Assembly (NCBI GenBank): GCA_001789635.1
Contig: MGAF01000032.1
Span: 1 to 43,810 of the forward strand
Direction of reading: 5' to 3'
Source: Candidatus Roizmanbacteria bacterium RIFCSPLOWO2_01_FULL_35_13
Lineage (GTDB): Bacteria; Patescibacteriota; Microgenomatia; UBA1406; GWC2-37-13
DNA length: 43,810 nt
How positions within the stretch are numbered: position 1 is the stretch's first letter; each line of letters opens with the position of its first letter. Below, one piece after another: positions 1-43,810 of this stretch. The notes under the pieces are model-generated. The model saw only the letters and a program-made list of their open reading frames with translations, was not told the origin of the DNA and did no database searches. Made by a program: the position numbers and the translations under genes.

Positions 1-516
1 ATTTTCTGGAAACAGAAAAGATTCGCAAGAAGGTCGGGACAGGTACTGCATGGCTGTCGTCAGCTCGTTCCGTGAGGAGTACCCTTAAGTGGGACAACGA
101 GCGCAACCCCTATCCGCTGTTATATTTGTCAGCGGAGACTGCTTCGACATAATGTCGGAGAGGAAGGAGGGGCAGACGTCAAGTCAGCATGGTCCTTATA
201 CCTTGGGCTACACACATGTTACAATGAATAGCTACAATGGGTTTTGCCAGACCGCAAGGTCGAGCTAATCCCTTAAATCTATTCTCAGTGGGGATTGAGG
301 TCTGCAACCCGACCTCATGAACACGGAATTGGTAGTAATCGCGGATCAGCTATGCCGCGGTGAATACGTTCTTGCCTCTTGCACACACCGCCCGTCAAGC
401 CAACAAAGTCGCGGAAATTTGAATCTCGATTTATCGTGAGAGGATTTCCCTGGCGATGGGGGTTAAGTCGTAACAAGGTATCAGTTCTGGAAGGAGCTGA
501 TGGATCACCTCCTTTC
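1..516 (+). rRNA. rrs: 16S ribosomal RNA, 3' portion
   Basis: The 3' third of a small-subunit rRNA; the 5' part lies outside the window. Visible landmarks are the GGCTGTCGTCAGCTCG segment near 51, CAACGAGCGCAACCC near 95, the ACACACCGCCCGTCA decoding-site segment near 383, AAGTCGTAACAAGGTA near 466 and the anti-Shine-Dalgarno GGATCACCTCCTTTCT ending at about 516. The sequence diverges clearly from ordinary bacteria: in the stem around 82-93 the usual GGG/CCC pair is replaced by CCC/GGG. No 23S or 5S gene follows; the next genes run on the opposite strand. This fits a CPR lineage. Confidence 0.97.
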
Positions 517-517
517 T

Positions 518-640
518 AATTTTTTTCTTAGTAAAAAAATTAGTCCGTCTTAAGCTCGGGAGAGCCATAGAGGACTTTAAACTTTTTCTATTCTCCTAAC
601 CCGTTTAGTAGACTAAAAAATTAAAATTTTAATTTTTTTA
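518..640. terminator. AT-rich hairpins after 16S rRNA; probable two-way terminator
   Basis: Just after the 16S end, TAATTTTTTT and its near-complement AAAAAAATTA (about 518-543) can pair and may be a processing or termination stem. At 615-638 there is a perfect 24-bp palindrome of A/T ending in a T-run on each strand. It sits between the 16S gene (plus) and the minus-strand gene ending at 666, so it could stop transcription from both sides. This is inferred from structure only. Confidence 0.5.
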
Positions 641-665
641 ATTTCTTAAGAAGCTTTCTTAGAAG

Positions 666-1493
666 TTATTTAACTTTAATCTTAATCTCCATTCCAGGTC
701 GCGGATAATTAAAAAAATGCAATCCAGTTTCCGGATTTTTCTCGGTAAAGTGTCTCCAAATTGAGATTTCCAAATATCTATCGTCAAACTTTCCGGAAGA
801 ACCAGGATAAATTACCAACACACCAGGTTCACCGCCGAATAAATTGGTAACAAATTTTGCTTTTTTTGTTACATTGTTAATCGTTATTGGAACTAATTCT
901 TCATATTCAAATTTACCTTTGAAAAAAGAATGTGGAATTAGCGTCTTAATATTCCCAAAATTATCTATATGAGCCACGTAATGACCGTCAAGTCTCGGTA
1001 TTATATTTCCGGAAATTTCCTCGAGTTCCAATTCATCTTCCATCTCGTCCATTAAATGAGCAGCAATCCTAGGATATAGATCCCTTGAGTGAAACTGACC
1101 TTCCGTATTCAATCCCTTATACTCGAAAATTTCTTCAACTTTATTCTTAATTAATGAAAAATTATAACCTGCATCCGGACCGGTCAAATATATTCCCGTT
1201 TTTAATCTAATAATTAAGGGCTTGGCGCCTTCTGCATTATGCAAAGGATGATCCGAATGTAATCGAGGATCGGTATTCTGCAATATTACTGTTTCCAGCG
1301 GTTTACCAAATCTTTCTTCAACTTCAACAATTTGTGAAACAAGAAAAGCGGTGTGAATAGTCGATGGGGTCGATGGTATAAATGTAATAACTCCTCCGTT
1401 GTGATCCTTTAAATAACCTTCAACAGATGACCTTATTTCCTGACAGGAAAGCGGATCGGCCGCAACATCGGCAACTACGATTAATTTTTTCAT
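666..1493 (-). CDS. SAM hydroxide adenosyltransferase-like protein (DUF62 / chlorinase-fluorinase fold)
   Basis: 275 aa. Family members split S-adenosylmethionine with water into adenosine and methionine. Support: GPDAGYNF (105-112) matches the family's APDNG-type segment, FHSRDLYPRIAAHL (134-147) matches the FHGRDxFxPxAAxL signature, IDNFGNIKT (176-184) matches the IDxFGN motif of the C-terminal barrel, and VIYPGSSG (227-234) ends it. The N-terminal region is more divergent and I do not see the usual first Asp motif clearly, so activity is less sure than fold. The start lies 3 nt after the stop of the upstream NRAMP-like gene, so the two are probably one transcript. Confidence 0.72.
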   Translation of the reverse strand: MKKLIVVADVAADPLSCQEIRSSVEGYLKDHNGGVITFIPSTPSTIHTAFLVSQIVEVEERFGKPLETVILQNTDPRLHSDHPLHNAEGAKPLIIRLKTGIYLTGPDAGYNFSLIKNKVEEIFEYKGLNTEGQFHSRDLYPRIAAHLMDEMEDELELEEISGNIIPRLDGHYVAHIDNFGNIKTLIPHSFFKGKFEYEELVPITINNVTKKAKFVTNLFGGEPGVLVIYPGSSGKFDDRYLEISIWRHFTEKNPETGLHFFNYPRPGMEIKIKVK

Positions 1494-1496
1494 TAA

Positions 1497-2741
1497 TTAA
1501 GTTAAAAAAGCGCTTATGAATACAAAAAAAGATGCAAAAATTATTATAACAGAAGAAATTATTGTAAAATAGTTATTCCATTTATTGTTTATAAAGTTAC
1601 CCATTAGTTCTTTATTATTAGTTATTTTTAATAAAAAGAAAAAAATTATTGGAAGCAGAAGAGCATTGAGTGACTGAGTATAAAATACTATTTGGAAGAG
1701 TGAGGCAAAAGGTAAAATTACGATCAATGCAGCAACTACTAGCTGGAATAGAAACAACCCGTAAAAAAGTTTTCCTCTTTCATAAGGAGCATCAAGACTA
1801 CCTGTAAAACCAAAAAACTCGGAAAAAGCATAAGATGTAGTCAAAGCAATAATAATAATTCCCATAATCGCAGCATTTAAAAGTCCGAACCCAAACAAAA
1901 AACTGGCAAGTTCACCTGCAAAAGGTTTAATTGCTAAAGCAGCTTGCTCTCCTGAAGCAAGTTTTATCCCATGAACAAAAAGAGTCGAGGCAGTAGCGAC
2001 TATCATAAAAAAAGAAAAAAAACTGGCTAAAAAAGAGCCAGTGTATGCCTCAAACTGGGTATATTTTAATTTATCCGGCTGTATTTTTTTGTCAACTATG
2101 TAGCTGTTGATAAAAAACTGACCCCACGGTGTTATCGTAGTACCCAAAAGTGCGATTGAGGCAAAAATAAACTCCTTTGACAATTTTAACTGTACAGGTA
2201 TAAAAAGGTTAAATATTGCACTTTTCCAGTCAGGATCCGCTTTAAAAGCAGATATTATATAACTCACATATAATACGGTAACCAACAAAAAAATTTTTTG
2301 GTTAGTCTTATAGTCTCCTTTTGCAACTACTAAAAAAGATAAAATAATAATGATGACCATCATCGGTATCAACGGCAAGTTAAACATATACGATACAACC
2401 TTGAGTGCAGAAAAATTTGCTAAAATCGAACCCATATTTGCTATTAAAAGCAGAAGAAACACAAAAAGAGCCACTTTCACACCATACCTTTCCCTTATGA
2501 TGTCTCCAAGCCCTTTTCCGGTAATAGACGCTATCCTGACTCCCATCTCCTGAGTTACGGCAAGAAGAATTGTCACAAAAAGTAGTACAAATAAGATCGA
2601 ATAACCAAACTGTGCTCCCACAAGAGAATTTGTCGCCACACCAGCCGCATCATTATCAGCCATAGCCGAAATCGTCGCCGGTCCAAAAACTCCCAGAAAT
2701 ATTATTAATCTATATTTATATTTCGCCCACAAATTCCTCAT
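1497..2741 (-). CDS. NRAMP-family divalent metal transporter, divergent subgroup
   Basis: 414 aa integral membrane protein with about 11 hydrophobic segments. The N-terminal GPATISAMADNDAAGVAT (20-37) is the transmembrane-1 signature of an NRAMP subgroup; the canonical metal-binding DPGN is replaced by DNDA. The TM6 region (about 198-212, GTTITPWGQFF) keeps the TxTPxG-like loop but lacks the methionine-containing MPH of classical Mn/Fe transporters. Loss of that methionine is typical of NRAMP-related transporters that prefer harder ions such as Mg. The gene directly follows an MgtE_N/CBS gene, which supports Mg handling by inference. It is followed after 3 nt by the SAM-hydrolase-like gene. 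Confidence 0.85.
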   Translation of the reverse strand: MRNLWAKYKYRLIIFLGVFGPATISAMADNDAAGVATNSLVGAQFGYSILFVLLFVTILLAVTQEMGVRIASITGKGLGDIIRERYGVKVALFVFLLLLIANMGSILANFSALKVVSYMFNLPLIPMMVIIIILSFLVVAKGDYKTNQKIFLLVTVLYVSYIISAFKADPDWKSAIFNLFIPVQLKLSKEFIFASIALLGTTITPWGQFFINSYIVDKKIQPDKLKYTQFEAYTGSFLASFFSFFMIVATASTLFVHGIKLASGEQAALAIKPFAGELASFLFGFGLLNAAIMGIIIIALTTSYAFSEFFGFTGSLDAPYERGKLFYGLFLFQLVVAALIVILPFASLFQIVFYTQSLNALLLPIIFFFLLKITNNKELMGNFINNKWNNYFTIISSVIIIFASFFVFISAFLT

Positions 2742-2772
2742 ATAAAATTAAATCAATTTCACTGGATGATTT

Positions 2773-3978
2773 TTATCCCTGATTAAAGGCATTTATCACA
2801 TCGACGATAGTAATAATACCAACCATGTGTTTATTATTATCTATTACCGGAAGTGCGCTTAATTTATATTTAATTAATTTGTTTAGTGCAATTCTTCCAG
2901 GAGTCGTCAGATGAATTACAACGACGTTTTGAATCATAAATCTATAAACCGGCGTATCGGGGGTTTGCAATAATAATTCGTGCAAATTAATGACACCAAT
3001 TAATTCATTTTGTTTATTTACTATATAAATATGCTGTAAAAAAGAAAAATCAGCGGTTTCATCTTTTACTTTTTTTATCACATCACTAACCCTATCTTCG
3101 GAATTCACTGTAATAAATTCCGGTAATATTAAATTACCAATTGGAGTCTTAGATAGGCTTATTAAATGCATTAACTCTTTAAATTGTTTTTCCAACAAAA
3201 AACTCATCACTTGATTTCTCTTTTTTTCACTTAGTGTTAATAACACATCTACAGCATCATCCGGATCGATAGCTGATACTATTCGCGCGGCTTTTTCAGG
3301 AGTAAATAATTTAAATAACGATGCCTGGTAATTAACATTTAAATTACCGACTACACTGGCGGCAAATTTTTCATCTAATATATTTAAAATTTTTTTGGCA
3401 TTGACTAGATTGGTTTTTTCTAAATAATCAGCTAAATCTTCTGGACGCATTTTTTCCAATTTTTTTTCATCTTTTTTCAATTTCACTTGCCCACGCGCCA
3501 ACTCAAGAGGCTGAATATCAGCCCATGATAAGAATTGTAAAACCGGTTTAAGATGCAAACTTCTAACAATTTGATTAAAATATCTCTCTAATTTAAACCA
3601 GCGCAACAATCCCAAAACACCAATATCAACTCCTGCAATGTACATTCCGGCCTTATCCTGAATTGCAACATCATTTACCCGCACAATTTTATTCCCCTGA
3701 ATATCAATAATTTGTTTATCAAGAATATTTTTAACTATGTAGAGTTCATTCTCACCTAAATTAACAGTTAGATAATCTTTTTTTAGAGTAATGTATGTAT
3801 CTAATTTCAAAACGAAGGAAAAAGGTATAACCAGAGCATTATTATTTTTTTTGCTTACAACTATTTTAGTTATATCAGGCTTTTCAGTAGCAGAAAAAAT
3901 AAGATCTTCCAATTGTCCTACTTCAATCATATCTTCCGTAACCACTTTTTTTCCTTTCAGTTCAGAAAAGTAAATCAT
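2773..3978 (-). CDS. PRC-barrel + MgtE_N + tandem CBS protein without a membrane domain
   Basis: 401 aa, soluble. Order of parts: two PRC-barrel-like segments (about 5-75 and 80-125), an MgtE N-terminal superhelix (about 175-275, MRPEDLADYLEK...AARIVSAIDPDDAVDVL), and two CBS domains (about 285-340 and 345-400, ending VGIITIVDVINAF). In MgtE channels these parts sense Mg and nucleotide and gate a membrane pore, but the pore domain is absent here. The next gene downstream, 31 nt away, is the NRAMP-like transporter, so the pair may form a two-protein Mg transport system with the sensor on a separate chain. A -10-like CATAAT on the minus strand ends 6 nt before the ATG. Confidence 0.82.
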   Translation of the reverse strand: MIYFSELKGKKVVTEDMIEVGQLEDLIFSATEKPDITKIVVSKKNNNALVIPFSFVLKLDTYITLKKDYLTVNLGENELYIVKNILDKQIIDIQGNKIVRVNDVAIQDKAGMYIAGVDIGVLGLLRWFKLERYFNQIVRSLHLKPVLQFLSWADIQPLELARGQVKLKKDEKKLEKMRPEDLADYLEKTNLVNAKKILNILDEKFAASVVGNLNVNYQASLFKLFTPEKAARIVSAIDPDDAVDVLLTLSEKKRNQVMSFLLEKQFKELMHLISLSKTPIGNLILPEFITVNSEDRVSDVIKKVKDETADFSFLQHIYIVNKQNELIGVINLHELLLQTPDTPVYRFMIQNVVVIHLTTPGRIALNKLIKYKLSALPVIDNNKHMVGIITIVDVINAFNQG

Positions 3979-4021
3979 GTAAGTATTATGGTATTTTTAT
4001 TTGTATAGATCAATAGTTAAG

Positions 4022-5188
4022 TTAATCATTCATTATGTATTGAGATCTTTTAGGCATAATTCCCGCAGTAAACCATCTTCTAATATATGGCCTATCACCT
4101 ATCATAACCTGAGAATAGCCTAGATTTTTAGTCATTTTAATAGCCGGTATTCTTTGATATGGAATATCAGATACAACCACTGCATTTTCCCAATTTCTAT
4201 CTCCTTGAAACCAGTAGTTACCGTTTTCACCCCCCATCAGTAAATGATTTAATGTAGCTGCTCTAGCTAAAGTAGCTAATCCTTTATCGCGATACTCGGG
4301 ACTTGCGTCCGTGGCCAAATCTGTAGCGCAAATCAAATAAGAGCCGTCAGGCTTTTGCGTTGGATAACTTAGGCCGGCAGAAGTTATAATTATTTGATCA
4401 TTGCCAACCGGAGTAATAATATAAAATAAGCCATTATCCTCATCTAATGATTTTTCATCAAGTGAATTAATAGGATGGGTTTTATTTAAAAACTTTTTCA
4501 GAGGGGCAAAATCGTTCCTTAGTGCACGCCTCAATATTAAATTTTCAGGTAACTTTAGATTTGTTGGTGGCCTATAGGTTTTATTATTTACAGTCATTCG
4601 AACCTCATCGATAAATGGCAAAAAAGATCCTTTTGCTGTATATAAATACAAAGGTCTTTGAAGAATTCTATGAAACATTCCATCAATAGAGTTTACATCA
4701 ACTTGATCTCTGTCAACAACGAAAGGAAAGTCAAATTTATTTTCAAAAACTTTAGGAGCTAAAAAGAGCATGTGTTCTAAAATTGCTTCAGCCTCACCAG
4801 TATACAATAACCGCGGTTGAGCTTTATAAGCTTGATTTTTTTCCTGTTTTCTTGCAATTCCTCCTCCATAAGCAGTCGCGTATGCAACTGGAATTTTAAA
4901 CTCATTTAACAAAAACCACCAATCAGTGAAAATTCTTTCTCTTGAATTATAATTATCAATATCACTATAAAATTTAATTAATTTTTGTATTGAAATAGAA
5001 ACTTTGGGGTATGTTCTAGCTGTTATTTCAGAAATAGTACTGTCTATAATATCCCGATCTGCTTCGGTTAAACTCTTTCCTTTTAAAAAAATTGCCGAAT
5101 GGTTATTAAATTTAAATGACTCGTTATTAGGAATACTATGTAAACGCTCAGAAATTGATTGTAATTTAAGACGAGTTGATTCCACCAT
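4022..5188 (-). CDS. GNAT-type acetyltransferase-like protein with an unassigned N-terminal half
   Basis: 388 aa. The C-terminal third looks like a GNAT fold: beta-rich segments from about 217, then YRDKGLATLARAATLNHL (299-316), matching the acetyl-CoA-binding R/QxxGxG/A loop and following helix, and a late YSQVMIGDRPYIRRW segment. The N-terminal about 215 residues have no domain I recognise; they contain YATAYGGGIARKQEKNQAY (103-121). Substrate is unknown. The start is chosen because a TGGTATAAT extended -10 (minus strand, 5195-5203) ends 6 nt before this ATG. It reads in the same direction as the MgtE-like gene, 43 nt apart. Confidence 0.55.
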   Translation of the reverse strand: MVESTRLKLQSISERLHSIPNNESFKFNNHSAIFLKGKSLTEADRDIIDSTISEITARTYPKVSISIQKLIKFYSDIDNYNSRERIFTDWWFLLNEFKIPVAYATAYGGGIARKQEKNQAYKAQPRLLYTGEAEAILEHMLFLAPKVFENKFDFPFVVDRDQVDVNSIDGMFHRILQRPLYLYTAKGSFLPFIDEVRMTVNNKTYRPPTNLKLPENLILRRALRNDFAPLKKFLNKTHPINSLDEKSLDEDNGLFYIITPVGNDQIIITSAGLSYPTQKPDGSYLICATDLATDASPEYRDKGLATLARAATLNHLLMGGENGNYWFQGDRNWENAVVVSDIPYQRIPAIKMTKNLGYSQVMIGDRPYIRRWFTAGIMPKRSQYIMND

Positions 5189-5194
5189 TTAAAT

Positions 5195-5203
5195 ATTATA
5201 CCA
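5195..5203 (-). promoter_or_regulatory. Extended -10 (TGG-TATAAT), predicted leaderless start
   Basis: Read on the minus strand, TGGTATAAT is followed by 6 nt and the ATG of the GNAT-like gene at 5188. A transcript starting about 7 nt after the -10 would begin at the start codon. Confidence 0.6.
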
Positions 5204-5304
5204 TTCTTATGGGATATTTAAATTCGTTGTTACAGGTTATAAATATAGAATAAATATTATGTCATTTTACTATAGATGTAAATTTATACTAAATACCATA
5301 CCTT

Positions 5305-5865
5305 ATGCAATCTAACAAGGCATTATTAATAACCGACATGATTGATGTTTATATTTACGGTGAAAAACCGCTTGTTCCTCTTGAAAGTCGCGAAAAACTA
5401 ATATTGAATATTAAAAAAGCAATAAATCTGGCTAGAAAGAAAAACATCCCGATTATTTATGTTAACTCCGCTTTCAGAACTACTGACCCTATTTACAAAT
5501 TAATAAATTACCGGGAACAAGCTACTGAAAAATTAAATGAGTCTAAGGTTATTAATGATCTCAAGCCAACATCAAAAGATTTGATAGTGAAAAAGAGAGG
5601 TTTTGATGGATTTTGGCAGAGTAATTTAGATCATCTATTAAAAAAAATGGGTATTACTGAAATATTTTTGGTTGGCTGCCAAACGGATTGTTGCATAAGA
5701 GAAACAGCTATAACAGGATCACAACTTGGATACGATGTCTTCGTCTTGGAAGATTGTTGTCAAACCAGCAGAGAATTTGGACAAATCGCCGCACTTAGAT
5801 TTTTTTCTATTTGCACAAAAGATGTTATTAATCTAGCGGAGCTTCAAAAAAAATACTTCATTTAA
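5305..5865 (+). CDS. Isochorismatase-family cysteine hydrolase (nicotinamidase-like)
   Basis: 186 aa, usual length for the family. The catalytic triad is readable: Asp11 in LLITDMID, Lys97 in VKKRGFDGFW, and Cys130 in VGCQTDCCIRETA, aligned to the family GVxTDxCVxxT motif. Members include nicotinamidase, isochorismatase and N-carbamoylsarcosine amidase; the sequence does not decide between them. GYDVFVLEDCC (142-152) is the usual strand after the nucleophile helix. TATACT at 5285-5290 is a likely -10. The gene stands alone between the divergent GNAT gene and the RNA cluster. A role in NAD salvage is possible but not shown. Confidence 0.85.
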   Translation: MQSNKALLITDMIDVYIYGEKPLVPLESREKLILNIKKAINLARKKNIPIIYVNSAFRTTDPIYKLINYREQATEKLNESKVINDLKPTSKDLIVKKRGFDGFWQSNLDHLLKKMGITEIFLVGCQTDCCIRETAITGSQLGYDVFVLEDCCQTSREFGQIAALRFFSICTKDVINLAELQKKYFI

Positions 5866-5877
5866 AAAACTATTTAA

Positions 5878-5906
5878 TTGTAAGAAACCTTAAAAATAAG
5901 TATAAT
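5878..5906 (+). promoter_or_regulatory. Sigma-70 type promoter of the small-RNA/tRNA cluster
   Basis: TTGTAA (5878-5883) and TATAAT (5901-5906) are separated by 17 nt. The predicted start near 5913 lies just before the tRNA-like segment at 5921 and the two tRNAs behind it. Confidence 0.75.
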
Positions 5907-5920
5907 ATCATCACAAAATA

Positions 5921-6050
5921 GGGTGTGTGGCTCAGTGGTATCCCAGAAGAACTCTTACCTCGGTCTGGAGACTTTCAGCTTCGCACTCCCGAGGAGCGAG
6001 TCTTCGGGGCGGGGAGCACCGTCCTGACCCGCCTGCCAGAGTTACAAGTA
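5921..6050 (+). ncRNA. Unresolved tRNA-like transcript: tRNA 5' half followed by GC-rich stems
   Basis: Positions 5921-5940 read like the 5' end of a tRNA (acceptor GGGTGTG, TG, GCTC, then D-loop AGTGGTA), but the D-stem partner, anticodon arm, a TTCRANY T-loop and a matching acceptor 3' strand are all missing. Instead three stems can form: AACTCT/AGAGTT (5950-5955 with 6038-6043), CCTCGG/CCGAGG (5958-5963 with 5989-5994) and GGCGGG/CCCGCC (6008-6013 with 6028-6033). GC content is far above the surroundings. It has a good promoter and is followed at once by tRNA-Ile. It may be a tRNA wrecked by a palindromic insertion, an interrupted tRNA whose 3' half I cannot find, or another structured RNA. 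Confidence 0.4.
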
Positions 6051-6122
6051 GGGTCGCTAGTTTATCGGTAGAACACTTTCCTGATAAGAAAGAGGTGCTT
6101 GGTTCGATTCCAAGGCGACCCA
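6051..6122 (+). tRNA. tRNA-Ile (GAT)
   Basis: Complete cloverleaf: acceptor GGGTCGC/GCGACCC, D-arm GTTT/GAAC, anticodon stem CTTTC/GAAAG with loop CTGATAA (anticodon GAT), variable AGGTG, T-arm CTTGG TTCGATT CCAAG, discriminator A. No encoded CCA. Confidence 0.95.
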
Positions 6123-6135
6123 CCTAGTCCACATC

Positions 6136-6207
6136 GACTGCTTAGCTCAACGGTAGAGCACTTCGTTTACATCGAAGGGGTTGGCGGTTCAAATCCACCA
6201 GCAGTCA
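6136..6207 (+). tRNA. tRNA-Val (TAC)
   Basis: Complete cloverleaf: acceptor GACTGCT/AGCAGTC, D-arm GCTC/GAGC, anticodon stem CTTCG/CGAAG with loop TTTACAT (anticodon TAC), T-loop TTCAAAT, discriminator A. No encoded CCA. It lies 13 nt after tRNA-Ile and is probably cotranscribed. Confidence 0.95.
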
Positions 6208-6210
6208 CTA

Positions 6211-6350
6211 ATGTCCTATTTATACATTCTACGAAGCTTAAAAGATAAAAAGCTTTATATTGGAACTTCAAATAATCTATGCGAGAATAAAAAATTTAAA
6301 CGCAACAAAAAACAGCGAAGAGCTTCCGTCCCTTTACCAGATTTTTAGCC
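6211..6350 (+). pseudogene. Remnant of a GIY-YIG endonuclease-like gene
   Basis: From the ATG at 6211 the frame reads MSYLYILRSLKDKKLYIGTS, a clear GIY-YIG domain N-terminus, then runs into nonsense and stops near 6349. The continuation expected for the family (RIKxxN...K) appears in the +1 frame as ARIKNLNATKNSEELPSL, so at least one frameshift near 6284 separates the halves, and the rest of the domain is missing. It starts 4 nt after tRNA-Val. Small stand-alone GIY-YIG proteins are common in CPR genomes; this copy is broken. Confidence 0.65.
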
Positions 6351-6402
6351 ATGTCTCGATAAAATCGGGATTTAGGCAATCGAATTGTAAGGAATATAAT
6401 TC
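6351..6402. repeat. RhuM-cassette border repeat, copy a
   Basis: Contains CGATAAAATCGGGATTTAGG and ATTGTAAGGAATATAATTC. It is almost identical to copy c at 8787-8840 and more distantly like copies b and d, which lie upstream of the two RhuM genes. It borders the 3' end of the decayed RhuM copy. Confidence 0.7.
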
Positions 6403-7320
6403 ATTTTTTACCTTTTTTCAGCAGTTTCTTTGCAAGCTTATCAAAATCGGAGATAAATTTTTTGTCCACATTTCTTTTATAATAAGTAAACTCTTTTTTT
6501 GCTTTCATTTCAGCGCTCGCTGCGCTTACGCTTCCTGAATATTTAAGAATCCCTTTACCCATAAGAGCCAAATATTCATCAAGTTTCTTAATCCAATCAG
6601 CCATTTTCATTGCTTTTTCACTTTGAGCCTGGATTTCGGCAAACGAAAGATACGCGTCAACAATGCGATTTAAAAGCTCCAGTTCTTTTTCATCAAGATA
6701 GTTTTTCGCTATAAAAATATCGCGTTTGATGGGATGATATCCCGGGAAGTTTGTCAAACCAAAATTTTCTTTATTTCTGCTTACCCGTTCAGAAATAATT
6801 TCAGCCGCGGTCTTACTTGTCACGGCATAATGCATTTTATTCTGCACGGTTTTGAAGAATAGATCAGTTTCATTCGCGTCTTTTCGGTAATCAATCGAGG
6901 TTGAATAAATATCAGTCACTTTCTGATAAAACATGCGCTCGCTACTGCGGATATCGCGGACGCGCTGCAAGAGCTCTTCAAAATATCTAGATTTGAATTT
7001 ACACGATATCCGACAGCGATAATAGTTTCCAGATTGTAGTGTTTAGCTTTATATTTTTTTCCGTCCGATGCAGTTATCGAGTATTCCTCGACAACTGAAT
7101 TCGGATCAAGTTCTCTTTCGGCAAAAATGTTTTTCAGATGCAAGGAAACATTATCAATACTGCATTCAAAAAGTTGAGCAATCAGCTTCTGCGTCAGCCA
7201 CACATTTTCATTCTCAAAGCGTACTTCCACCCGCGCCTTGCCGTCATCTGATTCGTAGATGGTAATTTGAGCATTAGGTTGTATATTTTTTATTCTGTTC
7301 ATATTTTCATTTTTCGCCAT
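6401..7320 (-). pseudogene. Decayed RhuM-family gene (copy 1)
   Basis: Two overlapping frames together make a damaged copy of the intact gene at 8836-9849. The N-terminal part (start MAKNENMNRIK at 7320) carries the DNA-binding-like segment ENVWLTQKLIAQLF and KHYNLETIIAVGYRV. It then leaves frame near 6991, and the C-terminal part resumes as RYFEELLQRVRDIRSSERMFYQK in another frame. Compared with the intact copy about 35-40 codons are absent at the junction (the QGTQFRKWATERLREYLIKG region), so this is a deletion plus frameshift, not programmed recoding. The C-terminal half remains well preserved, so decay is recent. Confidence 0.8.
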
Positions 7321-7372
7321 GTCCCGATAAAATCGAGGTATAGGCCAACAAATTGTTAAATAAAGTATAGCA
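7319..7372. repeat. RhuM-cassette border repeat, copy b
   Basis: CCCGATAAAATCGAGGTATA followed by GGCCAACAAATTGTTAAATA and a short AT tail. Nearly identical to copy d at 9848-9902. On the minus strand it forms the leader of the decayed RhuM gene and carries a TATACT -10 candidate. Confidence 0.7.
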
Positions 7373-7496
7373 TCAACACAACAGGCTTTATAAATTAAAA
7401 AAGTAAGAAAAATGCTAGAATACATGCACTAAAATTTTTTCTTTCGAAGCTAATCAGGAGTGAATAGAAACTAAAATAGCTTAATCTAATAATAAC

Positions 7497-7558
7497 TTGA
7501 AAAATAGATTATAAATGTTTATAATCTACCATACTGGATTATACAATTCCATAATCTA
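7497..7558 (+). promoter_or_regulatory. Fic promoter with two inverted-repeat operators
   Basis: TTGAAA (7497-7502) and TATAAT (7520-7525) are spaced by 17 nt. The -10 lies inside a perfect inverted repeat with 9-bp arms TAGATTATA/TATAATCTA (7505-7528). A second, imperfect copy, TGGATTATA/CATAATCTA (7535-7558), runs to 2 nt before the ATG. This layout, with a repressor site covering -10 and start, suggests tight autorepression, plausibly by the HTH end of the Fic protein itself. Confidence 0.7.
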
Positions 7559-7560
7559 CT

Positions 7561-8658
7561 ATGAATAACCCATTTATTCCGGTAAAGCTACCGATAAAGA
7601 TTGACTATCAGCCATTACTAACACAGATTACAAAATCACACAGGGAAATAGCCAAACTTGACGCATTACTCTCGCAATTAATTAATCCACAGCTTCTTGA
7701 AAGAACTTTACTAACAAAAGAGGCCGTAATGAGTTCACAGATAGAAGGAACCCAAGCAACTATTAACGATGTATTTAAATATGAAGCTAAGGGAGATATA
7801 AAACAAGAGTCAAAAAAAGATATGGACATTCAGGAAATAATAAATTATAGAAAGACATTAGAAAAAGGTGTTTCTTTATTGGACAAAAGACCGATTTCGG
7901 AAAATTTTATTAAGGAATTGCATCGGGCGTTATTGCAATCTGTTCGTGGCCACAATAAAGCTCCGGGTGAATTCAGAAGGAATATTGTCTATATTGCTAA
8001 ACCTGGCGCACCGGTTGAGGAAGCAAAATTCATACCGCCACCACCCACTCTTATTCCGGAATTATTCAGTAATTTAGAACGATATATTAACTCAGATGCT
8101 GAACATGACAGTCTTGTCCAAATCGCTGTTGCTCACTATCAATTTGAGGCAATTCATCCTTTTATGGACGGTAACGGTAGAATAGGTAGGCTAATAATAT
8201 CTTTATTTCTTTTTGATAAAAAACTGCTTTCTTATCCGTACCTATATTTAAGCGAATATTTTGAGATCAATAGAGAGGAATACTATCAACTTCTGCGAAA
8301 TGTAAGTCTAAAAAATGAGTGGTTTAATTGGATTTTATTTTTTCTAAAAGGGTTGGAAGAACAGGCAAAAAAAGCTCAAATTTTAGCTCAAAAAATTAAT
8401 AACCTATATAACTCAATTGATGAAAAAATGCCTGAACTGAGATCGGTTTATGCGTCGTCTTTTTTCCACGCCTTGTTTAAGCAACCGATTTTTACCTCAA
8501 GATCGATAAGAAAAGTTATCAAATTCAAAAATAACCAAACCCTTTTTGATTTAATTGCAAAATTTCAAAAGGCGGATCTAATAAAAGAGCTAACGTCGAA
8601 TCAAAAGAGAAATAAAATGTATATGTTTAAAAAACTGATAAATTTAATTCAGACTTGA
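7561..8658 (+). CDS. Fic-family AMP-transferase with N-terminal inhibitory motif
   Basis: 365 aa. Fic proteins transfer AMP or a related group onto hydroxyl side chains of target proteins. The catalytic motif HPFMDGNGRIGR (199-210) is complete with His199 and Arg210. SSQIEG (58-63) fits the (S/T)xxxE(G/N) inhibitory helix placed before the Fic core (class II, self-inhibited). A flap-like segment AKFIPPPP (155-162) precedes the core, as usual. The C-terminal about 75 residues look like a winged helix (SRSIRKVIKFKNNQTLFDLIAKFQKADLI). There is no Shine-Dalgarno site. It sits between the two RhuM copies and is controlled by its own operator array. Target unknown. Confidence 0.9.
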   Translation: MNNPFIPVKLPIKIDYQPLLTQITKSHREIAKLDALLSQLINPQLLERTLLTKEAVMSSQIEGTQATINDVFKYEAKGDIKQESKKDMDIQEIINYRKTLEKGVSLLDKRPISENFIKELHRALLQSVRGHNKAPGEFRRNIVYIAKPGAPVEEAKFIPPPPTLIPELFSNLERYINSDAEHDSLVQIAVAHYQFEAIHPFMDGNGRIGRLIISLFLFDKKLLSYPYLYLSEYFEINREEYYQLLRNVSLKNEWFNWILFFLKGLEEQAKKAQILAQKINNLYNSIDEKMPELRSVYASSFFHALFKQPIFTSRSIRKVIKFKNNQTLFDLIAKFQKADLIKELTSNQKRNKMYMFKKLINLIQT

Positions 8659-8749
8659 TAACAAGAAAAAAAGCTCCCCGCAAGCTGGCTTTCTCTTTCG
8701 AGATTATCCATAACCCTTTCGAATTATGACCGCGTAATGTTCCTAGACG

Positions 8750-8780
8750 AGAAGCTCTCATCGCTTCTGTAGGTTTTTTT
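8750..8780 (+). terminator. Hairpin plus T-run after fic
   Basis: AGAAGC/GCTTCT stem (8750-8755 with 8763-8768) followed 5 nt later by seven T (8774-8780). The 90 nt between the fic stop and this stem hold no gene I recognise. It is a modest terminator candidate. Confidence 0.45.
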
Positions 8781-8786
8781 CCACAA

Positions 8787-8840
8787 TTTCCCGATAAAAT
8801 CGGGATTTAGGCAATCGAATTGTAAGGAATATAATTCATT
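8787..8840. repeat. RhuM-cassette border repeat, copy c
   Basis: Nearly identical to copy a (6351-6402); it overlaps the last codons of the intact RhuM gene. Both copies carry the CGATAAAATCG palindrome. Confidence 0.7.
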
Positions 8841-9849
8841 TTTTACCTTTTTTCATGAGTTTTTTAATCTCCCGGTCAAAGTCAGAAATGTAGTTTGCGT
8901 CCCGATCTCTGCGATATATTTCATATTCTACTAAGGCTTTCTTTTCTGCCTGTTTCGCGCTCACCCTGCCGGCACTGTGAAGAAGTTGCTTTTCACTAAT
9001 TGTTAAAAACTCATCAAGTTTTTTGATCCAATCCTGCATTTTCATAAGGCGACCACTGCTTGCCTGCAATTCGGCAAAATCTATATATAAAGAGACTATC
9101 AAATTTAATTGATTGAGTTCATTTTCATTTAAATAATTTTTAGCGATTACTATATCGTCAGTGGTAATATAATCGCTTTTAAAACTCATCAGACCCATCA
9201 ATGGCTTTTTACTATCCGCCCGCTTATTTATAATCTCGGCTGCCGTATGTCCATGTACCGCAAAATGCATTTTGTTCTGCACAGTGGCAAAAAACTTTCG
9301 GGTAAGCTTTGCGTCCTGTTTATAATCAATACTCGTCGCATAAATATCAGTTACTTTCTGATAAAACAACCGTTCACTGCTTCGAATATCCCGCACTCGC
9401 TGCAACAGTTCTTGAAAGTAGCGCGCTCTGCCACCGGCCTGCTTAAGCCTTTCATCATCCAACGTAAAACCCTTGATCAGATATTCCCGTAGTCTTTCTG
9501 TTGCCCATTTGCGAAACTGCGTTCCCTGTTGGGATCTCACCCGATAGCCAACAGCCAGAATTGCATCGAGATCATAGTGCTTTGTGTCATAATCTTTGCC
9601 GTCCACGGCAGTTATCCGGAAATTCCGGATAACTGAATTTTCAGCCAACTCTTGCTCCAAAAATATATTTTTCAAATGCTCGTTAACCGTGCGTACATCG
9701 ACATCAAAAAGTTCCGCAATTAGTTTTTGCGTCAACCAAACATTCTCGTCTTCAATTCTGACACTAATTTTTTGTTCATCACCAAGAGTTTGATAGATAG
9801 CAATTCGTGGTTTTTTAATTTCTTTTTTCATATTTTCATTTTTTGCCAT
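8836..9849 (-). CDS. RhuM family protein (intact copy)
   Basis: 337 aa from MAKNENMKKEI (9849); a longer frame runs upstream but through the border repeat. The N-terminal domain reads ENVWLTQKLIAELFDVDVRTVNEHL, an HTH-like segment, then YDLDAILAVGYRVRSQQGTQFRKWATERLREYLIKGF, the RhuM/KilA-N-like signature, and a C-terminal helical part starting RDIRSSERLFYQKVTDIYATS. RhuM was named in Salmonella pathogenicity islands; related genes are common beside restriction and toxin-type genes, but the biochemical role is not established. An alternative start is MKKEI at 9831. Gene and flanks duplicate those of the decayed copy. Confidence 0.85.
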   Translation of the reverse strand: MAKNENMKKEIKKPRIAIYQTLGDEQKISVRIEDENVWLTQKLIAELFDVDVRTVNEHLKNIFLEQELAENSVIRNFRITAVDGKDYDTKHYDLDAILAVGYRVRSQQGTQFRKWATERLREYLIKGFTLDDERLKQAGGRARYFQELLQRVRDIRSSERLFYQKVTDIYATSIDYKQDAKLTRKFFATVQNKMHFAVHGHTAAEIINKRADSKKPLMGLMSFKSDYITTDDIVIAKNYLNENELNQLNLIVSLYIDFAELQASSGRLMKMQDWIKKLDEFLTISEKQLLHSAGRVSAKQAEKKALVEYEIYRRDRDANYISDFDREIKKLMKKGKK

Positions 9850-9902
9850 GTCCCGATAAAATCGAGGTATAGGCCAACAAATTGTTAAATAAAGTATAAC
9901 AT
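9848..9902. repeat. RhuM-cassette border repeat, copy d
   Basis: Nearly identical to copy b (7319-7372). It forms the leader of the intact RhuM gene. Confidence 0.7.
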
Positions 9903-9942
9903 CAATACAACAGGCTTTTATAAACTTTAAATGCAGGAAAAG

Positions 9943-9951
9943 TGATAAAAT
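9943..9951 (+). promoter_or_regulatory. Extended -10 (TGA-TAAAAT), predicted leaderless start
   Basis: TGATAAAAT ends 6 nt before the ATG at 9958. Confidence 0.55.
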
Positions 9952-9957
9952 GTATCT

Positions 9958-10878
9958 ATGCCGCTTTTTAAACTGCAAAATGACAACTTAGAGCCGATTG
10001 TTTCTAAAGATTTTAAAGAAAAAACGCTTCAGAGTATTACTGAAGAAAATTTAAACAAAATATTTAATTTGAAATTTGTTTCTACTGAGTTTTCCTTACA
10101 TAATTTTAGAATTGATACTTTAGCCTTTGATGAAGAAAATTCATCTTTTGTCATTGTTGAATATAAAAAAGATAGAAGCTTTAGTGTGATTGATCAAGGA
10201 TATTCTTATCTATCATTACTTTTAAATAATAAAGCCGATTTTATTTTGGAATATAATGAAAAAAATAATAAATCTTTAAAAAGAGAGGATGTAGACTGGA
10301 CGCAATCAAGAGTAATATTTGTTGCAAAAGATTTTACTTCGTACCAATCAAATGCAATAAACTTTCGAGATTTACCAATAGAATTATGGGAAGCAAAACT
10401 TTATCAAAACGATATTTTTCTGTATAACCAACTGAAATCACCAGATACAAATGAGTCTATAAAAACTGTTTCTAAAAGTAAAACCATAGAATCTGTCAGC
10501 CGAGAGGTAAAAAAATATACAATATCTGATCATTTTAAAGAAGGTTGGGAAAAAAGTAAAGAATTATATGAAATTCTGGAAGAAAAAATTTTTAATCTTG
10601 ACGCTCGCTTCACTGTAAGTCCACAAAAATACTATATTGGATTTAAAATTGGCAATCAGGTCGTAATAGGAGTAAAAATCAGGAAATCAAAATTAATTAT
10701 TCGGTTAAATCGAGTCCAACCAAAAGACTTAGTAGACCCTGAAAAAAAAGTAAAATATCTTAAAAATAGCTTTGAATACTACCATAAGCACATTTCAGAT
10801 TATGAATTTACTGATGAAAAAGATATTGACTATGGAGTGTTTTTAATCAAACAAGTTCATGAAAAGTTTTATAAATAA
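9958..10878 (+). CDS. PD-(D/E)XK nuclease-like N-terminus fused to a DUF5655-like domain
   Basis: 306 aa. Residues about 45-75 (FRIDTLAFDEENSSFVIVEYKKDRSF) fit the D...ExK core of a NucS/DUF91-like restriction fold, with the Asp in RIDTL and the Glu/Lys in VEYKK. The C-terminal part (about 190-306, YTISDHFKEGWEKSKELYEILEEKIFNLD) resembles the DUF5655 'predicted transport protein' domain commonly fused to such nucleases. I infer DNA or RNA binding or cleavage; no substrate is known. The start is supported by an extended -10 ending 6 nt upstream. It diverges from the RhuM gene with about 108 nt between true starts, and belongs to the same accessory block. Confidence 0.65.
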   Translation: MPLFKLQNDNLEPIVSKDFKEKTLQSITEENLNKIFNLKFVSTEFSLHNFRIDTLAFDEENSSFVIVEYKKDRSFSVIDQGYSYLSLLLNNKADFILEYNEKNNKSLKREDVDWTQSRVIFVAKDFTSYQSNAINFRDLPIELWEAKLYQNDIFLYNQLKSPDTNESIKTVSKSKTIESVSREVKKYTISDHFKEGWEKSKELYEILEEKIFNLDARFTVSPQKYYIGFKIGNQVVIGVKIRKSKLIIRLNRVQPKDLVDPEKKVKYLKNSFEYYHKHISDYEFTDEKDIDYGVFLIKQVHEKFYK

Positions 10879-10949
10879 ATATAGCAAATACAAAAATCAC
10901 TCTCTCACAATTAGAAAACCATTTATTTACGGCAGCAGATATTTATTAA

Positions 10950-11030
10950 TTACACTCCTGGAGTGAAAGAGGTTGGCATTTAGCTTTAAAATGACATTAA
11001 GAATAATTCAAGAGTTTTAATATTCATTTA
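10950..11030. repeat. Short CACTCC/GGAGTG palindrome and shared tail
   Basis: CACTCCTGGAGTG is followed by GAAAGAGGTTGGCA and then TTTAAAATGACA. Related copies occur at 11452-11524 and around 11995-12040. The rest of the 268-nt gap 10879-11146 shows no gene or RNA I recognise. Confidence 0.5.
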
Positions 11031-11146
11031 AGTAATCTTGAAATTTAATAAACCAAATTGTCCCAAGTGCGGGGCGGGAAGCGTGATGAACTGTTATATC
11101 ACTAGATTTTTGATCGAAACGGTCAAAAGAAAATTAACTGTATAAC

Positions 11147-11392
11147 TCAAATACCTGCTTTTTTTAACAATGATTCATTTATCGGTGTGGTCACAGTTCC
11201 TGCCTTTGTTTTTTCTTTGACTATTTCTTTAAGATTAGCTGGTCTAAACTTATTTCGATAAAGTTTTCCTATGCGAGTTTCTCTTTGAGATTCTACATCA
11301 AAATAATCTACAAAATAGATAATACCCGAAATCCACGACCAGATCTTTGGAGCTTTATGGACTCTAACCTCACTCGAAGCATATACATTCAT
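11147..11392 (-). CDS. Small hypothetical protein
   Basis: 81 aa if it starts at MNVYASSEVRVHKAPK (11392); an in-frame upstream start at 11455 is less likely because a TATAAT on the minus strand (11399-11404) ends 6 nt before the 11392 ATG, the spacing seen at other genes here. It contains an aromatic stretch IWSWISGIIYFVDYFDV and a basic middle (RIGKLYRNKFRPANLKEIVKEK). I recognise no family. It lies between short CACYCC/GGRGTG palindromes. Confidence 0.45.
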   Translation of the reverse strand: MNVYASSEVRVHKAPKIWSWISGIIYFVDYFDVESQRETRIGKLYRNKFRPANLKEIVKEKTKAGTVTTPINESLLKKAGI

Positions 11393-11398
11393 GGATGT

Positions 11399-11404
11399 AT
11401 TATA
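11399..11404 (-). promoter_or_regulatory. -10 box (TATAAT), predicted leaderless start
   Basis: Minus-strand TATAAT followed by 6 nt and the ATG of the small ORF at 11392. Confidence 0.5.
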
Positions 11405-11451
11405 TACTATAATAACAAAAAGGCAGATATCGACAGGCTCTAATTGCAAGG

Positions 11452-11524
11452 TCATAAATAGTTTTCCACCCCTGGGATGGAATAGAAGATATTGGCAAGC
11501 TTAGCAAGATTTAAAATGACAAAG
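11452..11524. repeat. Short CACCCC/GGGATG palindrome and shared tail
   Basis: TTCCACCCCTGGGATGGAA with downstream TTGGCA and TTTAAAATGACA, matching the copy near 10958 in order and spacing. It separates the two small minus-strand ORFs. Confidence 0.5.
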
Positions 11525-11534
11525 AAAATATTTT

Positions 11535-11765
11535 TTACAAAGGAGGAAGTCTGCCACGGACTGCACGGGATACTGCATTTGGATTTGATGCATTCCCAAT
11601 AGCAGCTTTAACTTTTTCTTCAGGAATAATGCCTTGTAAAGCTTGAGTTACATTCTTAATCGCTTCTTGCGTTTCTACTGCTATTGCCGCACCTTTAGGT
11701 CTATACGCTTGCCATTCTGTAAATCGTTTATTAACATCAGCGGATAAATCAGGCCGAACTGTCAT
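11535..11765 (-). CDS. Small hypothetical protein
   Basis: 76 aa from MTVRPDLSADVNKRFTEW (11765); the frame extends 16 codons upstream, through a hydrophobic run read from AT-rich DNA that I think is leader. It is helical and polar with no signal peptide or recognised motif, ending AVSRAVRGRLPPL. No clear -10 at the leaderless distance. It may be a real small gene or a cassette remnant; the flanking repeats (AGTTCCACACC on one side, the palindrome at 11452 on the other) resemble those of its neighbour. Confidence 0.35.
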   Translation of the reverse strand: MTVRPDLSADVNKRFTEWQAYRPKGAAIAVETQEAIKNVTQALQGIIPEEKVKAAIGNASNPNAVSRAVRGRLPPL

Positions 11766-11885
11766 ATTTATTAAACATAATACTATAAAATTATTTTTTA
11801 GCAATAGTTCCACACCTTACGTGTTAAGCTCTCCATAATATAGTATTTCTTTTAAATCGATCGCAGTTTGTTTAAGATTAAAAAG

Positions 11886-11980
11886 AAGGGTGGGTTTGGG
11901 GCATTACACCTTCCGGTCCTAGATAGTATTGTTGTGGGAACACGGTATTCCAGAGACTCCCACCCACCCTAGTCTTTTTT
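11886..11980. ncRNA. Structured RNA candidate or strong two-way terminator
   Basis: A long stem AGGGTGGGT/ACCCACCCT (11887-11895 with 11962-11970), extended by GGG/CCC with a TT bulge, encloses about 55 nt and is flanked by T-runs on both strands. Inside, GGAA/TTCC (about 11938-11952) can pair. Read on the minus strand it contains TGTTCCCACAAC and then GGACCGGAAGG, which recall the order TTCTCCCGCAAC...GGTCCGGAAGG of bacterial small SRP RNA, but the near-universal AGCAG strand after the GGAA loop is absent. I therefore do not call it ffs. The rest of 11814-12244 holds two short hairpins (CACCCC/GGGGTG near 12006; CCAAAAC/GTTTTGG near 12203) and no gene. Confidence 0.4.
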
Positions 11981-12244
11981 ACGATGAAGACTGTCAAATA
12001 GTTCCACACCCCAGGGGTGAAAGATGTTATTGATACGGTCTATACTAACTACACTAAAAATTGATTTAAGTCATTGTGATAATCTTATAAGTTGACATGT
12101 TTGATTGGACTATACTAATAGTTTCATTAAAATAACTTACCTATATTTGACTTTCAAACTTTCTTACGGCAGAATGGAGAGGTGATTTAAAAGCTAAATA
12201 AACCAAAACTGGGTTTTGGAAAGTTCGTTAGGACTCTGGACCTA

Positions 12245-13660
12245 TTGTATTTAATTTTAATATTCTTGACGGATACTACAGAAGATTATGTTTTTTATGT
12301 AGGTATCGGAATTGTGCTTTTGAATGCAATTGTTTTGTTTACTAAGCATAAACATTCCAAGCTTTCAGAATCTATAGTCAATCTGTTACTGATCAATCTG
12401 CCTGTCTGGTTTATTATCATCTCACTTACTACAATTCAGGATCCGTCACCCACACAAGACAAAATCGCAATAATCTTAATCTTTATTAGCTGCACGATAG
12501 TCCTGGATTTTATTTTTCGGTTAATTTACAAAATTATCGAAATCAGAAAATTCCAACTGTTATTTAATATCTTTAGTATCATTTTTATGGTTACCGCTTC
12601 TTTTTTCTTTTTTCAAATTTACTCTGAAAATATTCTGAATTCGGAAATTAATGACAGCAGGTTGCAGTTATTGGAAAATAAATTCGGGGGTGCAAAAAAT
12701 CTCACCTGCAGTGAAAGTGAAACAGCTAAAAAAGTAAAGCCTTCAATAGTCAGGGTGATCGGCGGTGAAGGCGAGGGATCGGGATTTATGGTCAATGATA
12801 ATGGTCATATTTTAACCAACTTTCACGTCATTGAATTTGAACCTGCTCCCAAAATCATGTTCTCTGACAACACTTTTGAAACTCCGGTAATCCTTTTTGC
12901 CGATAAAAATGCGGATCTGGCAATTCTTAAAGTCGAAAAAATAATACCCGCCATTACCTGGGGCAACAGCGATAACCTGAGTCCTACCGACGAAGTTCTG
13001 GCTTTCGGCTTTCCCTTCGGCAGCAGAATCGCAGGCGACGTCACCGTCAAAAAAGGTTCATTGTCTGCCAAGCGCATTATCAAGGATGCGGGAGGTCTGG
13101 AATATTTACAGATCGACTCCACACTTAATCCGGGAATGAGCGAAGGACCTTTGATAACTATCTACGGGGACTTTGTCGGTATTAATACAGCCGGAACCGA
13201 AGGCTTGGGACTCGCAATCTCTTCCAATTCCTTCAAACAGAAATATCTGGAAATGCTTGCTTCGAACGATCCTTTGAAAGATATTAAACAAATTGTCTTT
13301 GACCCGAATAAAAGTCCGCTGGATACAGTCGAAGCTTTCTACAACTATATCAAAATCAGAAAACTCGACAAAGCTTTTGCCTTACTTGGGGAAAAGTTTA
13401 CCGAGGGAATGACTTTTGAAAACTGGAAAAAAGGATATTCTCCCAACATTGATACCTCACTGATCAAAGTCGAAAATGATCAGGGAAAAGAAAATACGGT
13501 CAAAGTGAAACTTGGAACTAAAGATCTGGTCGAAGATGAAATCATCTATAAATATTTTGAAGGTTGGTGGGAAGTGAAAGAAGTTGAAAAAAATCTCAAA
13601 CTCTGGTGGCCAAAGATAAAAGAAGTTAAAGATCCCGATTGGTTGTGGTTTTATGAATAG
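12245..13660 (+). CDS. Membrane-anchored HtrA/trypsin-like serine protease
   Basis: 471 aa from a TTG codon; the next in-frame Met is inside the fourth hydrophobic segment, so an upstream non-ATG start is needed. About four membrane segments (14-33, 43-62, 73-95, 104-125) precede a trypsin-fold domain with the catalytic triad His194 (LTNFHVIE), Asp224 (ADLAILKV) and Ser299. The Ser motif is PGMSEGPLI, where families have GNSGGP, so the residue after the nucleophile is Glu and the oxyanion loop may differ. There is no PDZ domain; instead about 120 C-terminal residues resemble a DUF4878/NTF2-like fold (ending EGWWEVKEV). Its role would be extracytoplasmic protein quality control. Base composition is less AT-rich than its left neighbours. 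Confidence 0.82.
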   Translation: MYLILIFLTDTTEDYVFYVGIGIVLLNAIVLFTKHKHSKLSESIVNLLLINLPVWFIIISLTTIQDPSPTQDKIAIILIFISCTIVLDFIFRLIYKIIEIRKFQLLFNIFSIIFMVTASFFFFQIYSENILNSEINDSRLQLLENKFGGAKNLTCSESETAKKVKPSIVRVIGGEGEGSGFMVNDNGHILTNFHVIEFEPAPKIMFSDNTFETPVILFADKNADLAILKVEKIIPAITWGNSDNLSPTDEVLAFGFPFGSRIAGDVTVKKGSLSAKRIIKDAGGLEYLQIDSTLNPGMSEGPLITIYGDFVGINTAGTEGLGLAISSNSFKQKYLEMLASNDPLKDIKQIVFDPNKSPLDTVEAFYNYIKIRKLDKAFALLGEKFTEGMTFENWKKGYSPNIDTSLIKVENDQGKENTVKVKLGTKDLVEDEIIYKYFEGWWEVKEVEKNLKLWWPKIKEVKDPDWLWFYE

Positions 13661-13696
13661 TATATCTGTGTTTTATAACACAAAACTAATTCTATT

Positions 13697-14668
13697 CTAA
13701 CCTCTTTTAATCTGACTACTTCCCCAGAGAGTTGGAGCGGAAGATTGCTTAAGGAAGGAAAAAACCAAACTTGCAGCGCGCGCGCCAGACCCAACCGCAG
13801 ACGTTATTTGCTCAATTGAGTATTTATGACTTATCACGTCTCCCGCAACATAGACTCCGGGAACAGAAGTTGATAATCGTTCGTCAACAGCGATAAACCC
13901 ACCCGGATCCATTTTTACTCCCAAAGGCAAAAGTAGAGCAGTGCCGGGAACTCCGCCAACTTCAATAAAAACTTTGTCGATTACTAAATCTTTTAATTCT
14001 TCCTGGTTTTGCGAATTTTTCGACTTAATTTTTACAGAGTTAACTTTTTGACCATCTCCTGAAATTTCAGTAAGTACCGAATTGTAAATTACTTCAATCA
14101 TTGGATTTTCGGCAATATGTTTTGCCCAAACCGTATCACAGCGGAGTTCAGTACCCCGATAAATTATAAAAACTTTCTTTGCCGAATGTCCTACCTGTAC
14201 AGCAGTTTGAGCCGCAGCATTACCACCGCCAACCACTATCGCCGTCTTATCAAGATAATCAAACTTACCGCACTTGGCACAATACTCAACACCCTTTCCG
14301 ACATATTCATTTTCACCCGGAATATTTAATTTTCTTCTTTCCACACCCGTTGCCAATATAATTGTTTTAGTTTCAAAAGCTTTGTTTTGTTCCGTCTTCA
14401 ATAAAAATCCCGTTTCAACTTTTGTAATATCAATTACCAGATCTGTTAAAATTTCACCGCCTCTTTTTTTTGCCTGCTCCAACATTTTATTAGTTAATTC
14501 CTGTCCGTTAATCTCAGTAAAACCGGGGTAGTTCAAAATATCCGGAGCTAGTGTCATCTGTCCGCCGACTAATTTTCCAATCAGTAAGTGTTTCAATCCA
14601 AAACACGAAGCATAAATTGAGGCAGTAAGCCCTGCGGGTCCTGCGCCGATTATAATCAAATCAAACAT
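13697..14668 (-). CDS. trxB: Thioredoxin reductase
   Basis: 323 aa. FAD-binding GAGPAGLTAS (8-17), redox Cys130-Ala-Lys-Cys133 in the NAD(P)H domain, the second nucleotide motif GGGNAAAQTA (147-156) and the closing FAD motif GVYVAGDV. The usual HRRxxxR NADPH-phosphate contact reads YRGTELR, so one arginine is replaced and cofactor preference could be shifted. It would reduce thioredoxin-like proteins in the cytoplasm. A TGCTAATAT extended -10 ends 6 nt before the ATG, and a 16-bp palindrome shared with a TrpR-like regulator lies 64 nt upstream. Confidence 0.9.
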   Translation of the reverse strand: MFDLIIIGAGPAGLTASIYASCFGLKHLLIGKLVGGQMTLAPDILNYPGFTEINGQELTNKMLEQAKKRGGEILTDLVIDITKVETGFLLKTEQNKAFETKTIILATGVERRKLNIPGENEYVGKGVEYCAKCGKFDYLDKTAIVVGGGNAAAQTAVQVGHSAKKVFIIYRGTELRCDTVWAKHIAENPMIEVIYNSVLTEISGDGQKVNSVKIKSKNSQNQEELKDLVIDKVFIEVGGVPGTALLLPLGVKMDPGGFIAVDERLSTSVPGVYVAGDVISHKYSIEQITSAVGSGARAASLVFSFLKQSSAPTLWGSSQIKRG

Positions 14669-14674
14669 GTATAA

Positions 14675-14683
14675 ATATTAGCA
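14675..14683 (-). promoter_or_regulatory. Extended -10 (TGC-TAATAT) of trxB, predicted leaderless start
   Basis: Minus-strand TGCTAATAT followed by 6 nt and the trxB ATG at 14668. Confidence 0.6.
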
Positions 14684-14731
14684 TATATATTTATCACAAT
14701 ACAAATTGTGACTATTAACCTGAATAAATAT

Positions 14732-14747
14732 GATCTATCGATAGATC
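14732..14747. promoter_or_regulatory. Palindrome GATCTATCGATAGATC, copy 1 (possible operator)
   Basis: A perfect 16-bp palindrome. Two other copies frame the TrpR/YerC-like gene (27816-27833 and 28291-28314) and share several flanking bases (AACTCG before, TATTT after). Here it is upstream of trxB on the minus strand and just after the end of the ATP-grasp gene. Confidence 0.6.
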
Positions 14748-14768
14748 GAGTTTTATATTTAGTAAAAT

Positions 14769-15794
14769 CTAAGAATACCTTTTTGCGGCTGAATCGATAA
14801 TTAATTTCAACATTTCTTCATATGCAATACCGGCTGCTCTACAAGCAAGTGGAAAATAAGATGTTGTAGATACTTCGGGTGGAAGTATACCGGGCGGAGA
14901 ATTAACTTCAAGAACAAACGGATTACTTTGATAATCCAATCGCAAATCAACCCTGCACCAGTCCATAATATTAAGAGCCCGCCATAACTCTAGGCAATTG
15001 ATTTCAATTTTTTTCTTTAGCTTTTTATGCATGGGTGCAGGACAACGAAGATAATCCGTATTTCCTTCTTTTTCTTCAAAAATCCATTTTACTTCAAATG
15101 AATCCAAAGGCAAAATATTTTTTGGCAGTTTTGAATGATCGGGTGAAATCATAGGTAAAATACGGGGTGGGTTTCCCAACATTGCAATAGAATATTCCGG
15201 TCCGGATAAAAAAGGTTCTACCATTGCGGCTTCGTGTTTAAAAGTTTTTAGCATAAATTTAATTTGTTTTTTTAATTCATTATCATTTTTTACAACACTT
15301 TTATTATTAATTCCTGCTCCCGAGCCTTCGGAAACAGGTTTAACAATAAGAGGGAAGTGCAGATTTGGATTTAACTTTGCATCACTATTTGAGAAAAGTT
15401 GAAAGAGGAGAGTTGGTACATTATTTGCCAGAAGAACTTCTTTTGTTTTTGCCTTATTTAATACTAAAGCTTGTGTTAGCGGTGAAGAACCGGTATAGGG
15501 AATACGAAGCATTTCTAAGATCGCCGGCAGCTGGGCTTCGCGGTCTTTACCGTAAATTCCTTCCGCAACATTAAATACTAAATCTATTTTATTCTTATTT
15601 TTATACAGGTTCAAATAAGCTTTTTCATCCGCTTCAACGGGAATTACTTTATAGCCGCAATTTTCCAAATGTTTAATCTGCCATTTGGTTGTAATTGGGT
15701 CATCAAGATCAACCTCCAGTTGAGTCCTGGAATCTCTTGGATCAGGATATTTGTGCCTAACATTGTAGAGAAAGGCAATAGTCTTGATTTTCAT
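14769..15794 (-). CDS. ATP-grasp ligase, D-Ala-D-Ala ligase-like (first of three)
   Basis: 341 aa. DLVFNVAEG (71-79) with REAQLPAILEMLRIPYTGSS (85-104) is the N-terminal signature of Ddl-type enzymes; VKPVSEGSGAGI (151-162) is the nucleotide loop, and DLRLDYQ...FVLEVNSPPGILPPE carries the Mg-binding Glu/Asn. Such enzymes activate a carboxylate with ATP and join it to an amine. True Ddl enzymes usually end in EVNTLPGMT, so the VNSPPGILPP variant suggests another substrate. The N-terminus (MKIKTIAFLYNVRHKYPDP) lacks the usual Ddl glycine-rich start. It diverges from the SET gene at 15862 and is followed by two further ATP-grasp genes. Confidence 0.75.
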   Translation of the reverse strand: MKIKTIAFLYNVRHKYPDPRDSRTQLEVDLDDPITTKWQIKHLENCGYKVIPVEADEKAYLNLYKNKNKIDLVFNVAEGIYGKDREAQLPAILEMLRIPYTGSSPLTQALVLNKAKTKEVLLANNVPTLLFQLFSNSDAKLNPNLHFPLIVKPVSEGSGAGINNKSVVKNDNELKKQIKFMLKTFKHEAAMVEPFLSGPEYSIAMLGNPPRILPMISPDHSKLPKNILPLDSFEVKWIFEEKEGNTDYLRCPAPMHKKLKKKIEINCLELWRALNIMDWCRVDLRLDYQSNPFVLEVNSPPGILPPEVSTTSYFPLACRAAGIAYEEMLKLIIDSAAKRYS

Positions 15795-15861
15795 ATAAGT
15801 TTGTTATTAAATTATTCATTCTATCAAACAGTTTAAAAAATATTTAATATAAATATAAATA

Positions 15862-16596
15862 ATGTTTTTACTCCCGGACTCTTACATTGAAATAAAAAAA
15901 ACAGGCAAAAAAGGTAGAGGAGTATTTGCTAAAAAAGATGTACGGGCTGGCACAATAATCGGTGATTTTCTCGGAAAAATTGTCAATGATGAAGAGGCGG
16001 ACAAACTAGAAAAAAAGTATGGATTATATGCTACGTATTTTGATGAGTATCGTTCTATTTTTCCCAATCTGAAGCAAAACGGCGTTCACCTGATAAACCA
16101 CTCATGCATGCCTAATTGTGACGTATATCCTTATGAGGCACATTTATTATTTTTTGCGGCGAGGTATATTTTTGCCGGGGAAGAATTAACTATATCCTAT
16201 GGAATTGAAGGACCTTCCACCGCAAAAGATACAAATTATCCTTGTTTCTGCGATTCATTATTATGTAATGGAACAATGTTTATTGCCAAAAAAAATAGGG
16301 AAGAGATAGAAGCATTTTTTGAAAAAAAGCTAAATATCTTTGCAAAAATTATAAAAACAAATACAGTATTAAAAAAATTATCCGCATACCCTGAACACAT
16401 TCAGGACTTTGATTTTATTAATCTGTATGCAAACTTGGATAAAAAACCTTATGTTTTAAAGAGTCATAAATTACCAAATTTAGAAGAAAACAGGAAAATA
16501 ATGAGGCAAACAGGTAGGATAATTTACTTTTATAAACTGCAAATAAAAATAATTGCCGTAAATAAACTTGTCGTTATATCACAGTTAACTAGTTGA
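15862..16596 (+). CDS. SET-domain protein (putative lysine methyltransferase)
   Basis: 244 aa. SET signatures are in order: GRGVFAKKDVRAGTIIG (about 18-34), the cofactor/active-site NHSCMPN (about 79-85), GEELTISYG (about 106-114), and a post-SET-like CFCDSLLCNG (about 128-137) with three cysteines for zinc. The enzyme would transfer methyl from SAM to a lysine side chain. The C-terminal about 100 residues are lysine-rich and unassigned. The gene is inserted between ATP-grasp genes and converges with the second, 10 nt from its end. SET proteins are unusual in small bacterial genomes; the target may be the product of the adjacent ligases. Confidence 0.85.
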   Translation: MFLLPDSYIEIKKTGKKGRGVFAKKDVRAGTIIGDFLGKIVNDEEADKLEKKYGLYATYFDEYRSIFPNLKQNGVHLINHSCMPNCDVYPYEAHLLFFAARYIFAGEELTISYGIEGPSTAKDTNYPCFCDSLLCNGTMFIAKKNREEIEAFFEKKLNIFAKIIKTNTVLKKLSAYPEHIQDFDFINLYANLDKKPYVLKSHKLPNLEENRKIMRQTGRIIYFYKLQIKIIAVNKLVVISQLTS

Positions 16597-16605
16597 AAGT
16601 CCAAC

Positions 16606-17604
16606 CTATATTTTGTATTCATATTGCCGCATTGTATTGGCGATTAATCTTTTTAAGATTTCCAAAAAACTTACTCCGTACAGTTTAAGCACTAGAGATA
16701 TGTCAGCCTGTAACTCAGTCGGTCCGAAATAAGGATTGGAATTACTGTCGATAAAATAATACCTTCCTGAACCGTCCAACCTAACATCAAATTTACCATA
16801 GTCTTCCATTCTGGTCACGTCAAAAGCTTTCTTAACATATTCAGTCAGCACCGAATCGTTAAATTTTTCATAGTGTGATTTTTTGTATTTTTTATCACGC
16901 CACTGAATGTCATAAGACGCTATTACGTATTTGTCCTCAGTATGAAAAATTCTTTCGGCTAAATAAACTTTTTTATGCATGCTTTCAACGATCAGAGCGG
17001 TTATTTCGCGACCCACTATAAATTCTTCCACTAAAACAGATTGATTATAAGTTTTAATTAAAAATTTAAGTCTGTCTCTCAGGTGTTTTTCGTTTTCTGA
17101 AATAGCGTCTTTAGTTATCTCTACCGATCCATGAATTTCATTAAGTTTTGAAATAAGGGGAAATCTTAAAGTCGGATCGAGTCTTTCTGAATACTGATTA
17201 ATTAACTGGTAATGAGGAACCGGTATTCCGTGCTGCTGCAGCAATTTTTTAACCAGAAATTTATTGTATGAGAGTGACTCGCCTAAAATTCCGGTTCCGG
17301 TATAGGGTATTTCTAAAAGCTCCATCACTCCCGGTATCGAAGCTGCCAAATATTCCTCACCTTTGATTGATCCAACAAGATTTAAAACCATGTCCGGTTT
17401 ATCTTTCTTGAGTTTTTGCGGTAGGACAGAATTAGCAGGATATAATTTAGGAAATATGCCCAAATTGATAAAATATTTTGCAATTACTTTTGCATCTTTA
17501 ACAGCATCTTTCTCTGTAAGATACTGTTCCTCCGTTGGAAAATATTTTCTTTTGATATCACTGTGAACGATAGCCACTTTTTTCGGCTTTTTCATTTTTT
17601 TCAT
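16606..17604 (-). CDS. ATP-grasp ligase, Ddl-like (second of three)
   Basis: 332 aa. LNLVGSIKGEEYLAASIPGVMELLEIPYTG gives the Ddl-like N-terminal layout; KFLVKKLLQQHGIPVPHY begins the ATP-grasp core, LVEEFIVGREITALIV is the central strand, and KFDVRLDGSGRYYFIDSNSNPYFGPTE holds the Mg ligands, with DSNSNP in place of EVNTLP. The glycine-rich loop is atypical (LISKLNEIHGSVEI). It is clearly different from the gene at 14769 and should have its own substrate. It lies 14 nt after the PGM1-like gene and is probably cotranscribed with it. Confidence 0.7.
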   Translation of the reverse strand: MKKMKKPKKVAIVHSDIKRKYFPTEEQYLTEKDAVKDAKVIAKYFINLGIFPKLYPANSVLPQKLKKDKPDMVLNLVGSIKGEEYLAASIPGVMELLEIPYTGTGILGESLSYNKFLVKKLLQQHGIPVPHYQLINQYSERLDPTLRFPLISKLNEIHGSVEITKDAISENEKHLRDRLKFLIKTYNQSVLVEEFIVGREITALIVESMHKKVYLAERIFHTEDKYVIASYDIQWRDKKYKKSHYEKFNDSVLTEYVKKAFDVTRMEDYGKFDVRLDGSGRYYFIDSNSNPYFGPTELQADISLVLKLYGVSFLEILKRLIANTMRQYEYKI

Positions 17605-17618
17605 TTTAAATTATGATA

Positions 17619-19058
17619 TTAGTCAATAGAATTTAAAATTTCAAGCAGATCGGATTGAATTTTATAAGCTCTTTTTTTACTGTTTCCGTAAATTGTATAT
17701 AATAAAGAGTTGGCAGATAAATAGCCTGAGCCTGATAAAATTACTCCTTCTTTCCTGGATTTGTCAAAAAGCACCGGCTGCACTTTTTTAAGGATTGAGT
17801 CAAATTCTATGGGTTTCTGAGTTTTTAATGTGTAGTTATCGCGATTTATAACATATGCGTCGGAGAAAAAATCTTTCCCATATAGCTCCCTTGTCAATTT
17901 GTATACATCTGTCCCTCCGGTATTTCTGGTATTTGACTCACAAACATACATCTTGCTGTTGCCTGACGAAATCATGTCAATATCAAAGTGTCCCCTGTAG
18001 CCTGCATCCTCATATTGTTCAGCTATATAATAACCCGTATCTATAATCCTGGCCGCAGTTCTTTCGTTGAGAATTTCTTCATTCATATCCAGCCCGTAAT
18101 ATTTTCCCTCACCGGTTACCATCATCAGACAGTAATATAGCATCTCAATCTTACCGCTTTTGTGGATTTTGAATTCAATATTTGGAAAAGATGAGATATT
18201 ATTAAAATTAACATTGATTAATTGTTCTATAATTATCGGAAACCTGTCCCAGTAACCGTCTTCCGATAATAACTCATATATTCTTTTTTCACACGACTTG
18301 TAATCCCGCGGTAATTCACCATCCCTAAAAATTAGTACGCCGTGACCGCCGCTTCCCTTATTAGTTTTTAGCACAACCCCTTTTTCGTTGATATATCTGT
18401 TGGCCGCGATTTTAGCGGCATCCAACTTGCCGACACAGATTACACCGTCAGGCATTATAAAATCAGGTTCTACGGCCCGTGATTGCTGGGCGAGTTGCCT
18501 GATACCGCTCTTACTCCCGAAAAAATTTACGGTCCAGGCATTTTCGATTTCAGGCGCTTCCGGAGTAGAAACATTAATTCTCAACTGCAGCAATCTTTCT
18601 TTGAGCTCATAAAATTCAGGCGATGTTGCATAACTTATTAAAGTAACTTTTTTATATTTTTTGGCTTTTTTTATGAAATCGTTAAAAAGAAATTTATCCG
18701 TATACAGATCTTTACAAACTAAGCCTGTTTTACGCGTCGGAACGAGTATGTCTACCTTTTTAGTATTGCAGACACTCTGAAAATATTTTTTAAAGGAATT
18801 ACTTATTTTTATAGGGGATATGTAAATAAATTCCTGATTGGAAGCATTGGCAAAAAGATAACACTCTGAAGCATTATTTAATTCGTTTATGGCTTCATAT
18901 CTTTTTTCCAGCGGTTGGATGGCTGAAACAAAAGACCACTCATCTTCAACCACATTAAAAATATAGATAACCAGTTCGTTTCTATTTACCCGTTTTAATT
19001 TAGAATATTTTTTTTTACTTTTTATTTTTTTTCCTTTTAATATCTTTCTTTTTTTCAT
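17619..19058 (-). CDS. ATP-grasp peptide ligase, PGM1-like (third of three)
   Basis: 479 aa. A very basic N-terminus (MKKRKILKGKKIKSKKKYSK) precedes a pre-ATP-grasp-like Rossmann region (about 27-175). The ATP-grasp part shows VVLKTNKGSGGHGVLIF (228-244), the nucleotide loop, and CESNTRNTGGTDVYKLTRELYG (373-394). The NxRxTGGT motif is characteristic of ligases related to the pheganomycin enzyme PGM1, which join a non-ribosomal amino acid to a ribosomal peptide. It is the first gene of a minus-strand pair with 16606-17604. Substrate unknown; no precursor peptide is evident nearby. Confidence 0.65.
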   Translation of the reverse strand: MKKRKILKGKKIKSKKKYSKLKRVNRNELVIYIFNVVEDEWSFVSAIQPLEKRYEAINELNNASECYLFANASNQEFIYISPIKISNSFKKYFQSVCNTKKVDILVPTRKTGLVCKDLYTDKFLFNDFIKKAKKYKKVTLISYATSPEFYELKERLLQLRINVSTPEAPEIENAWTVNFFGSKSGIRQLAQQSRAVEPDFIMPDGVICVGKLDAAKIAANRYINEKGVVLKTNKGSGGHGVLIFRDGELPRDYKSCEKRIYELLSEDGYWDRFPIIIEQLINVNFNNISSFPNIEFKIHKSGKIEMLYYCLMMVTGEGKYYGLDMNEEILNERTAARIIDTGYYIAEQYEDAGYRGHFDIDMISSGNSKMYVCESNTRNTGGTDVYKLTRELYGKDFFSDAYVINRDNYTLKTQKPIEFDSILKKVQPVLFDKSRKEGVILSGSGYLSANSLLYTIYGNSKKRAYKIQSDLLEILNSID

Positions 19059-19113
19059 TTTTTAATAAACACATACATTATTGATTATTTTTTCAGAATG
19101 TCAATACTTTTTT

Positions 19114-19122
19114 TGTTACAAT
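19114..19122 (+). promoter_or_regulatory. Extended -10 (TGT-TACAAT), predicted leaderless start
   Basis: TGTTACAAT ends 6 nt before the ATG at 19129. This decides the start of the Clp-like gene over the TTG at 19081. Confidence 0.6.
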
Positions 19123-19128
19123 GAAAAT

Positions 19129-21354
19129 ATGCAGAAGGATTTTATTTCTTTTAGTAAAGAGAAGTTTTCGAATTTCTATCAGGCCGTTATTAATCTGCTG
19201 ATGTTCTTTCCCTATTTTTTCTCTGTTCCGACTCTGGTAAAAACCTTATTTTATCCCTGGAAAAATTTAGTTACAAAAGATAATACGGTAGGCTTTTCTC
19301 TAAGCTCCTGGATGTCAACAGCAGGCTTTAATTTAATCTCAATGGGAATGGGTTTTATTATGCGCTCAACAATAATTTTGTTTTATTTTATTTTTCAGGC
19401 AATCCTTCTGATACTTCTGCCTTTTATTTTTTTACTCTATATGCTCGTAATACCGCTTTTATACTTTGAAGGTCTGACGCAAAAAACCGAGGATGAAAAA
19501 AAAGAAATTGCCAGACTCAAATTTATAGGAGCCAGATTACTAAACCAGGAAAATTACAAAACAGTTGCCGGTTGGTTTGAAGATTATTATCAGAAGCATC
19601 TGCACAAGACCCGCTGGTGGAAGCGTTCCAACCTCTTTGCTATTCCACCTCTTGCCCGCGATTGGGCTGTCGGATTTACTCCGACCCTTGACCAATACGG
19701 TCAGGATTTTACCTCTTCAGCCTATCAGGATAAAACACTTAATATAGTTGACCGTGAAAACGAAATAGACGAAATAGAGCGTACCCTATCAAAAAGCCAG
19801 GAAGCTAATGTTGTCATAGTAGGCGAAGAGGGTGTAGGAAAACACACTGTTGTAGTTGCTCTGGCAAAAAAAATGTACGAAGGCAAAACCAAAAGTCTGC
19901 TTATGTACAAAAGAATCATTCTACTCAATATGGAAAAAATATTGAATCAGGAAACCGACTCACAGAAGAGGGAGAATTTTTTCGAAGAATTATTAAGTGA
20001 AGCTGCTGCGGCAAAAAATATTATCATTTTTATTGACAGTGTTGATAAGTATATTTCTTCGGAACGATCAAAAGTCGATCTGACGACTTCGCTGGAAAAA
20101 TTTGCCAAAAGCAATCAGCTGCAGATAATAGGCGTAACCACTCCTTTCTTTTATCAAAAATTTTTTTTGCCTAACGAAAGACTTTCTCATTTATTTTCGA
20201 AGATCGAGGTAAAAGAAGTTTCCGCTAAAGACGCGGAAAAAATTTTGCTGCAGCTTGCATATTCGCTCGAAGAGCGATACAACGTCATACTACCTTACGA
20301 AACTCTAAAGAGCGCCATCGAGAAGAGTGATTTTTATATCACAGCCATACCTTTTCCGGAAAAAGCTATTGATCTTTTAGATTCGGCCTGTGTTTTGGCT
20401 AACCAATCAGGGTTTAATTCAGTATCACACGATCTAATTGATAAAGTCTTAGCGGAAAAAACTCACGTTCCAACCACACTAACCGAAAATACTAAGGAAA
20501 AACTTGTGAATCTCGAGCAGCTGCTTTTTGAAAAAATAGTTAATCAGCAAAAAGCAGTATTAAAAGTTTCTTCTGCTTTACGCCGCTCATTTCTTTTGCT
20601 TGGAAAGCGAAAAAAACCACTGGCTAGTTTTCTCTTTTTAGGACCGACAGGAGTCGGCAAGACCGAAACAGCCAAAGCAATTGCCAAAATATTTTTTGGA
20701 GGAGACAACTACCTCTCCCGGTTTGATATGTCAAATTATCAATCCACTTCAGACATTCCAAAACTGATCGGTTCTCTTGACACCGGCAATCCGGGATTAC
20801 TAGCCAAAGCGGTTCGCGAAAGTCCCTATGGAGTTTTACTTTTAGACGAGATAGAAAAGGCTAATAAAGATCTGCTTAATATTTTTTTGAGCGTACTTGA
20901 CGAAGGCTATTTTGCCGACGGATTTGGCAAACGGGTCGATTGTAAAAATCTGGTAATAGTCGCAACCAGCAATGCCGGATCGGATTTATTTTTTGCTCAA
21001 ATGAGTCCAATTAAACCAATTAGTCTTATCGACCATCTAATCGAAAAGCAAATCTTTGCTCCGGAATTTCTTAACCGTTTTGACGCGGTCGTTGCCTATA
21101 ACCGGCTTGATCCCGAATCTGCCAAACAAATAGCCAAAAAAATGCTGCAAAAAATCTCTGAAGATATCTACAACCTTCATAAAGTCAAAATAAATGTGTC
21201 TGATACTTTTTTGAGTGATCTTATTACAAAGGGCTATGATGAAAAATTTGGCGCCCGCAATCTTGAACGCTTGCTAAGAGACGAGGTTGAAGATAAAATA
21301 GCAAGAATCGTACTGAAAGAAAAAGTAGAAGAAGAAAAAACTGTAAATCTCTAA
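19129..21354 (+). CDS. Membrane-anchored Clp-type double AAA+ ATPase
   Basis: 741 aa from MQKDFISF. The first 120 residues contain hydrophobic segments (about 19-45 and 80-114) that anchor it to the membrane instead of a normal Clp N-domain. D1 has Walker A GEEGVGKHT (232-240) but its Walker B ends IFIDSVD, without the catalytic DE pair, so D1 may bind but not split ATP well. D2 has Walker A GPTGVGKT (505-512), Walker B LLLDEIE and sensor TSNAG. The C-terminus GYDEKFGARNLERLLRDEV matches ClpA/B/C. I see no clear ClpP-binding IGF/VGF loop. Such membrane Clp proteins are typical of CPR genomes. It begins a plus-strand run, 1 nt before tmk. Confidence 0.85.
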   Translation: MQKDFISFSKEKFSNFYQAVINLLMFFPYFFSVPTLVKTLFYPWKNLVTKDNTVGFSLSSWMSTAGFNLISMGMGFIMRSTIILFYFIFQAILLILLPFIFLLYMLVIPLLYFEGLTQKTEDEKKEIARLKFIGARLLNQENYKTVAGWFEDYYQKHLHKTRWWKRSNLFAIPPLARDWAVGFTPTLDQYGQDFTSSAYQDKTLNIVDRENEIDEIERTLSKSQEANVVIVGEEGVGKHTVVVALAKKMYEGKTKSLLMYKRIILLNMEKILNQETDSQKRENFFEELLSEAAAAKNIIIFIDSVDKYISSERSKVDLTTSLEKFAKSNQLQIIGVTTPFFYQKFFLPNERLSHLFSKIEVKEVSAKDAEKILLQLAYSLEERYNVILPYETLKSAIEKSDFYITAIPFPEKAIDLLDSACVLANQSGFNSVSHDLIDKVLAEKTHVPTTLTENTKEKLVNLEQLLFEKIVNQQKAVLKVSSALRRSFLLLGKRKKPLASFLFLGPTGVGKTETAKAIAKIFFGGDNYLSRFDMSNYQSTSDIPKLIGSLDTGNPGLLAKAVRESPYGVLLLDEIEKANKDLLNIFLSVLDEGYFADGFGKRVDCKNLVIVATSNAGSDLFFAQMSPIKPISLIDHLIEKQIFAPEFLNRFDAVVAYNRLDPESAKQIAKKMLQKISEDIYNLHKVKINVSDTFLSDLITKGYDEKFGARNLERLLRDEVEDKIARIVLKEKVEEEKTVNL

Positions 21355-21355
21355 A

Positions 21356-22045
21356 ATGAATAATAAAAAAGGCAAATTAATTGTCATAGATGGAGGAGAC
21401 GGGTCTGGAAAAACTATTCAGGCAAAATTGTTGCTGGGTAATTTTAAGACAAACAACCTTCCTGTCAAATATTTCGATTTTCCGCAGTACGAAAGTTTTT
21501 ATGGAAAAACTGTTGCCAAGTTTTTAAGGGGGGAATTCGGCAATATAGACCAGGTGTCTCCCTATTTAGCTTCACTAGCGTATGCGCTCGACCGCTCGAC
21601 AGTCAAAAAGGAAATGAAAGACTTCCTAACAAAAGGCGGTTATATCATCGCCAATCGCTATGCCACTTCCAATATGGTATATCAGGCAGCCAAATTTGAA
21701 AATGATAAAGAAAGGGAAGAATTTATCAGATGGGTCTACCAACTTGAGTATGAAGTTCAGCGAATTCCTAAAGAAAATATAGTGATCTATTTACAAGTGC
21801 CGTGGCAGACTGGAATTAAACTTACTAAAAATAAATTAGTTAGAAAATATCTTTTAGGAAATAAAAAAGATATTCATGAGGAAAATGACATATATAGGCA
21901 AAAGGTTGAGAAAATGTATCTTTCTCTTGCAAAGAGATACAAACACTGGGTAAAGATCGACTGCGAAGCAGATAAAAAACTTCTCTCGCCCGAAAAGATT
22001 CACAAAAAAGTTCTGACTATCCTGAAAGAAAAATCAGTCATTTGA
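21356..22045 (+). CDS. tmk: Thymidylate kinase
   Basis: 229 aa. P-loop GGDGSGKT (13-20), the DR-type segment YALDRSTVK, and ANRYATSNMVYQ, the thymidylate kinase substrate motif. It phosphorylates dTMP to dTDP for DNA synthesis. Its ATG follows the clp-like stop by 1 nt, so it is translationally linked. The lid region is lysine-rich (about 160-190) and longer than in E. coli Tmk. Confidence 0.92.
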   Translation: MNNKKGKLIVIDGGDGSGKTIQAKLLLGNFKTNNLPVKYFDFPQYESFYGKTVAKFLRGEFGNIDQVSPYLASLAYALDRSTVKKEMKDFLTKGGYIIANRYATSNMVYQAAKFENDKEREEFIRWVYQLEYEVQRIPKENIVIYLQVPWQTGIKLTKNKLVRKYLLGNKKDIHEENDIYRQKVEKMYLSLAKRYKHWVKIDCEADKKLLSPEKIHKKVLTILKEKSVI

Positions 22046-22071
22046 CAAATGTATAATGGTTGTTCTATAAT
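22042..22071 (+). promoter_or_regulatory. Consensus promoter before the Ig-like gene
   Basis: TTGACA (22042-22047) and TATAAT (22066-22071) with 18 nt between, overlapping the tmk stop. A leader of about 55 nt follows, with a hairpin ATCCC/GGGAT (about 22098-22120) enclosing GCTT/AAGC. Confidence 0.75.
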
Positions 22072-22134
22072 TGAGCTAGTTCATTAATTTAGCTCATCCC
22101 GAAGCTTTAAGCGAGGGATCTGTTAAATTTATAT

Positions 22135-22551
22135 ATGGATAAGAAACTTCTTGCGCTCATAATGCTCTTTTTCATATCTTTTGTTTTTTTTGTCGGACTT
22201 ACTATTTTTAATAATCCTTTACGCTATTTAACCAGTGCAAAAGAAGATTTTACTCCCTCTCCGGTCCGTTCAAAAATTATTGCCTGGCCTCTCTCATCAC
22301 TTAAAGCAAACGGCGTAGCTCAATCCGAAATTAATGTTTTTGTCGTAAGCGAATCAGACAAACCAATTCCTAATAAACAAGTAACACTCACCAGCACACT
22401 TGGTAATCTAAGAGAAACGACTGTGATAACTGATAATAACGGTAAAGCAACTTTGCACATAACTTCTTCCAACCCGGGAGTTGCTCAAATTGAAGCAATG
22501 GTTGAACCGGGTATCAAATTAAATCACAAAATCACAATTCAGTTTGAATAA
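22135..22551 (+). CDS. Single-pass membrane protein with one bacterial Ig-like domain
   Basis: 138 aa. Residues 4-26 are a strongly hydrophobic anchor; residues about 45-138 form an invasin/Big_1-like Ig domain, seen from SSLKANGVAQSEINVFV, NKQVTLTSTLGNL and TDNNGKATLHITSSNPG. It would sit outside the cytoplasmic membrane, as a surface protein or a fragment of an adhesion or cell-wall system. It has its own consensus promoter and lies 9 nt before galU. Confidence 0.75.
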   Translation: MDKKLLALIMLFFISFVFFVGLTIFNNPLRYLTSAKEDFTPSPVRSKIIAWPLSSLKANGVAQSEINVFVVSESDKPIPNKQVTLTSTLGNLRETTVITDNNGKATLHITSSNPGVAQIEAMVEPGIKLNHKITIQFE

Positions 22552-22560
22552 ATCCCCTCT

Positions 22561-23436
22561 ATGAAGAGAATTTCAAAAGTAATAATACCCGCGGCGGGTT
22601 TTGGCACACGCTTTCTTCCCCAAACCAAAGCCATGCCTAAGGAAATGCTCCCAATCGTAGATAAACCTGTAATCCAATACGTTGTCGAAGAGGCAGTAGC
22701 TTCAGGTATCGAGGATGTAATAATAGTCACAGGCTACAGTAAAAGAGCTATAGAAGATCACTTTGACACACCTAATGCGGAATTGGTAAAAAATCTGGAG
22801 CAGGGAAATAAAATAGCAATGCTTAAACAAATCAGACACATAGCCGAACTTGCAAATTTTATTTATATACGACAAAAAGGCCCTTATGGCAATGCCACAC
22901 CTATTAAATCAGCTAAACATCTATTAGTTGATGAACCTTTTCTGGTACTTTGGGGAGATGATTTTGTCTGGTCAACACCACCCAGAGCACAACAGATGAT
23001 TGATGCTTATAATAAATACGAAGCAACTATTCTTTGCGGTATAAAAACAGAAAAAGAAGAGGATAGCGAAAGGTATGCATACGTGCAAGGTGTAGAAATA
23101 GACGCCGGAGTATGGAAAGTTGAAAAGTTAATTGAAAAACCCGGTAGAAACAAAGCCCCATCTAATTTGGCAATAGTATCGGGATATCTATTAACACCGG
23201 ATATTTTCCCCATTTTGGAATCACAAAAACCGGGAAAAGGAGGAGAATATTATCTGCCCGAAGCAATCGATATCTTGGCAAAAAATCATCCTGTATATGC
23301 CATCGAGATAAAGAATGGCAAATATTATGACACAGGAAATAAATTCGAATATATGAAAACAGTAGTTGAGAGGGCGCTTGAGCACCCTGATATTAATGGT
23401 GAGTTTAGAAAATTCCTCAAAAATCTACCTCTGTAA
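22561..23436 (+). CDS. galU: UTP-glucose-1-phosphate uridylyltransferase
   Basis: 291 aa. The nucleotidyltransferase signature AAGFGTRFLPQTKAMPKEMLP is at the N-terminus, followed by PVIQYVVEEAVASGIEDVIIV, LWGDDFVW and the sugar-binding KPGKGGEYYLPEAI. It makes UDP-glucose for glycans. It is followed by a 181-bp MITE, so it is likely the last gene of this transcript. Confidence 0.93.
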   Translation: MKRISKVIIPAAGFGTRFLPQTKAMPKEMLPIVDKPVIQYVVEEAVASGIEDVIIVTGYSKRAIEDHFDTPNAELVKNLEQGNKIAMLKQIRHIAELANFIYIRQKGPYGNATPIKSAKHLLVDEPFLVLWGDDFVWSTPPRAQQMIDAYNKYEATILCGIKTEKEEDSERYAYVQGVEIDAGVWKVEKLIEKPGRNKAPSNLAIVSGYLLTPDIFPILESQKPGKGGEYYLPEAIDILAKNHPVYAIEIKNGKYYDTGNKFEYMKTVVERALEHPDINGEFRKFLKNLPL

Positions 23437-23617
23437 GTAACTATTCACAGTTCTTGACAAAGATTATAATCAATTGTCATTGCGAGCGGTGAGTTTTGGA
23501 GCGAAGCAATCTCATTAATGGGATTGCTTCGGAACGTCTGACGTTCCTTCGTCGTCGTTCCTCCTCCTCGCAATGACATAGTCCGGTATAGTTTTGTCAA
23601 GAAGCGTGAACTCTTAC
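23437..23617. mobile_element. IS66-like MITE, copy 1 (181 bp, 8-bp target duplication)
   Basis: Imperfect terminal inverted repeats begin GTAACTATTCAC on the left and end GTGAACTCTTAC on the right, with TTCTTGACAAA conserved about 15 nt inside each end. The 8 bp on both sides are identical, CTCTGTAA (23429-23436 and 23618-23625). Ends in GTAA and 8-bp duplications are typical of IS66-family transposition. The interior holds the common ATTGCGAG/CTCGCAAT palindrome and a GGAACG/CGTTCC stem, and no ORF. A second copy is at 37360-37540. Confidence 0.85.
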
Positions 23618-23651
23618 CTCTGTAATGATTCCTGGAAATCTTTCTTTTATA

Positions 23652-23660
23652 TGTTAAAAT
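23652..23660 (+). promoter_or_regulatory. Extended -10 (TGT-TAAAAT) of rpsB, predicted leaderless start
   Basis: TGTTAAAAT ends 6 nt before the rpsB ATG at 23667. It lies just outside the MITE and its duplication. Confidence 0.6.
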
Positions 23661-23666
23661 GAACAG

Positions 23667-24371
23667 ATGGTAAGTACAGATAAGCAAATAAAAGAATTGT
23701 TTGACGTTAAAGCGCACCTTGGTCATAAAGCCAGTCGTGTCCATCCGAAAGCCAAAAAATATATCTACACAGTACAGAACGGTGTTTCGATTATTGATCT
23801 GACAATAACGGTTAAATTTCTGGATGAGGCCTTACAATTTGTTGAAAAATTAGCCAAAGAAAATAAGGTCTTCCTGGTTGTTGTAACCAAAAAAATTGCC
23901 TCGGCTAAAATTCAGGAGCTCTGCGCCCAAAATTCTATTCCTGTTGTCAGTACGAAATGGCCGGCAGGACTACTCAGTAATTTCGAAACAATTACAAAAA
24001 ATATAAAGAAACTTATTCAAATGAAAAAAGACAAAGCCGACGGTTCCTGGCAAAAATTCGTCAAGCATGATCAGACAGAAATGGAAAAGGAAATCGTAAA
24101 ACTCGAAAGAGCTTATGGCGGTCTTATTCAACTCAACAAACTTCCGGATGCACTCTTTGTTATTGACGTCAAAAAAGAAAAAAATGCCGTAAATGAAGCC
24201 TTGAGAATGGCAATGCCGGTTATTGCAATTACCGACACTAATGTAGATCCTCATCTGGTTGATTACCCGATTCCGGCCAATGATGATTCATTATCTTCGG
24301 TAGAATATATTGTTAATAAAATCGTTGAAACTTATACAAAAAACAAAGTCAAAAATCCATCAAGTCCATAA
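23667..24371 (+). CDS. rpsB: 30S ribosomal protein uS2
   Basis: 234 aa. KAHLGHKASRVHPKAKKYIYTVQNGVSIIDL matches the S2 N-terminus, and KLPDALFVIDVKKEKNAVNEALRMAMPVIAITDTNVDPHLVDYPIPANDDS is the conserved C-terminal region. It heads the rpsB-tsf-frr-rseP run. Confidence 0.96.
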   Translation: MVSTDKQIKELFDVKAHLGHKASRVHPKAKKYIYTVQNGVSIIDLTITVKFLDEALQFVEKLAKENKVFLVVVTKKIASAKIQELCAQNSIPVVSTKWPAGLLSNFETITKNIKKLIQMKKDKADGSWQKFVKHDQTEMEKEIVKLERAYGGLIQLNKLPDALFVIDVKKEKNAVNEALRMAMPVIAITDTNVDPHLVDYPIPANDDSLSSVEYIVNKIVETYTKNKVKNPSSP

Positions 24372-24425
24372 AGTTTCTTTCTTTATAGACTTTACGGACT
24401 TTATAAACTTTAAAGACTTGTATTT
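24372..24425. repeat. Short-word tandem repeat between rpsB and tsf
   Basis: Four imperfect 9-mers: GACTTTACG, GACTTTATA, AACTTTAAA, GACTTGTAT. With AAGTCCATAAAG at the end of rpsB, the first part can fold into a hairpin. The word differs from those in other gaps of the window. Confidence 0.6.
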
Positions 24426-24881
24426 ATGCTTGAGCTTAAAAAATTAAAACAGCTGCGTGAAGAAACAGGTATTTCAATGGCTTTATGTAAAAAAGCACTT
24501 GAAGAAAGTCAGGGCGATATTAATAAAGCCAGGGACTTATTAAATACCTGGGGAATAGAGAAGGTAAAAGATAAGATTGAGAGGGAAACTTCGCAGGGAA
24601 GTATTTTCAGTTATATTCATCATAATTATAAAATAGCCGGTTTTGTGGAATTACTTTGCGAGACAGATTTTGTAGCGGCAAATGAAGAATTTCAAAAACT
24701 CGGCAAAGAGATAAGTATGCAGATTGCATCAGTCAAACCTGAAACTGCAGAAGAGCTACTGAAGCAGGAATATATCCGTGATCCGTCCAAAAAAATATCC
24801 GATCTGATCAATGAGGCTGTCCTAAAATTCGGCGAAAATATTAAAATAGGAAAAATATTACGCTGGGAATTGGGAGTGTAA
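24426..24881 (+). CDS. tsf: Elongation factor Ts, short form
   Basis: 151 aa; the usual length is about 200-290. The N-terminal UBA-like region (KKLKQLREETGISMALCKKALEESQGDINKA) and the EF-Tu-contacting TDFVAAN motif are present, but only one core subdomain remains. It exchanges GDP for GTP on EF-Tu. Reduced EF-Ts proteins are usual in CPR bacteria. Confidence 0.92.
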   Translation: MLELKKLKQLREETGISMALCKKALEESQGDINKARDLLNTWGIEKVKDKIERETSQGSIFSYIHHNYKIAGFVELLCETDFVAANEEFQKLGKEISMQIASVKPETAEELLKQEYIRDPSKKISDLINEAVLKFGENIKIGKILRWELGV

Positions 24882-24898
24882 ATTCCTATAAATTCCTC

Positions 24899-24904
24899 TA
24901 TAAT
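24899..24904 (+). promoter_or_regulatory. -10 box (TATAAT) of frr, predicted leaderless start
   Basis: TATAAT ends 7 nt before the frr ATG at 24912. The gap is also a short tandem of AATTCCT-type words. Confidence 0.5.
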
Positions 24905-24911
24905 CCTTTAA

Positions 24912-25472
24912 ATGGATCCTCTAATTTCAGAATTCAAACAACAATCCGAAAAGGCACTTAGCTTTCTTAAAGAAGATTTCAAATCCATCAGGACAGGTAA
25001 ATCTAACCCGGCTATTCTGGAATCTTTAACAGTTGAGACTTACGGCGGCCAATCCAAATTAAAATTATTGGAACTGGCAACCATAATGACCGAAGGCGCA
25101 TCGGCTTTGTCTGTTACACCCTTCGACCCTGCAACTATCTCAGATATTGAAAAAGCAATATTAAAATCTTCGCTCGGATTAAGCGCCGCCCTACAAGGAA
25201 ATAGACTTCTTGTAAAAATTCCGGCATTATCGCAGGAACAGCGCGAAAAATTTGTCAAGTTAGTTAATCAAAAAAACGAAGAGAAGAGAAATACGGTCAG
25301 AAACTTTCGCGATGATGCCCGCAAAAAAGTAAAGCAAATGTTTGAGGCTAAGGATATTTCTGAAGACGAAAAATTTAAATTAGAAAAAGATATTGATGCC
25401 GAATCCCAAAAACAAATGGACCAACTGCAAAAAATAAGAGAAAATAAAGAGAAAGAGATTATGGAGATTTAA
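24912..25472 (+). CDS. frr: Ribosome recycling factor
   Basis: 186 aa, normal size. FKSIRTGKSNPAILESLTVETYGG and LSQEQREKFVKLVNQKNEEKRNTVRNFRDDARKKVK are the RRF hallmarks. It splits post-termination ribosomes with EF-G. In most bacteria pyrH lies between tsf and frr; here it is absent. Confidence 0.95.
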   Translation: MDPLISEFKQQSEKALSFLKEDFKSIRTGKSNPAILESLTVETYGGQSKLKLLELATIMTEGASALSVTPFDPATISDIEKAILKSSLGLSAALQGNRLLVKIPALSQEQREKFVKLVNQKNEEKRNTVRNFRDDARKKVKQMFEAKDISEDEKFKLEKDIDAESQKQMDQLQKIRENKEKEIMEI

Positions 25473-25513
25473 TTTCCTTTAAAATCCTCTAAATTCCTTT
25501 ATGATTTAAATTT

Positions 25514-26602
25514 ATGTCAATAATAGTTTTCATAATTATCCTTGGAATTTTAGTCTTAGTCCATGAGTTTGGGCACTTCTTAGCTGCCAAAAAAAACGGG
25601 GTGAAGGTAGAAGAATTTGGTTTTGGCTTTCCACCTCGCATATTTGGAAAAAAAATAGGAGAAACTATCTATAGTATTAACCTTTTCCCGATCGGCGGTT
25701 TTGTCAAACTATATGGTGAAGAATATCATGAACTTGATAAAACCAAAAGCCTACCCATTGCAACCTCCAGCTTAAAAGATCGGGCTTTTGTTTATAAAAA
25801 ACCTTGGCAAAAAGCATCAATTATATTAGCAGGAGTAATCGGTAATTTCCTTTTGGGTTGGCTTGTTATCTCATTTCTTTTCACTCAGGGCGTTCCTACC
25901 CCGGTAAATAAAGTACTTGTAGAAAAAGTCCAAACAAACTCACCGGCAGCCGAGGCCGGCTTAAAACCAAAAGATTTTGTTGTTGAACTCCAAAAAGGCG
26001 CAAAAAATTATAAACTTTCGTCACCAAATGAGCTGACACTTTTAACCCAGAAGTTTTTAGGTGAGGAAGTTAATTTGTCGGTCGAACGGAACGGAAAAAA
26101 ATTAAATCTGTTAATTACTCCCAGGAAAAACCCGCCAAAAGGCCAGGGACCCTTAGGTATAGTTATTACATCGCCCTTTATTGAAAAAAAATATCCCTGG
26201 TATCAGGCTCCTTTTTACGGACTGATTGAGGCTTTTAATATAACCAAAAAGATCGTAGTCGAGTTTGGCAGAATAATTATTCAACTCATAACATTACATA
26301 AGCCCGAAGTCGACGTAGCTGGTCCGATCGGCATTGCTCAATATACCGGACAAGCTATCAAATTCGGAAAAAATGCCGTACTCGAGTTATTGGCGCTTCT
26401 TTCCTTGAACCTGGCCGTTATAAATATTTTACCTTTTCCGGCTCTTGACGGTGGCAGATTGGTCTTTGTTATCTATGAGTGGATTAGCAAAAAGAAAGTG
26501 AATCAAAAATTCGAAAAATATCTGAATGTAATAGGCTTTGCACTGCTTTTAACTTTAGCAGTCTTTGTAACAATTAATGACTTAATTAAAATTTACAGAT
26601 AA
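25514..26602 (+). CDS. rseP: Site-2 protease (M50, RseP family)
   Basis: 362 aa membrane metalloprotease. The zinc motif HEFGH (17-21) is in the first membrane segment, one PDZ domain follows (about 130-220, VEKVQTNSPAAEAGLKPKDFVVEL), and the third zinc ligand is in NILPFPALDGGRL near the C-terminus. It cleaves membrane-embedded segments, such as anti-sigma factors or signal-peptide remnants. A TATGAT -10 candidate ends 8 nt before the ATG. Confidence 0.92.
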   Translation: MSIIVFIIILGILVLVHEFGHFLAAKKNGVKVEEFGFGFPPRIFGKKIGETIYSINLFPIGGFVKLYGEEYHELDKTKSLPIATSSLKDRAFVYKKPWQKASIILAGVIGNFLLGWLVISFLFTQGVPTPVNKVLVEKVQTNSPAAEAGLKPKDFVVELQKGAKNYKLSSPNELTLLTQKFLGEEVNLSVERNGKKLNLLITPRKNPPKGQGPLGIVITSPFIEKKYPWYQAPFYGLIEAFNITKKIVVEFGRIIIQLITLHKPEVDVAGPIGIAQYTGQAIKFGKNAVLELLALLSLNLAVINILPFPALDGGRLVFVIYEWISKKKVNQKFEKYLNVIGFALLLTLAVFVTINDLIKIYR

Positions 26603-26724
26603 TATAATACGAATGATGCTAATCTTTATGCAAATCATACGAATATACTAATGCTGAACTTTATAATCTGAATTAGTATATTTGCGGCATTCGCTTTTTT
26701 TATTCGTAGCATTCGTATTATTAT
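26603..26724. repeat. Long imperfect intergenic hairpin built on the word ACGAATG
   Basis: AATACGAATGATGC at the left pairs with GCATTCGTATT at the right, and ATACTAATGC pairs with GAATTAGTAT further in, so nearly the whole gap folds back on itself. It resembles in design, but not in word, the elements at 31612 and 33718. The right arm reaches the start codon of the next gene. Confidence 0.65.
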
Positions 26725-27291
26725 ATGAATCTTAAATTCAGTAAGATCACTATCTCAGGTAAATTTGCAGTAGGCACAACCACACTTGCCAAACATCTCC
26801 AGGAAATTCTCGGCTGGAAATATGTGAATGCGGGAGCAATTCAAAGAGAGTTCGATCGGCAACATGGTATACATGAAAATAAACAAGGCGCTCTCTCAAG
26901 ATCGGATAGTCATGAGCAACAAATAGATCAAATGACGATAGATCTGTTAAAAAAAGAGAAAAACTTAATTTACGAAGCCTGGTTGGCAGGTTTTATGGCT
27001 CAAAATATTAAAGATGTTTTCAAAGTCCTTTTGATTTGTTCAAATGATTCAGTCAGAATTGACCGGGTAGTAAATAGAGAAAATATTAGCGTTGAAGAAG
27101 CAAAAGCTTGGATAAAACAAAGGGAAAAAGAAAATGAAATTAAGTGGCATAAATTATACGGACAACATGATTTTTGGAGTCCAAAATATTATGATCTTGT
27201 AATTGACACATATGCTTCAGGTCCCATGAGCACGGTAGGAAAAGTCCTTGATAAACTGGGCTTTAAAGGAACTCTCAATCATAAAAAATGA
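26725..27291 (+). CDS. CMP kinase-like P-loop protein with altered Walker A (paralogue 1)
   Basis: 188 aa. The layout follows the archaeal-type cytidylate kinase family: KITISGKFAVGTTTLAKHLQ as the P-loop region, KYVNAGAIQREF as the NMP-site start, RVVNRENISVEEAKAWIKQRE as the lid, and YYDLVIDT near the end. The P-loop reads GKFAVGTTT, with Thr where the Walker A lysine should be. Either this chain is a weak or non-catalytic partner, or it works like other P-loop kinases that lack this lysine. It overlaps paralogue 2 by 4 nt (ATGA), which suggests a heterodimer made in equal amounts. Confidence 0.7.
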   Translation: MNLKFSKITISGKFAVGTTTLAKHLQEILGWKYVNAGAIQREFDRQHGIHENKQGALSRSDSHEQQIDQMTIDLLKKEKNLIYEAWLAGFMAQNIKDVFKVLLICSNDSVRIDRVVNRENISVEEAKAWIKQREKENEIKWHKLYGQHDFWSPKYYDLVIDTYASGPMSTVGKVLDKLGFKGTLNHKK

Positions 27292-27812
27292 AATATTCCA
27301 AAATTACTATATCCGGAAAAATCTGCACCGGCAAGACTACCTTATTTTGGAACCTGCAAAAAAAACTGAATTGGCCGGTATTTTCTACCAGTCAATACTT
27401 CAGGGACCTCGCCAGGTTTAAAAAATTCTCTCTTGAAAAAGCTCAGGAACAAAACGAAAGAACCACTAAGGAAGTCGACTTCAGGGTAAGAGATTTATTA
27501 AAAACTAAGGGAAATCTTATCGCTGAAGGCTGGATGACCGGCATTATGGCAGAGAAATTACCGAGAATTCTAAAAATTCTTCTAGTATGTACTGATCAAA
27601 AGCGAATTAAACGCTTTTCACAGAGAGAGAAAATATCTTTAACTGAGGCAAAAAAAAGAATAACGAAAAGAGAGATCAGCCTCTTTGATAAGCTCGAAAG
27701 AATTTACAACCGGAGAGATTTTGTTAACCCAAAAAATTACAATCTAGTCGTGGATACATCGGAACTTACACCCGGTCAAGTGCTTCAAACTGTAGTAGAT
27801 AAGTTAATTTAA
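27288..27812 (+). CDS. CMP kinase-like P-loop protein (paralogue 2)
   Basis: 174 aa, clearly homologous to the gene before it over its whole length, but with a standard Walker A, GKICTGKTT. It keeps the lid-like FSQREKISLTEAKKRITKREIS and the final YNLVVDTSELTPGQV. It would phosphorylate CMP/dCMP or a related nucleotide. Its start overlaps the stop of paralogue 1. No other cmk is in the window. Confidence 0.75.
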   Translation: MKYSKITISGKICTGKTTLFWNLQKKLNWPVFSTSQYFRDLARFKKFSLEKAQEQNERTTKEVDFRVRDLLKTKGNLIAEGWMTGIMAEKLPRILKILLVCTDQKRIKRFSQREKISLTEAKKRITKREISLFDKLERIYNRRDFVNPKNYNLVVDTSELTPGQVLQTVVDKLI

Positions 27813-27815
27813 ACT

Positions 27816-27833
27816 CGATCTATCGATAGATCG
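27816..27833. promoter_or_regulatory. Palindrome CGATCTATCGATAGATCG, copy 2
   Basis: A perfect 18-bp palindrome in the 26-nt gap between two convergent genes. Here it can hardly be a promoter operator; it may act as a small terminator or be a landing copy of a mobile palindrome. Confidence 0.6.
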
Positions 27834-27838
27834 TATTT

Positions 27839-28279
27839 TCATCCCAAATATTTTCTGTCTCTTTTATTTTGCTCGTAATTCAACTTCAGTTTATGATGTC
27901 CTTTTTTTAAACCGGGCTGTATAAACAGACCCGCAAATATATCTTCCATAAAATCCAGTACTTTTTCTTTGATTAGCATATTTTTAATAATCTCAATAAC
28001 TTTTGTATCCCTTTTATAAAATTTAACCGAATAAATTGATACTGTGCTTGTAGAAACTTTTAAAATGTCTGCTATAGACAGTTGATCTATCTCTTTAATT
28101 AAGAGATAAATTATTCCTATTCTTTTAGCTAACATTATTTTCTCGGTTGGAGTTAATATATCATCTAAAAGGATCAAAAATGTTTCCCGGGAATGTGACC
28201 TCGAAATTACTTCAAAAAATAATTGATAAATACGCATTAATACATTTTCACTAATTAATTTTTTAGATAGATGAACCAT
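27839..28279 (-). CDS. TrpR/YerC-family DNA-binding protein
   Basis: 146 aa. LLDDILTPTEKIMLAKRIGIIYLLIKEIDQLSIADILKVSTSTVSIYSVKF is a TrpR/YerC-type helix-turn-helix (I refer to residues about 40-90). The C-terminal about 50 residues are basic and variable. These proteins bind palindromic operators; ligand unknown. A GAGG ribosome-binding site lies 7 nt before the ATG and abuts palindrome copy 3, so binding or folding there could block translation or transcription of the gene itself. Confidence 0.78.
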   Translation of the reverse strand: MVHLSKKLISENVLMRIYQLFFEVISRSHSRETFLILLDDILTPTEKIMLAKRIGIIYLLIKEIDQLSIADILKVSTSTVSIYSVKFYKRDTKVIEIIKNMLIKEKVLDFMEDIFAGLFIQPGLKKGHHKLKLNYEQNKRDRKYLG

Positions 28280-28290
28280 GGTTAAACCTC

Positions 28291-28314
28291 GATCTATCGA
28301 TAGATCGATAGATC
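28291..28314. promoter_or_regulatory. Palindrome GATCTATCGATAGATC, copy 3, in the regulator's leader
   Basis: The 16-bp palindrome (28291-28306) is extended by one more GATAGATC unit (to 28314). On the minus strand it ends just before the GAGG site of the regulator gene, 12 nt from its ATG. This is the best-placed operator candidate of the three. Confidence 0.65.
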
Positions 28315-28333
28315 ATAATTTATAAGCCGTTAT

Positions 28334-28483
28334 TATACCCCTCTGCTTTCAAATTGTTGGGTATAATACCCAACGTAGCTTTGATTTTAAAGAGCAGTTT
28401 TAATTGTAGATATTTTAAACTCTCATTTGAAAGCTACGGTAGGTATATACCAAAAAGTTGCAAAATCAAAGCAGAGTGGTATA
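28334..28483. mobile_element. TA-flanked MITE with four-arm layout, copy 1
   Basis: Ends TATACCCCTCTGCTTT and AAAGCAGAGTGGTATA are inverted repeats with one mismatch, flanked by TA as in IS630/Tc1-type insertion. Inside, GTAGCTTT and AAAGCTAC form a second inverted pair. Each arm is prolonged by a short word (CAAAT, GATTTT, ATTTG, AAAATC) that matches the other stem's partner, so two alternative pairings exist. A second copy is at 39657-39819. No ORF inside. Confidence 0.75.
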
Positions 28484-28585
28484 GTAAATAATTAATAAGA
28501 AAATTAAGCAATGGCTTATATGCTACAAAAATTGCAGATTATATTGTAAGATAAAGAAAATATAACGAATATATACCAAATATAT

Positions 28586-29020
28586 ATGAAACAAGGAATT
28601 GACTATATAGGTGTTACTGTGTGCTTCTACTGTCATGACGGAAAGAGTAATTTACTTCTGAACAAAAGGTCGCAAAATTGTCGGGATGAAAAAGGCAGGT
28701 GGGATTGCGGCGGAGGAGCTATTAAATTTGGAGAAACCTGGGAACAGGGAGTGAGAAGAGAAATAAAAGAGGAATACTGCTGTGAAATAGAAAAACTGGA
28801 TTTTGTCGGAGTAAATAATGTCTTACGAACCAGCGAAGGTAGAAAAACCCATTGGATAGCAATAATATTTGCCGCAAAAGTTGATCCAAAAAAAGTAAAA
28901 ATCTGCGATAAAGATAAAATTGACGAGATTGCCTGGTTCAAGCCAACTAAACTTCCAAAACCTCTTCATTCCATGTACCTAACCCATCTCGAATTCGTTA
29001 AAAAAGCAAAAGTCCTTTAA
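28586..29020 (+). CDS. NUDIX hydrolase
   Basis: 144 aa. The Nudix box is complete: GGAIKFGETWEQGVRREIKEEYCCEI fits Gx5Ex7REUxEExGU apart from Cys for the last Gly. KGRWDCGGGAIKFGE is the usual entry strand. These enzymes split nucleoside diphosphate-linked compounds; the substrate cannot be read from sequence. It lies 61 nt before the proS start. Confidence 0.85.
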   Translation: MKQGIDYIGVTVCFYCHDGKSNLLLNKRSQNCRDEKGRWDCGGGAIKFGETWEQGVRREIKEEYCCEIEKLDFVGVNNVLRTSEGRKTHWIAIIFAAKVDPKKVKICDKDKIDEIAWFKPTKLPKPLHSMYLTHLEFVKKAKVL

Positions 29021-29068
29021 ATTTCTTCCTGCCCCTACGAAACTTTTGCGAAGTGGGGTAAATTCGTT

Positions 29069-29074
29069 TATAAT
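29069..29074 (+). promoter_or_regulatory. -10 box (TATAAT) of proS, predicted leaderless start
   Basis: TATAAT ends 7 nt before the ATG at 29082, favouring this start over the TTG at 29046. Confidence 0.6.
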
Positions 29075-29081
29075 TCTTTCT

Positions 29082-30764
29082 ATGCTTTACTCAAAACTAT
29101 TCGGTAAAACAGTTAAGAATGCTCCTTCGGATGCAACACTAACATCTCACAAACTTCTTTATCAAGCTGGATTTATACGAGAATCAACTGCCGGTAGATA
29201 TTTTATTCTTCCCCTTGGTCAACTTGTACAATCTAAAATTATGGGTATCGTCAGATATGAAATGAATAAAGCCGGAGCACAGGAAATGCTTTCGCCGGTT
29301 CTGCATCCATTAGTGCTTTGGGAGGAAACAAACAGGACAAAAACAACGGGTTTCGAACTTATGAAAATTAGAGACAGACGGGAGATATGGTTTGCGCTCG
29401 GCGGAACAGCCGAAGAAATGTTTGTGGATGTCGTTAGAAAATTTCGCCCAAGCTATAAAGATCTTCCTTTTAACATTTACCAATTCGCTATGAAATTCCG
29501 TGACGAACTTCGAGCTAGAGGAGGATTATTAAGGGTAAGAGAATTCATTATGAAAGATGCGTATTCATTTGACGTAGATGAAGAAAATTTCAAGAAAGAA
29601 TATAAAAATATGTGGAACACATATTCGCAAATTTTTAAAAAGATGGGTTTAAACACAATTGTTGTCGAATCGGATAATGGTTACATAGGAGGAGAGTACT
29701 GTCATGAATTTGTTGTTGAATCTGACATTGGGGAAACAAGTTTTCTAACCGACCGTGAAAAATATAATGCACATGTCGACGTTGCCTTATTTGAAAGAGA
29801 TGATATTAACTCCACTGAAGAAGAAAAACCTTTCAAAATTGTGGAACAACCGGAGTGGGTAAAAACAATGGATGATAATATTAAACACTATCAACTTCCC
29901 AAATCCCGTTTTCTTAAAAATGTTGTTTACAAAAACAGAATAACAAAAGAAATAATTATAGCCGTTATCAGAGGCGATCTGGATGTAAACAAAACTAAGT
30001 TGGAACATGCAGTTAACGCAGTTGGTCAACTTGAAGACGCAACTGAACAAGATTTGACAAAAATTGGGACTAAAAGGGGACACGTTCATTCTTGGGGTCA
30101 TAAAGGAGCAAGATATATTGGCGATCTTTCATTGAAAACTGTTAAAAACTTTATAGGAGGTCAAAAAGAAAAATCTACGGATACTATAAATGTCAACTAT
30201 GGTAGAGATTTTACTTGTGAAAAACTTGCCGATATTGCTTTGGCTAAGGAAACGTACCTGTTAGAAACTGGTAAAAAATTGGTTGAAAAAAAGGGTATTG
30301 AAGTCGGAAATATTTTCCAGTTAGGCTATCATTACTCAAAAAAAATGAAAGATGCAACTTTTATTGATAAAAATGGAAAAGAAAAACCTTTTTACATGGG
30401 TTGTTATGGAATCGGGATTGGCAGAACGCTTGCAGCAATTGTCGAAAAATTTCATGATGAACAGGGCATTATCTGGCCGGAGAGTGTAGCGCCTTATAAA
30501 TATCATTTAATCGGTTTGGATTTGAAAGATCAGTCTATAAAGTCAAAAGTCCATCAAGTCTATAAAGAACTATTAGCGAAAGGCCGGGAAGTCTTATTCG
30601 ATGATAGGGAAGACATTACTGCAGGTAATAAATTCGCAGATGCAGATCTTATCGGAATTCCCTACAGACTGGTCGTTTCCAAGAGAACCGGAGATAAGAT
30701 CGAACTTAAAAAAAGAACCGAAAAATCTACCAGATTAGTTTCATTAGACGAATTAGCCTCATAA
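29082..30764 (+). CDS. proS: Prolyl-tRNA synthetase (bacterial type)
   Basis: 560 aa from MLYSKLFGKTVKNAPSD. Class II motifs are present: motif 2 around FRDELRARGGLLRVREFIMKDAYSFD and motif 3 GCYGIGIGRTLAAIVE. Between them is a YbaK-like editing insertion (about 230-370, e.g. FLKNVVYK and VNAVGQLEDATEQDL), typical of prokaryote-type ProRS. The anticodon-binding domain follows (YKYHLIGLDLKDQS to the end). It charges tRNA-Pro; two tRNA-Pro-like genes, one nested in the other, are at 38570-38754. Confidence 0.95.
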   Translation: MLYSKLFGKTVKNAPSDATLTSHKLLYQAGFIRESTAGRYFILPLGQLVQSKIMGIVRYEMNKAGAQEMLSPVLHPLVLWEETNRTKTTGFELMKIRDRREIWFALGGTAEEMFVDVVRKFRPSYKDLPFNIYQFAMKFRDELRARGGLLRVREFIMKDAYSFDVDEENFKKEYKNMWNTYSQIFKKMGLNTIVVESDNGYIGGEYCHEFVVESDIGETSFLTDREKYNAHVDVALFERDDINSTEEEKPFKIVEQPEWVKTMDDNIKHYQLPKSRFLKNVVYKNRITKEIIIAVIRGDLDVNKTKLEHAVNAVGQLEDATEQDLTKIGTKRGHVHSWGHKGARYIGDLSLKTVKNFIGGQKEKSTDTINVNYGRDFTCEKLADIALAKETYLLETGKKLVEKKGIEVGNIFQLGYHYSKKMKDATFIDKNGKEKPFYMGCYGIGIGRTLAAIVEKFHDEQGIIWPESVAPYKYHLIGLDLKDQSIKSKVHQVYKELLAKGREVLFDDREDITAGNKFADADLIGIPYRLVVSKRTGDKIELKKRTEKSTRLVSLDELAS

Positions 30765-30769
30765 CTCCC

Positions 30770-31603
30770 ATGAAAACTATTGTTACCCATATGTCTCCTG
30801 ACCTTGATGCAATCACATCTTCATGGTTAGTTAAAAAATTCCTTCCCGGCTGGCAGGATGCTGAGATTAAATTTGTACCTGCCGGTTTGACTTTAAACGG
30901 CATCCCCCCTGATGATAACCAGGAGATTATTCATGTTGATACCGGACTGGGAAAATTTGACCACCACCAATCCAATGATAAAACCTGTGCTTCAAAAAAA
31001 GTTTTGGATTATCTTAAAAAGGAAGGAAATATAAGATCCAAATTATTTAAACCGTTCGATATTCTTGTTAATTTTGTGACGGAAGATGATCATTTCCTTG
31101 AAGTATATTATCCGGAACCTGAATCAGACCGTTACGAATTTTTGCTAAATAATTTAATTGCTGGTGTAAAAACTGTATTGGGAGATGATACTAAACTTGC
31201 CGAGTTTATTTTTACTCTCTTGGACGGCTGCTTGGAAAAACTTAAGAAAAAGGTCACTGCCGAAGAAGAAATGCAAAAAGGCATAGTTTTTACCTGCTAT
31301 TTAGGTAAATCTTTTGCAATTGAATCAGCTAATGATGAGGTTCTTAGATATGCGCAAAAAGTCGGATATAAATTAGCAATCCGTAAAGATCCGAAATTTG
31401 GCAATATAAGAATCAAGTGTCCTCCTGATCCAAAATTAGACTTAACACCAATCTATAACAAAATTATCAAACTCGATAAAATTGGGTTTTGGTACCTGCA
31501 CCCTTCCAAACACATGCTGCTGAACGGCAGCCCAAAAAGACCTGAGCAAACACCATCTCCTTTATTACTCCCGAAACTCATTGAAATAATAAAGAGTGTA
31601 TAA
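30770..31603 (+). CDS. DHH/MYG1-like metal-dependent phosphoesterase-type protein
   Basis: 277 aa. THMSPDLDAITSSWL (6-20) carries the H...DxD metal motif and HVDTGLGKFDHHQ (55-67) the DHH motif, as in DHH phosphoesterases and the MYG1/UPF0160 group. The C-terminal half (about 170-277) lacks a DHHA1 signature I recognise. It probably cleaves a phosphodiester or small nucleotide; inference only. It starts 6 nt after proS. Confidence 0.65.
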   Translation: MKTIVTHMSPDLDAITSSWLVKKFLPGWQDAEIKFVPAGLTLNGIPPDDNQEIIHVDTGLGKFDHHQSNDKTCASKKVLDYLKKEGNIRSKLFKPFDILVNFVTEDDHFLEVYYPEPESDRYEFLLNNLIAGVKTVLGDDTKLAEFIFTLLDGCLEKLKKKVTAEEEMQKGIVFTCYLGKSFAIESANDEVLRYAQKVGYKLAIRKDPKFGNIRIKCPPDPKLDLTPIYNKIIKLDKIGFWYLHPSKHMLLNGSPKRPEQTPSPLLLPKLIEIIKSV

Positions 31604-31611
31604 TACAATTT

Positions 31612-31729
31612 AATACGGATTACGGATCTTATTCGGATTTTACGGATTTATCCGCATATCCGCCCGCCTGCAACGCTATGCGTAGCATTGCGGGCAGGTA
31701 GATCCGCATAGAATCCGTAGATCAGTATT
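31612..31729. repeat. Intergenic hairpin element built on the word ACGGAT, copy A
   Basis: The left arm is a run of CGGAT words, the right arm holds the reversed words ATCCGC and ATCCGT, and the centre is a GC-rich stem CCTGCAACGCTA/TAGCATTGCGGG with G-T wobbles. The outer ends are AATAC and GTATT. Copy B at 33718-33852 has the same right half and centre and about 16 extra bases in the left arm. Each copy ends a few bases before a translation start region. Confidence 0.75.
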
Positions 31730-31740
31730 ATATTAATTGA

Positions 31741-31747
31741 GAGGAGG
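31741..31747 (+). promoter_or_regulatory. Strong ribosome-binding site of rpsU (GAGGAGG)
   Basis: GAGGAGG, 10 nt before the ATG at 31758, complementary to the CCTCC of the 16S tail. It decides the start over an upstream ATG-like codon and contrasts with the leaderless genes. Confidence 0.8.
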
Positions 31748-31757
31748 CATTAATTTT

Positions 31758-31967
31758 ATGGTTTATGTCAGTAAAAAAAAAGGCGAATCAAAAGATACGT
31801 TATTCAGAAAATTTACCAGGATGTTTATTGAGGAAAACGTCGTAGACGAAGTCAGAAAAAAACAATTTTATAAAAAGCCCTCACTTCAGCGTAAAGAAAG
31901 AGAGAAGGAACTCTTAAAGGCTAGACACAGATCGCGCACATTCGGCCGAAATTTTCATAGCAGGTAA
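31758..31967 (+). CDS. rpsU: 30S ribosomal protein bS21
   Basis: 69 aa from MVYVSKKKGES. DTLFRKFTRMFIEENVVDEVRKKQFYKKPSLQRKEREKE is the bS21 pattern, and the tail is basic. It ends 1 nt before ybeY, so rpsU-ybeY-dnaX form one operon. Confidence 0.92.
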   Translation: MVYVSKKKGESKDTLFRKFTRMFIEENVVDEVRKKQFYKKPSLQRKEREKELLKARHRSRTFGRNFHSR

Positions 31968-31968
31968 T

Positions 31969-32325
31969 ATGCTTAATATTGTATCTTCTTCACGCTATAA
32001 GATTAATAGAAAATTGGTTAAGACCGTATTTTCTGAAGTATTAACCGGCTATGGTATTCCTGATAATGCCATCTTTAATCTTATCTTTGTTGGCAAAAAG
32101 AAGATGAAAGATATATCTGCTAAATATAAAAAAGAAAATGTGGCTTTACCCGTCTTAAGTTTTGCTTATAATGACAGAATGAAAAATCCTGATTCCGAAA
32201 GTCCATTTGGAGAAATTTTTATTTGCTATCCTCAAGCTGTGCTTTTGGCTGCCGAACGTCAAAAAAAAGTTGATATTATCATGACTCAACTGATTAAACA
32301 TGGGATAGAGAATATATTAAAATAA
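31969..32325 (+). CDS. ybeY: YbeY-like protein lacking the catalytic zinc motif
   Basis: 118 aa; the family is about 140-155. NLIFVGKKKMKDISAKYKKENVALPVLSFAY matches the conserved YbeY core (normally LN..YRxxDxxTDVLSF), and GEIFICYPQA matches the GDI.I strand. The family then has HGxLHLxGYDH, giving three zinc histidines; here the protein ends LIKHGIENILK, so only the first His remains. The active site appears lost. The adjacent stop/start with dnaX shares one base (TAATG). It may serve as a structural partner in rRNA maturation or be decaying. Confidence 0.8.
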   Translation: MLNIVSSSRYKINRKLVKTVFSEVLTGYGIPDNAIFNLIFVGKKKMKDISAKYKKENVALPVLSFAYNDRMKNPDSESPFGEIFICYPQAVLLAAERQKKVDIIMTQLIKHGIENILK

Positions 32326-33344
32326 TGTTTTATCTTAAGTACCGTCCCAAAACCATCGAAGAACTCGATAACATAAAGGTCAAGGAGGTTATAAAGAAAA
32401 TCCTTTCCTCAGGCTCATTTCCGCATGCTTTTCTTTTTATCGGACAAAAAGGAACCGGCAAGACCTCAACAGCGCGTATCTTTGCAAAAGCCGTAAATTG
32501 TCTTAAAAATAAAAACTCCGAACCGTGCAATTCCTGCAAAAACTGCCTCTCTATTGATACTTTTTCATCACCCGACGTCATAGAGTTGGATGCCGCATCA
32601 AATCGGGGAATCGAAGACGTCAGAAATTTGATCAAAGAATCCAGTTTTTACCCGATGGCTAATAAGTATAGGGTTTATATAATCGATGAAGCTCATATGA
32701 TAACTAATGATGCATTCAATGCTCTTCTAAAAACTCTTGAAGAACCTCCCGAATCAGTAATTTTTATTCTGGCAACGACAAATCAGGAAAAAATCCCAAA
32801 AACAATCCACTCCCGTTGTTTGTTAGTTAATTTTGGAACCGCAAAAAGAACTGAAATATTATCAATGTTAAAAAAAATAGTAAAAAAGGAAAAAATTAAT
32901 ATTGACGATCAGTTATTATCCCTTATAGCTAAACATTCGGACCATTCCTTCCGCGACGCAACAAAAATACTGGAGGAACTCGTTACCCAAAAAAAACTCA
33001 AATTTGAAGAAGGAAGACAATTTCTAGGCTTATTGCACGAAAATTTCTTTGCGGCTTTACAAAAAAAAGAACTTAAAGGGATTCTTTCCTGGCTGGAAGA
33101 ATTTACCCAAGCAGGAGGTAATACAAAAAATCTGATCGAACAGTTACTCGAAGAATTGCATATTGCCCTGTTAACTAAAAGCGGCGTTAAAACAGAAGAT
33201 GAAACTAATATCTCTTTGGAGATTAAAGATATCATAATACTCATGAAGCTTTTAACCGAAGCATATAATAATCTGAAAATCTCACCGATAGAATCATTAC
33301 CGCTTGAGATTGCAATAGTAGAATATTACAATAGAAACAAGTAG
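32325..33344 (+). CDS. dnaX: DNA polymerase III subunit gamma (short DnaX)
   Basis: 339 aa. Walker A GQKGTGKTS, the four-Cys zinc module (CLKNKNSEPCNSCKNC), Walker B VYIIDEAHM, and sensor LATTNQEKIPKTIHSRC. Only the clamp-loader ATPase, lid and collar remain; the tau-specific C-terminus is missing. The ATG overlaps the ybeY stop by one base. Confidence 0.93.
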   Translation: MFYLKYRPKTIEELDNIKVKEVIKKILSSGSFPHAFLFIGQKGTGKTSTARIFAKAVNCLKNKNSEPCNSCKNCLSIDTFSSPDVIELDAASNRGIEDVRNLIKESSFYPMANKYRVYIIDEAHMITNDAFNALLKTLEEPPESVIFILATTNQEKIPKTIHSRCLLVNFGTAKRTEILSMLKKIVKKEKINIDDQLLSLIAKHSDHSFRDATKILEELVTQKKLKFEEGRQFLGLLHENFFAALQKKELKGILSWLEEFTQAGGNTKNLIEQLLEELHIALLTKSGVKTEDETNISLEIKDIIILMKLLTEAYNNLKISPIESLPLEIAIVEYYNRNK

Positions 33345-33419
33345 CCAATAGATAGTAGTTAGAAGTTAGGAATTAATTTTTTATTTCCTAGCTATTAACT
33401 ACTAACTAATAACTACATT
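33345..33419. repeat. Intergenic inverted repeat built on the word TAGTTA
   Basis: TAGTTAGAAGTTAGGAA and TTCCTAGCTATTAACTA pair imperfectly around TTAATTTTTTATT. Further TAGTTA-type words follow. It lies between dnaX and ybaB and may attenuate or separate them. Confidence 0.55.
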
Positions 33420-33421
33420 TT

Positions 33422-33430
33422 GAGGAGGTG
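33422..33430 (+). promoter_or_regulatory. Strong ribosome-binding site of ybaB (GAGGAGGTG)
   Basis: GAGGAGGTG, 7 nt before the ATG at 33438; it decides the start. Confidence 0.8.
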
Positions 33431-33437
33431 TTTATTT

Positions 33438-33713
33438 ATGTTTAATCCACTAGGAGGATTAGGAGATCTACAAAAACTACAGCAACAGGCTCAGCAGATG
33501 CAGGCCGCCCTACAGCAGGAGCAGGTTGTCGTGGAAAAAAATGGTGTTAAAGTCCAGGTAAGAGGCGACCAAATTATAGAAGTTATCGAAGTCGACGGAG
33601 TAATTGAAAATCGTGTTGCAGAAGCTATAAATGAAGCAATTAAAAAAACCCAGGAACTGGCAGCTAAAAAATTGATTGAGATTTCTTCTCAACAACAACA
33701 GCAGCAGGGATAA
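33438..33713 (+). CDS. ybaB: YbaB/EbfC nucleoid-associated protein
   Basis: 91 aa from MFNPLGGLGDLQKLQQQAQQMQ. It has the glutamine-rich N-terminal helix, the VEKNGVKVQVRGDQIIEVIEVD strand region and a C-terminal helix ending in a Gln run. It binds DNA as a dimer. The dnaX-ybaB order is conserved in bacteria; recR, the usual third member, is 1.1 kb away on the other strand. Confidence 0.9.
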   Translation: MFNPLGGLGDLQKLQQQAQQMQAALQQEQVVVEKNGVKVQVRGDQIIEVIEVDGVIENRVAEAINEAIKKTQELAAKKLIEISSQQQQQQG

Positions 33714-33717
33714 AAAT

Positions 33718-33852
33718 AATACGGATTACGGATCTTATTCGGATGATGCGGATATTCGGATTTTAAGGATTTATCCGCATATCCGCGCGCCTGCAACGCT
33801 ATGCGTAGCATTGCGGGCAGGTAGATCCGCATAGAATACGTAGATCAGTATC
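33718..33852. repeat. Intergenic hairpin element built on the word CGGAT, copy B
   Basis: Same architecture and mostly the same sequence as copy A (31612-31729), with an extra GATGCGGATATTCGG in the left arm. It ends 6 nt before the prs ATG. Confidence 0.75.
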
Positions 33853-33858
33853 ACATTT

Positions 33859-34791
33859 ATGCTTAAACTTTTTACAGGAACTGCCAATCCTAAACTTTCG
33901 CAAGAAGTCAGCCGATTGTTAAAAATTCATCTTTCCGAATCCGAGGTCGTCCGTTTTGATAACAGTGAAGTTAAAGTAACCATAAAAGATAAAGTTAAAG
34001 ATTCTACATGCGTGGTTATACAACCTACCTCAAATCCGACCGATACTAATCTGATGGAATTATTTTTCTTTACCGATGCTTTAAAAAGAAGCGGCGCTAA
34101 GGAAATTATTGCTTTGATACCTTATTTTGGTTATGCGAGACAGAACCGGGAGCATCTACCAGGAGAAGCAGTATCAGCCAATGTAGTAATCAGATTTCTG
34201 GAAACTATTGGCATTAATGCTGTTTATACAGTAAATCTTCACGATGAAGGAACCGAGGGAATATTTTCAATTACTTTTAAAAATCTATCGGCATTTGATA
34301 TTTTAGGCAGAGAGGTAGCTCATTATTTAAAGAATAATAAAAATATGGAAGAAGTTGCTATTGTTTCTCCGGACCAGGGTGGAGTAGAGCGGGCCCAAAA
34401 TTTTGCCGAAAAATTTTTTCACACTAATAAAGTCGATATTGCGGTTATCGAAAAAAGACGAAATCTAAAAGTAGCCCACAAATCCGAAGCACTTAATCTG
34501 TACGGTAAAGTTAAAAATAAGACTTGTATTCTTGTTGATGACATTATTACATCCGGCGGAACTCTCGTTCACGCTGCCGAATTTTGTCTGAAAAGAGGAG
34601 CTAAAAGAGTCTTTGCCTGCGTAGTCCATCACGACTTTTCTCCCGGAGCTTCAGAATCATTGGCTAGAAGTAAAATTGAAAAAATATTTATAAGCAATAG
34701 CATCGCTTTAACTCCTAGCCAAAATTTTCCCCAACTTAAAGAAGTCTCCATCGCCCCCTTGATAGCCTCAGTAATCAATGATCTGATGTAG
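33859..34791 (+). CDS. prs: Ribose-phosphate pyrophosphokinase
   Basis: 310 aa. RFDNSEVKV near the N-terminus, IPYFGYARQNREH (ATP site), VSPDQGGVERA (metal/ribose site) and VDDIITSGGTL (PRPP loop) are all present. It makes PRPP for nucleotide synthesis. The usual RQDR of the ATP loop reads RQNR. It converges with recR across a hairpin. Confidence 0.93.
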   Translation: MLKLFTGTANPKLSQEVSRLLKIHLSESEVVRFDNSEVKVTIKDKVKDSTCVVIQPTSNPTDTNLMELFFFTDALKRSGAKEIIALIPYFGYARQNREHLPGEAVSANVVIRFLETIGINAVYTVNLHDEGTEGIFSITFKNLSAFDILGREVAHYLKNNKNMEEVAIVSPDQGGVERAQNFAEKFFHTNKVDIAVIEKRRNLKVAHKSEALNLYGKVKNKTCILVDDIITSGGTLVHAAEFCLKRGAKRVFACVVHHDFSPGASESLARSKIEKIFISNSIALTPSQNFPQLKEVSIAPLIASVINDLM

Positions 34792-34795
34792 CGTC

Positions 34796-34825
34796 ATTCC
34801 GGCTTGTCCGGAATCGTTGTTACTT
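34796..34825. terminator. Two-way terminator between prs and recR
   Basis: ATTCCGG/CCGGAAT stem with loop CTTGT (34796-34814), followed on the plus strand by CGTTGTTACTTTTT. The two genes converge here. Confidence 0.6.
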
Positions 34826-34849
34826 TTTATAAACAAAATAATTACTTTC

Positions 34850-35515
34850 TTAAAACTCATTCCTTCCCTCAATAGACTTTCTTAAGGTCATGTAATCTGC
34901 ATATTCCAGACTCGCTCCAATAGGAAGACCATAAGCTAAGCGTGTAACTTTAAAATCCGCTCCGGTTCTTTTTTTTATTTCATTCAATCTATCCCTTATA
35001 TACATTGCTGTACTCTCACCTTCCATATCCGGATTCATTGCTAAAATTACTTCGGTAATTTTAGTCCCCAACGAAGTCCCGTTTGGCGGGACGGAGTGGG
35101 ACTGCTTACTTGCTAGTCTAACTCTTTTTAATAACTGCTCTATATAAATATCATCCGGTCCAATATGATTTAAGGGATCAATCTTACCATGCAGCACATG
35201 GTAAACTCCCTTATATATATTTCCGGTTTCAAAAGATAGTAGGTCAAGAACTTCCTCAACAACCGTAATCACATGCTGATCTCGTGAAGAATCCTGATCA
35301 ATACTGCAAATTTCTTCTTCAGTCAGATTCATGCAGATTTTACAAATCTTGGTTTTTTTCTTGAGCGTTTTAACATTTTCAGCAAATTCTTTAAGATCTC
35401 TTTCCGGCAACCTCAAAAAATAAAAAGCCATACGATTGGCTGTTTTTTCACCGATCCCGGGCAGCCGCTCCAAAAAAAAAGCTACTTGTTTAAGACTGTT
35501 TGGTAGAGTGCTCAT
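34850..35515 (-). CDS. recR: Recombination protein RecR with an in-frame palindromic insertion
   Basis: 221 aa, about 20 more than usual. Helix-hairpin-helix LERLPGIGEKTANRMAFY (16-33), zinc region CKICMNLTEEEIC (58-70) whose fourth ligand Cys is replaced (CSID instead of CxIC), and Toprim domain (ITVVEEVLDLLSFE, EVILAMNPDMEGESTAMYI). Residues about 138-150 (QSHSVPPNGTSLG) are an insertion encoded by a nested palindrome (35063-35103). RecR works with RecF/RecO in gap repair. It lies opposite to its usual dnaX-ybaB partners. Confidence 0.92.
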   Translation of the reverse strand: MSTLPNSLKQVAFFLERLPGIGEKTANRMAFYFLRLPERDLKEFAENVKTLKKKTKICKICMNLTEEEICSIDQDSSRDQHVITVVEEVLDLLSFETGNIYKGVYHVLHGKIDPLNHIGPDDIYIEQLLKRVRLASKQSHSVPPNGTSLGTKITEVILAMNPDMEGESTAMYIRDRLNEIKKRTGADFKVTRLAYGLPIGASLEYADYMTLRKSIEGRNEF

Positions 35516-35637
35516 TTATAATAAAGAATGGGTGTCGAGAAGAAAGGATCCCGGCAACGCGCAGAATTTTTCCAGTTTCTTCTGGTTCGAGCATTGACGG
35601 GAATGAATTCGAGACAGGATCCATTCTTAAACCAACT
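35516..35637. repeat. Intergenic imperfect palindrome between the RNase J-like gene and recR
   Basis: AAGAATGG at the left and CCATTCTT at the right enclose GGATCC-containing arms (AAGGATCCCGG; CAGGATCC) and a GTGTCGAG/CTCGAGAC-like pair, so the 120-nt gap can fold back. No gene seen. Confidence 0.45.
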
Positions 35638-37308
35638 TTAAATTTGTATTATATCAACTATCACAAGCGGTTTTCTACCTCTTTTTTTATAAAAGAAATT
35701 CTCTAATATATCCGAAACTTCTTTTCTAATATTATTTAAATTAAGTAGAGTTTCACCCCGTGGTTTGAGTAGTTTTTCCACCTGAACCGTTGCCTCATTA
35801 AATAGTTTTTCCTCGCCGGATTCATAAACAAATCCTCTGGATAGAAATTTAGGCCGTGTAGTAAGTTTGCCTTGATTATCCAGAATTAGAAATACAGCCA
35901 CAATTCCTTCGGTAGCCAGCGTTTTTCTATCCCGTAAAACTACATTTCCCACATCCCCGACTCCGTATGCATCAACATAGATATTTTTAGTTTCGATTGT
36001 ATCACCCCGGGATGCTTTGTATTGATCAAACCAGACTGTCTCACCCTCATCCAATAAAAATAACTGTTCTTTCTTATATCCCAACCCCATAACTAATTTC
36101 TGATATTGATGCTGATGCCGGATAGTCCCTCCAATCGGAATAAAATATTTTGGATCGGTGAATCTTACTAAAAATTTCAAATCCTCCTGATTGCCGTGTC
36201 CCGAAGCGTGCAATTGATCCTGGATATCGGAATATACTACATCCGCTCCCATTAAAGATAATTCCTCGATTAAAGCATATACTTCATTCTCACTTCCGGG
36301 TATAGGATCCGAAGAGAAAACAACCTTATCACCCGGTTTTATTTTTACGTTGGGATTTCTATTGTTAGCCAATTTGGAAAGAGCCGATCCGAACTGACCT
36401 TGTGAACCGGCTGCAATAATGCAGACTTTATTCGGCGATAATTTCATTACATTCACTTCATTTGTGTTTAAACTTTCAGGAATGGGCAGATACCCGATTT
36501 CCGCGGCAATTCTCGTATTTTCCTTCATTGATCTACCCAAGAAAACTATTTTTCGGTTAAATTTTATGGCAGCCTCTACGCATTGCCTTATACGTGAAAT
36601 ATTGGAGGAGAAAGTCGTCATAATAAATTTTCCTTTTGTTTTCCGCATTTCATCCTCAAAAGTCTGGCCTACGATATTTTCCGATAAAGTCAGACCTTCC
36701 CGGTCCGAACCTAAGCAGTCCGACATTAAACACAGCAATCCGTCATGACCGGCTTTAGTAATGGCATAAAAGTCAGGATGCTGCCCGTAGGGAGGAGTCA
36801 AATCCAGTTTGAAATCCGTACCGTGATATATATTACCCACAGGCGTCTTGATTAAGATGTGAAATGTATCCGGAATAGAATGAGTTACTCTTATGAAATT
36901 TATTTTGAAAAGACCGAACCGGTATTCTTTTTCATACACTAATTCATTTAAATCGATTCTCTGATTAAACTCCTTAAATTTATTCTGGACAAAAGCGGTT
37001 GTGAGCCGGCTGGCAAAAACCGGTGGCCTTCCTAAAGCTTCATAATGATAGGGCAGGGCGGAAGTATGGTCTTCATGGCCATGGCTTAATATTATGGCTC
37101 TAATCCAATGAATCTTATCAGACAAATAGGTCACATCGGGTATGACAAAATCAACACCCAGCTCTTTTTCCAGAGGAAAACCGATACCGCAGTCTACTAT
37201 TAAAATATCGCGTAATTTCTCATTTTCATAGAGTTCATATACATACATATTTTTCGTAACCCCGATGACACCGCCAAGAGGAATAAAACGAAGCTTATAA
37301 GAATTCAT
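35638..37308 (-). CDS. rnj: RNase J-like metallo-beta-lactamase/beta-CASP ribonuclease
   Basis: 556 aa from MNSYKLRFIPLGG; a longer frame upstream lacks a family match. The metal motif SHGHEDH (75-81) and the beta-CASP motif B SGHG are present. The stretch after it, which in RNase J reads PxHGEYRH, reads PIGGTIRHQ here, so the motif C histidine is replaced by glycine. The C-terminal domain is present (EEKLFNEATVQVEKLL, NIRKEVSDILENFFYKKRGRKP). It would process and degrade RNA. It lies upstream of recR on the same strand, 122 nt apart. Confidence 0.85.
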   Translation of the reverse strand: MNSYKLRFIPLGGVIGVTKNMYVYELYENEKLRDILIVDCGIGFPLEKELGVDFVIPDVTYLSDKIHWIRAIILSHGHEDHTSALPYHYEALGRPPVFASRLTTAFVQNKFKEFNQRIDLNELVYEKEYRFGLFKINFIRVTHSIPDTFHILIKTPVGNIYHGTDFKLDLTPPYGQHPDFYAITKAGHDGLLCLMSDCLGSDREGLTLSENIVGQTFEDEMRKTKGKFIMTTFSSNISRIRQCVEAAIKFNRKIVFLGRSMKENTRIAAEIGYLPIPESLNTNEVNVMKLSPNKVCIIAAGSQGQFGSALSKLANNRNPNVKIKPGDKVVFSSDPIPGSENEVYALIEELSLMGADVVYSDIQDQLHASGHGNQEDLKFLVRFTDPKYFIPIGGTIRHQHQYQKLVMGLGYKKEQLFLLDEGETVWFDQYKASRGDTIETKNIYVDAYGVGDVGNVVLRDRKTLATEGIVAVFLILDNQGKLTTRPKFLSRGFVYESGEEKLFNEATVQVEKLLKPRGETLLNLNNIRKEVSDILENFFYKKRGRKPLVIVDIIQI

Positions 37309-37359
37309 TTTTTCATTATACCATCTGATAGAATTAATAAGCATCAACTATAATTAGCT

Positions 37360-37540
37360 GTAACTATTCACAGTTCTTGACAAAGATTATAATCAATTGT
37401 TATTGCGAGCGGTGAGTTTTGGAGCGAAGCAATCTCATTAAGGGGATTGCTTCGGAACGTCTGACGTTCCTTCGTCGTCGTTCCACCTCCTCGCAATGAC
37501 ATAGTCTGGTATAGTTTTGTCAAGAAACGTGAACTCTTAC
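37360..37540. mobile_element. IS66-like MITE, copy 2 (181 bp, 8-bp target duplication)
   Basis: Same length as copy 1 and about 95% identical by eye. It begins GTAACTATTCAC and ends GTGAACTCTTAC. The flanking 8 bp are AATTAGCT on both sides (37352-37359 and 37541-37548). It lies upstream of both the RNase J-like gene and the DUF59 gene. Confidence 0.87.
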
Positions 37541-37580
37541 AATTAGCTTATTATCTTGAGCGAAGCGAACGGATCTATTT

Positions 37581-37889
37581 ATGCAAAAAATAACCGAAAA
37601 ACTTATTAAATCAAAGCTGACAGAAGTTCTGGATCCGGAGCTTAATATTTCAATCGTTGATCTTGGTCTCGTTTACAAAGTAGAACAACAAAAATCCGGA
37701 AATGTAGTAATTACAATGACTCTTACTACAATAGGATGCCCTTTATTCTCAACTATTGAGCAGGAAATAAAAAGTAAACTAAAGGAGTTAGGAATCGTAG
37801 AGAAGAAAGTCAAACTTAATTTGACTTTTGACCCGCCCTGGTCCATGGAAAAAATGTCAGAAAGAGCCAAGGCATTATTAGGTATTTAG
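37581..37889 (+). CDS. MIP18/DUF59 family protein (SufT-like)
   Basis: 102 aa. EVLDPELNISIVDLGLVYKVE, TMTLTTIGCPLFSTIEQEI with the conserved GCP, and DPPWSMEKMSERAKALLGI are the family marks. Members help mature iron-sulfur proteins. No other Fe-S genes are near. The MITE ends 33 nt before this gene's duplicated target. Confidence 0.85.
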   Translation: MQKITEKLIKSKLTEVLDPELNISIVDLGLVYKVEQQKSGNVVITMTLTTIGCPLFSTIEQEIKSKLKELGIVEKKVKLNLTFDPPWSMEKMSERAKALLGI

Positions 37890-37932
37890 CCAATTAATCA
37901 CATTAGTCTAATTAGACTAATTAGTCTTAGTC
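37890..37932. repeat. Short inverted/tandem TTAGTCTAA word repeat
   Basis: ATTAGTCTAATTAGACTAAT followed by TAGTCTTAGTC: overlapping copies of TTAGTC and its complement. It fills the gap between two co-oriented genes. Confidence 0.55.
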
Positions 37933-38451
37933 ATGATTAAACAGCAATTAGAAGATACCTTTGAGAAATTAGTTGAACAAGGTGCCGCACAAACAAAACA
38001 AGCGGTTAAATCGGCTGTTCAACAAGTTGCATCATCCGTCAGTGCTACAAAGATGTGGGAACAGCTGCTGGGTGCTTCTACTCCACATGAGTCCAATAAA
38101 CCAAATGAGTCCAATCAAACCAATAAGTCCCATACCCCTCTCAATATCGATAAACTGGCCAAATCCTACCAAAATAATGATATGCAAAAAACCGAAAATT
38201 TGAAGCAAAGATTATTTCAATTGGTAAAACGCGGGGAGGAAGAAGTGCTATATGAAAAGAAGAGGAAAGAACAGGAAAAGAAACAAAAAGAAGCTCAGGA
38301 TATCGAGACTAAAAAGCGGAAAGAACAAGAGGCACGACAACAACAAGCCGGCGATATACCTCAGGGAAAAGTTAAAAGAAGTATATTCTCCCATAAAAAG
38401 GTCGCCCAGCGCCAGCACGCCGAACTCAAACCATCCTCAGGAAAACAGTGA
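37933..38451 (+). CDS. Lysine/glutamine-rich coiled-coil protein, hypothetical
   Basis: 172 aa. Residues 1-45 form an amphipathic helix (LEDTFEKLVEQGAAQTKQAVKSAVQQVA), 50-70 is a linker with a short repeat (HESNKPNESNQTNKSH, from an ATGAGTCCAAT-type DNA repeat), and about 85-145 is a charged coiled coil (KKRKEQEKKQKEAQDIETKKRKEQEARQQQ). It reads well as protein and follows the DUF59 gene by 43 nt. A CPR-specific family (such as DUF5660) is possible but I cannot confirm it. Confidence 0.6.
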   Translation: MIKQQLEDTFEKLVEQGAAQTKQAVKSAVQQVASSVSATKMWEQLLGASTPHESNKPNESNQTNKSHTPLNIDKLAKSYQNNDMQKTENLKQRLFQLVKRGEEEVLYEKKRKEQEKKQKEAQDIETKKRKEQEARQQQAGDIPQGKVKRSIFSHKKVAQRQHAELKPSSGKQ

Positions 38452-38464
38452 TATAATAGATCAA

Positions 38465-38540
38465 TTGCGCAATAAGCGATCAATTTGTTATTCTGGTCCC
38501 TCGATTATCTAAACTCGGGATTATAACTTGTCCAGAATCT
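38465..38540. repeat. Left half of the GTTGCGAAATAA element (truncated copy)
   Basis: Positions 38465-38540 match the left half of the element at 39354-39529 (both contain CAATTTGT, ATTCTGGTCCCTC and CTCGGGATTATAACTTGTCC). The copy ends abruptly at CCAGAATCT, 30 nt before the split tRNA gene. Confidence 0.7.
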
Positions 38541-38569
38541 ATGATAAAATAGAAGCGGTACTTATAATA

Positions 38570-38754
38570 CGGGGATTAGCTCAGATGGCTAGAGCGCAGC
38601 GTTCGGCCTGCCCGCCATTTGCCAACGGGACGTAGTTCATCGGTAGAACGCTCGGTTCGGGACCGAGAGGTAGTGGGTTCAATTCCCACCGTCCCGACAA
38701 AGGCTTTGGCAGGCGGGGACGCTGAAGCCGCCAGTTCAAGTCTGGCATCCCCGA
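38570..38754 (+). tRNA. Interrupted tRNA-Pro-like gene (two exons around a 111-nt insert)
   Basis: Exon 1 is 38570 to about 38606 and exon 2 about 38718 to 38754. Joined, they give a perfect cloverleaf: acceptor CGGGGAT/ATCCCCG, D-arm GCTC/GAGC, anticodon stem CAGCG/CGCTG, variable AAGCC, T-arm GCCAG TTCAAGT CTGGC, discriminator A. The insert lies in the anticodon loop. Joining TTCGG with GA gives loop TTCGGGA, anticodon CGG (Pro); the other 7-nt joints give CGG or GGG, both Pro. The insert contains a complete second tRNA (38626-38697) held by a 12-bp stem, CCCGCC-ATT-TGCCAA with TTGGCAGGCGGG (38611-38625 with 38706-38717). TATAAT at 38563-38568 is immediately upstream. Confidence 0.75.
38626..38697 (+). 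tRNA. tRNA-Pro (CGG), nested inside the anticodon loop of another tRNA gene
   Basis: Complete cloverleaf: acceptor CGGGACG/CGTCCCG, D-arm GTTC/GAAC, anticodon stem CTCGG/CCGAG with loop TTCGGGA (anticodon CGG), variable AGGTA, T-arm GTGGG TTCAATT CCCAC, discriminator A. No encoded CCA. It starts directly after the 5' strand of the stem that closes the insert. Confidence 0.92.
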
Positions 38755-39353
38755 CATAACTTTCACATTAACTATAGGTTAAATGGTTGGTTACCAACAC
38801 GGATTAAAACTTGTCTCTTAGTTAAATACTGAATAAGAGTATCTTTATGCGCAAAAGGCCTATGTAGAAGGAGTTTTGACAATTATTAATATTATTTACT
38901 ATTTTATCTGAAATTTAGTTTAATAATATATTAATTTAGAGCTAAAGAACAATATAATCAAAGAATTATCACTCCTAATCCATGAGTGCTAAATATACTT
39001 TGAAAATTATTTAGCCTATTCTATCAATCTATAATAAATATAATTGCCGGTTTATTCTGCCAATTTGCTCCAAAACTCGCAAATTTACTGAGTAGAAAAA
39101 TTTTCCCCAATTTATTCTAAAATTAAGCTGCACGCTGAAAAAGGAGTTAATTACTGATATTTAGACATAAAAAGGAACAGCTTTAATCACTTGCGGTTCA
39201 TAATCAATAATCAAGTAAAGAAGCTGCGATTTGAAAAATGAAATTGGGCTATAAAAAATCATTACTATAAGTCTGTAGGATTTATTTCTTCTTGAGCTAA
39301 TCAGTAAAAATTAAAGTTCTTTTTTCAAAAATCATTTTAAGTAATTTAGAGTT
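38755..39353. other. 600-nt AT-rich non-coding stretch
   Basis: No ORF of convincing composition, no tRNA, and no clear inverted repeat. Several TATAAT-like boxes occur by composition. It could be decayed sequence between mobile elements. Confidence 0.5.
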
Positions 39354-39529
39354 GTTGCGAAATAAAGAATCAATTTGTCATTCTGGTCCCTCAATTATCT
39401 AAACTCGGGATTATAACTTGTCCAGAATCTACAAATTGATGAACAACGATTCTGGATGCGCCAAGTACAGTCTTGCACCTGGCTTACCAGAATGACTTAA
39501 ACATACACGATATTTTCTTATTTCGCAAC
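39354..39529. mobile_element. MITE with 12-bp perfect terminal inverted repeat
   Basis: GTTGCGAAATAA (39354-39365) and TTATTTCGCAAC (39518-39529) are exact complements. Inside are nested pairs: CAATTTGT/ACAAATTG and TCATTCTGGT/ACCAGAATGA. No ORF and no clear target duplication. Its left half is repeated at 38465-38540. Confidence 0.75.
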
Positions 39530-39656
39530 TAGTTTATTTTTAATTAACTATCTTATAATTTACCGAGAATTTTCATAATCACTATTTAGTTCGAACCAAG
39601 CTTCAGGAATAATGCTTTATATAAAACTTATACCTAGATAAAAACTCTTAATGAAC

Positions 39657-39819
39657 TATACCCCTTTGCTTTCAAATTGCAAAAAGTATAATACCCAACG
39701 TAGCTTTGATTTTGAAGTTAGTTAGATTGTCAAATTAGGATAAAATCTCAATTTGAAAGCTACGGTAGGTATATACCAAACTATATCAATTATTTGCAAA
39801 ATCAAAGCAGAGTGGTATA
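39657..39819. mobile_element. TA-flanked MITE with four-arm layout, copy 2
   Basis: Ends TATACCCCTTTGCTTT and AAAGCAGAGTGGTATA, inner GTAGCTTT and AAAGCTAC, as in copy 1 (28334-28483). It differs in the spacer (TGCAAAAAGTATAATACC; TATATCAATTATT), so the arms are conserved while spacers drift. Confidence 0.75.
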
Positions 39820-40063
39820 CCTGAATTTATTTCAGGATCCGGACTTCCCTTTAAGGGAACAACGACCCGTTCTCACTGTAATGACAGACGTAACTCCGAA
39901 GTAAAACTTCGAGGAATCGGTGAGTTTGAATTGACGGGAATAAAGACATCAGTAAACTGGATATTTAACATATTTATCGTTCAACTTCGCTTGGATAATT
40001 ATATTGACTGTTGTTAATTTTACATCAATTTATAATCCGGCACTGATATATTAACTTGATCTT
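39820..40063. repeat. Cluster of small hairpins before cysS
   Basis: CCTGAATTTATTTCAGG, TTCCCTTTAAGGGAA and GAAGTAAAACTTC lie within 110 nt. The rest to the cysS promoter shows nothing recognisable. Confidence 0.4.
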
Positions 40064-40091
40064 TTGCAATTGGATGCCTGAGGTGTATACT
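40064..40091 (+). promoter_or_regulatory. cysS promoter, predicted leaderless start
   Basis: TTGCAA (40064-40069) and TATACT (40086-40091), 16 nt apart; the -10 ends 7 nt before the ATG at 40099. Confidence 0.65.
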
Positions 40092-40098
40092 TTTATTC

Positions 40099-41529
40099 AT
40101 GAAGCTTTATAACACGCTGACAAAAAGGATTGATGAATTTAAAACGTTAAAACCCACCCCGGTTACCCTCTATACCTGCGGACCGACTGTCTACGACTTT
40201 ACCCATATCGGGCATGCAAGAAAGTATATTAACGACGATCTGCTTAAAAGAACCCTTAACTACCTGGGCTTTAAAGTCAAACACGTAATGAATATTACAG
40301 ATGTAGGGCATCTAACCAGCGATGAAGATGCCGGAGAAGATAAATTGGAAAAAGGCGCTAAAAAGGCGGGAAAAACAGTCTGGGAAGTTGCTCAATTCTA
40401 TACAGACTTTTTCCTTAATTCTCTTAAATCTACAAATGTCATTATGCCTGAACTGCTTATTAGAGCAACAGATCACATCCAAGAAATGCTTCAATTAATT
40501 AACATATTAAAGCAAAAAGGATTCACCTATGAAACTGTCGAAGCAGTCTACTTTGATACTTCTAAGTTCCCAGGTTACGGCAAGCTTTCCGGCCAAAAAC
40601 TGGAAGACAAATTAAAAGGTGCCAGGGAAGATGTATATATAGATCCCAATAAAAAAAACGCAACTGATTTTGCTTTGTGGTTTAAGCGTGTTGGAAGATT
40701 TAAAGATCACACTATGCATTGGAATTCACCTTATGGTGAAGGATTCCCGGGTTGGCATATTGAATGCTCTGCAATGAGCATGAAGTACCTGGGAGAAACA
40801 ATCGATATACATACGGGTGGAATCGATCATATTCCTGTACATCATGAGGACGAAATAGCTCAATCCGAAGCTGCAACCGGAAAACAATTTGTCAGGTTTT
40901 GGGTTCATTATGAATTTTTGCTTATAGAGGGACAAAAGATGAGTAAATCTCTGCGGAATTTTTTTACTCTGGGAGATTTACAAAAAAAGGGAATTGATCC
41001 GCTGGCTCTCCGTTACCTTTATTTACAAACCCATTACCGGAAACAACTCAACTTTACCTGGGAATCAGCTTTTGCCGCGCAGGAAACATACCGTAAACTA
41101 AAAAAACTTATAACATCCTTTAAAAATCCCTTATCTTCCTCTAGGTCCATGCTTTCGCCCGAAAAACTGAACTTGCTAGACACTTTTCGCTCGCGCTTTG
41201 CAGAAGCTATCTTAAGCGACTTACAGCTTCCCCAGGCAGTTGCAATAATGTGGGAAATGCTCAAATCAAATATTCCTTCCCCGGACAAACTTGACTTATT
41301 ATTTGAGTTCGATATGATATTTGGATTAAAACTATCAGAAACTGAAGCAGATAAAATTCCTGAGGAAATTTTAATACTAGCAAAAAAGAGAGAAGAAGCA
41401 AGAAAAAAAGGAGATTTCACTGCGTCGGATGTTTTACGCAACAATATCGTTGCGACCGGATACCAAATCGAAGATTTGCCTAAGGGATTTAGGATCAAAA
41501 AATCCTCCCCTCCGTCATTCCGAGCGTAG
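40099..41529 (+). CDS. cysS: Cysteinyl-tRNA synthetase
   Basis: 476 aa. Class I motifs: zinc/entry segment [19 protein letters not shown] containing [19 protein letters not shown] with the second zinc Cys, [24 protein letters not shown], and GQKMSKSL (KMSKS). The C-terminal domain follows to GFRIKK. The last residues, SSPPSFRA, are encoded by a repeat (GTCATTCCGAGCGTAGCGAG) that also encodes the end of the convergent glycosyltransferase; the two genes overlap by 15 nt. Confidence 0.95.
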
Positions 41530-43404
41530 CGAGGAATCTAGCTTTTTATAAATGCGAAAAACCGGATGATCAAATACAGTCCACGTTTCCTCAGCTTCTT
41601 CATCCGGAAATTCAAGAATCGTTTGACCTAAAAGTTGAATCTTAGGAAATTCGTTGAACTCGGCAACTTTTGTAAATCCCAGTTCACCCGAAAATAATCT
41701 GTCGTAATAATTATTAAGTAATGGATATTTTACTCGAAAATACTGACATTTTTCCTGATCATTGCTGTTTGTAATATTAAAATTTAATTCGCTTTTCACT
41801 ATAGTCCATAATTCGTCTTTTGGACAATAGTGATTTGCAAATATTCGCCTGGATGGAATAAATATGTAATCTGCTTTTGCAATATGTTCCTGTAATTGTA
41901 ATGGCAGTTCGGGATTTTCATCCAAATCATAAAAATTAAATGATATGTATTGATAATTTGGATTTTGTCCGCCGGCTGGCGGATTGGATTTTGGATTTGT
42001 TATTGGAATATCAACTACATTGGCTGTTTCAGATAAGACATAGCTATTATCAGGAATATTTTTATACACCCAATCAGTAGCGGTAAATCTTACATCCGGA
42101 TTTTGATAAATAGAAAGAAAAGCAAATCCGGGAATAATTAAAATAATCGTTATTAGAAATTGGATATTTGTTATTAAAAACCTTATGAATTGCTTAGCTT
42201 TTTCCGAATATCGATTATCTAATATCAAGTATCTCTCTATTAAAAAAAATAACTTATCAAGAAATAAAACAGCCATAATCAGCATGAGAGGTAATATTGG
42301 CGAAACAAATCTTGTCCATTTGGCATACATAAAAGCGTTTGGTATAAATCCTGCCAGTATTGCAAGCCGGATAATATTAAATTCTTTTTTAAAGGGAAGA
42401 AATATAAATCCCAGAATGGAAAAAATAAAAACCGGCCAACCCAGGGAATACGGGAATATTTTTAAAAATTGAAAAATAACCGGTTCTGCGTTTTCAAATT
42501 GTCTGGTATAAAAAGCTCTGTAAGTACCTAATGCTACGTCTGATTCGTATTTCATAGCTCCCAGGAATTGGGGAAAAGAAATAAAATTGTGGGGAGAAAA
42601 TAAAATACAAAAAATTAACGTTAAACAAAGTAAATAACTTATGGATATTATTTTCCGGAAAAAATCTTCCTTGTTTTTATCAAAAATCAATGCAAGAGGA
42701 ATTATTAAAAATAATACCGAAGATACTTTAGTAGCAATAGCCATTCCGGAAAATATCGCAGTTAATACATAAAAATTCGTGGGAGAAAGTTTATTCTGCC
42801 AAAATTTTAGGGAAAGGTAGATAATAATGCTGAATAAGAACATTAATAAAGACTCGGTCGTCCCAAAATGTGAAAACTGAATGAAAAAAGGAGAATAAAT
42901 TAAAATAAGTAAAATTGGAATTTTCCACCACACGTCATCCTGAGGGAGCGGAGCGACCGAAGGATCTAGTGATAATGTTTTACGCTGCGCTGGATTCTTC
43001 TCCGCCGACTGGCGGATCAGAATGACAGATGTCAATTTTATTAAAACAAAAACGTTTAAAATAGAAGCTAAGGCGGATATTATTCTTAAAGAGAAAGCCG
43101 CCTCCTGAAAACTTATAGGCGTAGTTAAATCTCCGTCAAAGAATTTTAATAAATAGACGATCCCGTAACCTAGATAAAGTGGGAACTGTCCGTAAGCAAA
43201 AAAGTGCGGGTTAAGACATTCGTTAACTGAAAACCGGTTACTGAATACCGACGGCCAATCACACTGGAGTTGTTGTATTGCATTCGCCGTATTTCGTTCA
43301 TCCGGATGCATAGGGTAGGGAAGACCCCAATCAAGACCAACAAAACGCGTGTAGACAAGTAAAGCTATTGATAAGATAAAAAATATTGACTTGATTTTTT
43401 GCAT
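41515..43404 (-). CDS. GT39/PMT-like polytopic membrane glycosyltransferase
   Basis: 629 aa with about ten membrane segments. LDWGLPYPMHPDERN (24-38) holds the acidic pair in the first outer loop that is typical of GT-C enzymes using polyprenyl-phosphate sugars; FSHFGTTESLLMFLF and KVSSVLFLIIPL are further PMT-like segments. The final about 180 residues form an outer soluble part. Two stretches look foreign: about 132-162 (QSAEKNPAQRKTLSLDPSVAPLPQDD), encoded by a palindromic repeat at about 42935-43027, and NPKSNPPAGGQNPNYQY, encoded around a TCCGCCGGCTGGCGGA palindrome near 41970. The frame stays open through both. The C-terminus comes from a third repeat. Confidence 0.8.
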   Translation of the reverse strand: MQKIKSIFFILSIALLVYTRFVGLDWGLPYPMHPDERNTANAIQQLQCDWPSVFSNRFSVNECLNPHFFAYGQFPLYLGYGIVYLLKFFDGDLTTPISFQEAAFSLRIISALASILNVFVLIKLTSVILIRQSAEKNPAQRKTLSLDPSVAPLPQDDVWWKIPILLILIYSPFFIQFSHFGTTESLLMFLFSIIIYLSLKFWQNKLSPTNFYVLTAIFSGMAIATKVSSVLFLIIPLALIFDKNKEDFFRKIISISYLLCLTLIFCILFSPHNFISFPQFLGAMKYESDVALGTYRAFYTRQFENAEPVIFQFLKIFPYSLGWPVFIFSILGFIFLPFKKEFNIIRLAILAGFIPNAFMYAKWTRFVSPILPLMLIMAVLFLDKLFFLIERYLILDNRYSEKAKQFIRFLITNIQFLITIILIIPGFAFLSIYQNPDVRFTATDWVYKNIPDNSYVLSETANVVDIPITNPKSNPPAGGQNPNYQYISFNFYDLDENPELPLQLQEHIAKADYIFIPSRRIFANHYCPKDELWTIVKSELNFNITNSNDQEKCQYFRVKYPLLNNYYDRLFSGELGFTKVAEFNEFPKIQLLGQTILEFPDEEAEETWTVFDHPVFRIYKKLDSSLRSE

Positions 43405-43496
43405 GTTAGATATTATTATAGTAACAATATCAAAAATAAAAGATATATAAAATATTTCATATTTAATTTGTGGACTTGATATTTAATATTGTTGAT

Positions 43497-43757
43497 ATGA
43501 CTAAGTACGAATTAACCCTGCTCCTGCCGGAAGAGGCAGAAGTAAAAAATATTAAAGAACTGATTACGATCCTTAAAGGCAAAATTGAAAAAGAAGACAC
43601 TTGGGGAAAAAGAAATTTAGCCTACCCAATAAAAAAAGCCGCCAGCGCTTTCTACTTTCATTGGTTGATCGATATTGATCACGGTAACGTAAACGAACTT
43701 AAAAAGAAACTTAATTTCAACGAAAAGCTAATCAGATATTTATTATTAAAGATTTAA
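43497..43757 (+). CDS. rpsF: 30S ribosomal protein bS6
   Basis: 86 aa from MTKYELTLLLPEEAE; an upstream in-frame start is not needed. KREDTWGKRNLAYPIKKAASAFYFHWLIDID-like order fits bS6 (here GKIEKEDTWGKRNLAYPIKK), ending in NEKLIRYLLLKI. TAATAT ends 7 nt before this ATG, again a leaderless layout. ssb follows, as in most bacteria. Confidence 0.92.
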   Translation: MTKYELTLLLPEEAEVKNIKELITILKGKIEKEDTWGKRNLAYPIKKAASAFYFHWLIDIDHGNVNELKKKLNFNEKLIRYLLLKI

Positions 43758-43794
43758 TTTTTATATTTTATTTTTTATATTTTAAATTGTTAAC

Positions 43795-43810
43795 ATGGCA
43801 AGCAGATCCC
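43795..43810 (+). CDS. ssb: Probable single-stranded DNA-binding protein, first five codons
   Basis: Only MASRS is visible before the window ends. MASRSLN is a common SSB start and the position after rpsF matches the conserved rpsF-ssb order. This is inferred mainly from context. Confidence 0.5.

Follow-up and report, generated by a model that had tools for sequence, protein, structure and literature searches.

Three ATP-grasp ligases, two of them Ddl-like and one similar to the pheganomycin peptide ligase PGM1, lie together in a variable island that occupies a mostly shared chromosomal slot in Roizmanbacteria and their relatives, and in which the sets of ligases are swappable. With a probability of about 0.55, we consider that this variable peptide-ligase island carries out the stepwise non-ribosomal synthesis of a short peptide, which possibly carries D-residues. 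A gene for a SET-domain protein is found among the ligases in the window, and it is regarded here as an occasional accessory of uncertain role and not as a core part of the island.

Gene content of the island

The window, which is the whole stretch of DNA analysed, is a contig of 43.8 kb, and its genome (G000; the other G numbers are the genomes of relatives and L numbers are loci) has 1.45 Mb and a completeness of about 90%. A previous examination of the same DNA, called here the sequence-only reading, reported at 14769-19058 a SET gene together with one PGM1-like and two Ddl-like ligases. All four open reading frames are located there (Table 1), that of SET apparently intact, with every quoted motif present (EVNSPPGILPP, DSNSNP, NTRNTGGT, NHSCMPN and GEELTISYG). 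The labels DdlA and DdlB designate the two Ddl-like families of the islands, and residue numbering follows E. coli DdlB. The description of the genome as lacking luxury genes was overstated, given its size and the isochorismatase, Fic, RhuM, HtrA and Nramp genes that are also inside the window.

Table 1. Features of the island and of its edges in the window.
Feature	Position	Strand	Description
Thioredoxin-reductase-like flavoprotein (TrxR-like)	13697-14668	-	TIGR01292 293 bits, under cut-off 343
Ddl-like ligase DdlA	14769-15794	-	341 aa; PF07478 (Dala_Dala_lig_C) E 4.9e-26
SET-domain protein	15862-16596	+	244 aa; PF00856 E 9.4e-21; post-SET Cys motif CFCDSLLC
Ddl-like ligase DdlB	16606-17604	-	332 aa; PF07478 (Dala_Dala_lig_C) E 1.1e-14
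PGM1-like ATP-grasp ligase	17619-19058	-	479 aa; profile match to PGM1 3wvq E 1e-7
Divergent ClpA-like double AAA+ ATPase	19081-21354	+	TIGR02639 E 1.9e-110, under equivalog cut-off
tRNA-Ile(GAT) and tRNA-Val(TAC)	6051-6208	+	Other conserved island edge

The region 6401-10878, located between the tRNAs and the ligases, carries two RhuM-family genes, of which one is apparently split (6401-7425), together with one gene for a Fic-domain protein and one for a DUF5655 protein. The 3' part of a 16S rRNA gene is found at the contig end (1-515). The ClpA-like ATPase, a constant neighbour of the island, has hydrophobic segments close to its N terminus.

Conservation and variation of the island among relatives

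The survey comprises the 83 genomes of the order, and genome-wide counts come from profile searches. A PGM1-like gene is present in 22 of these genomes, and a Ddl-like gene, either DdlA or DdlB, is at most one gene away from it in 21 of the 22, the exception being G081; the ligase part of the co-occurrence proposed by the sequence-only reading is thus kept across relatives. DdlA is the most frequent immediate partner of the PGM1-like ligase. The island usually lies between the ClpA-like gene, which flanks it in most loci, and either the tRNA-Ile/tRNA-Val pair or a CBS-Nramp-SAM-HAT block; both tRNAs, with the anticodons GAT and TAC, are found in 20 of the 24 related loci scanned, and one of them in two. 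Relatives differ in the part of the island next to the tRNAs.

G005, a genome of the same genus, has the order ClpA-like, PGM1-like, DdlB, DdlA, short SET and TrxR-like. Elsewhere the slot contains one of the following sets: PGM1-like and DdlA; DdlB, PGM1-like and DdlA; DdlB and DdlA, in some loci accompanied by a MurL-like gene; or a protein that fuses an L-amino-acid ligase to Ddl. The TrxR-like flavoprotein lies close to DdlA in six genomes, which belong to two genera; the order is DdlA-TrxR in G001, G002, G003 and G006 and DdlA-SET-TrxR in G005. Pairs of PGM1-like and Ddl-like genes at approximately 30% identity, in reversed order, are found in three distant loci, including Daviesbacteria and Aminicenantes, and two of these loci have a C39 peptidase gene adjoining the pair. 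Common descent may account for much of the synteny within Roizmanbacteria, and the independent arrangements number fewer than the raw counts.

Among 412 small open reading frames compared around the islands, none is conserved in at least three islands except those derived from tRNAs; the large clusters appear to be translations of tRNA genes, and very short or weakly conserved peptides could escape this comparison. A conserved precursor or carrier peptide was rejected on this result, and the common carrier or tagged small protein that the sequence-only reading had suggested was not found in the island. The island core has no recognisable exporter, resistance gene or regulator. PADLOC gives no match for the four proteins, TrxR, the MurL-like protein or the fused ligase, and an anti-phage defence system was rejected accordingly.

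The PGM1-like ligase and its polybasic tail

The PGM1-like protein has no match in Pfam and weak LdmS and BesA matches in NCBIfam, and a profile built from seven homologues reaches by sequence, among solved relatives, only PGM1, BesA and the ATP-grasp peptide ligase 8ynd. Its predicted model (mean pLDDT 90.7, with a disordered tail) aligns with PGM1 (3wvq) over 412 residues with a VIA Z of 36.3 and an rmsd of 2.8, well above the PurK and biotin carboxylase rows, which score Z of about 20-22. The predicted pre-ATP-grasp and ATP-grasp fold covers nearly the whole chain and is shared with PGM1, 8ynd, BesA (8yi6) and the LdmS-type ligase 7r8q, with Z of 36, 34, 34 and 27, respectively. The E-x-N-x-R-x-x-G core is invariant in 31 homologues, and the conserved ESNTRNTGGT of the island ligase corresponds to EHNGRATGST of PGM1. 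The island ligase differs from PGM1 and its relatives in its sequence, with only about 16% identity, in its polybasic tail and in its pairing with Ddl-like ligases, and, unlike for PGM1, whose class is defined by adding an amino acid to the N terminus of a peptide made by ribosomes, a precursor peptide gene was not found around the islands by the comparison of small open reading frames.

Between the window genome and G005 the PGM1-like protein has 92% amino-acid identity, and the other shared genes compared have 62-85%. The nearest named database record by this protein, also at 92% identity, is a Candidatus Roizmanbacteria genome, and the remaining matches are mostly from Roizman-, Beckwith-, Collier-, Woese- and Shapirobacteria. 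A viral origin of the protein was rejected, as no relatives were found in the viral contigs searched.

The polybasic N-terminal tail comprises residues 1-27, is predicted to be disordered and contains 12 lysines in its first 23 residues, as the sequence-only reading had approximately counted. Tails of about 12-40 residues are kept in most close orthologues by composition and not by sequence; a net charge of at least +6 within the first 17 residues is found in 62.5% of 24 close PGM1-like sequences and in 1.4% of 498 other proteins from these loci. Such a tail, together with a SET gene that is present and recurs near the gene set, could point to protein tagging, in which the ligases would add residues to a protein and SET would methylate lysines there or in the ligase tail. 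However, the lysine-rich tail is also retained in genomes without SET, such as G024, and therefore it is not the signature of a SET target that had been supposed. Most genomes with a PGM1-like gene are also devoid of SET, the islands encode no conserved small protein among those compared, and the closest solved ligases (PGM1, BesA and LdmS) act on amino acids or short peptides, all of which makes tagging very improbable.

The Ddl-like ligases differ from D-Ala-D-Ala ligases in the amino-acid pocket

DdlA shares with true Ddl the fold, with a VIA Z of 32 for its predicted model (pLDDT 88.6), and the ATP and Mg residues. In DdlA and DdlB, the residues Lys97 (Arg in two DdlB), Lys144, Glu180, Glu187, Asp257 (Glu in three DdlB) and Asn272 are kept, so the ATP and metal residues of these families are retained or conservatively changed. 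The non-Ddl metal motifs attributed to both proteins were therefore overstated for DdlA, which keeps Glu270 and Asn272, and amount in DdlB to a conservative Asp-x-Asn; it is in the amino-acid pocket that the proteins truly depart from Ddl.

In the pocket triad of Ddl, formed by Glu15, Ser150 and Tyr216, DdlA keeps Ser150 and has a tryptophan in place of Tyr216; the position aligned with Glu15, in a less certain part of the alignment, has lost this residue, although in DdlA acids lie nearby. The exchange of Tyr216 for Trp is found in 27 of 27 DdlA, in all 19 DdlB that have a residue there, in the three distant proteins and in four of the five fused ones, whereas Tyr216 is kept in 15 of the 16 canonical Ddl. 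Leu282 is replaced by Tyr in all 27 DdlA. DdlB also lacks the canonical pocket residues: compared with E. coli DdlB it has Y216W, mostly K215Q and R255K, and E270D, with Lys215 lost.

In a tree of 73 sequences, which has several long branches, DdlA, DdlB, the fused domains and the distant set are separated from canonical Ddl with 100/100 support, and L131, initially classed as canonical Ddl, falls beside DdlA. Neither family groups with canonical Ddl, so both the phylogeny and the altered pocket place them outside the true D-Ala-D-Ala ligases, as the sequence-only reading had anticipated.

It could be argued that DdlA or DdlB is the D-Ala-D-Ala ligase of the cell in a divergent form, since canonical Ddl was not found in G000, G005, G011 and G031, even though a dcw cluster is present in G000 and G011. 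Across the 83 genomes, with canonical and island-type Ddl assigned by bit-score bands and checked by the tree for part of the set, 19 have both types, 24 only island ligases, 10 only canonical-like Ddl and 30 neither, which gives no negative association (Fisher p 0.11, odds ratio 2.4). The coexistence of canonical-like Ddl with island ligases in 19 genomes makes it unlikely that DdlA is merely the Ddl of the cell, and about 30 genomes have no Ddl-type match of either sort above the search threshold. Together with the tree and the pocket residues, this coexistence led us to reject a divergent true Ddl, an explanation that we consider quite improbable.

The SET protein is an occasional neighbour of the ligases

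The nearest solved chain to the SET protein is KMT2A (E 1.4e-15), with GRG, NHSC and GEELTxxY aligned, and the GxG, NHxC and catalytic Tyr motifs (GRG, NHSC and GEELTISY) predict a SET lysine methyltransferase. No other SET match was found in its genome, and 20 of the 83 genomes have a SET match. Because it is encoded on the opposite strand, it is not co-transcribed with the ligases in the window. Among the 22 genomes with a PGM1-like gene, SET is in the cluster in two (G000 and G005), represented by two different, non-orthologous types, and 14 have no SET match at all. The four genes are thus not conserved as the unit that had been proposed, and this arrangement was rejected.

The view that SET plays no part in the pathway and is a passenger, being a mobile or unrelated gene inserted in a variable island, has a likelihood only a little short of even. 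This explanation agrees with its opposite strand in the window, with its absence from the cluster in every PGM1-like-bearing relative of the order except G005, whose SET is of another type, and with the unrelated contexts in which long SETs related to that of the window are located in other genomes. On the other hand, the SET of G005, which is short (131 aa, with 32% identity to the window SET over 99 residues), fits tightly between DdlA and the TrxR-like gene on the same strand, and SET lies beside ligase or MurL-like genes in five of the 20 SET-bearing genomes: G000, G005, G007 (with DdlB and C39), G013 (SETs with two GNATs and a MurL-like gene) and G027 (near a MurL-like gene). The four cases besides the window compare with about 0.2 expected, an approximate Poisson tail of 6e-5, where the expectation was set by hand at about 1% for each SET and cluster, and where G000 and G005 belong to one genus. 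SET therefore recurs near the gene set above this rough chance level, which suggests that the link is not wholly accidental.

A more specific proposal is that SET enzymes of different types were taken up on more than one occasion by a non-ribosomal peptide pathway, in which they would methylate a lysine-like residue of the peptide on its side-chain amine; we hold it to be unlikely. The lysine-aminomutase-like or decarboxylase-like enzymes of other islands could also act on a basic residue.

Partner genes in relatives and the cell envelope

A MurL-like PP-loop protein of 450-520 aa, absent from the island of the window, is found in eight related loci. The one member scored against the MurL model NF041275 reaches 30.7 bits over residues 125-441, far under the curated cut-off of 700, a weak match that spans most of the protein. 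The profile of this family also reaches a stronger MurL adjoining MurD in the dcw cluster of G000, and the partner protein is a paralogue of this true dcw MurL, which these genomes also possess. The dcw genes for MurL-type epimerases are L209:3433-6281 (G000:C4), with 227 bits and beside murD, and L210:12671-15212 (G011), with 313 bits and beside a murD-like gene; these scores are likewise under the NF041275 cut-off. They suggest that Roizmanbacteria use the MurL route to D-Glu; this group is not listed in the passages of PMC8788868 consulted.

Other partners are a lysine-2,3-aminomutase-like (KamA-like) gene in L024, an ornithine-cyclodeaminase/SbnB-like (OCD-like) gene in L022, LysA-like and GNAT genes in L185, and C39 peptidase genes in L031, L064 and L066. 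An approximately 820-aa fusion of an L-amino-acid-ligase-like module (BacD/TabS class, with LAL_C2 in L178) to a Ddl-like ligase, absent from the window, is encoded in L178:6639-9110, L177, L185, L189 and L190; the five genomes that carry it have no PGM1-like match, and three of the fusions adjoin a ClpA-like gene. Judged by their families, the partner genes would fit a peptide with modified residues.

Since Ddl, MurL, FemAB-like GNAT and LysA-like proteins also take part in peptidoglycan metabolism, the peptide could be a wall component. In this main rival to a soluble metabolite, the ligases would build or extend a wall peptide, at the stem terminus or in a cross-bridge, and the partners paralogous to wall enzymes, C39 among them, would be explained; in the genome, MurL lies beside MurD in a dcw cluster, and a MurF-like gene is found elsewhere. 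Nevertheless, the core island has no Mur ligase, glycosyltransferase or flippase, and close relatives differ sharply in its composition, which would not be expected of an essential wall step. We regard a wall peptide as somewhat unlikely.

Proposed pathway and relation to known systems

In the stepwise synthesis that we prefer, each of the PGM1-like and Ddl-like ligases would use ATP to convert a carboxylate into an acyl phosphate and would then couple it to an amine; working one after another on free amino acids or a small acid, they would produce a short peptide, two to four residues long. In relatives, a MurL-like C-terminal epimerase or a lysine-2,3-aminomutase-like, decarboxylase-like or redox enzyme could then modify residues. 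In the window genome SET would be an optional accessory, with a lysine-type amine of the product or of a protein as its methylation target. The stepwise ligases with separate specificities of the sequence-only reading are retained to this extent: the specificities probably differ, the ligases are kept together across relatives and lie outside true Ddl, the pocket is changed family-wide, and the partners are of amino-acid- or peptide-modifying families, whereas the SET and carrier parts of that claim found no support.

Oligopeptide synthesis by ATP-grasp enzymes is already known (PMC6920838, PMC11427300, PMC2922099). In cystargolide/belactosin-type clusters, stand-alone ATP-grasp ligases act stepwise and a methyltransferase is in the cluster; there a carboxyl methyltransferase protects the acid, while the island has instead a SET protein of the lysine-methylating class (PMC11427300). 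No prior description of the island was found in the literature searched, a scope outside which most subscription papers fall, and within that literature the combination and the lineage appear to be new.

Bacteria of the Candidate Phyla Radiation are thought to make very little themselves. A slot with changing peptide ligases and enzymes that alter amino acids suggests a lineage that still devotes resources to a peptide of its own, perhaps for host contact or for the cell wall. As the ligases are stand-alone proteins of ordinary size, their substrates could be found directly.

Follow-up and report, generated by a model that had tools for sequence, protein, structure and literature searches.

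How can a complete tRNA gene come to lie within the anticodon loop of another gene of its own tRNA type, and which of the two is functional? This question is raised by a tRNA-Pro locus in the window analysed here, the whole stretch of 43,810 nucleotides from a Candidatus Roizmanbacteria genome. The window is part of contig C32 of a 1.45 Mb assembly that is 89.7% complete. The features that bear on the question are the following.

31663..31698 (G000:C32), minus strand: empty 36-nt hairpin of the same family as the insert, found by the hairpin family search.
38452..38457, plus strand: TATAAT box in 'CAGTGATATAAT', common to the tRNA-Pro locus of the relatives compared (L056, L058, L069).
38570..38606, plus strand: 5' half of the outer tRNA-Pro(CGG), called by ARAGORN on the joined halves; 100% identical to the uninterrupted tRNA-Pro of G038 and G043 over the 38-nt 5' part.
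38607..38717, plus strand: inserted tRNA-bearing hairpin element of 111 nt, member of a pattern family of 78.
38607..38616, plus strand: left arm CCTGCCCGCC, common to empty hairpins and other nests.
38626..38697, plus strand: complete inner tRNA-Pro(CGG), found by Rfam and ARAGORN and probably the working copy; G024 has a stand-alone gene of 95% identity.
38708..38717, plus strand: right arm GGCAGGCGGG in the window sequence, as in the arm pattern of the class.
38718..38754, plus strand: 3' half of the outer tRNA-Pro(CGG), called by ARAGORN on the joined halves, with discriminator A at 38754.

An earlier note had described a flawless outer cloverleaf, a flawless inner tRNA and two alternative clamps between them, and all three were recovered. 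Once the halves are joined, the four stems of the outer tRNA are perfect (acceptor CGGGGAT/ATCCCCG, D GCTC/GAGC, anticodon CAGCG/CGCTG, T GCCAG/CTGGC) and its anticodon loop reads TTCGGGA; the junction can slide by 2 nt (GG) with the joined loop unaltered. The inner tRNA scores 68.1 bits against Rfam RF00005, and ARAGORN with default settings reports the inner tRNA only. One clamp pairs 38606-38612 with 38708-38714, and the other is formed by CCCGCC/GGCGGG and TGCCAA/TTGGCA. The 188-nt RNA of the nest is predicted to fold at -91.3 kcal/mol (z = -5.7) into the outer cloverleaf, an extended anticodon stem or clamp, and the inner cloverleaf. The TATAAT box is probably a promoter element of the outer gene that the inner gene has inherited. 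Another hairpin repeat (TTCTGGTCCCTCGATTATC...GTCCAGAATCTA) occurs in two near-identical copies in the window (38484-38541 and 39373-39430), one of which separates the likely promoter from the nested tRNA.

The pattern CCTGCCCGC-N82-112-GGCAGGCGGG, whose exact arms miss older nests, was searched in 374 genomes of the class and 380 of the phylum (overlapping samples) and in named contigs, duplicates being merged. It matched in 36 of the 374 and 24 of the 380 genomes, and a reversed control pattern gave no match in the class scan. At least 78 distinct elements, covering 27 anticodons, hold a tRNA in the merged samples and named contigs. Among the matches listed for named genomes, the same arrangement occurs in records of Kerfeldbacteria, Berkelbacteria, Moraniibacteriota, Doudnabacteria, Parcubacteria and Amesbacteria, so that the class is assigned to Patescibacteria; the remaining matches listed for named genomes are mostly without a tRNA.

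All 78 tRNA-bearing elements lie inside a tRNA gene of the same type or its remnant. In 45 cases excision of the element restores a callable outer tRNA with no trimming; the 33 uncallable outers were judged same-type remnants by eye, which is a reading and not a statistical test. Inner and outer tRNAs share the strand in 45/45 callable cases and the amino acid in 43/43 full outer calls. Their anticodons agree in 41/45, for which the random expectation is about 1e-63; two further calls are truncated and two pairs disagree in anticodon (Ile GAT inside AAT, Arg TCG inside TCT). The elements are 102-130 nt long (median 110), with a 5' flank of 12-36 nt (median 18) before the cargo tRNA. The 45 insertions are found in the anticodon loop (36), the D arm (6), at position 10 (2) and in the T loop (1). 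The insert of the window is thus a member of a recurrent class of 102-130 nt, a REP-like hairpin tipped by a complete tRNA gene. Such elements sit in the anticodon or D loop, rarely the T loop, of a tRNA gene that matches their cargo in amino acid and, with few exceptions, in anticodon. Equal arms flank a same-type nested tRNA at 77 other places and the reversed control found none, and the window nest is therefore not a product of chance.

Inserts of 132-162 nt gave no match in 351 genomes, and the capture of random DNA fragments at hairpin tips was rejected on this ground. Nine matches were found for inserts of 57-87 nt (339 genomes), most of them a hairpin carried at the tip of another. Seven tRNA-sized elements carry other DNA and stand at non-tRNA sites, and none of the 78 tRNA-bearing hairpins was found at a neutral site. 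A viral source was considered and rejected, as the 24 matches in viral contigs include none with a tRNA. The isotypes are unevenly represented: Thr, Arg and Val dominate the 78 nests, and Lys, Asn, Asp, His, Gln, Phe, Tyr, Ser and Met are missing from them.

The insert ends (CCTGCCCGC...GGCAGGCGGG) are themselves members of a REP-like hairpin family, a short imperfect palindrome with conserved ends, which is present in 23 of 57 relatives. Empty copies of 33-48 nt are common in Patescibacteria; the genome of the window has 13, mostly one identical 36-mer. Such empty hairpins occur within dead tRNA genes (L005, L006, L223, L224, L232) and, with identical ends, also outside tRNAs. On the question whether insertion occurs in hairpin loops, the flanks of empty copies show a modest excess of complementarity (p = 2e-4), but only 4 of 37 individually exceed the 95% control. 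No target duplication was found at the junctions, where the outer tRNAs rejoin exactly with zero trimming. Like REP/BIME hairpins and MITEs, these repeats are short, imperfectly palindromic, noncoding, free of target duplication and mutually nested. They differ in that the window element has a complete tRNA gene at its hairpin tip, in that the tRNA-bearing form is confined to same-type tRNA genes, and in that no RAYT link was found. G000 carries eight genes for Y1-type transposases of RAYT size (L273-L280, 222-245 aa). None of the eight has this hairpin within 1.5 kb, and RAYT as the mover of the element is unsupported by gene location. We do not claim membership of the hairpin family in the strict RAYT-linked REP class.

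A DNA search of 96 relatives found the outer tRNA-Pro uninterrupted in other, related genera (e.g. L057, L058) and the inner one as a stand-alone gene of at most 95% identity (G024). In two distant genomes, the insert ends flank a tRNA-Thr(CGT) inside a tRNA-Thr (L052, L053). Within the genus, the inner tRNA type of the window is itself the outer gene in G005, where its 3' half has decayed around another tRNA-Pro; in G003, the 3' half alone remains of that outer gene. A third relative (L060, G093:C45) has three tRNA-Pro(TGG) nested successively, with a different arm family (CACTTAAAAACC...). The genome of the window contains further nests for Thr-GGT (C53), Cys-GCA (C3), Leu-CAA (C11), Leu-CAG (C38) and Leu-TAG (C58), some with unrelated arms (CCCAGAAGTA..., CCCATAAAAAAATT...). 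As read from their sequences, the loci of this genome and of its genus appear to show repeated tRNA replacement. Separately, four clustered tRNAs (Phe, Val-TAC, Leu-GAG, Leu-CAG) at G000 C17:1327-1956 have anticodons duplicated elsewhere in the genome; this may be a contaminant contig or a mobile element.

Which copy works can be judged from their state of preservation. A third or more of the outer tRNAs are decayed, and since they range from perfect to destroyed, it is the inner tRNA that is kept. The latter is always well formed, with a mean of 7.00/7 acceptor pairs against 6.78/7 for the outer one. A census of the assembly found the inner gene to be the sole intact Pro-CGG. Since there is no other intact Pro-CGG gene and no RtcB ligase in the 89.7% complete assembly, no intron family (group I/II catalytic core included) matched in Rfam at the gathering threshold, and outer copies decay, the inner tRNA-Pro(CGG) at 38626-38697 is likely the functional gene. 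The 5' acceptor strand differs between inner and outer tRNA in 45/45 cases, even where the rest is near-identical (L202, L114). Such differences would fit a selective pressure on the inner tRNA to fold correctly when both copies share one transcript. With these acceptor differences and an identity of only 65-92% between inner and outer copies, tandem duplication of the resident tRNA was discarded as a source. Intact outers make up 36/52 of those cut in the anticodon loop versus 6/21 of those cut in the D arm (p = 0.002), the classes of the decayed cases being approximate. D-arm outers may do harm and disappear sooner; alternatively, certain anticodon-loop outers may still have a function.

We consider it quite probable that the insert is a hairpin element with a tRNA as cargo, and that this tRNA replaces the interrupted one by way of the resident promoter. 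Maturation of tRNAs by RNase P and 3' enzymes is the established bacterial pathway. Insertion would inactivate the resident tRNA; transcribed along with it from its promoter, the cargo tRNA would make good the loss at once. RNase P and 3' processing would free the inner tRNA from the transcript, and the outer halves would turn into leader and trailer, then decay. Only cargo of the same type and direction would be viable: the loss of a single-copy tRNA would be tolerated only with an insert that supplies this tRNA in the direction of the promoter, which would explain the rule on both type and orientation.

The earlier note had offered two readings, a tRNA-bearing element that invaded the anticodon loop and took the place of its host, and an intron giving two tRNAs. 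The first is strongly supported by the common arms, the lack of target duplication, the decayed outers, the uninterrupted outer tRNA of relatives and the repeated cases. The intact outer stems, which the note had ascribed to function or to very recent insertion, fit an insertion that was probably recent. Several points weigh against replacement. No transposase could be linked to the hairpins, and the more frequent intactness of anticodon-loop outers could mean some outer function. Selection alone would predict many tRNA hairpins at neutral sites, and 0/78 were seen; a targeting or homology step must therefore be added, and pure survivorship of random insertions fails on the same count. Candidates for this step are a targeted break, recombination via the outer halves, or rescue under selection. 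As a guess, insertion might follow a break or a single-stranded hairpin at the tRNA loop; a hairpin-specific transposase or a homing nuclease aimed at tRNAs might be responsible, and repair with a foreign tRNA may follow.

Replacement by a tRNA-bearing element resembles what integrative elements do at tRNA attachment sites, where insertion also occurs in a tRNA gene, function is rebuilt by element DNA and the resident promoter is used. However, the window insert shows no attachment-site duplication at the junctions checked and has no integrase, and it supplies a whole different tRNA whereas integrative elements rebuild one end of the gene.

A possible driver of replacement, compatible with the takeover proposed above, is homing by recombination: a nuclease, for instance of the single-domain GIY-YIG kind, would cut an uninterrupted tRNA X, and repair from the nested allele of a relative would follow. 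The outer halves would provide homology and the nested tRNA an immune cargo, in a natural 'home and rescue'. The same-type rule follows directly, and within one type, nests from different families agree in site, arm orientation and spacers (for example Ile-GAT in L091, L098 and L100; Leu-CAA in L074 and in L340 of the own genome). In four genomes of the family, 20 of 37 single-domain GIY-YIG genes have a tRNA gene within 150 bp, where 0.8 are expected (in G000, C58:8387-8599, C52:6118-6336, C55:11324-11527, C24:2175-2387 and C34:8864-9070; L350-L368). They often stand between a 10-20-nt tRNA 5' fragment and an intact tRNA beginning with the same bases, an arrangement from which they are likely tRNA-gene homing nucleases. 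SegB, a freestanding GIY-YIG enzyme of T-even phages, cuts within tRNA genes and adjoins tRNAs (PMC13096335), and would yield targeted tRNA replacement; it differs in that the window element encodes no protein, and its link to the nests is a lead. On the other side, no GIY-YIG or other nuclease gene lies in or adjoins the window nest, and the tRNAs linked to GIY-YIG genes belong mostly to the types Lys, Asn, Tyr, Gln and Ser, which are missing from the 78 nests. These nucleases as the inserting agent of the nests are a lead, and homing a possible but rather unlikely account of them.

Less likely still is an origin in place by two steps, in which tRNA X would first receive an empty hairpin, an insertion made tolerable by wobble or a second copy, and a tRNA X gene would then be captured at the hairpin tip and selected to restore function. 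The empty hairpins in dead tRNAs suit this account, as do other hairpins at hairpin tips and arm families that match resident hairpin families. However, such capture should also have left tRNAs in hairpins at neutral sites, where none were seen, and the captured piece is of tRNA size with short flanks.

The second reading of the earlier note, a self- or protein-spliced intron whose removal joins the ends so that one transcript gives two tRNA-Pro, is very improbable. It would account for the perfect outer cloverleaf, the clamp adjoining the anticodon stem, the stable nested fold and the better preservation of anticodon-loop outers. Against it stand the lack of an Rfam intron match and of RtcB, the many broken outers (anticodon-loop ones included), the same elements in D arms and one T loop, and arms that belong to a general hairpin family, whose empty copies outside tRNAs have identical ends. 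Structural RNA genes are also interrupted at anticodon loops or stem-loop tips by the group I introns of bacterial tRNAs and the rRNA insertion sequences of CPR bacteria (PMC11270868), but the window insert is far shorter, has no intron core and holds a tRNA, and its outer gene often decays. With archaeal tRNA introns and with permuted and split tRNAs, the locus shares halves that are apart in the DNA and a clamp near the anticodon stem; it differs in showing no sign of splicing and in that the inner gene is the conserved part. Finally, an assembly artefact or chance pairing, conceivable for one metagenome bin, has a negligible probability and is refuted by recurrence: the arrangement is present in dozens of independent genomes, named public records from several candidate phyla among them.

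Change of tRNA genes is usually ascribed to point mutation, anticodon switching and plain horizontal transfer. At the loci described here, nested insertion seems to have replaced an essential single-copy gene in place, and to have done so repeatedly, with the old copy left as a fossil around the new one. A search of open PubMed Central text brought up no account of one tRNA gene lying inside another with the same anticodon. Hairpin repeats and tRNA genes are of known kinds; the combination and the strict same-type rule are new to our knowledge. Their recurrence for 27 anticodons points to an undescribed bacterial mode of essential tRNA gene replacement, and because tRNA finders report the inner gene only, genome annotation misses the nests. 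These are a readable record of tRNA gene turnover and may explain patchy tRNA phylogenies in Patescibacteria. We tentatively propose, as a possibility that is less likely than not, that selfish hairpin cassettes are at work in Patescibacteria, each homing into one particular tRNA gene and bringing with it an immune replacement copy of that same tRNA. If this is true, a home-and-rescue drive, possibly a natural counterpart to engineered designs of that kind, would keep overwriting the tRNA set of these bacteria and would move tRNA genes between lineages.
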